Shown here: positions 1 through 36,310 of the stretch, in pieces
Layout: each line of letters opens with the position of its first letter
Position numbering within the stretch: the first letter of the stretch is position 1
Assembly (NCBI GenBank): GCA_021804355.1
Contig: JAJZHP010000012.1
Location: 1 to 36,310, forward strand
Direction: 5' to 3'
DNA from: Pseudomonadota bacterium
GTDB taxonomy: Bacteria; Pseudomonadota; Gammaproteobacteria; Pseudomonadales; Moraxellaceae
DNA: 36,310 nt
Program-made: the position numbers and the translations under genes
Notes under the pieces: generated by a model
What the model saw: the letters and a program-made list of their open reading frames with translations, nothing else
What the model was told of the DNA's origin: nothing
The model's database searches: none

Positions 1-221
1 GAAGTGGCATCCATAAAGGATTTGAACTCTGCCGAAGCACTCCCCATATAAGTGGGCGCCCCGAAAATCATGCCCTGCACACTATCCAACCTATCCCAAT
101 TAAGCTCCTCCACGGAAGTTAAATAACAGTGAAGACCTTCTTCTTTTACACCTTGGGCTATCGATTCAGCCAATTTTTGTGTATGCCCAAAACGGCTATG
201 GAAAACTACGGCGACTTCCAT
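1..221 (-). CDS. Flavodoxin-like / WrbA-like protein, N-terminal part (cut by window edge)
   Basis: The gene runs off the left edge, so only the first 73 codons are present. The start reads MEVAVVFHSRFGHTQKLAES, the classic flavodoxin opening: a hydrophobic first strand followed by an S-R-F-G-H-T phosphate loop that holds FMN. A later GMIFGAPTYMGSASAEFK segment matches the second FMN loop (G-x-P-T-Y-x-G) of flavodoxin-fold NAD(P)H:quinone reductases such as WrbA. From family knowledge it should be a cytoplasmic FMN protein that reduces quinones or acts as an electron carrier; the substrate is unknown. Its ATG overlaps the pgeF stop codon by one base (TAATG), so translation is probably coupled to pgeF. 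The fold is well supported; the exact subfamily is not, because the C-terminal two thirds are missing. Confidence 0.8.
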   Translation of the reverse strand, partial: MEVAVVFHSRFGHTQKLAESIAQGVKEEGLHCYLTSVEELNWDRLDSVQGMIFGAPTYMGSASAEFKSFMDAT

Positions 222-952
222 TAAGCAGATATCCATATGAGCGAGGCCATTCGTCCCGTTACAGGACTTCTTCTGTAGGAAAAGAACTGATCAGCCTGGG
301 TATACGTGCAAAATTCTCCTCCATAGACCTGATTCACTCCCTGTAGCGCTAGGCGCAAACGAGCTAGGGCATACAGATCAGCCAGATAATGCCCTGGCCT
401 TGTCGGAGAAAAACACGAAGCAGCTGCCTGATGCTGCTGAACAAAAATATCATACACTTCTTGGCCAATTTCAAAGACCTCAGGCCCTATGGCAGGTCCC
501 AGCCAGACCAACAAATCATCAGGCGAGGCTTGAAATTTTTGCAAGCTAGCTTCGATCACCCCGGCAGCCAGACCACGCCAACCGGCATGTATCGCCGCCA
601 CCTCCTTACCCTGTCGGTCGCACACCAGAAGTGGCAAGCAATCCGCCGTCAACACCGCGCATATCCTGTCAGGGCGATCCGTATAGACGGCATCGGCTTC
701 CTGCGAGGTCACCGACTGCCCCGCATCCACAACTCTGATGCCATGAACCTGACTCATCCACCCAAGCGGTTGTATGAGGTCCAGAGCACCGGCCAGACGT
801 CGCCGATTTTCTTGAACAGCTTGCGGATCATCGCCAACATGAGCAGCCAGATTTAAACTGGCAAAATCACCTTCACTCACCCCGCCATAGCGTGTTGTTA
901 TCGCCGCTTTAATCGCCGCGGGAGCTGGCCACTCCGGAAATATAAACTCCAT
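221..952 (-). CDS. pgeF: Peptidoglycan editing factor PgeF (YfiH/DUF152 multicopper-oxidase-like fold)
   Basis: A 243-residue member of the YfiH/YlmD family. Family members hydrolyse misincorporated UDP-MurNAc-L-Ser in peptidoglycan precursor synthesis, and several also act on purine nucleosides; both roles are family knowledge. The zinc ligands expected for the family are visible: His70 in MSQVHG, Cys105 in LTADCLPLL and His122 in IHAGWRG. Length is normal. Its ATG lies one base after the stop of the upstream phaC-like gene, and no convincing Shine-Dalgarno is seen, so translation is likely coupled. In many gammaproteobacteria pgeF directly follows rluD; here a PHA synthase homologue sits between them. 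Confidence 0.95.
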   Translation of the reverse strand: MEFIFPEWPAPAAIKAAITTRYGGVSEGDFASLNLAAHVGDDPQAVQENRRRLAGALDLIQPLGWMSQVHGIRVVDAGQSVTSQEADAVYTDRPDRICAVLTADCLPLLVCDRQGKEVAAIHAGWRGLAAGVIEASLQKFQASPDDLLVWLGPAIGPEVFEIGQEVYDIFVQQHQAAASCFSPTRPGHYLADLYALARLRLALQGVNQVYGGEFCTYTQADQFFSYRRSPVTGRMASLIWISA

Positions 953-953
953 G

Positions 954-2111
954 TCAGGTCACGCTGGCGGTACGCAAAGGGCCTGAACGCTGGGCCAGCC
1001 ACTCAGCACTAATCGCCCAAGTTGTCGATACCGCTCTTGCTCCCGTAAATACACCAGCATGCCCACCCGGCACCAAGTGAAAACGTTTATCCCTTGAACT
1101 GACCACATCCATGATGCGATAAGCCGCTGCCATAGGGACGATCGCATCACTGGCTCCTGCAAAAGCGAGAAGGTCACAATGAATTTCTTTGAAATCCGCT
1201 AATTTATTGCCAATACGAATCTGACCTTTGGCCAAACGGTTATATAAACCCAATTTACGGATCAGTTCCAATACCGTACCGCCTGGGTAGTCAGCCATAT
1301 TGTTAAACCAGGCATTCATCGACATATAGCTGATCATGTACTCGGTATCTCCGAGATTACGCAACATATCCAGGTAACTGGTCAGCGGAGACAACGGGCT
1401 GCTCAATTTGAAAGCTACTGACACCCATTTACCCGGAACATGAAAACGCTGAGGATCAACCTGATCAAGTCGAAACCCTGTGTAGCGGCGAACCAGTTGC
1501 GTAGGTATTTCCATAGCAGCAGAGAACCTGCCAGCCACCCCCATTTTGCGGGTATCTACCGGGCTGGCTATGGTGACCAGATTTTTAACCTGCTGGTCCT
1601 TCTCTGCACCCAGATACAGCATGGACAATAGCCCCCCCATGCAATACCCCATCAAAGATACCTCGGACTCACCACTATGTTGACGAATAGCCGCCATCGC
1701 CATGGGAAACCAGCGGATCACATAATCCTCAAGCGTCAGATTCGTGTACGGGGGATCCTTAGGGTTACCCCAATCGATCAAATAGACATCAAAGCCATGT
1801 GCCAGAAAGTACCGCACCAGAGAGCGTTCGATCATAAGATCAAAAATCCAGGCAAATACACCCAGCGGGGGCACCAATACTAAGGGGCGCTGATAAGGAA
1901 CTGACTGCACTTGATAATGCTGACCCTCGATATACAACGAGGCTTCCTGCAAAGGCAGGTAATGGCGAACCGACATAATGCCATCCCGAAAAACCTCCAC
2001 ATAGGGAGTGCTGCTATGCTGTACAAATCGTTCCGGATGTCGCCGGCGGTCTATAGCATTGCTAACGTAGTCCTGTATTCTGCGCAGACGCCCGGGAAGC
2101 CTGACCGCCAT
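954..2111 (-). CDS. phaC: Class III-type poly(3-hydroxyalkanoate) synthase subunit PhaC or PhaC-like hydrolase
   Basis: An alpha/beta-hydrolase of 385 residues with the PHA synthase signature. It has FDVYLIDWGNP, a lipase-like box GYCMGG with Cys157 replacing serine, Asp322 in GASDAIVP and His351 in PGGHAGVFTGAR. The Asp-to-His distance of 29 residues equals that recalled for the Allochromatium class III enzyme (Asp302, His331). PHA synthases polymerise 3-hydroxyacyl-CoA into storage polyester. Class III enzymes normally need a PhaE partner; none is in the window, so it could instead be a PhaC-like hydrolase of another role. I prefer the ATG at 2111 (MAVRLPG) because GAGGTG lies just before it; a start at 2123 adds four residues and has no ribosome site. 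It lies between rluD and pgeF in one operon. Confidence 0.82.
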   Translation of the reverse strand: MAVRLPGRLRRIQDYVSNAIDRRRHPERFVQHSSTPYVEVFRDGIMSVRHYLPLQEASLYIEGQHYQVQSVPYQRPLVLVPPLGVFAWIFDLMIERSLVRYFLAHGFDVYLIDWGNPKDPPYTNLTLEDYVIRWFPMAMAAIRQHSGESEVSLMGYCMGGLLSMLYLGAEKDQQVKNLVTIASPVDTRKMGVAGRFSAAMEIPTQLVRRYTGFRLDQVDPQRFHVPGKWVSVAFKLSSPLSPLTSYLDMLRNLGDTEYMISYMSMNAWFNNMADYPGGTVLELIRKLGLYNRLAKGQIRIGNKLADFKEIHCDLLAFAGASDAIVPMAAAYRIMDVVSSRDKRFHLVPGGHAGVFTGARAVSTTWAISAEWLAQRSGPLRTASVT

Positions 2112-2141
2112 GTTACACCTCATTGCAATGTTAAATTCATT

Positions 2142-3110
2142 CTAGGAGGTCTGATCTGGAAACGAAAGCCAGGATTCTGTTTGCAACGCCCGGAGAAGAT
2201 CCTGCATATCCTGTGGTAAGTCGGATTGCCATGACATGTACTCCCCACTATCGGGATGAATCAAGCCCAGTTCGCAAGCGTGTAACGCCTGTCTGCCTAA
2301 TAGGCCAATCACCCTCTGCAGCGCTAAAGGAAAGGCGGGTCCTTTGCGTTGACGATAGACTGGATCACCCAACAGGGGAAAACCCAGGTGGGTCATATGC
2401 ACTCTGATCTGATGGGTACGACCTGTCGCTAAGCGCAATTGAAGATGACTGCAACCTGAGTAGCTAGCCAACCTATGGTATCGCGTTAACGCAGGTTTAC
2501 CTGAAGCGACGACACCCATGCGTACCCTATCATGAGGGTGCCGACCGACAGGGGCATCCACTTCCCCCTCAACAGGGGTAATCCCATAGACCAGTGCCTG
2601 ATAACAACGACGCAAACTACGGTCTTTAAGCTGATTGATCAAACTGGCTTGAGCCTTCGCTGTTCTTGCCACCACGAGCAGGCCGGAAGTGTCCTTATCC
2701 AGCCTGTGAACAATCCCGGCGCGAGGCAGCTCCGCCAACGCTGGATCATGATGCAATAAGGCATTGAGTAAGGTCCCCTGGCGATTACCCGCTCCAGGAT
2801 GTACGACCCAACCGGCCGGCTTATCGATGACCAGAATTTGTTCGTCCTGATACACGATATTGAGCGGTAAATCCTCAGGGATATCCAGCGTACGGTCAGC
2901 GAGGGTCGTTATCAGCTCAATACAATCACCCTCATTCACACGCTGACTGGCTTTGGCGCTCACACCATTACATACCAGCTCGGCAACCTCTATCCAAGCC
3001 TTAATCTGTTCCCGGGAAAAATCCTGCATAAGCTGTACGGCTGCCTGATCCAGGCGTAGACCTGTCATGCCCGCTGGCACAAGAGTTTGTCGCTGTATTG
3101 TTTTGTGCAT
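2142..3110 (-). CDS. rluD: 23S rRNA pseudouridine synthase RluD
   Basis: A 322-residue RluA-family enzyme that makes pseudouridines in helix 69 of 23S rRNA (family knowledge for RluD). An S4-like RNA-binding part covers about residues 15-75. The catalytic domain follows with VIDKPAGWVVHPGAG and the hallmark HRLDKDTSGLLV, where Asp138 is the catalytic aspartate. Length and the divergent arrangement with bamD match the conserved RluD locus, which separates it from RluC or RluA. The start is the first ATG; the leader just before it is CTCTCCT, with no Shine-Dalgarno, which is odd. It is probably the first gene of rluD-phaC-pgeF-flavodoxin; the gap to phaC is about 30 bases. Confidence 0.95.
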   Translation of the reverse strand: MHKTIQRQTLVPAGMTGLRLDQAAVQLMQDFSREQIKAWIEVAELVCNGVSAKASQRVNEGDCIELITTLADRTLDIPEDLPLNIVYQDEQILVIDKPAGWVVHPGAGNRQGTLLNALLHHDPALAELPRAGIVHRLDKDTSGLLVVARTAKAQASLINQLKDRSLRRCYQALVYGITPVEGEVDAPVGRHPHDRVRMGVVASGKPALTRYHRLASYSGCSHLQLRLATGRTHQIRVHMTHLGFPLLGDPVYRQRKGPAFPLALQRVIGLLGRQALHACELGLIHPDSGEYMSWQSDLPQDMQDLLRALQTESWLSFPDQTS

Positions 3111-3178
3111 AGGAGAGCCGGCCTAGCTGTGCTTAAATAGCCATTCTAACCTATTACAAGGTACGGCAGTTTCGAACC

Positions 3179-4030
3179 ATGCAAGCAAAACTCATTAGTA
3201 GCCTCTTTATTGCAAGCCTTCTCGTCGCCTGCGCAGGACACAAGCATAAGGATGATGAAATCAGTGACAAGACTTATTACGACCAAGCTATGATGGCCAT
3301 TGCTGATCATAGTTACCAAACTGCCATTCATAAGCTCGAGGATCTTGACTCTCACTATCCGGTGGGCCCCTACACAGAACAAGGCCAACTAGAACTAATT
3401 TACGCCAATATGATGCATTTGGACTACGGCGCTGCCAGTGCGGCTGCAGACCGGTTTATACACTTGCACCCCGCCAGCTCTCAGCTTGATTATGCTTATT
3501 ATGTCAAGGGTATCGCTGATTTCAAGTCAGATGAAGGCGCATTTGACCGTTATCTTCCTATCCACTCTGCCTGGCGTGATATTGGCGAACGCCGCACATC
3601 GTTCGATGACTTCAAGCAACTCATCGAAAAATTCCCTGATAGCAGGTTCGTGCCCGATGCCAGGCAACATATGATCTATATACGCAATGAACTCGCTGAT
3701 GGTGAATTGCATGTCGCCATGTATTACGCTCGTCGAGGCGCCTATTTGGCAGCCTTAAATCGTGCCCGCAATATCGTCGAAGGCTACTCCGGGGCTCCCA
3801 GTACCAACCAGGCACTCGCCATTATGAGTTACTGCTATGACCGGCTGGATCTTAAAACCCTGGCTGATAGCAGTTTGCAAGTTCTACTCTATAACGACCC
3901 GGGCTTCAAGGACCTGGACAGTCAAGGCAGGGTAAAACTTGACTTAGGATCACGCAATGATCGCCGATCCTGGCTCAATATCCTGACCTTTGGACTGCTG
4001 GGCAATGCTGACGTTCCTGAACCTATCTGA
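3179..4030 (+). CDS. bamD: Outer membrane protein assembly factor BamD (lipoprotein)
   Basis: A 283-residue lipoprotein. The signal peptide MQAKLISSLFIASLLVACAG ends in a lipobox with the lipidated Cys18. The mature part is helical and repeat-like: YYDQAMMAIADHSYQTAIHKLEDLDSHYP and later segments have the tetratricopeptide pattern expected for BamD (formerly ComL/YfiO). BamD is an essential part of the BAM complex that inserts beta-barrel proteins into the outer membrane; it acts at the inner leaflet with BamA. The divergent neighbour rluD is the standard context. Only a weak AAGGT lies upstream, at unusually long spacing. The gene ends at a hairpin shared with the converging reductase gene. 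Confidence 0.95.
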   Translation: MQAKLISSLFIASLLVACAGHKHKDDEISDKTYYDQAMMAIADHSYQTAIHKLEDLDSHYPVGPYTEQGQLELIYANMMHLDYGAASAAADRFIHLHPASSQLDYAYYVKGIADFKSDEGAFDRYLPIHSAWRDIGERRTSFDDFKQLIEKFPDSRFVPDARQHMIYIRNELADGELHVAMYYARRGAYLAALNRARNIVEGYSGAPSTNQALAIMSYCYDRLDLKTLADSSLQVLLYNDPGFKDLDSQGRVKLDLGSRNDRRSWLNILTFGLLGNADVPEPI

Positions 4031-4043
4031 TACGCTCTAGAAC

Positions 4044-4086
4044 CAGTGCTGGCCAGAAGAAGCACTATCTCCTCTGGCCAGCGCTG
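4044..4086. terminator. Hairpin between convergent bamD and acyl-CoA reductase genes
   Basis: Arms 4044-4057 and 4073-4086 pair over 14 positions (13 Watson-Crick plus one G-T), core GCTGGCCAG / CTGGCCAGC, with a 15-base loop. It fills the gap between two converging stop codons, so it probably ends transcription in both directions. The T-run after it is poor (TGTTTACC), so this is a likely rather than a classic intrinsic terminator. Confidence 0.6.
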
Positions 4087-4089
4087 TGT

Positions 4090-6075
4090 TTACCAATGTA
4101 TGCCCTTCATCAGATAGGCAAATGCCATCTGTTCTGTCGTAGGAGGAGCCACTTCCTCAGACTTTCCGGCTTTGGCAGCCTGAGAGTCCGGGAACATCTT
4201 AAAGCCTGTATTCATGATGATTTCTGTTGTTTTTGGCATCACAAAATGCAGAACCTGCGCAAAGACCCCTAAGCGTGTCGCTATGCGCTTGCTGCGATTG
4301 ATGATCGCATCACAGATCATGTCTGCTGCCTCTTCAGGACTGATAGCGGGAACATGATCATAGATCTTGGTAGGAGCAATCATGGGGGTACGCACCAACG
4401 GCATATTTATGGTGGTGAAGTGTATACCCTGATCAGAAAACTCAGAGGCAGCACAGCGAGAAAAAGCATCCAGCGCGGCTTTGGAAGCTACATAGGCTGA
4501 AAAACGTGGCGCATTTGTCAACACTCCGATAGAAGAGATGTTGATGACATGTCCATTATGCCGTGCTTCAAAGTGAGGCAATAAACCCATAATCAGACGC
4601 AGGGCACCAAAATAATTTAACTGCATGGTACGTTCATAATCATGGAAGCGATCATAGGCTGAAGCAATACCTCGACGTATCGAGCGTCCAGCGTTATTGA
4701 CTAAGACATCAACCTGACCATGCTCCGTCATGACTTCTTGAATCAGCCGATCACAGTCCTGCAAATTGGCAATATCAGCGCTGTAGGTCCAGGCCTGACC
4801 GCCAAGGGCTTCAATCTCTTCACGCGTGGCTTGCAGTTTTTCCGGATCACGCGCAACGAGCACGATGCGTGCGCGGGTTTCTGCCAAACGCAGCGCGGTG
4901 GCTTTGCCTATACCCGATGAAGCCCCCGTGATCATGATCACCTTATCAGCCACATTGCCAGCCAGGGTATGATCAACGAACAAATCAGAATCCAGATGAC
5001 GCAACCAGTAATCCCATAAGACACCAGCATAAGTATCCAATGCAGGACATGCTATCCCTGAGTCTTTGAGCTCACGTAAAGTATCACGGCAATCAAACTT
5101 GGTGGGGTAGGTTAAAAAACCCAAGGCTTCCTCGGGTATTTGCATGTCCTTAAGGAACTGCTTTCGCAAGCGGGTCACCGGAGGCAATTTACCCAAAGGA
5201 CCCGTGATGGACTTAGGAATGAAAGCCGCCATACGAGCATCAATACGCATTGTAAATTGCGGAGCCGCCGCGGCCCGGGCGAAAAGATTCATCACTTCGC
5301 CCACCTTAAACGGCTTGGGATCCGTCAAGTGGAAAACACGACCGTCCAATCCATCACGATGCGCCAGATGATCCATGGCGTCCACCACGAAATCAACCGG
5401 AACAATATTGAGACGCCCTCCTTCTACACCCAGCATGGGTACCCAAGGAGGCAAAGCGGCCCGCAGTTTCTTGATTAAACGCATGAAGAAATAGGGACCA
5501 TCAATCTTGTCCATTTCACCCGTTTGCGAATGCCCCACCACCATCCCAGGACGGTAAATTTGGAAAGGCACGGCAGAAGTCTGTCGTACAATTTTTTCAG
5601 CTTCGTGTTTGGTTCTGAGGTAAGGATTGACCAAACGTTCTGCTTCATCAAACATATCTTCTCGCCAGGTTCCACTGTACAGCCCGGCGACTGCAATCGA
5701 ACTGGCATAATGAAAATGCCCCACCTCCAGAGCCTCAGCGGCTTGAAGAGCATGACGGGTACCCTGAACGTTGGCCTGAATCTGATCCTCTTCACTGGCC
5801 TTGAGATCATAAATGGCTGCCAGATGAAAAAAATGACCAATCTTACCGCGAAGCTCCTGCAAATCTTCACTAGAAAGGCCTAGATTAGGTTGTGATAAAT
5901 CTCCGTTAACTGCATGCAACTGACTTGTATGATGCGGATAACGTTGCAGTAGGTTGGTGAACTTCGTGTTACTTCCCGAGCGTACCAGCACATGCACATC
6001 ACCGCCGCGTGCGAGCAGCTTCCCAACCAGAAATTTGCCTATAAAACCGGTGGCACCGGTAACCAGATAATGCAT
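4090..6075 (-). CDS. Two-domain fatty acyl-CoA reductase (alcohol-forming type), SDR family
   Basis: A 661-residue fusion of two short-chain dehydrogenase domains. The N-terminal extended SDR has TGATGFIG (6-13), Ser125/126 and Tyr152-x3-Lys156 in PYLRTKHE; it ends near residue 360. The C-terminal classical SDR has TGASSGIG (383-390), NNAG (460-463), SSIG (514-517) and Tyr528-x3-Lys532 in YVASK. This architecture and length match, from memory, the Marinobacter reductase Maqu_2507, which reduces fatty acyl-CoA through aldehyde to fatty alcohol with NADPH, feeding wax-ester synthesis. The exact product here is inferred. GGGAG lies nine bases before the ATG. The gene stands alone, separated from nadE by 217 bases that hold a strong inverted repeat, so it probably has its own regulated promoter. 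No wax synthase is in the window. Confidence 0.85.
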   Translation of the reverse strand: MHYLVTGATGFIGKFLVGKLLARGGDVHVLVRSGSNTKFTNLLQRYPHHTSQLHAVNGDLSQPNLGLSSEDLQELRGKIGHFFHLAAIYDLKASEEDQIQANVQGTRHALQAAEALEVGHFHYASSIAVAGLYSGTWREDMFDEAERLVNPYLRTKHEAEKIVRQTSAVPFQIYRPGMVVGHSQTGEMDKIDGPYFFMRLIKKLRAALPPWVPMLGVEGGRLNIVPVDFVVDAMDHLAHRDGLDGRVFHLTDPKPFKVGEVMNLFARAAAAPQFTMRIDARMAAFIPKSITGPLGKLPPVTRLRKQFLKDMQIPEEALGFLTYPTKFDCRDTLRELKDSGIACPALDTYAGVLWDYWLRHLDSDLFVDHTLAGNVADKVIMITGASSGIGKATALRLAETRARIVLVARDPEKLQATREEIEALGGQAWTYSADIANLQDCDRLIQEVMTEHGQVDVLVNNAGRSIRRGIASAYDRFHDYERTMQLNYFGALRLIMGLLPHFEARHNGHVINISSIGVLTNAPRFSAYVASKAALDAFSRCAASEFSDQGIHFTTINMPLVRTPMIAPTKIYDHVPAISPEEAADMICDAIINRSKRIATRLGVFAQVLHFVMPKTTEIIMNTGFKMFPDSQAAKAGKSEEVAPPTTEQMAFAYLMKGIHW

Positions 6076-6210
6076 GACTTTAAGCTCCCTGAATCATTAT
6101 GAATGACAGCCTCCTTCCCCCGAGAGGCATTCGGATACAGTGTAATGCTTAGTGGATAAAGCGCCAGAGCCCAAGTGCACATTTTTATACTTTTTTTGTT
6201 AAAAATCATA

Positions 6211-6248
6211 TATTTAGAGTTTTTACTCTTGAGTAAATGCTCTAAATA
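6211..6248. promoter_or_regulatory. 38-base inverted repeat upstream of the acyl-CoA reductase gene (operator candidate)
   Basis: Arms 6211-6228 and 6231-6248 pair at 16 of 18 positions around a TT centre; the inner core TTTACTC-TT-GAGTAAA is perfect. On the reductase strand two -10-like hexamers follow it, TATGAT (complement of 6205-6210) and TATAAA (complement of 6184-6189), but no good -35 is seen. The size and symmetry suit a dimeric repressor such as a TetR-type protein. It could alternatively act as a weak terminator for nadE, whose stop is 45 bases upstream, but the stem is AT-rich and only a short T-run follows. Confidence 0.55.
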
Positions 6249-6292
6249 ACACCTCAAATATGGTAGCGATGAAAACTTGGCAATAACGTACG

Positions 6293-7909
6293 TCAAATCC
6301 CCTGCCGCCATCCCTGTGTCACCGGGTAGCGCCTGTCCTTGCCAAAACCTCGCTCCGTGACACGTGGCCCGATGGCCGCCTGGCGTCGTTTGTACTCGTT
6401 ACGGTCTACCATCCGCAATACACGATCGACATCTTCAGGGGGGTATCCCTCTCGAACCAGATCATGAGCACTGGCATCTTCTTCAATATAGCGTTTGAGC
6501 ATGGCATCCAAAACCTCATAGGGCGGCAAGGAATCCTCATCTTTCTGATCGGGTGCCAACTCAGCAGAAGGTGGTCGATCTATGACTCGCTGGGGAATGG
6601 GAGCATTTTTCGGGTCGCGCTGATTCAGCCATTGTGCTAATCGAAATACCCTGGTTTTAGGAACATCCTTGAGCACATCAAAGCCCCCCGCCATGTCCCC
6701 GTAAAGAGTGGCATATCCCACAGCCATTTCAGATTTGTTGCCCGTCGTTAAGACCAGCGCCCCAGACTGGTTAGACAACGCCATCAATAAAACACCCCGG
6801 GAGCGAGCCTGTAAATTTTCCAGCGTGGTTCCAGGAGGTTTACCCGCCAACAATGGCTGCAATACGTCATGAAAAGCTGCCACCACCGGCTCGATAGAGA
6901 GATCATGATATGAGACGCCCAGTCGCCTTGCCTGCTCAGCCGCATCTTCTTCACTCATCGGCGCGGTGTATCGGTAAGGCATCATCACGGCGGTGACCTT
7001 GTCTGCACCCAGGGCATCAACAGCCACGCAGAGAGTGAGGGCAGAATCTATGCCCCCCGACAAACCCAGCACGACGCCAGGAAATCGGTTCTTTTGGACA
7101 TAATCACGAACTCCCATAACCAGGGCGGCATAGAGCTCGGCCTCTTCATCCATAGGCTGTTGGGTCATACCTTGATCCGGCTGGTTCCCTGTAAAGCGAT
7201 GCAGCAAAGTTATTTCCTGAAAACCCGGCGCCTGTGCTACCAACTTCCCTACGCCATCAAGTACGAATGAGGCTCCATCGAAGATCAGCTCATCTTGCCC
7301 ACCCACCATATTGACATAGACCAGAGGGCAGCCTGACTGATGCTGACGAACCATATCAAAGCGTTGTTGTTGCTTACCTACATGATACGGTGAGGCATTC
7401 AAACAAATCAGCAGTTCCGCTCCAGCCTGAACAGTGGCCTGAACCACCGTTTCATGCCAAACATCCTCACAAAGCAGCAAACCTATCTTAATGCCAGCAT
7501 GCTCTATCAAGCCAACGTCATGACCTGGCTCAAAATACCTCCGTTCATCAAAGACCTGATAGTTGGGCAAACATCGCTTACGATATTCCTGAATCGGTTG
7601 GCCAGGAACGATAAATCCCGCCAGATTATAGCGATGCCCTTCCCGGGTTCCAGGGTATCCCAGCACCATGGGAAGGGGTGCTGATGCCTGCAATGTTTGC
7701 AAAGCCTGCTGAATTCGCGGTTCAAGCGCAGGCCGAAGCAGGAGATCTTCTGGCGGATAACCTATCAACGCTAATTCCGGGTAGATCACCAGATCAGCCC
7801 CCTGACTTAAGGCCTCATGAGCGGCCTTGAGGATCAGAGCAAGATTGCCTTCGATATCTCCCACCAAAGGATTGATCTGAGCCAGGGCTAGACACCAGAT
7901 TTGCTGCAT
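6293..7909 (-). CDS. nadE: Glutamine-dependent NAD(+) synthetase
   Basis: A 538-residue two-domain enzyme that converts deamido-NAD, ATP and glutamine to NAD. The N-terminal nitrilase-type glutaminase carries Glu45 (YPELALIGY), Lys111 (YRKRCLPNY) and Cys147 (LLLCEDVWH), the Glu-Lys-Cys triad that frees ammonia. The C-terminal synthetase has the PP-loop SGGIDS (284-289) and TTGNKSEMAVGYATLYGDMAGGF. Length is normal for the bacterial glutamine-dependent form. GGAG precedes the ATG with good spacing. It is divergent from the PP0621-pilS-pilR operon across an 80-base gap. Confidence 0.96.
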   Translation of the reverse strand: MQQIWCLALAQINPLVGDIEGNLALILKAAHEALSQGADLVIYPELALIGYPPEDLLLRPALEPRIQQALQTLQASAPLPMVLGYPGTREGHRYNLAGFIVPGQPIQEYRKRCLPNYQVFDERRYFEPGHDVGLIEHAGIKIGLLLCEDVWHETVVQATVQAGAELLICLNASPYHVGKQQQRFDMVRQHQSGCPLVYVNMVGGQDELIFDGASFVLDGVGKLVAQAPGFQEITLLHRFTGNQPDQGMTQQPMDEEAELYAALVMGVRDYVQKNRFPGVVLGLSGGIDSALTLCVAVDALGADKVTAVMMPYRYTAPMSEEDAAEQARRLGVSYHDLSIEPVVAAFHDVLQPLLAGKPPGTTLENLQARSRGVLLMALSNQSGALVLTTGNKSEMAVGYATLYGDMAGGFDVLKDVPKTRVFRLAQWLNQRDPKNAPIPQRVIDRPPSAELAPDQKDEDSLPPYEVLDAMLKRYIEEDASAHDLVREGYPPEDVDRVLRMVDRNEYKRRQAAIGPRVTERGFGKDRRYPVTQGWRQGI

Positions 7910-7989
7910 AGGTTATCTCCATCACCATGATCAAGCCGAGCAGATTAGGGTAAACTGGAAAGCAGTCTACACAAACGGACATTTAAGTC

Positions 7990-8235
7990 ATGCTCAGCCT
8001 GCTGTTTAAAGGTTTCATCCTGTGGATTATATGGCATATGCTGCGCGCCATGATGCGCCCATCTCCGCCTATCCCCAGCCAGCCCTATCAACCCGATCAC
8101 GCCTCACCTGATATACTCATGCAGCCCTGCCATATTTGCCATACCTATCTGCCTGTGACTAAATCTTTGCGTGATCAGCAGGGAAGATACTATTGTTGCG
8201 AGCTGCATCGCCAAGCTGGTGATTCAAAACCATGA
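7990..8235 (+). CDS. PP0621-type small protein with one membrane segment and a Cys/His zinc-binding motif
   Basis: An 81-residue protein. It starts with a hydrophobic segment (about residues 2-18), then a proline-rich linker, then CHICHTYLPV and a distal YYCCELH. The paired C-x2-C and CC-x2-H elements look like a small zinc ribbon. Its place immediately before pilS matches the PP0621 family found there in pseudomonads (family name from memory). The function is unknown. Its stop overlaps the pilS start (ATGA), so the two are translated together, hinting at a link to the PilSR sensor pathway or merely shared expression. The Shine-Dalgarno is weak. Confidence 0.75.
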   Translation: MLSLLFKGFILWIIWHMLRAMMRPSPPIPSQPYQPDHASPDILMQPCHICHTYLPVTKSLRDQQGRYYCCELHRQAGDSKP

Positions 8236-9833
8236 ACCCTGCTTTAGACTCAGATCGGCGATTACTGAAAATCTATGTTTGGTACCGATTGGGGCTGGCA
8301 GCTCTCCTTTTTTTGCTGCAACGGCTACATTTTCAAAACCCCGTTCTAGGACAAGAAGATCCTGCCGGATACATGCATCTGGCCCTCATTTATTTTCTGT
8401 TCAATGTGCTGTCCCTGGTCTTCAATCGCGATCGATGGGCATCGCCACCCGTGCGGGCAGTTGTCTTTATTTATGTTGATGTGATGATGCTCACCCTGCT
8501 TATTCATAAAAGCGGTGGTGTTACTTCTGACCTCCCCCTCCTGCTGGCTGTTGTCGTAGCCGCTGGCAATATCCTGCTTCGGGGTCGTTTAGGTTTATTA
8601 ATTTCAGCCGTAGCTACCTTGGCCTTGCTCTATGAGGAAGCGCTTCTTATCGATGAACAGGGATTATCCTGGCAGAGCTTAAACGCCACAGCATTTCTCT
8701 GTCTTAGTTTCTTTGGCATTGCTGTACTATCCCAGCAGCTAGCCCAGCGTTTGCGACAAAGTGAAGCGCTCACGGCCAGACAAGAACGCATGTTACTTGA
8801 AATGCACCGCATGAGCATGCAAATCATTCAACGCATGCGGACAGGCATTCTGGTTGTGGATGACGTTCCCAGAGTGGTTATGGCTAATGATGCCGCCAGG
8901 ATATTGTTAGGATTGACCCAACCCATGCTGCATCTCAGTCAGCTTGCTGAGCATTCACCGCCCTTGGCCAGTGCCCTTGAACGCTGGATACATTCTCCTC
9001 ACTTTCGACCTCGTCCATTTCAGAACCACTCCACCTCACCGGAGATCAGTGCCAGCTTTACCGTGCTGGACTCAGAACAAACTGATACCCCTTGGTCTAC
9101 CCTGATTTTTCTGGAAGACAATACACAATTGGCTCAGCAGGCCCAACAACTCAAACTGGCTTCACTAGGCCGCTTTACAGCCAGCATCGCTCATGAGATT
9201 CGCAACCCCATGGGCGCCATTAGCCATGCTTCTCAGCTACTGGCAGAGGCACCTGATATTCAGCAAGAGGATCAGCGACTTTTGCAAATCATTCAGCAAC
9301 ATTGTCGACGCATGAATGGCATCATTGAAAATGTCTTACAATTATCACGACGTGAGCGCCCGGTATCCCAGCTATTTGATCTTCTGCCTTGGCTGGACAA
9401 ATTCACCGAAGAGTTCAGCCAAGGCTATGGACAACAAGCCACGCTTGAGCGTCAGGATGAAAGCCCCACCCTCGTGGTTCGTTTTGATCCCGACCAACTA
9501 TTCCAGGTGCTACAAAACCTTGTCAGCAATGGCTTGCGCTATAGTCTTAAGCAAGGATCTTCTCGAGTAAAATTGCTGACTGGATTGCTGGATGCTGACC
9601 GCCCACATCTTGATATTATCGATGACGGACCGGGCCTCAGTCAGGACATCCGGCCTCATCTGTTTGAGCCATTTTTTACCACAGAAACCCAAGGCACAGG
9701 TTTAGGGCTTTATCTTTCACGGGAACTATGTGAGGCCAATCAGGCACGTCTAGACTATCTTTATCCTTTCGGGCCCGGAAGCTGTTTCCGGATTACATTT
9801 TCCCATCCAGACCGATATCCTCCCGTCTTATGA
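8232..9833 (+). CDS. pilS: PilS-type membrane sensor histidine kinase
   Basis: A 533-residue kinase. The first ~165 residues hold about six membrane segments with short loops, as in PilS. A coiled linker and a PAS-like segment (about 200-230, TGILVVDDVPRVVMANDAA) follow. The dimerisation domain has His321 in SIAHEIRNPMG as the phosphorylation site. The ATPase domain shows the N box LVSNGLRYS, G1 DDGPGLS and G2 GTGLGLYLSREL. In Pseudomonas, PilS senses pilin in the membrane and phosphorylates PilR to control pilin transcription. No pilin gene is in the window, so the target here is inferred. It is coupled by ATGA overlaps to the genes on both sides. Confidence 0.9.
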   Translation: MNPALDSDRRLLKIYVWYRLGLAALLFLLQRLHFQNPVLGQEDPAGYMHLALIYFLFNVLSLVFNRDRWASPPVRAVVFIYVDVMMLTLLIHKSGGVTSDLPLLLAVVVAAGNILLRGRLGLLISAVATLALLYEEALLIDEQGLSWQSLNATAFLCLSFFGIAVLSQQLAQRLRQSEALTARQERMLLEMHRMSMQIIQRMRTGILVVDDVPRVVMANDAARILLGLTQPMLHLSQLAEHSPPLASALERWIHSPHFRPRPFQNHSTSPEISASFTVLDSEQTDTPWSTLIFLEDNTQLAQQAQQLKLASLGRFTASIAHEIRNPMGAISHASQLLAEAPDIQQEDQRLLQIIQQHCRRMNGIIENVLQLSRRERPVSQLFDLLPWLDKFTEEFSQGYGQQATLERQDESPTLVVRFDPDQLFQVLQNLVSNGLRYSLKQGSSRVKLLTGLLDADRPHLDIIDDGPGLSQDIRPHLFEPFFTTETQGTGLGLYLSRELCEANQARLDYLYPFGPGSCFRITFSHPDRYPPVL

Positions 9834-11200
9834 AATCAGCGCTGGTCTTAATCGTCGATGACGAACCCGATATTTGTGAGCTTTTAGAAATCACACTGGG
9901 TCGTATGCATTTGGCTACACAAAGGGCTGACAGTGTGCAGGCAGCTTTGAAGTGCCTGGCTGCACAGACCTTTGACCTCGTGCTGACCGACATGCATCTG
10001 CCTGATGGGAATGGATTGCATCTGGTTCAGGAGGTTCAAACCCGTTGGCCTGCGACACCTGTCGCTGTCATTACCGCCTATGGCAGCATGGAGACTGCCA
10101 TCACGGCTTTGAAAGCTGGCGCTTTTGATTTCATTTCCAAACCCGTTGAACTCGAGCGCTTACGCGAACTTATCAAAAATGCCTTAAAACAACCGCCGCC
10201 ACCTGCACCCGATAATCAGGAACCCCTCTTAGGGAGTTCAAAATCAATATTACAATTGCGCGAAACCGTATCCAAGCTGGCCCGAGGCCAAGCACCTGTT
10301 TTTATCAGTGGGGAATCAGGTAGTGGTAAAGAGCTGGTAGCCCGACGCATTCATGAGTTGGGTGCTAGGTCCAGTCATCATTTCATCGCCGTAAACTGTG
10401 GAGCCATTCCCGCTGAACTGATGGAAAGTGAGTTCTTTGGCCATAAACGAGGAAGTTTCACCGGCGCGCAAGAAGATAAAATTGGATTGTTTCAGGCAGC
10501 CGACCAGGGAACACTTTTTTTAGATGAAGTCGCTGACCTCCCTCTAGCCATGCAGGTCAAACTGCTTCGTGCCCTGCAAGAGAAAGCCGTGCGACCCTTA
10601 GGTTCCACCAAGGAACTCCCCATCAACGTTCGCATCATTTCGGCCACGCACAAAGATCTGGCGCAAGAAGTTGCTGACGGTAACTTCCGGCAAGACCTGT
10701 TCTATCGCATTCATGTCATCCCCTTACGCGTTCCGTCATTGCGTGAACGTGGCGATGACATTATCCTCCTGGCGCAATCCTTCCTGCTACAGATCGCACG
10801 GGACTGGAATCAACCACCCTTAAAGCTGCACGAAGAGGCGTTGCAGCAACTGCGGCGTTACAGCTTCCCTGGCAATGTGCGCGAATTGCAAAACATTCTG
10901 GAGCGTGCGGTGACCCTGTGTGATGCGAATATCATCCGCCCAGAACATCTCCAACTGCCCTTAGCCACGGAAACAAGATCCTTGATGCCGACCACCGTGC
11001 ATGAGGTTCCTCATGGCGCTGCCTTGGAGGACTACCTGCTCGAGATCGAAAGAAAGGCCATACTCAATGCGCTGGAGGAGACACGATGGAACCGTACGCT
11101 GGCAGCTCGAAAATTGGGGATGACTTTCCGCTCCTTACGTTATCGACTTAAAAAAATGGGACTAGATAACGAAGATGACAATGATAGCCCTGCTTCATGA
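9830..11200 (+). CDS. pilR: PilR-type sigma-54-dependent response regulator
   Basis: A 456-residue NtrC-family activator. The receiver domain has Asp10/Asp11 and the phosphoacceptor Asp54 (VLTDMHLPDG). The AAA+ domain carries Walker A GESGSGKE near residue 161, a sigma-54 contact loop GSFTGA near residue 208 (the second position is Ser rather than the Ala of NtrC, a common variant) and Walker B TLFLDEVADL. A Fis-type helix-turn-helix ends the protein (ARKLGMTFRSLRYRLKKMGL). It should activate RpoN promoters when phosphorylated by the upstream PilS. The pilS and pilR reading frames overlap by four bases. Its stop codon overlaps the stop of thiO on the other strand within TCATGA. Confidence 0.92.
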   Translation: MKSALVLIVDDEPDICELLEITLGRMHLATQRADSVQAALKCLAAQTFDLVLTDMHLPDGNGLHLVQEVQTRWPATPVAVITAYGSMETAITALKAGAFDFISKPVELERLRELIKNALKQPPPPAPDNQEPLLGSSKSILQLRETVSKLARGQAPVFISGESGSGKELVARRIHELGARSSHHFIAVNCGAIPAELMESEFFGHKRGSFTGAQEDKIGLFQAADQGTLFLDEVADLPLAMQVKLLRALQEKAVRPLGSTKELPINVRIISATHKDLAQEVADGNFRQDLFYRIHVIPLRVPSLRERGDDIILLAQSFLLQIARDWNQPPLKLHEEALQQLRRYSFPGNVRELQNILERAVTLCDANIIRPEHLQLPLATETRSLMPTTVHEVPHGAALEDYLLEIERKAILNALEETRWNRTLAARKLGMTFRSLRYRLKKMGLDNEDDNDSPAS

Positions 11201-12274
11201 AGGCTGCGGCGCGTAAGGAGTAGGATCGGTCCAGGGTCTCTCTCCGAGCATCATCTCAGCCATCAGACGAGAGCTGGCAGGGGCCAATACCAGACCGTTG
11301 CGAAAGTGCCCCGCATTGATCCATAAGTTGGTCACGGGGCCACGCCCCATGAAGGGTATGCCCTGCGGAGATCCTGGGCGTAGTCCTGCCCAGTGGTAAT
11401 CGGGTTGTCGACCGCGCAATCCGGGCCAGATCGATACGGCACTTGCCTGCAAATCAGACTTGGCCTGTTCCGTCACCCCGGCATCAAAGCCTACATACTC
11501 CAGTGTTGATCCCGCCAGCACCAGACCATCATGACGTGGAATAAGGTAGCGTCCACCGAGCATGACCATACTGGGCAATTCCCCTGGCAGACAGCGATAG
11601 GCCAGCATTTGGCCGCGCACAGGGACGATCGGCAAAACCCATCCCCAGGGCCGCAGCAGCTCACCCGTCCATGCGCCTGCACACAACAAGAACTGATCAG
11701 CTTCATGGCGTTGTCCTGAAACATCGACGGCAGCGCTCACCCCACCCGACGACTCTTCCAGAAGAGCCAAGGAGCAGTGTGGCTTGATATCAACGCCACG
11801 CTGCAGGCAATCCACCCATAGCGCCTTTAACAACCTAGGGTTTCTAATGTGAGCGATTTCAGGCATCCATAAGGCATCGCCCTGAGCTTGCAATCCTGGC
11901 CAGCCCCTGCTGACGTCATGGCTTGAAACCACCTCAAGTTGATGCCCATAGATGGCTGACCAGGCGCGTGCTGCATGACCCTCTTCTGCATCCAGCATTA
12001 ACAAACCCATAGGTTCGTATTCAATATCAATGCCGGTATCCCTGAGCAAAGTTGCTGCCAACTCCGGGTAGACACCCTGCGCCCAAGCAGCCAGCACCGA
12101 CACGGCAGGTGGATATCGCCAGGGGTAGAGGGGAGAGATAATACCTCCACCTGCCCACGAGGCTTGCCGACCCACCTCCCCAGCTTCCAACACGCACACC
12201 TGCTCGCCACGTCGTGCCAGTTCCCGCGCTGTCATCAAGCCCAGCACCCCAGCCCCTACGATCAGGTGACGCAT
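11195..12274 (-). CDS. thiO: Glycine oxidase ThiO / FAD-dependent amine oxidase
   Basis: A 359-residue FAD enzyme of the D-amino-acid oxidase superfamily. The N-terminus MRHLIVGAGVLGLMTARELA gives the GxGxxG dinucleotide-binding fold, with Glu of VLEAG as the ribose ligand. The C-terminal segment WAGLRPGSPQGIPFMG and NAGHFRNGLVLAPAS is typical of ThiO, which oxidises glycine to dehydroglycine for the thiazole of thiamine. Position next to pilR is as in Pseudomonas. No other thi gene is present, so a general D-amino-acid or sarcosine-type oxidase cannot be excluded. GGGGAGGAAT directly precedes the ATG, a strong ribosome site. It follows the unknown lipoprotein gene on the same strand with a 27-base gap. 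Confidence 0.85.
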   Translation of the reverse strand: MRHLIVGAGVLGLMTARELARRGEQVCVLEAGEVGRQASWAGGGIISPLYPWRYPPAVSVLAAWAQGVYPELAATLLRDTGIDIEYEPMGLLMLDAEEGHAARAWSAIYGHQLEVVSSHDVSRGWPGLQAQGDALWMPEIAHIRNPRLLKALWVDCLQRGVDIKPHCSLALLEESSGGVSAAVDVSGQRHEADQFLLCAGAWTGELLRPWGWVLPIVPVRGQMLAYRCLPGELPSMVMLGGRYLIPRHDGLVLAGSTLEYVGFDAGVTEQAKSDLQASAVSIWPGLRGRQPDYHWAGLRPGSPQGIPFMGRGPVTNLWINAGHFRNGLVLAPASSRLMAEMMLGERPWTDPTPYAPQPS

Positions 12275-12301
12275 ATTCCTCCCCTCAACGAGTCATCTTG
12301 G

Positions 12302-13171
12302 TCAAATGGGTACGCTGGGTTTGACATAAAACACTTCCGTATAAGGCCCGGGGTTTTGCCCATTATCGAACACAGGCACGGTCATCTCCATCAAAAATCC
12401 GGTGGTATTCGATGCATTGCCTGGGTCTGATTCGCTCTGATAGGTGGAGGGTGTAATCGTCATGCTGACATTGAGATTATTTTGACTATCCACCGTGACC
12501 TTGTTGACCGTCACCCCGATACTGCTCAAGGCACTCAGATTTTTTCGAATCCAGGTAAAATTGGACGCGATAAATGGGCTTGTTGTCGATGAGGGGAAAT
12601 ACGATACGTTAAGCCGTGGAGGAATAATAACGGTAGCCGTGACCGGGCTCGTAGACCCTGTTGTATGATTTGGGTCAGGAAAAGATACTTCCGTGGGCGC
12701 CGTCAGGGGCACTGTCACACCCGCTGAAGAACTGGCTTGTCCGGCCGGATAAACCAAAACTTCAAACAAATTGCCTGTGCCCGCACTGCTGCCATTGACC
12801 GCATTAATGCCGAGACGGTAAATACCGGGAATCTGACCTGGCGGCACCGTGACACTCACTTGACCGGTAGCACTCACCATAGTCTGCAAGCCATCCGGAT
12901 TACCTCCCGACCCTGATGGCAAAAAGATATTGGTGGCTGGGCTGTAATGGGCATAGCCTATAGCCGAGCTGGAAGCTGCACCTGCTGCAGGGGCATCGAC
13001 ACTGATTTCTAGCCCAAGAGAGGAAGTGGCTGTGTTTAATACCGGAGCCGGTAAGGGTGCCGAAGCACTACCCCCGCCTCCGCCACCACAGCCAGCGAGC
13101 AACGCGACCATCATCACGCCCAGCCCCATCTTCATGGGCCTACTTACAACATAACGCCTATGCTGCCCCAT
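12302..13171 (-). CDS. Unknown lipoprotein with a polyglycine stretch after the lipobox
   Basis: A 289-residue protein that I do not recognise. I place the start at the ATG at 13171 (MGQHRRYVV) because GGGAGG lies five bases before it; an ATG nine codons earlier has no suitable site. The signal peptide ends in VALLAGC with lipidated Cys28, then six glycines as a flexible tether. The mature part is rich in Ser, Thr, Pro, Val and Gly with few charges, suggesting a beta-rich extracytoplasmic protein; the stretch TGQVSVTVPPGQIPGIYRLGINAVNG looks like a strand of an immunoglobulin-like or carbohydrate-binding fold, but that is inference. It lies just upstream of thiO and may share its transcript. 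In pseudomonads this side of thiO holds minor pilin genes; none is seen here. Confidence 0.75.
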   Translation of the reverse strand: MGQHRRYVVSRPMKMGLGVMMVALLAGCGGGGGGSASAPLPAPVLNTATSSLGLEISVDAPAAGAASSSAIGYAHYSPATNIFLPSGSGGNPDGLQTMVSATGQVSVTVPPGQIPGIYRLGINAVNGSSAGTGNLFEVLVYPAGQASSSAGVTVPLTAPTEVSFPDPNHTTGSTSPVTATVIIPPRLNVSYFPSSTTSPFIASNFTWIRKNLSALSSIGVTVNKVTVDSQNNLNVSMTITPSTYQSESDPGNASNTTGFLMEMTVPVFDNGQNPGPYTEVFYVKPSVPI

Positions 13172-13346
13172 CACAACCTCCCAGACCTGATCATCCATCC
13201 ACCTAGGCTGAGTATGCCTGCAACTTAGGTATCAGGGAAACCATTTTACTGACCGCTAAGGCATGAGCACGGTGCGTTACGGTCATTACACCCTGAACTA
13301 TTCTGCGCCACACTGAAGGCGGATCACTCACCGGGGGTTATAACTC

Positions 13347-14648
13347 ATGGGAAACCGCTTGCAAGGATGGGGACTGGAGGTGCTGAGTCGCATTGCTGGA
13401 GCTGACTGGCCCGATCGTTTGGGTTTAAGGCGTCCTATGGAAAAAGCCTTGTACCAGGGTAGCCGACAGGGCTTTCACTGGGCCAGCGCAGCAGCCAAAC
13501 GCTTTACCTCTCGCCAAGGCCCAAGAAACCGGCTGAATACAGCCTCCGCTTCCGGTTTATTTGACCTTAGTCTCAGCGATGAACAGCAACAGATGTGTGA
13601 CAGTCTGGGGCGTTTTGCTCGCGAGTGGTTATATCCTCAGGCCCATGATGCCGATGCCCAGGCAGCCCTGCCTGCAGACCTGTTAGCCGCTAGTCAAGAA
13701 CTTGGACTAGCCCTTTACGCCGTCAGCGAGGCTCATGGCGGCATGGCCACTGAAAACTCCACCGTGACCCAGACACTCATCGCTGAGACCCTGGCTCAGG
13801 GGGATTACAGCCTTGCTGTTGCCTTGTTATCGACCATTTCCGTGGCCAACGCTATAACACGTTGGGGCAGCGGCCCTCAGCAAGCCAGTTACTTGCCGGC
13901 ATTCCTTGATGACAACAAGCCATTACGCGCCTGTATGGCGGTTATGGAGCCTGAAGCCTTATTCAATCCCATGCACTTGGCCACTACGGCTGTACGCCAA
14001 GGACAGGGCTATGTGCTCAATGGTCATAAATCCATGGTCTTGGGGGCGGCCGAAGCTGATTTAATGCTGGTCGCCGCCCACACGGAAAGCGGTCCTGCCG
14101 TTTTTATCGTCGAATGCCAGCAACAAGGACTAGGCTGGCGCGAAGCCCCCGCCATGGGATTACGAGCTGCAGCAACTGCTGACGTGGTTCTCGATCATGT
14201 CCATGTAAACCTTGAAGCCAAGTTAGGTGACGCAGATTTCGATTACAGCACATTTCTGGATTATGGCAGCTTGGGCTGGTGTGCCATGGCCACAGGCTGC
14301 TGCCAGGCTGTACTCGACTATGTCATTCCCTACTGCAATGAACGTGAAGCCTTTGGCGAGCCTATCAGCCACCGACAAGGCGTTGCCTTCATGATCGCCA
14401 ATATGGCGGTAGAACTGGAATCCATGCGTATCATGACCTGGCGTGCAGCGGCCCGCGCCGAACAAGGGCTGGACTTCCATCGAGAGGCCTACCTTGCCAG
14501 ATTGCTTTGCACAGAAAAAGCCATGCAAATAGGAACCGATGGCGTCCAACTGCTGGGTGGGCATGGATTCACCAAGGAACACCCCGTCGAGCGTTGGTAC
14601 CGCGACTTGCGAGCCACGGGCCTGATGTGGGGCGGATTGCATCTCTGA
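13347..14648 (+). CDS. Acyl-CoA dehydrogenase-like subunit lacking the usual catalytic glutamate
   Basis: A 433-residue acyl-CoA dehydrogenase fold. About 65 residues of basic and amphipathic N-terminal extension precede the all-alpha domain (LSDEQQQMCDSLGRFAREWL). The central beta part includes QGYVLNGHKSMVLGAAEADL, and the C-terminal helices include QLLGGHGFTKEHPVERWYRDLRA in two adjoining pieces. At the place where the downstream paralogue has F-E-G-T with catalytic Glu377, this protein has M-W-G-G, so Trp428 replaces the base, and the chain stops five residues later. It therefore may be inactive alone, or use a base elsewhere as isovaleryl-CoA dehydrogenase does. It lies 22 bases before the second dehydrogenase, suggesting one complex. 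A G-rich ribosome site precedes the ATG. Confidence 0.85.
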   Translation: MGNRLQGWGLEVLSRIAGADWPDRLGLRRPMEKALYQGSRQGFHWASAAAKRFTSRQGPRNRLNTASASGLFDLSLSDEQQQMCDSLGRFAREWLYPQAHDADAQAALPADLLAASQELGLALYAVSEAHGGMATENSTVTQTLIAETLAQGDYSLAVALLSTISVANAITRWGSGPQQASYLPAFLDDNKPLRACMAVMEPEALFNPMHLATTAVRQGQGYVLNGHKSMVLGAAEADLMLVAAHTESGPAVFIVECQQQGLGWREAPAMGLRAAATADVVLDHVHVNLEAKLGDADFDYSTFLDYGSLGWCAMATGCCQAVLDYVIPYCNEREAFGEPISHRQGVAFMIANMAVELESMRIMTWRAAARAEQGLDFHREAYLARLLCTEKAMQIGTDGVQLLGGHGFTKEHPVERWYRDLRATGLMWGGLHL

Positions 14649-14670
14649 TGCGGCTGAACGAGGACAGAAC

Positions 14671-15873
14671 ATGTACTTAGAAACTCCGAAGAAGTTCAAA
14701 ACTCTGGTGGCGCAGGCTGAGGATGTGGCCAATAATTTTTTTCGGCCTATCTCGCGTAAATATGATAAAGCTGAACATGCCTATCCTAAAGAATTGGATA
14801 TGCTGGCCGCCCTCCTGGATGGCATGAATGATGGGGCCCCGGAAGCTGCAGGGGCTTCAACCGCAGGAAAGCGCTCCCCTCAGGAACAAGGTGGGGTAAG
14901 AAATGGCAGCAACCTGTCTACCTGCTTAGGTATCATGGAACTGTGCCGGGGTGATGTCGGCCTGCTGCTGGCCATGCCACGCCAGGGTTTAGGCAACTCC
15001 GCTATCGCTGCCGTTGCCAATGAAGAACAGCTAAACAGATTCAAGGGTACCTGGGCGGCCATGGCCATCACGGAGCCTGGCTGTGGCTCTGATTCAGCTG
15101 CGATTAGAACCACTGCCCGCGCTGAGGGTGATGATTATGTACTCAATGGTGAAAAGATCTATGTCACTTCAGGAGCCAGAGCTGATAGCGTTGTCGTCTG
15201 GGCCACCCTGGACCGTCAGCTAGGTCGTGCTGCTATCAAGTCCTTTGTGGTTCCCAAGGGCACCCCTGGCATGACCGTGTCACGACTGGAAAAAAAGCTG
15301 GGCATTAAGGCGTCTGATACAGCAGCCATCAATTTTACCGAATGCCGTATCCCTAAGGCCAATCTGTTGGGCAATCCTGAAATTGACGTTAAAAAAGGAT
15401 TTGCTGGCGTGATGGAGACCTTTGATAACACACGCCCCCTCGTGGCTGCCATGGCGGTTGGAGTTGCCAAAGCCTCACTGGACAGAACGCGTGAGCTACT
15501 GGTTGGCAAGATTCGCGGGGATTACAGCGCACCACCGCTGAACTTAGGGATGGCAGAAGCCACCCTTTACCGACTGGAAGCTGAGTGGGAAGCCGCACGT
15601 TTGTTAACGCTCAAAGCGGCATGGATGGCGGATAACCGTCAGCCTAATTCACGTGAAGCCTCTATCGCCAAAGCTAAAGCAGGACGCAGTGCTAATGAAA
15701 TTACGCTGAAATGTGTCGAGTTAACAGGATCCTTGGGATACGGAGAAGATGAGCTGCTTGAAAAATGGGCACGTGACTCCAAAATTCTCGATATCTTTGA
15801 AGGCACACAACAAATTCAACTATTGATAGTTGCGCGGCGATTATTAGGCAAATCATCGGGAGAACTTAAATAG
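14671..15873 (+). CDS. Acyl-CoA dehydrogenase (catalytic subunit of a pair)
   Basis: A 400-residue flavoenzyme that introduces the alpha-beta double bond into acyl-CoA in beta-oxidation, passing electrons to ETF (family knowledge). Seen motifs are AITEPGCGSDSAAIRTTA, which contacts FAD and substrate, YVLNGEKIYVTSGARAD, GSLGYGEDELLEKWARDSK, and FEGTQQIQ with Glu377 at the classical catalytic base position. The short N-terminal domain MYLETPKKFKTLVAQAEDVA differs from the usual opening. The substrate chain length cannot be read from sequence. It shares a transcript with the preceding dehydrogenase-like gene (22-base gap, GAGGA ribosome site) and ends at a strong terminator. Confidence 0.92.
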   Translation: MYLETPKKFKTLVAQAEDVANNFFRPISRKYDKAEHAYPKELDMLAALLDGMNDGAPEAAGASTAGKRSPQEQGGVRNGSNLSTCLGIMELCRGDVGLLLAMPRQGLGNSAIAAVANEEQLNRFKGTWAAMAITEPGCGSDSAAIRTTARAEGDDYVLNGEKIYVTSGARADSVVVWATLDRQLGRAAIKSFVVPKGTPGMTVSRLEKKLGIKASDTAAINFTECRIPKANLLGNPEIDVKKGFAGVMETFDNTRPLVAAMAVGVAKASLDRTRELLVGKIRGDYSAPPLNLGMAEATLYRLEAEWEAARLLTLKAAWMADNRQPNSREASIAKAKAGRSANEITLKCVELTGSLGYGEDELLEKWARDSKILDIFEGTQQIQLLIVARRLLGKSSGELK

Positions 15874-15923
15874 CCCAACAGCCCACCCGTGGCTCTCTTT
15901 TGCTCACCTGACCCTCCCTGAGC

Positions 15924-15951
15924 AAACCTGCCCGCCCAGGCAGGTTTTTTT
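15924..15951 (+). terminator. Intrinsic terminator after the acyl-CoA dehydrogenase pair
   Basis: Arms AAACCTGCC (15924-15932) and GGCAGGTTT (15939-15947) pair perfectly over nine bases with a six-base loop, and the T-run reaches 15951. This is a textbook Rho-independent terminator for the plus-strand operon. Its last T is part of the stop codon of the converging AraC-type gene, so the two transcripts meet exactly here. Confidence 0.92.
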
Positions 15952-16967
15952 CAGTCGGCCAAGGCTGATGACAGCTTCTTGCGCCGCCGATATTCAATAG
16001 GTGTTTCCTGAGTCCATCGTTTGAAAGCTCGATAAAACGTGCTGGGCTCAGAAAAACCTGTCAGATAGACAATCTGCTCAATACTCTCATCGGTCTTGGC
16101 CAGTAGTCTTCGAGCTAACCTGCTGCGGTAGTCGTTGAGAACGTGATTAAAACTGCTACCGACATCTGCCAGCTGACTACGCAAGGATCGGGGTTTCATG
16201 CGTAACTGCTTGGCTACTTCATCCAGAGAAACCTCACCACTCTCCAGCATCTGTCCAATAACCCGCCTCACATCTGACACCAGATCCATACGTTGCAGTT
16301 CAGCGAGTTTTTCAGTGGCTACTTGCACATGCAGTTTTAATAATTCAGGCTCGGCGTGCCAGAAGGTGCGATCAAGAATTTCCAGCGGAAAGTAAAGCCG
16401 GGTTTCTTTTTGCTGAAAAAGAACAGGACAGCCATAGATTTCTTCATAGTCACTGAGTTCGGCCCCCTGATCATGACTGAACCAGACTTGCAGCGGAGCA
16501 AAAGCGCCATCGGTAACCTGCCGAAAAAATTGTATGATGCCTGCCATCATGCATTCAGCCATATTTCTTGAAGTGGTATCGGCTATACCACTGGCTAAAT
16601 AACAGACATCCTCCTGTTGAACAAAGCGCCCCGACATAGCATCACTCAGCAGTCGTTGATACTGCAAAACTCGGCGTAAACCCTCACCAAAATTAGGGCT
16701 GCTGGAAAACAGATACTCCAGCACCTGCCCACGAAATCTTGGCAAATACCTACCCAGATGCAAGCCTATATAGGGATTACCCGACACTTCTACCGCCGCC
16801 TTCCAGAAAACATCCTGGGCAGCCACAGGTGTGCGTAACCGGGGATCATTCAGTTGCAATAAAGCTGCACCTGAACGTTGCAAAACAGCATGAGCATCGA
16901 CGCCAGCATTTTGCAAGGCCTGATGGACCAGTCGTAACAGAACTCCTGAGTCGGTCAGCTCGTTCAT
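15951..16967 (-). CDS. AraC-family transcriptional regulator (arabinose-binding-like N-domain, OruR/ArgR-like type)
   Basis: A 338-residue regulator. I choose the ATG at 16967 (MNELTDSGVLL): GGGAG lies five bases upstream and it overlaps the stop of the NIF3-like gene (ATGA). A longer frame would run into that gene. The N-terminal part, to about residue 200 (LQNAGVDAHAVLQRSG, GNPYIGLHLGRYL), is the Arabinose_bd-type sensor domain found in OruR and VirS-like regulators. The C-terminal domain has two helix-turn-helix motifs: VSLDEVAKQLRMKPRSLRSQL and IEQIVYLTGFSEPSTFYRAF followed by W-T-x-E-T-P-x-E-Y-R-R. The ligand and targets are unknown. The acyl-CoA dehydrogenase genes that converge on it are natural candidates. 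It is oddly placed as the last gene behind purL. Confidence 0.9.
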   Translation of the reverse strand: MNELTDSGVLLRLVHQALQNAGVDAHAVLQRSGAALLQLNDPRLRTPVAAQDVFWKAAVEVSGNPYIGLHLGRYLPRFRGQVLEYLFSSSPNFGEGLRRVLQYQRLLSDAMSGRFVQQEDVCYLASGIADTTSRNMAECMMAGIIQFFRQVTDGAFAPLQVWFSHDQGAELSDYEEIYGCPVLFQQKETRLYFPLEILDRTFWHAEPELLKLHVQVATEKLAELQRMDLVSDVRRVIGQMLESGEVSLDEVAKQLRMKPRSLRSQLADVGSSFNHVLNDYRSRLARRLLAKTDESIEQIVYLTGFSEPSTFYRAFKRWTQETPIEYRRRKKLSSALAD

Positions 16968-17299
16968 CTTATCTCCCTTCCAGGCACAGTCACGGGACGC
17001 AGCTCCACCACATCGTAAGCCGGTTCCTCGTAGGGATGATGAGCATGCAAGGCTTCCAGCACCTGCACCAAGCATTCCTCTTGAACCAGTATTTCAACAC
17101 GCCACTCAGGTACCTTCTCAACTTGTCCCTGGCTGCCCAGAAAAGGGTGCGACCCCGGCAAGGGCCTGAACTGCCCTGTGCCCAGCACCTGCCAAGAACA
17201 ATCCGAGTACAAACCCAGACGGCCAGCCCCTGCATCAAATATGGCCTGCTTAACAGGCTCCAGAGCCGTCTCCGGGATATAAACCGTCAATTTTAACAT
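16964..17299 (-). CDS. Small NIF3-like (YqfO-type) protein
   Basis: A 111-residue protein resembling the small stand-alone NIF3/CutA-like proteins of pseudomonads. Characteristic pieces are KQAIFDAGAGRLGLYSDC, GTGQFRPLPGSHPFLG, and HAHHPYEEPAYDVVEL; the last two are the most conserved parts of the family. The fold is predicted to be ferredoxin-like with a metal site, but the cellular function is not established. The start is the ATG at 17299, which overlaps the purL stop by one base (TGATG); a GTG one codon earlier is possible. Its stop overlaps the AraC-type gene start. Together these show three translationally coupled genes. Confidence 0.85.
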   Translation of the reverse strand: MLKLTVYIPETALEPVKQAIFDAGAGRLGLYSDCSWQVLGTGQFRPLPGSHPFLGSQGQVEKVPEWRVEILVQEECLVQVLEALHAHHPYEEPAYDVVELRPVTVPGREIR

Positions 17300-20200
17300 C
17301 ACCCGACAAAGACTCTTGCATTACGGAATATGCGCAACCATGCGCCCGCATCATCATGAGCATCTTCGGTAGATCGCCAAGTCTGCTGCACCTGGCGAAA
17401 AACTCTTTCGGGATGAGGCATCATAATCGTCGCCCTGCCATCTTCACTACAAACGGCGGTCATGCCCTGCACAGAGCCGTTGGGATTGTAAGGATAGCGC
17501 ATGGTGGATGTTCCATGGTTATCTACATAGCGCAGACCTACCAGCCCAGCCTGCATGAGTGCTGCCAAATCCTTACCCTGCGCACGCCCCTCACCATGCG
17601 CCACCGCAACCGGCATACGAGAACCTGCCATACCCTGCAACAATATCGAAGGACTAGGTAATACTTCAACCATAACCGTTCGCGCTTCAAACTGCTCACT
17701 TAAATTGCGCTCGAAACTGGGCCACAACTGTGCCCCCGGAATCAAATCCTTGAGCTGCGACAACATTTGACAACCATTGCATACACCCAGGGTAAAAGTC
17801 TCTTGCCTCGTAAAAAACTCGGCAAAGGCATCGCTGGCTACCTGATGATGGCGAATAGTCCTTGCCCAGCCACCACCCGCACCCAAAACATCCCCGTAAG
17901 AAAAACCGCCACAGGCCACCAGGCCCAGAAAGCGCTTCAAATCCATCCGTTGCGTCAGAATATCCGTCATATGAACATCAACAGGCATAAATCCGGCGCG
18001 CTCAAAGGCAGCAGCCATTTCCATATGACCATTCACACCCTGTTCACGCAGAATGGCCACCTGCGGCCGCACCTTGGTGAGCACATAAGGCGCGGCTACA
18101 TCATCACTTACGCTGTAGCTAAGCATTTCATGCAGACCTGGATCATCGACATCTTGAAGATTCTCAAATTCTTCAAGCGCGCAGCCGGCATTATCGCGCA
18201 ACGCTTGTAATCGGTAGCTGGTTTCACTCCAGATCTGCTGGAGCACCTGTCGTTTTTGACGATAGATCTCCTGATCACCGCGACAAATAACTATATCTTC
18301 CTGGCGTGTAGGCGTAGCGATTTTATGGACATGCCCCTGCAATGAGGTTCCCTCGAAGGCTTGGTAGACTTCGCCAACCTGTGACCGGCGGACCTGCAAG
18401 ACTACGCCCGTACCTTCATGAAATAGTGCTGCCAACAGCTCTTGCCCAGGAACCTGGTTCATATCCAGTACCAGACCTGCGTGACCGGCAAACATCATTT
18501 CAAGCAGGGTCACCAACAACCCACCATCTGAACGGTCATGGTAAGCCAAGATGGCATTGCCCTGCCGCAACAGCGCCAGTGCTGCTGTCAAATCACGTAA
18601 GGGGGCAGGTGAAATATCTGGAGCTTCTTGTCCTACTTGACTATAAACTTGAGCCAGACATGAACCCCCAAGTGCCTGCTGCCCCAAGCTTAAGTCCACC
18701 AGCCATATATCCGACTCAACCTCAAGGTTTAGTTGCGGTGTCCATGTACGGCGGATGTCCTTAACCGGAGCGAAGGCCGTCACCACCAAAGAGAGCGGAG
18801 AGGTCACGGCGCGTGACTCCCCGGCTTGTTCCCAAACAGTACGCATGGATAACGAATCTTTGCCCACAGGAATACATAAATCCAGTGCCGGACAAAACTC
18901 CATGCCAACGGCATGAACGGCCTCAAAGAGATGTTGGTCCTCCTGAGCAAAGCCTGCTGCAGCCATCCAGTTAGCTGACAATCTTACCTGTCTGAGCTCA
19001 GCAATATCTGCTGCCAACACATTAGTTAAAGATTCTGCTATGGCTAAGCGGGCACTGGCTGCCGCATTGATCATAGCGACAGGGGTTCGTTCACCCATCG
19101 CCATGGCCTCGCCAACATAGCGACCATAACTACTTGCTGTAACCGCACAATCAGCGACAGGCACCTGCCAAGGGCCTACCATTTGTTCCCTCGCCACCAA
19201 GCCAGTGACAGAACGATCACCAATGGTGATCAAGAAGGACTTGCTCGCTACCGTTGGCAATCGCAAAACTCTATTGATCGCACCCTCCAGATCAATATTG
19301 TCTAGTTGCAGAGGGGACAGCTGCTCCCGCCTTGTCGTCACTTCACGCTGCATTCGTGGCGGCTTGCCCAGGAGTACAGACATAGGCATATCAACGGGGT
19401 TATCTTGCAGCAGGGTATCATCAACCGTTAAATGAGCTTCCTGGGTTGCATGCCCCAGTACCGCCCAAGGACAACGTTCACGCTCGCATAGGGCAATAAA
19501 GTCTTGCAGTCGCTCAGGTTCCACGGCTAAGACATAACGTTCCTGAGCTTCATTGCACCAGAGCTCCACGGGGGACATACCCGGCTCCGCACTTGGGATT
19601 TTCCGAAGATGCAGACGGGCTCCCAATCCATGTTCATGCACCAACTCGGGCAGGGCATTAGATAGTCCACCAGCGCCGACATCATGAATGGAAATAATGG
19701 GATTGCTCGCTCCCTCTGCCCAGCAGGCATCAATGACCTCCTGGCAGCGTCGTTCCATCTCCGGGTTATCGCGCTGGACTGAGGCGAAATCCAGATCTTC
19801 GCGGCTACTCCCGCTATTCATCGACGAGGCAGCTCCTCCCCCCAAGCCGATTAACATGGCCGGACCGCCCAATACCAATAAGGGAGCGCCTGCTGGAATG
19901 GAGCGCTTTAACACATGGCCTTCCCGAATATTGCCATAGCCGCCAGCGATCATGATGGGTTTGTGGTAACCATAGACACGGAGTTGGTCATCGACGCGAA
20001 CAGCCGTTTCCAGGGTACGAAAATATCCACAAAGATTGGGTCGACCAAACTCATTATTGAAGGCTGCTCCCCCCAAAGGCCCCTGCAACATAATATCCAG
20101 CGCTGAGGCCATTCGTCCTGGCCGGCCATAGTCCTGCTCCCAGGGCTGAACAAATTCAGGCACCCTCAGGTTGGAAACACTAAAACCTGTCAATCCCGCC

Positions 20201-21168
20201 TTGGGTCGTGAGCCCTGTCCTGTCGCGCCTTCATCGCGAATTTCCCCTCCCGCCCCTGTGGCTGCTCCAGCGAATGGGGCAATTCCCGTCGGATGGTTAT
20301 GTGTCTCTACTTTCATCAGGATATGGATGGGCTCTTCCACATAGTTATAACGCCCATCGCCATGACGTATCCACCGCGGCGCCGTATGCCCGGCTATGAC
20401 CGAGGCATTATCACTGTAGGCTGAGAGTACACCCGCACCCGATTGTTGGTGAGTATGCCGGATCATGGCAAACAGGGAACGTGGTTGCTCATGGCCATCG
20501 ATACGCCAGCTGGCATTAAAGATCTTATGTCGGCAGTGTTCAGAATTGGCCTGAGCAAACATCATGAGTTCAACATCGGTAGGATTACGCTGCAGTCGCA
20601 GGAAATTATCGACCAGATAATCGATTTCATCCGCACTCAGCGCAAAGCCTCGCTCTCGATTAGCCTGTTCCAGTGCGCTACGACCCGCTCCTAAAATATC
20701 GATGCGAGCCAGCGGCTGTGGCTGCTGATGCTGGAATAAACGACGAGCTTCTTGCTCATCGTAAAACACAGCCTGCGTCATACGATCATGCAACTCGGCC
20801 GCAAGCCGTCTTTTAGCCTCGTCATCCAATACCTCCCGGCTTTGAACCCAGTAAGCTATCCCCCGCTCAATCACCAAGGTTTCAGGTTGACCCGCATGAT
20901 GCAAAATATCTGCTGCCTTGGATGCCCATGGTGACAAGGTTCCTGGGCGAGGAATGACCAAAAAAAGTTGCCCTTCCTCTTGTTCTACAAATGCAGACCC
21001 GTAGGTCAATAGATCTTCAAGATCCTCACTAAGTTTATCGATACCCTGCAAAAGATGGAGAAATCTCGCTGTTACTGAAACCACCTGTGGCTGCAGCTTC
21101 TGCAGACGGGACAAGAGTCGAGTACGACGAAATTGGGTCAAGGCCTCGGCGCCACGGTGTATCAGCAT
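17299..21168 (-). CDS. purL: Phosphoribosylformylglycinamidine synthase PurL (large, single-chain form)
   Basis: A 1289-residue enzyme for the fourth step of purine synthesis: FGAR, glutamine and ATP to FGAM. The length is that of the gammaproteobacterial one-chain form with an N-terminal PurS-like part, a linker, two AIRS-type synthetase halves ([20 protein letters not shown], then the later [20 protein letters not shown]) and a C-terminal class I glutaminase. The glutaminase nucleophile is the first Cys of [10 protein letters not shown], and PHPERVFR carries its His and Glu. The start follows a weak GAGAAA site. I saw no PurR-type operator in the 78-base gap upstream. It heads an overlapping string purL, NIF3-like, AraC-type. 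Confidence 0.97.
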
Positions 21169-21246
21169 GTCAATTTCTCTAAGGAGTAGACGTTACAATT
21201 GATATGATAAAGCAAGAAGCCTTCAATGGGTTATTAGCCCCAGCAG

Positions 21247-21852
21247 CTATTGATCATCGGTTCTGTCCGGCAACGTGGCTATCGCGGATCGAATCTGATT
21301 CTCCAGCGTGTCCACCTGCGCGACTGAGGTGGATTTACCCATAATCCATGCAGGCACGGTTAACCAGCCAAAGTAGTGGTGGATCGTATCGGTATTTTCA
21401 ACATGCGTCAGCGTTTGGTGGGACTGGGCATCTATACGTTCAAGAACGACGGTGTAATGCTGTGAGGCATAAAAGGGAATAAGATCATAAGAAAACGCGC
21501 AAAGTATGCCGGTTACTATAGGCCAGGTTCGGGGTGTATTTGAATAAAGGGATAAACGATATTGCTCATTGGCCTTAGCCCTATCAGCTTCTGAAAAACT
21601 TACCAATCCAAAGCGGCCGCTATCGTGAAACGCCTGCAAGGCCAGGCCCATCATGGCGCCATAAGCCAAATCATCTGCAGTAGCCTTGCCCGGAACACCA
21701 TGAAATACATGCAAATCAACGTAGGCAAGATCTGATTGACCACGCTGGGCCACGGCCGGTTGGTTGGCTACCTCATGCTGAGGAAAGGCAACACATCCCG
21801 CCAAGCAAACCGTGGCAAGTACTAACCAGCATTTTTTTAATCCCAACTTCAT
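21247..21852 (-). CDS. Unknown lipoprotein
   Basis: A 201-residue protein that I do not recognise. I take the ATG at 21852 (MKLGLKKCW), which has GGAG ten bases upstream and places the lipobox ATVCLAGC with Cys20 at the normal distance; a start ten codons earlier lacks a site. The mature part begins with a Gln/Ala-rich stretch and then YVDLHVFHGVPG. Near the middle a hydrophobic run TGILCAFSYDLIPFYAS may be a buried helix or a second membrane contact. It lies between the methyl-accepting protein (48-base gap) and purL (78 bases) on the same strand. Retention in the inner or outer membrane cannot be decided; residue +2 is Val, which favours the outer membrane by the usual rule. Confidence 0.72.
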   Translation of the reverse strand: MKLGLKKCWLVLATVCLAGCVAFPQHEVANQPAVAQRGQSDLAYVDLHVFHGVPGKATADDLAYGAMMGLALQAFHDSGRFGLVSFSEADRAKANEQYRLSLYSNTPRTWPIVTGILCAFSYDLIPFYASQHYTVVLERIDAQSHQTLTHVENTDTIHHYFGWLTVPAWIMGKSTSVAQVDTLENQIRSAIATLPDRTDDQ

Positions 21853-21900
21853 GGCCTGATCTCCGTTTTTTTCATAGGCCATAATTTTACTTCATATTAC

Positions 21901-23028
21901 TTAAGAACCTGCAGCCTGATTTAATTCACGAACGGCAACGCCTAATTCATCTGCCATCTTGATGCGTTGCTGTGTACGCTGGCCTGCTTCATCCGCAAGC
22001 TGCACGATACGCCCTAAACGATTATTGACCGTATCCGCTGCTGAGGTCTGACGCTTGATGGCATCAGCAATTTCTTCATTCATGCGACAGATAGAATCAA
22101 CGGCATGCGTGATAGTCCCCAGCGATGATCCCGCGCGATTGGCTTGTCCTACACTGAGTTCCGCCTGGCGACGCCCCTCATCCATCACTTTCACCGCGTT
22201 GCTGGAGCCGGACTGCAGGCGGGCAATCATTTCATGAATTTCTTGTGTTGCTTGTTGGGTGCGCTGCGCCAAGGTCCGAACTTCATCAGCAACGACAGCA
22301 AACCCACGGCCTTGTTCACCGGCTCGCGCAGCCTCAATGGCTGCGTTCAAGGCCAGCAAATTAGTCTGGTCAGCAATGCCACGAATAACTTCCAGGATGG
22401 CACCGATCGACTCGGTATCAGCTTCCAGCGTTTGCATGGCGCTAGCCGCACGCTCCACCTCTGAGGCTAAGGAGTGAATGGCATCTGTCACACTATTAAC
22501 TACTTGCTGGCCTTCCAGAGCTTCACGATTAGCTTCTCGCGCAGCTTCAGCAGCGCTGCTGGCATTACCCGTGACCAAGTGCATGGTTTCAGCCATCTCG
22601 CTAATCGTTGTAGCCACCGCATCAGCCTCACGGCGCTGATTTTCAGCACCACGAGAGGATTCATGCGTACCGCTGACCAATTCTCCCGCCAATACTTTAA
22701 CCCTGTCGGCTGCGCCCAGAACCTCTCCCAGCTTTTCCTTGCCCTGATCCACGGCGGTCTTTGCAGAGCTCACCAGGTTTTGTAACTCAGGCAACATGCC
22801 ATAGGCATTGATGTCCGCAATCTGGCCCCTGGTCAATTTATCAGCCACCCTGGCTAACGGCTCATGGAACCACATGCCCATGAGACCCGCATTAATTGCC
22901 AACGTAATAATACCCACAGCAAGCGCTATCACAACGGGTAAAACCGCCTGTGTACTCACTCCCACAACCACGGCTTCGGCAATGATTCCCACTATCAACA
23001 CGCTACTAACACGTATACGCAAGGACAT
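21901..23028 (-). CDS. Short methyl-accepting chemotaxis-type protein without a periplasmic sensor
   Basis: A 375-residue protein. Two hydrophobic segments (about residues 8-25 and 30-52) are separated by only a few residues, so there is no periplasmic ligand domain. A short linker and a long coiled-coil signalling domain follow. The hairpin tip is clear: [20 protein letters not shown], then [20 protein letters not shown], the CheA/CheW contact region. No CheR-docking pentapeptide ends the chain. It may sense membrane state or act through a partner, as energy- or pilus-linked receptors do; this is inference. The ATG at 23028 (MSLRIRV) has GGGG nine bases upstream; the ATG two codons earlier and a TTG further out are alternatives. 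No che genes are nearby. Confidence 0.88.
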
Positions 23029-23096
23029 GTCCATCAACCCCAATCAATAGCCACCTGCAGGCCCGTGCCATCAGGCTAGACGAGGTTCAGGGAAAA

Positions 23097-23117
23097 TGCC
23101 AATTGGCACGATCGTGC
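23097..23117. promoter_or_regulatory. Two overlapping perfect palindromes
   Basis: TGCCAATTGGCA (23097-23108) and GCACGATCGTGC (23106-23117) are each perfect 12-base palindromes and share three bases. They lie about 70 bases upstream of the chemoreceptor start. Paired palindromes in a divergent gap suggest binding sites for one or two dimeric regulators. No regulator is identified. Confidence 0.4.
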
Positions 23118-23172
23118 ATGCCCTTGGTCGGAATGGCTGGACTTTTTAGCCCTGGACGGGGTACAGTCCACC

Positions 23173-23200
23173 CTGTCAGCGCATAGGCCTGTGCTGACAG
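23173..23200. other. Hairpin-forming repeat upstream of mltF
   Basis: Arms CTGTCAGCGCA (23173-23183) and TGTGCTGACAG (23190-23200) pair over 11 positions (ten Watson-Crick, one G-T) with a six-base loop. No T-run follows on either strand, so a terminator is unlikely. It may be part of a leader, a small RNA, or an operator. Confidence 0.45.
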
Positions 23201-23326
23201 CGGCACCTGCTCCGTAACGACCCCGCTGGTCCAACGGTAAAACGGCCCTGTAAGTTTCGTGAAATTAAAGTAATTACGAAGTGCTTGCAGGGTTGATAAA
23301 CGGTAAACCTAGAGAGGAAGCGAAGG

Positions 23327-24736
23327 ATGTCTCGATCCGAATCCTTGTGCCTGACGCGACCACGTTCGCATGCCTGTTTCAGGCTGGTGGTTTCTGTCTT
23401 TGTTCTGCTGGCCCTAGTGGCTATACGTCCTTCATTAACGGACCTTCAGCAGATACGTCAGCGTGGCACCCTGAATATTGTGGCTCTGGCTGTAGATGGC
23501 CCTGAGTCTGCTAAAACATTGCCACAGACTTTTGGCGGTGAAATTACTCGGCTCTGGGCTAATGAGCTCGGGGTCAGTGCTCATGTGATCTGGGCCAGTG
23601 ATGTCAATCAGGCCGTGCGCATGCTCAAGCGTCACGAGGCTGATCTGGCGATGACAGGTTTAACGGTGGGCGATCCAGCCCTCCGCTCCCTGCGTGTCAG
23701 TCAGTCCTATATGGATGTCAATCTGCAACTGGTTGGGCACTCCACGCCTCTGGCTTCCCTGGCACCCTTGGCGCATACACGCATTGCCGTTTTTGCGCAC
23801 ACCAGCGAGGCTGAGTTGGGGCGACAATTGGTGGAAATGATGCCTTCTATCTCCCTGATGGTAAAACCCTCAGGAGGCAGCTTTGATGATCTGCTAGCCA
23901 GCATTGATCATGGTGATGCTGATTTTGCCTTGGTAGACTCTGCTACGTTTGCCGCGCATCGAGCCTTACACCCTCATTTGCAAATTGCCATGAACCTCAG
24001 CCATGGCGCTCACCTTGCCTGGGCTTTTGCTCCGGGTAGTGATACCAGCATTTATGCTCATGCTCAGAACTTTCTCAGCAAGCGACGCGCTGATGGCACC
24101 CTGCAACGGTTGGCTGATTTCTACCGCCCTGACACACACTTTGATGAACAGGGTGCCGTTGACTTTGAACATGATATCGCTCACCGACTGCCCAGTTATG
24201 CTCCCATTTTTCAACATTATGCCAGTGCCGATCACCTTGATTGGCATATTTTAGCGGCCATCGCCTATCAAGAATCCCACTGGGAACCTGCAGCTATTTC
24301 ACCCACCGGGGTTCAGGGCATGATGATGCTGACAGCCTCGACAGCCCAGGATCTCGGTGTTGATAACCGTCAGAATGTTCACCAAAGCGTTCGTGCTGGT
24401 TGCGATTATTTTAAAATCATTATGGATAGCCTACCCCCGGAAGTAGCTGAACCTGACCGCACCTGGATGGCTCTGGCGGCCTATAATATGGGTCCAGGTC
24501 ATCTTGATGATGCTCGTTGGCTCACCCAGAAAATGGGCAAAAATCCTGACCTGTGGGCCGATGTCCGGGACGCTCTGCCCCTGCTGGCCGATCCTCACTG
24601 GTACCGTAAACTACCGCATGGCTATACGCGCAACAGCCGACAGGTTCTTGCTTATGTCAGCCAAGTTAGACGCTATTACGATGCACTGCTGTTAAGCCAT
24701 GCTGATTCGATGACTACCCGTATGGCTATGCGTTAA
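23327..24736 (+). CDS. mltF: Membrane-bound lytic murein transglycosylase F
   Basis: A 469-residue protein with a basic N-terminus and one hydrophobic segment (about 19-36, LVVSVFVLLALVAI), used as signal or anchor; there is no lipobox. A solute-binding-type regulatory domain spans about 45-270 (RGTLNIVALAVDGPE, DLAMTGLTVGD). The lysozyme-like catalytic domain follows: AIAYQESHWEPAAISPTGVQ contains catalytic Glu316, then GMMMLT and MALAAYNMGPGHLDDAR. It cleaves glycan strands of peptidoglycan to anhydromuropeptides. AGAGGAAG gives a good ribosome site. Its TAA shares TTAA with the tadA stop on the other strand. Nearness to purL and tadA is the usual context in pseudomonads. Confidence 0.94.
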   Translation: MSRSESLCLTRPRSHACFRLVVSVFVLLALVAIRPSLTDLQQIRQRGTLNIVALAVDGPESAKTLPQTFGGEITRLWANELGVSAHVIWASDVNQAVRMLKRHEADLAMTGLTVGDPALRSLRVSQSYMDVNLQLVGHSTPLASLAPLAHTRIAVFAHTSEAELGRQLVEMMPSISLMVKPSGGSFDDLLASIDHGDADFALVDSATFAAHRALHPHLQIAMNLSHGAHLAWAFAPGSDTSIYAHAQNFLSKRRADGTLQRLADFYRPDTHFDEQGAVDFEHDIAHRLPSYAPIFQHYASADHLDWHILAAIAYQESHWEPAAISPTGVQGMMMLTASTAQDLGVDNRQNVHQSVRAGCDYFKIIMDSLPPEVAEPDRTWMALAAYNMGPGHLDDARWLTQKMGKNPDLWADVRDALPLLADPHWYRKLPHGYTRNSRQVLAYVSQVRRYYDALLLSHADSMTTRMAMR

Positions 24737-25194
24737 CGACGCCGTTCTCGAAAAAAATCTGAGAGCATCTGGCGGCTGGCTTCAGCCATGAGGCCGCCTT
24801 CGTAAGTGAATTTATGATTGTAGTAACCCTCAGACAGCAATTGGCGTGCGCTGATCAGTGCACCCGCGCGCGGCTCACTGGCCGCAAAAACCAGACGACT
24901 AATTCGCGCATGAATCAGTGCTCCAACACACATGGTACAGGGTTCTAGCGTGACGTATAGCGTAGCTCCTGGTATTCGATAGTTACCTGCCTGCTGGCAG
25001 GCCTTGCGCAGCGCCAGCACTTCAGCATGGGCTGTCGCATCACATAGACGGATGGGCTGGTTGTAAGCTTCTCCCAGACAAGCATCATGGATGACGACCA
25101 CAGCACCGACAGGAACCTCGCCTTCATCACGCCCCATGGCGGCCAGGACCAGCGCCCTCTCCATCCAGCGATGATCCTCTGCTGAAAAACTCAT
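24733..25194 (-). CDS. tadA: tRNA adenosine(34) deaminase TadA
   Basis: A 153-residue cytidine-deaminase-fold enzyme that makes inosine at the wobble position of tRNA-Arg(ACG). The zinc site is complete: His56 and proton-shuttle Glu58 in ATAHAEVLALR, Cys86 and Cys89 in LEPCTMCVGALIHARI. ARISRLVFAASEPRAGA is typical of TadA. Length is normal. No Shine-Dalgarno precedes the ATG, which overlaps the yhdP stop (ATGA), so translation appears to depend on ribosomes finishing yhdP. The stop overlaps that of mltF tail to tail. Confidence 0.95.
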   Translation of the reverse strand: MSFSAEDHRWMERALVLAAMGRDEGEVPVGAVVVIHDACLGEAYNQPIRLCDATAHAEVLALRKACQQAGNYRIPGATLYVTLEPCTMCVGALIHARISRLVFAASEPRAGALISARQLLSEGYYNHKFTYEGGLMAEASRQMLSDFFRERRR

Positions 25195-28100
25195 GGTTGT
25201 TGTGGCTGCATGGCAGGAACTTGTGGAATATGCCGGAAGGGTAGACGCAAACCCCCTCCCCCTATCAGTTTAACCTCAGGATCATCCCAACTGCCTGACA
25301 AGTGATAATTGACCGTCGTTAACTTGGCGAGGGGATGACTCAGCACCGCCTGAGCCGCCAAGGCGGCACCACCCACCACAGGCCCAGCGACAAAAGCCAG
25401 TGCCAGAGGAAACACACGCGTCACGGGCACAGTGACCCCCATATCCACATCCAGATTATGCGTATTCAGGCCCAAGGTACCTTGTCCCTCCGCGGTCAGG
25501 GCAGGCCCCAAAAGCTCAAAATTTTGCAGATGAAGTCTGTCAGACTGCAGGCTACCCTTTAAGACAAAACTATCAAAAGCGACTCCTTTTTCCGTTAAAT
25601 CGCTAAAATCCAGTTTTAATCTTCTCCCTATATCAGCAAAATTAAATAAACCTATCACGCGAGATACCGAAGCCGTTCGGCTAACAGCGAGTATGCGCCC
25701 TTTGCTTAACTTGAGCTGACCTTGCCCCACCGCCTGAGCCAGATCAAATTGCCAGGGATCTCCAGGCCATAGTATATGCAGATCAGCATGAGCCATTTCT
25801 GCATCCAGGGTCGGAACGCTGTCAAATAAAGCAAATACCTGCGACAGATCATCGCTATCCATCGTGGCATCCCATCGCGTCAACTGCCCCGGTTGCCAGA
25901 CTAACTCTCCCTTCATCGTTAAACCTGGAATGCTCCAGCGTAAGTCCTTAATAAAAGTAGATTGACCCTCGGCATACAAGCGTCCATGCACTTTAGAATC
26001 AGGATAACCGTCAAGATGCAATGCATCGACATCCAGCAACGTGGGCTGCCAATGTGCCGTTTGGCTGATCGGCCGAGCATGGTCACTCGCTTCAAGGGGC
26101 CAAAACAGGTGCGCCACATGGATCTGATTCGGGTCCAGATCGCTGGGGTGATCCGGTATCAGGGCGTTACCTGATAATTGGTCAGAATATAAGCTAACCT
26201 GCCAATGATCCCCAGGGTGCTCTGTCCGCAGACGGACATGATGCAAACGGTGCCCCATCACATCCATGGATCGAATATCTACCTGTGCTAGCCGCAAGGC
26301 TGGTAAGCTCGATGTTGCATGGGTAGCGCCGGCCACAAGCGCTTGCCAACGATCCGCATCAAGTGACTCCAAATACCCTTGAACCTCTATACCCGGCAGG
26401 GTTGGCCACCCTTGATTAACACTACCCAGACGAATAGCAGCACGCTGCAGTTGTCCTTGCTTAAAAACCATGGCAGCACCCAGACGAGACCCCACACGCA
26501 GATGCGCTAAGGTATCCGTCACACCCTGGCTTGCCACCAAACTTATGGCCAGATCCTGGTCAGGCAGTTTATCCAGTGGCGCAGGCAGGCGTGATTGCAT
26601 CCCATGCAGACTGGAGTTCAACTCCAACGTATCTGATTGATGAGATGCAGGATGAATAGCCAGCTTGAGCCCAAAAGGAATGTCACCACTGATCTCGTCC
26701 CACCAGAACCCAGGCCAACGTGTCGCCAAAGCATTCAGGCTGGCCTTTCCTTGAGCTTGAACCTGTAACGTCTGCAGTTGGCCTTGATCCATATGACTAA
26801 CCAGGGATACATCCACCGGATATTGCAGAAATTGAGCCTGCAAATTTCCCGACAACCCCGCTGAATCATCAAAATGCATCTGTCCGTGCACATGCGAGAA
26901 GGCCAGGGCCGGGTCATGGACATTCATGTCATTACCAGGCAACTCTGCTGTTACACTGACTTGGACAGGTCGGTCATCCAGGGGAATCTTAAGGTCCAGC
27001 TGTCCATGGACGGGGCCCGTAACTGTCCAGCCGGTTACGGCCTTGCCCAGGGTATCCCTCAAGGGGGATTCACGAAATAGCCGGAGAGTATCCATAGCCG
27101 GGCCTTGAACCAAGCCCCCCAGAACCAAAGACATTAACGCCGGGCGCGTATCCAGATCTGCATGCACCCCGGTCAGGGTCGTTCCCCACAATTGAGCCTG
27201 AGCCTGATCCAGATGTAACTGCCCCTGGCTCAGACTGAGTTGGGCATTGACTTCCTTCAGCGCAGGCCAGCCGGGCTGATAGTCCAGAAGCAGATGCTGC
27301 ACATTAAAGTTCATTTGCAAGGCATCCATCGCATCTCCAATCTGGCCTTCATATAAAGCAAGGCCATGAACGACTTGGCCTGATTTAAGTGCTGTATGCA
27401 GCCATGCCACCGTCGAATTACCTACCACTCGCCTGGGTGTATATCGCCAAGTGGCTGCGGCTTGTCCTTGCTCCATACTCGCCACCAGAGACAAATGCGG
27501 GATGGCCTCCATACGCAAGTTCAGTGCGGCCTGGATACGAGCATCCTCATTGCTGGCTTGTACTTGCGCCGTCATGGAAAGAATGCCATCTATATCCTGT
27601 TGCCAGCTCCCTTGTGCACCTAGGCTCTGCAGGGCCACAGGCTCATCCAGATAGGAGGGCACCCTTAGTTCTGTATGATCGTGATGCAGATAAATCCTGC
27701 CCGTTTCGTTAGTGCCCTGTATCTCCATATCCAGATGGCTGAACCCAGGCAGCTGCTGCCAGGGCTGCCAACCGGCATCATCGACCACTGCCTCAACATA
27801 TTGGATTTTGATGCCCGAGTTAGTTTGCTTAAAAACAAATAAACCATGTTTCAGTTGCCCTTGGGGATGCAAGGCAAGCAAAGCTACACGTAAATGGTTG
27901 GATGAATCCAGGACTGATTGCGCTACTAATTCTGGCATGGATAGCTCCCACGCCCCCGTCGCCAGACGCCACTGCCTGTCCTTACGCAGCAAGGCCATGG
28001 CCCCAGTCCTAAGGGGATGCTGATTCAAAGTGGCCTGGATATTTTGAAGAGCCCATAGCTCATGACTTGCTGTCCCTTGCCAGCTCATCAAGGCTTGCGG

Positions 28101-28997
28101 CCATACGAGATCCAGAAGCCTGCCCTCATGCTTAGCTTCCATGTGGATGTCTTTAGCCCGTATAGTCACCTGCCTACCCGTTGCGGGTGATTGATCTGCC
28201 CAAATCTGCCAGACACCATCGACCCGGTTGACCTTCCAGTCCGCTAGGGCTGCCGGAACAAAATCCTCCAGTCTTACCCTGGGTATCTGCAAGTAGGCAT
28301 GAACCTTGGCTTGATTTAATGCAGCAAACTCACCCCGCATATTGACAGCAGCATGCACAGCACCAAGATCATGTCTATTTTGCCAAACCTTGCCATCGGC
28401 CAAAAGCGTATGGAGCTGCCCCCACCCCGCAACCTTAATATGTAATCCTGTCACCTGCACAACGCTGCCCTGCCAGGGAACCATATCCAGCAAGGAATCT
28501 CTCAGTTCTAAACTGGGTTGATGACCGAGTATTTTGATCATCGCTTTACGGTGCTCTGTATCGCTTGCTGGTAACTGAGCCAGTTCATCGATACTCCAGT
28601 GCCCCTCAGTGTCCTGATGCAGATGCAGATGCAGATGCTGCAGAATCAAGGCGAAACGAGCTTCATGATGCCAAAGGGAAGCGCCCAGCTCAGGTTGAAT
28701 GATGAGCTCTGGCAAAGTCAGAAAGGGCTGCTCTCCAGGTAAAGCCAAGGCAACCTTGAATAGCCGCAGAGTAGGCTGTATACCTCGCCAGGTGCCTTCA
28801 GCACTACCCACATGAACCTGACAGCCCACTTGCAAAGAAAGAAAGGCTTCCAGTCGATCTTGATGCAACAGCATGACGCGCATAAACTGGCGCCCCAGCC
28901 CGACATACAAGGCCACCAGAATCAGCAGAAAAAGGCCGGCTTGAGTCAGGTAGTGCCACAGAGCATGGAGGCAACGACTTAGCCTGGAGCCCTTCAT
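25191..28997 (-). CDS. yhdP: YhdP-family AsmA-like envelope protein
   Basis: A 1268-residue protein with one N-terminal membrane segment (about 15-38, LTQAGLFLLILVALYVGLG) and a very long periplasmic part rich in amphipathic beta strands, as in DUF3971 and AsmA-like proteins. The conserved C-terminus is visible: GQGTLGLNTHNLDVDMGVTV and FPLALAFVAGPVVGGAALAA, then HLSGSWDDPEVKL. YhdP, with TamB and YdbH, is proposed to bridge the periplasm and carry phospholipids to the outer membrane (family knowledge). The order rng-yhdP-tadA follows mreBCD as in related species. Only six bases separate it from rng, and its own ribosome site is weak, suggesting coupling. Confidence 0.92.
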   Translation of the reverse strand: MKGSRLSRCLHALWHYLTQAGLFLLILVALYVGLGRQFMRVMLLHQDRLEAFLSLQVGCQVHVGSAEGTWRGIQPTLRLFKVALALPGEQPFLTLPELIIQPELGASLWHHEARFALILQHLHLHLHQDTEGHWSIDELAQLPASDTEHRKAMIKILGHQPSLELRDSLLDMVPWQGSVVQVTGLHIKVAGWGQLHTLLADGKVWQNRHDLGAVHAAVNMRGEFAALNQAKVHAYLQIPRVRLEDFVPAALADWKVNRVDGVWQIWADQSPATGRQVTIRAKDIHMEAKHEGRLLDLVWPQALMSWQGTASHELWALQNIQATLNQHPLRTGAMALLRKDRQWRLATGAWELSMPELVAQSVLDSSNHLRVALLALHPQGQLKHGLFVFKQTNSGIKIQYVEAVVDDAGWQPWQQLPGFSHLDMEIQGTNETGRIYLHHDHTELRVPSYLDEPVALQSLGAQGSWQQDIDGILSMTAQVQASNEDARIQAALNLRMEAIPHLSLVASMEQGQAAATWRYTPRRVVGNSTVAWLHTALKSGQVVHGLALYEGQIGDAMDALQMNFNVQHLLLDYQPGWPALKEVNAQLSLSQGQLHLDQAQAQLWGTTLTGVHADLDTRPALMSLVLGGLVQGPAMDTLRLFRESPLRDTLGKAVTGWTVTGPVHGQLDLKIPLDDRPVQVSVTAELPGNDMNVHDPALAFSHVHGQMHFDDSAGLSGNLQAQFLQYPVDVSLVSHMDQGQLQTLQVQAQGKASLNALATRWPGFWWDEISGDIPFGLKLAIHPASHQSDTLELNSSLHGMQSRLPAPLDKLPDQDLAISLVASQGVTDTLAHLRVGSRLGAAMVFKQGQLQRAAIRLGSVNQGWPTLPGIEVQGYLESLDADRWQALVAGATHATSSLPALRLAQVDIRSMDVMGHRLHHVRLRTEHPGDHWQVSLYSDQLSGNALIPDHPSDLDPNQIHVAHLFWPLEASDHARPISQTAHWQPTLLDVDALHLDGYPDSKVHGRLYAEGQSTFIKDLRWSIPGLTMKGELVWQPGQLTRWDATMDSDDLSQVFALFDSVPTLDAEMAHADLHILWPGDPWQFDLAQAVGQGQLKLSKGRILAVSRTASVSRVIGLFNFADIGRRLKLDFSDLTEKGVAFDSFVLKGSLQSDRLHLQNFELLGPALTAEGQGTLGLNTHNLDVDMGVTVPVTRVFPLALAFVAGPVVGGAALAAQAVLSHPLAKLTTVNYHLSGSWDDPEVKLIGGGGLRLPFRHIPQVPAMQPQQP

Positions 28998-29003
28998 ACT
29001 TTT

Positions 29004-30497
29004 TTACACCAAAACCAGATCATACTGTTCTTGGGCGTACATAGCTTCTACTTGAAATCTAATTGGCTTGCCTATGAAAGACTCCAAGTCAGCGACGGCA
29101 GCTGATTCTTCATCTAGCAAGCGATCGATCACTCGCTGACTGGCGATCACCATAAATCCCCCAGCTGCATCATAAGCTCGCGCTTCTCGCAAGATTTCCC
29201 GAAAGATCTCATTGCATACCGTTTCAGCACTTTTCACACTACCCCTACCCTCACAGGTAGGGCAGTTTTCACAAAGGATATGTTCCAGAGACTCACGGTT
29301 ACGTTTACGTGTCATTTCAACCAGACCCAGCTCTGAGACCTGCGTTATCTTCGTCTTGGCATGATCACGTTCCAGCATACGCTCTAAGGTGCGTAGTACA
29401 TGGGTACGGTGGGAATCTTCCTGCATATCGATAAAATCAATGATGATAATGCCACCTAAGTTACGAAGTCGTAGCTGGCGGGCAATGACGTGCGTTGCTT
29501 CCAGATTGGTCTTAAAAACCGTATCTTCCAGAGAACGATGTCCAACATAAGACCCGGTGTTCACATCAATCGTGGTCATGGCTTCCGTCTGATCGATAAT
29601 CAGATAACCTCCCGATTTCAGCTGCACCTTACGCTGCAAGGCTTTCTGCAGATCATCCTCGACATCATAGAGCTCAAAAATGGGCCTCTCACCCGGGTAA
29701 TGCTCCAGTTTAGTCAAAGCAGACGGCACAAACGTCGTCATAAATGACTGTAATTTGGCGTAGGTCTCACGCGAGTCAACGCGTATACGGGCAACTCGAT
29801 CACTATCCATATCTCGAACGGCGCGACTGGTCAGAGGCAGATCTTCATAAATACAAGCTGGATGCGAAGTACGTTGCGACAAGGCGCTTACCTGTTCCCA
29901 AAGTTTACGCAGAAATAGCACGTCTCTTTGCAATTCTTCGATATCAGCAATACCTTCTGCCGCCGTGCGCACTATAAAGTGACCGGCCAAAGTCGCGTCC
30001 TGATCCTGTAGGGTCTGCAATAAAGTGCGCAAACGTTGACGCTCGAGCTCATCTTCAATGCGTTGCGAAACGCCTGAGGTTGTGGCATAGGGCATAAAGA
30101 CCAGATATCGGGCAGCCAGGGAAACTTCAGCGCTTAAGCGAGCTCCTTTACTGCCTATCATGTCCTTAATCACCTGGACCGTCAGTATTTGACCTTCATG
30201 CAATAATTCCTGCACGGGTGGGTGGCTACGTGACTCAGCCTCATGAAACTTACCTGCCCAGAGTAAATCACTGGCATGGATAAAGGCCGTCCTTGATAGT
30301 CCAATATCCAAAAAAGCTGCTTGCATGCCCGGCAGTACGCGGACAACTCGCCCCTGGTAGATATTACCCACCAATCCGCGGCGCGCTATGCGTTCAAGAT
30401 AAAACTCCTGAACCACCCCATTTTCCACCAAGGCAACCCTAACCTCCATGGGGGTTACATTGATAAGGAGTTCATCCGTGCTGGGACTTTCCTGCAT
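29004..30497 (-). CDS. rng: Ribonuclease G
   Basis: A 497-residue endoribonuclease that matures the 16S rRNA 5' end and degrades some mRNAs. The opening ELLINVTPMEVRVALVENGV is typical of RNase G. An S1 RNA-binding domain covers about 35-120 (NIYQGRVVRVLPGMQAAFLD). The catalytic DNase I-like part has Asp in TIDVNTGSYVG and in IIIDFIDMQ, and CENCPTCEGRG provides the zinc-link cysteines that tie dimers. It lacks the long C-terminal scaffold of RNase E, as expected. The ATG at 30497 (MQESPST) has GGGAGG six bases upstream; a start nine codons earlier has no such site. Its first 26 bases lie inside the end of maf. Confidence 0.95.
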   Translation of the reverse strand: MQESPSTDELLINVTPMEVRVALVENGVVQEFYLERIARRGLVGNIYQGRVVRVLPGMQAAFLDIGLSRTAFIHASDLLWAGKFHEAESRSHPPVQELLHEGQILTVQVIKDMIGSKGARLSAEVSLAARYLVFMPYATTSGVSQRIEDELERQRLRTLLQTLQDQDATLAGHFIVRTAAEGIADIEELQRDVLFLRKLWEQVSALSQRTSHPACIYEDLPLTSRAVRDMDSDRVARIRVDSRETYAKLQSFMTTFVPSALTKLEHYPGERPIFELYDVEDDLQKALQRKVQLKSGGYLIIDQTEAMTTIDVNTGSYVGHRSLEDTVFKTNLEATHVIARQLRLRNLGGIIIIDFIDMQEDSHRTHVLRTLERMLERDHAKTKITQVSELGLVEMTRKRNRESLEHILCENCPTCEGRGSVKSAETVCNEIFREILREARAYDAAGGFMVIASQRVIDRLLDEESAAVADLESFIGKPIRFQVEAMYAQEQYDLVLV

Positions 30498-31080
30498 GCC
30501 TATCCTCCCAGATGACGACGCCAAACTCTCTCAGCAGTTGCGCCGTTTCGGCCAACGGCAAACCAACTACATTGCTATAGCTACCTTCAATCGCCCTAAT
30601 CAGGACCCCGCCTCGTCCTTGAATTGCATATCCACCCGCTTTATCCATGGGCTCCCCACTATCCCAATAAGCCCTCCTTTGATTTTCATCCATACAGTCC
30701 ATCAACACCCGGGTTTGCACGGTGCACTGTTTTTCAACTCCACCCTGGGCTACACATACCGAGGTCCATACCTCATGCCAGCGTCCCTCCATGAGCAACC
30801 ACATATCACGTGCCTGTGCAAAATCCTCCGGTTTTCCGCAGACTTTGTCATCAATAACTACCGTGGTGTCTGCGGCGATGACGACAGCCGTTTCTTCCAA
30901 CTGGTCACGTACCCAAGCATTCTTTTCGCGTGCAAGCCTGGCGACATAATCCTGTGCCGCTTCACCCGTCCGAACGGACTCATCGATGCCCGCCACCCGG
31001 ACTATCGGTTGCAAGCCACAATCCTGCAGCAAACTCAAACGCCGCGGTGACCCTGAAGCTAACACCAGGGTAACTGACAT
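30472..31080 (-). CDS. maf: Maf/YhdE nucleoside triphosphate pyrophosphatase
   Basis: A 202-residue Maf-family enzyme that hydrolyses dTTP, UTP or modified pyrimidine nucleotides (house-cleaning). The N-terminal SGSPRR (9-14) and VVIAADTTVVIDDKVCGKP are the nucleotide and metal sites, with DKAGGYAIQGRGGVLI downstream. The YhdE branch is inferred from position between mreD and rng. I choose the ATG at 31080 (MSVTLVLASG), which has GGAGGT upstream and overlaps the mreD stop by one base (TGATG); a longer frame would add 15 residues inside mreD. It carries the ribosome site of rng in its 3' end. Confidence 0.93.
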   Translation of the reverse strand: MSVTLVLASGSPRRLSLLQDCGLQPIVRVAGIDESVRTGEAAQDYVARLAREKNAWVRDQLEETAVVIAADTTVVIDDKVCGKPEDFAQARDMWLLMEGRWHEVWTSVCVAQGGVEKQCTVQTRVLMDCMDENQRRAYWDSGEPMDKAGGYAIQGRGGVLIRAIEGSYSNVVGLPLAETAQLLREFGVVIWEDRHAGKSQHG

Positions 31081-31544
31081 CAACGACCTCCATATCGCCG
31101 CATCAGCACCACAAGCATGGGCCATGCCAGCGCAGAACTGAAAACAGGCAAGACGTAAAAAATATCATGATCGGTGACTGAAACGGTATTAAGTACCAGC
31201 CAATTCACACCACGAAAGATGACAGCCAGGATCGCAACCAAGGTGCTGGTCTGCCACAGTGAAAAGACCCGGGCACGTCGCCCATATTGAGCAGCAGCCC
31301 ATACAACGATGCCCAAGCTAAGCGTGTGAACCCCCATAGGGGTGCCGGTTTGCACATCCAGCAACAGCCCTAATAAAAAAATTAGCGTCATGGATTGACC
31401 TAGAGGATGCAGGGTCCAATAGATCAGAACCAACAGCAGCCAGTCCGGGCGCCATATCCCAATAATCGGGGGAAGTGGCCAAGCCCCTAGCACCAGAGCA
31501 AGAAAAAAACTCAGTAATTTAACAATCCATATCCGCTTAATCAT
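31080..31544 (-). CDS. mreD: Rod shape-determining protein MreD
   Basis: A 154-residue inner-membrane protein with about five hydrophobic segments. Conserved pieces include PDWLLLVLIYWTLHP and FLLGLLLDVQTGTPMGVHTL, the usual MreD signature. It is part of the MreBCD-RodA-PBP2 elongasome. The ATG at 31544 (MIKRIWIVK) overlaps the mreC end by eight bases; a start 16 codons earlier gives an implausible Cys-rich leader inside mreC. No strong ribosome site, so translation is likely coupled to mreC. Confidence 0.94.
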   Translation of the reverse strand: MIKRIWIVKLLSFFLALVLGAWPLPPIIGIWRPDWLLLVLIYWTLHPLGQSMTLIFLLGLLLDVQTGTPMGVHTLSLGIVVWAAAQYGRRARVFSLWQTSTLVAILAVIFRGVNWLVLNTVSVTDHDIFYVLPVFSSALAWPMLVVLMRRYGGR

Positions 31545-32388
31545 GTCCAGCACCCTGCGGGTGTGGCGGCCGGCTAAATAACAGCAACACATGAGAACTG
31601 CGGTCTAATTCTGCCACCGGAACGGCACTGACCGCAGCAAAATCCCCACCTGACTTGCGATTGACACGCGTGACCCTGGCCACGGGATATCCAAAGGGAA
31701 AAAGCTTGCCTAAGCCGGAAGTCACCAAAAGATCGCCCGGCTGTACATCAGCTGAAGGGGGAACGTATAGCACATTGAGTTTGTCTAAAGCGCCATATCC
31801 AGCGACAACAGCGCGAACACCTGTACGGTTAATCACAACGGGTACCGAGGCGAGCGGGTCTGCCACCAATAGGACGCGGGACATATACTGACCTACCTGC
31901 AAAACCTGGCCCATGATGCCAAAAGCATCCAGAACAGGCTGTCCTACATAAACATCATCGGCATAGCCTTTGTTCAGATAGGCAATACGGCGTAAAGGAT
32001 CAGGATCCAGCCCCACAATTTCGCAAACGAGTATGCGCCCGTCAACGACCACGTTAGAGTTCATCAAACCACGAAGGCGGGCATTCTCTGCAGCTACGGC
32101 TGCATATTTTTGCAGCCTGCCCTGCAGCACCAACATTTCCGCACGCAAGGTATTATTTTCTTGCTGCAAATCTGATCTGGACAACGAGGCATCATCCATC
32201 CAGTCTGCAGCCAGCGCAGGTAACTCCATGATGCTGTAGACGGGCAATAAAGCAATATCAATACTGCGCCTTACCAGCTTCATCCCTGAAAAACGTTGAT
32301 CAGCAACCAATAGAACGAAGGATAAGACCACACAAACTAGCAAAGGACCCAGGGTGCTGCGGCGTCTTGCAAATAGCATGTCGTCCAT
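31537..32388 (-). CDS. mreC: Rod shape-determining protein MreC
   Basis: A 283-residue bitopic protein: short cytoplasmic tail, one membrane segment (about 13-30, LGPLLVCVVLSFVLLVAD), a coiled coil (about 72-110, LQQENNTLRAEMLVLQGRLQ) that dimerises, and a periplasmic beta domain with VCEIVGLDPDPLRRIAYLNK and VQPGDLLVTSGLGKLFPFGY. It links MreB filaments to the cell-wall synthases. A GGTG site precedes the first ATG; a second ATG three codons in is possible. It follows mreB with a 35-base gap. Confidence 0.95.
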   Translation of the reverse strand: MDDMLFARRRSTLGPLLVCVVLSFVLLVADQRFSGMKLVRRSIDIALLPVYSIMELPALAADWMDDASLSRSDLQQENNTLRAEMLVLQGRLQKYAAVAAENARLRGLMNSNVVVDGRILVCEIVGLDPDPLRRIAYLNKGYADDVYVGQPVLDAFGIMGQVLQVGQYMSRVLLVADPLASVPVVINRTGVRAVVAGYGALDKLNVLYVPPSADVQPGDLLVTSGLGKLFPFGYPVARVTRVNRKSGGDFAAVSAVPVAELDRSSHVLLLFSRPPHPQGAGHD

Positions 32389-32423
32389 TCACCAGCACCC
32401 TCAGATCCATTGCAACTTGATAC

Positions 32424-33636
<1,213 letters not shown>

Positions 33637-33924
33637 ATGGCTTTGGATACCCAAGCCCTACACAACATCGCTCACTTGGCCCGTCTTGACATGACGGAAC
33701 AGGATGTTGTGATCTATAAAAACAGCCTGAATGCTATTCTTGCCATGATAGACAGCATGCAGGCTATCGATACTAAAGACATCGTCCCTATGGCTCACCC
33801 TCTGGATGCCACCCAGCCATTGCGACCTGATGTGATTACTGAGATCGACCAACGTGAACACTATCAAACACTTGCTCCGGCCACCGAGCAGGGCTTATAC
33901 CTTGTACCTCGCGTCATAGAATAG
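33637..33924 (+). CDS. gatC: Asp-tRNA(Asn)/Glu-tRNA(Gln) amidotransferase subunit GatC
   Basis: A 95-residue subunit that wraps around GatA and stabilises the GatAB complex. [20 protein letters not shown] and the C-terminal LRPDVITE ... [14 protein letters not shown] are family hallmarks. The ATG at 33637 has GGAG six bases upstream; a TTG eight codons earlier is unlikely. It heads gatCAB, divergent from mreB, the same layout as in pseudomonads. Confidence 0.94.
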
Positions 33925-33932
33925 GATTGTCC

Positions 33933-35387
33933 ATGCATCTGCTTACACTTGCCGAGATGTCTCGTGGCCTGGAAAAGGGTCAATTTTCAAGTCTGGAGCT
34001 GACCCAGCACTTTCTGGAGCGTATCGCTAGGCTCGATACCCAACTCAACAGTTTCATTACCGTGACCCCTGAGCGTGCTCTGGCACAGGCCCAAGCTGCC
34101 GACGCTTTACGCTCTCAGGGACAGGCTACGCCTCTGACAGGCATTCCCTTGGCACAAAAGGATATTTTCTGCACGCAAGGGGTGAGGACCTCCTGCGGCT
34201 CCCGTATGCTGGATAATTTTATTGCCCCTTATGATGCCCACGTCGTACAACGTTGCGATGCAGCAGGCATGGTGATGCTAGGCAAGACCAATATGGATGA
34301 GTTTGCCATGGGCTCTTCCAATGAAACCAGCTATTACGGTGCTGTTCATAATCCCTGGGATGGCTCACGCGTACCTGGAGGCTCCAGCGGAGGCTCGGCC
34401 GCTGCCGTGGCAGCCCGGCTAGCCCCTGCTGCCACAGGCACGGATACAGGGGGGTCTATTCGTCAACCTGCGGCATTATGTGGGCTCACTGGCCTAAAAC
34501 CCACCTACGGACGAGTTTCGCGCTGGGGCATGATTGCCTTCGCTTCCAGCCTGGATCAGGCAGGCCCGATGACCCGTAGCGCTGAAGATGCTGCTTTGTT
34601 AATGAATATCCTGGCGGGCCATGACCGCAGAGATTCCACCAGCATTGATCGTGATGTCCCTGACTATACCGCCACCTTGCAAAACTCCCTGACCGGACTG
34701 CGGATAGGTCTGCCGCGAGAGTTTATGAATAATCAGCTAGATGCTGGAATTGCTGGACTTATAGAACAGGCACTTGCTGAATTGCGCTCACAAGGCGCCG
34801 TGATCATTGACATAGACTTACCCCATGTAGCCCATTCAGTGCCCGCTTACTATGTCATTGCCCCTGCTGAAGCCTCCAGCAATCTCTCACGCTTTGATGG
34901 CGTGCGTTTTGGTCATCGTTGCGACGCACCTGTCGACCTTGAAGACCTTTACAAGCGCAGCCGTGGCGAGGGTTTTGGCACAGAAGTTAAGCGCCGTATT
35001 ATGATCGGAACCTATGCGCTTTCAGCGGGATACTACGATGCCTATTACCTCAAGGCACAGCAAATTCGTCGCTTGATACAACAGGACTTTATTCAGGCTT
35101 TTTCACAATGTGATGTCATACTGGGCCCAACTTCACCCAGTTTGGCTTTTCCCCTGGCTGACCGACAAGACGATCCCGTTGCCATGTACCTTTCCGACAT
35201 TTATACGATCGCCGTCAACTTGGCCGGTTTACCTGGCATGAGCCTGCCCTGTGGATTCCTGCAAGGCTTACCTGTGGGCATGCAACTGATTGGCCCTTAC
35301 TGGAGCGAAGAGCGCTTGCTCAATGTCGCCCACCGCTATCAACTGGCTTGTCCTTGGCATCAACAGATGCCGGCAAGCTTCGCCTGA
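33933..35387 (+). CDS. gatA: Asp-tRNA(Asn)/Glu-tRNA(Gln) amidotransferase subunit GatA
   Basis: A 484-residue amidase-signature enzyme that releases ammonia from glutamine for tRNA-dependent amidation. The Ser-cisSer-Lys triad is readable as Lys76 (LAQKDIF), Ser151 (PGGSSGGS) and Ser175 ([10 protein letters not shown]), each three less than the Staphylococcus numbering I recall. [16 protein letters not shown] follows as usual. AGGA lies before the ATG at 33933; a TTG two codons earlier is less likely. It follows gatC by eight bases. Confidence 0.97.
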
Positions 35388-35397
35388 GGATTTACTG

Positions 35398-36310
35398 ATG
35401 TCCTGGGAAGCTGTTATCGGGCTGGAGGTTCACGTCCAGCTTAACACCCGTTCCAAAATATTCTCTGGTAGCTCCACAGCATTTGGGGCTGCGCCCAATA
35501 CTCAGGCGAGCCTGATTGACTTGGGCATGCCTGGCGTATTGCCTGTTCTGAACGCTGAAGCGGTGAGAGCTGCGGTGCGCTTTGGCTTGGGGATACAAGC
35601 TGAAATCTGCCGGCACTCCGTTTTTGCGCGTAAAAACTATTTTTACCCTGACCTGCCCAAGGGCTACCAGATCTCCCAGCTCGAACACCCTATCGTGGGA
35701 CCTGGACATCTCGATATTGCACTTGAAGAAGGCAGCAAGCGCATACGCATCACCCGGGCCCACCTTGAAGAAGATGCCGGCAAATCATTGCATGAAGACT
35801 TTGGTGGCATGACAGGCATTGACCTGAATCGCGCCGGAACGCCCTTGCTTGAAATTGTTTCCGAACCCGATATGCGCAATGCTCGCGAAGCGGTTGCCTA
35901 CCTCAAAGCCATCCATGCCCTGATACGCTATCTGGATATTTCTGATGGCAATATGGCAGAAGGGTCCATGCGCTGTGACTGTAATGTTTCCGTTCGTCGC
36001 TCAGGGGATGAGATACTGGGTAAGCGCTGTGAAATCAAGAACGTTAATTCGTTCAAGTTTGTCGAAAAAGCCATTCAGTACGAAATCCAGCGACAAATTG
36101 ATATCCTTGAGGAGGGTGGACGTATCATCCAGCAGACTCGCCTGTATGATGCTGAGCGCAATGAGACACGACCCATGCGCAGCAAGGAAGAAGCCAATGA
36201 TTACCGCTATTTTCCAGACCCTGATCTTTTACCCGTTGTCATCGATGATGCCCTGCTTGAGCGTGAGCGATTGAACTTGCCTGAACTACCCCAGGCACGA
36301 CATGCACGGT
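35398..36310 (+). CDS. gatB: Amidotransferase subunit GatB, N-terminal part (cut by window edge)
   Basis: The first 304 codons of GatB are present and open to the window end. The kinase-like cradle domain is clear: [78 protein letters not shown] and [20 protein letters not shown]. GatB phosphorylates and then amidates Glu-tRNA(Gln) or Asp-tRNA(Asn) using ammonia from GatA. GAGGA lies seven bases before the ATG, ten bases after the gatA stop. The C-terminal tRNA-binding YqeY-like tail is beyond the window. Confidence 0.97.

Follow-up and report, generated by a model that had tools for sequence, protein, structure and literature searches.

Two adjacent acyl-CoA dehydrogenase genes of a Moraxellaceae bacterium probably encode the halves of one flavin-binding enzyme

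Two unequal acyl-CoA dehydrogenase (ACAD) genes stand side by side in the 36,310-nucleotide stretch of DNA analysed here, which we call the window, and the first encodes a protein without the glutamate that is the predicted catalytic base of the second. What is the function of such a chain, and does it act with its neighbor? Each gene apparently encodes half of a flavin-binding enzyme, and the two proteins probably depend on each other to start fatty acid breakdown. Such two-gene arrangements have been described in other bacteria, but the present branch is little studied.

The gene pair and the C-terminus of alpha

The first gene (13347..14648, + strand) encodes a 433-residue protein with the ACAD fold, alpha, and the second (14671..15873, + strand) a 400-residue ACAD, beta. 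Both open reading frames are on the + strand, with 22 bases between the alpha stop and the beta start. A terminator-like stem-loop followed by Ts lies 3' of beta, at 15924..15947 (+); it is a pattern match only, with 5 such matches in the window against 2.9 expected. The ACAD C-terminal domain has 14 matches in the window genome. The Pfam match to this domain ends at profile position 134 of 150 in alpha, whereas beta reaches 150 of 150.

In a gap-free alignment, Trp428 of alpha (codon 14628..14630, +) corresponds to the residue preceding Gly369 of rat SCAD (1jqi), i.e. Glu368, and the protein ends five residues later, with GGLHL. The predicted base of beta, Glu377 (codon 15799..15801, +), sits in the motif DIFEGTQQIQ. 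Thus, the initial annotation was right that one partner has lost the glutamate and that the first gene stops just after the Trp. For the wider comparison we aligned 40 alphas, 41 betas, three alphas and three betas of a second pair type, and seven ordinary ACADs. Beyond the Glu position, all 40 alphas have exactly five more residues and all 41 betas exactly 23, and this recurrence of exact lengths rules out a frameshift or sequencing error at the alpha end. Inspection by eye of the DNA between alpha and beta revealed no hidden continuation (EGTxxIQ) in another frame.

The residue at the Glu position of alpha varies. It is His in 16 of the 40, Glu in 8, Gln in 6, Trp in 4, Asp in 2, and Phe, Ser, Cys, or Pro in one each; the alphas of the window's family, Moraxellaceae, have Trp, His, or Gln, that of A. 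baumannii has His, and three actinobacterial alphas have Glu. Because this residue differs among alphas, and eight of them keep Glu, the aligned sequences indicate that the missing glutamate is a variable trait, and that the truncation and the one-sided set of FAD residues described below are the stable ones. The emphasis that the initial annotation placed on the lost glutamate is therefore justified for the window protein, but not as a general trait of alphas. The annotation had also noted that a glutamate at the alternative, isovaleryl-CoA dehydrogenase position of alpha would count against its reading. We looked for one, and it can be ruled out in all 40 alphas: this position is Gly in the window alpha, and Gly in 21, Ser in 13, Ala in 4, Cys in 1, and Leu in 1 of the set. 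In beta, the isovaleryl-type position is Thr in 41/41 chains, and the SCAD-position Glu is present in 40/41. The exception is the most divergent pair (L069), which has Gly at the Glu position of beta and Asp in alpha.

Distribution of the FAD-binding residues between the chains

An excerpt of PMC13027082, on a recent structure of human SCAD, lists its FAD contacts as F152, L154, S155, G160, S161, T187, and E396, and also T364, from the own subunit, and R297, Q365, and G369 from the adjacent monomer. The base is given as E392, and the Q365H substitution is stated to have blocked tetramer formation. FAD binding by both subunits also appears in the excerpted account of methylsuccinyl-CoA dehydrogenase (PMC5798300). 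We transferred the human positions via rat SCAD (offset 24), leaving T364 out of the mapping. The residues allowed at each position were our own choice, with lenient lists at F152, L154, and E396 (E or Q). The residue table omits L007, the duplicates of the two window chains in L006, and one minus-strand ACAD of L069.

Alphas, including that of the window, keep the neighbor-side residues, with R297, Q365, and G369 each present in 40/40. Their own-side residues are mostly gone: S155 is kept in 6/40, G160 and S161 in 2/40 each, T187 in 0/40, and E396 in 1/40, while F152 (39/40) and L154 (35/40) persist at positions where several hydrophobic residues were accepted. Among the substrate residues, alphas have Arg272 in 10/40 and Asp269 in 33/40. 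Betas show the reverse pattern. All seven mapped own-side positions are retained in 41/41, along with Arg272 (41/41) and Asp269 (40/41), and the neighbor side is lost, with R297 in 1/41, Q365 in 0/41, and G369 in 2/41. The seven ordinary ACADs, six of them from the window genome, have a complete own side in 7/7 and R, Q, and G in 6/7 each, with the glutamate at the isovaleryl-type position in six and at the SCAD position in one. The ordinary ACAD that lacks all three neighbor-side residues (L008) is from the window genome, so the loss of these residues does not by itself prove a heteromer.

Neither alpha nor beta, then, has both sets of FAD residues in one chain, as a homo-oligomeric ACAD does. 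Since the own side is kept in beta and the neighbor side in alpha, a complete site is predicted between alpha and beta, and none in alpha–alpha or beta–beta. We regard this complementary loss as the strongest evidence for a heteromer, and the simplest reading of the residues would be an obligate one, with one functional FAD site per alpha–beta dimer. An alpha2–beta2 ACAD with a split site is also expected to come from adjacent ACAD genes with one catalytic Glu, and this is the arrangement seen, apart from the alphas that keep Glu and the one beta (L069) that lacks it.

We propose that alpha and beta are very probably the two chains of a single, obligately heteromeric ACAD, probably alpha2–beta2. 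Within each alpha–beta dimer, beta would bring the acyl-CoA pocket, Glu377 as the base, and the part of the FAD site around the flavin ring, and alpha would contribute Arg333, Gln401, and Gly405, which would reach over the interface to grip the far end of the FAD bound by beta. The opposite site would be dead, leaving the dimer with a single FAD and a single active site, and two alpha–beta dimers would make up the enzyme. We infer the assembly and activity of this heteromer from the residue pattern, the conserved truncation, the pairing, and the gene order. An AlphaFold model of alpha, made from 6 sequences, has the ACAD fold (pLDDT 79.4, pTM 0.78), and its best Foldseek match is 2dvl (TM 0.73 by query length), followed by SCAD and MCAD chains. 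A model of beta was set aside (pLDDT 47.6).

Alpha also has a basic N-terminal extension (13347..13559, +), which raises another possibility that was entertained from the start: beta could be an active homo-oligomeric dehydrogenase, and alpha an accessory protein that uses the extension to tether beta to the membrane or to regulate it. The extension comprises 71 residues ahead of an FDLS motif, with a net charge of +8 vs −21 for the remainder of alpha. It is modeled mostly as two long helices (3–17 and 28–56) at low confidence, and it has no Pfam or NCBIfam match. A profile of the extension run against 19 genomes gave nine matches at E below 1e-18, all nine on alphas, and the extension is recognizable from Moraxellaceae to Nocardia. 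The initial description of some 65 basic and amphipathic residues is thus correct as to charge; the amphipathicity is moderate (maximum 18-residue Eisenberg moment, 0.55), and the extension is not universal, being absent, as counted by length, from 9/40 alphas (L041, L042, L067, L068, L069, L109, L110, L111, and L115). An accessory role for alpha would fit the higher conservation of beta, which is 72–85% identical to the window chain in L010–L034 vs 48–67% for alpha, and L008 offers a case of an ordinary ACAD likewise lacking the neighbor-side residues. However, those residues are gone from nearly every beta and are kept in every alpha, including the nine that have no extension. Because beta has lost the residues needed to hold FAD as a homodimer, we consider the accessory role unlikely, and the weaker of the two ideas with which the analysis began.

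Pairing, hosts, and likely reaction

A heteromer would require both genes, and their distribution was followed in two scans. The scan of relatives kept 30 loci, one of which (L038) is an ordinary ACAD, and 29/29 alphas are directly upstream of a beta on the same strand. The second scan covered an even draw of 369 gammaproteobacterial genomes. Alpha was found in 8/369 (E 1.2e-96 or better, the runner-up match standing at 1e-49) and beta in the same 8 (E 2.7e-142 or better). The runner-up to beta, at 6e-75, is a second pair type, which three of these eight genomes carry. The genes are adjacent in 7/8; in the eighth (G094), the contig ends, with alpha ending about 20 bases before one contig end and beta starting about 150 bases from another. 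No beta without alpha was found among the 369 genomes at the cut-offs used, nor did alpha occur alone in either scan (0/29 and 0/8), which was the other observation named in advance as adverse to the heteromer. The heteromer proposed by the initial annotation is thus well supported, as far as sequence can support it, by the complementary FAD-site residues, the strict pairing, and the gene order.

One genome (G066) has one alpha with two tandem betas (L110). A second, divergent pair occurs in this genome and in G194 and G306 (L107, L109 on the minus strand, and L108). The alpha of this second type retains R, Q, and G in 3/3 and S155 and E396 in 2/3, whereas Glu, G160, and T187 are gone in 3/3; its beta has the own side and the Glu in 3/3 and has lost R and G in 3/3, with Q kept in 2/3.

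Within Moraxellaceae, the pair is present in 25/37 genomes and the C-terminal domain of the E. coli-type FadE in 11/37, several of the 37 being drafts; 8 genomes have the pair and FadE, 17 the pair alone, 3 FadE alone, and 9 neither. The window's genus is represented by only one further genome, which is 86% complete and lacks both. The A. baumannii beta groups inside the tree of the window's family (SH-aLRT 97–99 in a quick tree), in keeping with that family being Moraxellaceae. Seven further loci comprise five with an alpha (44–55% identity) and two with distant ACADs (24–25%). The hosts of the five alphas are Tamilnaduibacter, Oleispira, an Alcanivoracaceae MAG, Alloalcanivorax, and Algiphilus, which are mostly hydrocarbon degraders. 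The pair also occurs in Nocardia farcinica, in Rhodococcus sp. DN22, on a 38.5-kb plasmid, and in Tsukamurella. In a plasmid collection, beta occurs in six records, and these are also the top six for alpha.

The neighbors of 34 loci were clustered; a longer open reading frame hid three pair genes from this clustering, the L059 beta and the alpha and beta of L057, which a separate search recovered. The commonest besides alpha and beta are purL (10/34 loci) and an AraC-type regulator (9/34), and we set these aside as clues to the substrate; they are probably shared surroundings. A gene for an AMP-binding enzyme (PF00501) adjoins the pair in two of the five hosts named above, Oleispira and Algiphilus. 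Given this gene, the lifestyle of the hosts, and the mycobacterial literature considered below, the likely reaction is the alpha,beta-dehydrogenation of a fatty acyl-CoA. As for the substrate, a fatty acyl-CoA of medium to long chain, perhaps one that comes from alkanes, is the most likely. The usual electron acceptor of ACADs is ETF, and a search of the window draft genome did not find it. Since ETF is present in 18/18 other relatives searched, and is split across contig ends in the sister genome, its absence is likely an assembly gap.

Relation to known heteromeric dehydrogenases

The initial annotation took the FadE28–FadE29 enzyme of steroid degradation as its model. In the excerpted text of PMC8399759, each dimer of the heteromeric ACADs that act on steroids carries a single Glu and a single FAD, the latter at the dimer interface, and an excerpt of PMC12543098 suggests that PimCD-like pairs are similar. 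The present pair might accordingly be a steroid or polycyclic ACAD of the ChsE/Scd/IpdE type. A search with the IpdE2 model gave six steroid-like loci (L116–L121) in 4/249 genomes, all under the curated cut-off, and these resemble our pair in their complementary FAD residues. The dead chains keep R and Q in 6/6 and G in 3/6 (Ala in the other 3/6), and the catalytic chains have S155, G160, S161, T187 (S or T), and E396 in 6/6 and R in 0/6. However, the catalytic chains have their glutamate at the isovaleryl-type position in 6/6, where beta has only Thr, and the window genome has no match to the IpdE2 model at E up to 1e-40.

A careful tree was built from 71 rows, including 16/40 alphas and 16/41 betas and excluding D_L081, D_L085, D_L086, and D_L092, which are not ACADs, and C_L008, which has a long branch. 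Each type of heteromer chain comes out as a group with support. The betas cluster with the second-type beta (100/99) and the alphas with the second-type alpha (93/93, not starred), a supported split (99/94) separates them from the steroid-like chains, and the alpha and beta types together form one side of a branch, weakly (53/91). Forcing all heteromers into one clade is rejected (AU p 0.008), and forcing beta together with the steroid-like catalytic chains is marginally rejected (p 0.028); the corresponding constraint on alpha and the steroid-like dead chains is not (p 0.077). All three values err on the optimistic side, since the groups were tested after a first tree had been inspected. By Glu position and tree place, the FadE28–FadE29 type is not the closest kin of the window pair, and we think it very unlikely that the pair is of steroid type. 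Hardly credible at all is the idea that alpha is a decaying duplicate, a pseudogene in the making beside a good dehydrogenase gene, as its lost Glu and C-terminal tail might suggest, for this is contradicted by the recurrence of the same short frame with R, Q, and G in the 40 alphas of many genera and by the class scan, with eight of 369 genomes having both genes and none having beta alone at the cut-offs used.

Closer relatives of the proposed heteromer are found in actinobacteria. The pairs of Nocardia, Rhodococcus, and Tsukamurella match both window chains over nearly their full length, at 60–62% identity for beta and 46–51% for alpha. The gene order in Tsukamurella is smpB, ftsX, ftsE, prfB, hisN, alpha, beta; hisN is directly upstream of the pair there, and two other genes intervene in Rhodococcus. 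We take the Tsukamurella neighborhood to match the M. tuberculosis fadE24–fadE23 region near hisN. From these pairs and this presumed gene order, the window pair is most likely orthologous to FadE24–FadE23.

In M. tuberculosis, Rv3139 is fadE24 and Rv3140 is fadE23, according to an excerpt of PMC6429209. FadE23–FadE24 is described in excerpts as a complex involved in fatty acid recycling (PMC11980559), with mention of mycolic acid recycling (PMC4334782) and of possible ATP binding (PMC12323669). The complex is also described as SigE-controlled, and an excerpted passage states that it has an activity other than dehydrogenation. This other activity and the ATP binding count against our reading of the reaction as acyl-CoA dehydrogenation. 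A literature search found no characterized acdA–acdB pair of Acinetobacter. The acdA and acdB genes of ADP1 (ACIAD0623/0624) appear in a proteomics table in the excerpt of PMC6971185, and the excerpted text of an Alcanivorax proteomics paper (PMC6850023) makes no tie to the pair genes.

It is conceivable, at somewhat less than even chances, that these pairs are a second, independently evolved lineage with a split FAD site. Such a lineage would have an SCAD-type Glu, act on fatty or hydrocarbon-derived acyl-CoAs rather than on steroids, include the second pair type (L107, L108, and the minus-strand L109), be common to gammaproteobacteria and actinobacteria, and serve as the long-chain enzyme in Moraxellaceae without the E. 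coli-type FadE. Half-site ACADs are tied, in the literature consulted here, mainly to steroid breakdown, and the occurrence of this design in hydrocarbon degraders and relatives of Acinetobacter, with the Glu at another position, suggests repeated origin and wider use. Furthermore, what is annotated as two distinct 'acyl-CoA dehydrogenases' may be one enzyme, which matters for counting, knockout, and expression. In alpha, the glutamate comes and goes against a constant truncation point and constant helper residues, a clear and testable case of the upkeep of a dead subunit.

The type of pair is already known, and sequence comparison lends support to the heteromer. Alpha resembles the homotetrameric SCAD and MCAD in its fold, and beta resembles them in its Glu position, but each SCAD subunit bears both halves of the FAD contacts. 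The steroid enzymes ChsE4–ChsE5, ChsE1–ChsE2 (FadE28–FadE29), Scd1AB, and IpdE1–IpdE2 are described, in excerpt, with Glu in one subunit per dimer and FAD at the interface, as we propose here, whereas they and the PimCD-like pairs differ from the window pair in Glu position, in tree place, and in having steroid or dicarboxylate substrates. The FadE24–FadE23 type shares the order of alpha then beta, and its Rhodococcus and Tsukamurella representatives (beta 60–62%, alpha 46–47% identical) are downstream of hisN; it differs in that three actinobacterial alphas keep the glutamate at the catalytic position, where the window alpha has Trp.

Electron-transfer flavoprotein in the genome

Searches of the whole draft genome that holds the window with the domains of the electron-transfer flavoprotein (ETF), the usual electron acceptor of acyl-CoA dehydrogenases, gave no match to PF00766 or PF01012, and the same genome has 14 acyl-CoA dehydrogenase domain matches. 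ETF is present in all of the other relatives searched (18/18) and is located at contig ends in the sister genome. Thus, its absence here is likely an assembly gap.

Other genes of the window

The gene for a 298-residue protein (12302-13198, minus strand) is divergent from that for alpha, the chain without the catalytic glutamate. This protein has a lipoprotein-like stretch close to the N-terminus and no match in the Pfam comparison. At 8232-11200, genes for a sensor kinase and a sigma-54-type response regulator overlap by 4 bases and are adjoined by a ThiO-like oxidase gene on the opposite strand.

Pairs in other genomes

In one gammaproteobacterial genome (G066, locus L110, minus strand), a single alpha is followed by two tandem copies of beta, the glutamate-bearing partner. 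A second, divergent type of dead/catalytic acyl-CoA dehydrogenase pair occurs at L107, L108, and L109; at L109, it adjoins the main type on the opposite strand. At L069 (4674-13991), the most divergent pair, beta lacks the glutamate, and a protein of about 800 residues with two family III CoA-transferase stretches (PF02515) lies on each side. The pair is also carried by the 38.5-kb plasmid p5 of Rhodococcus sp. DN22 (L122), whose other genes include hisN and those for a cytochrome P450 and a propionyl-CoA synthetase; this plasmid location suggests that the pair is mobile.
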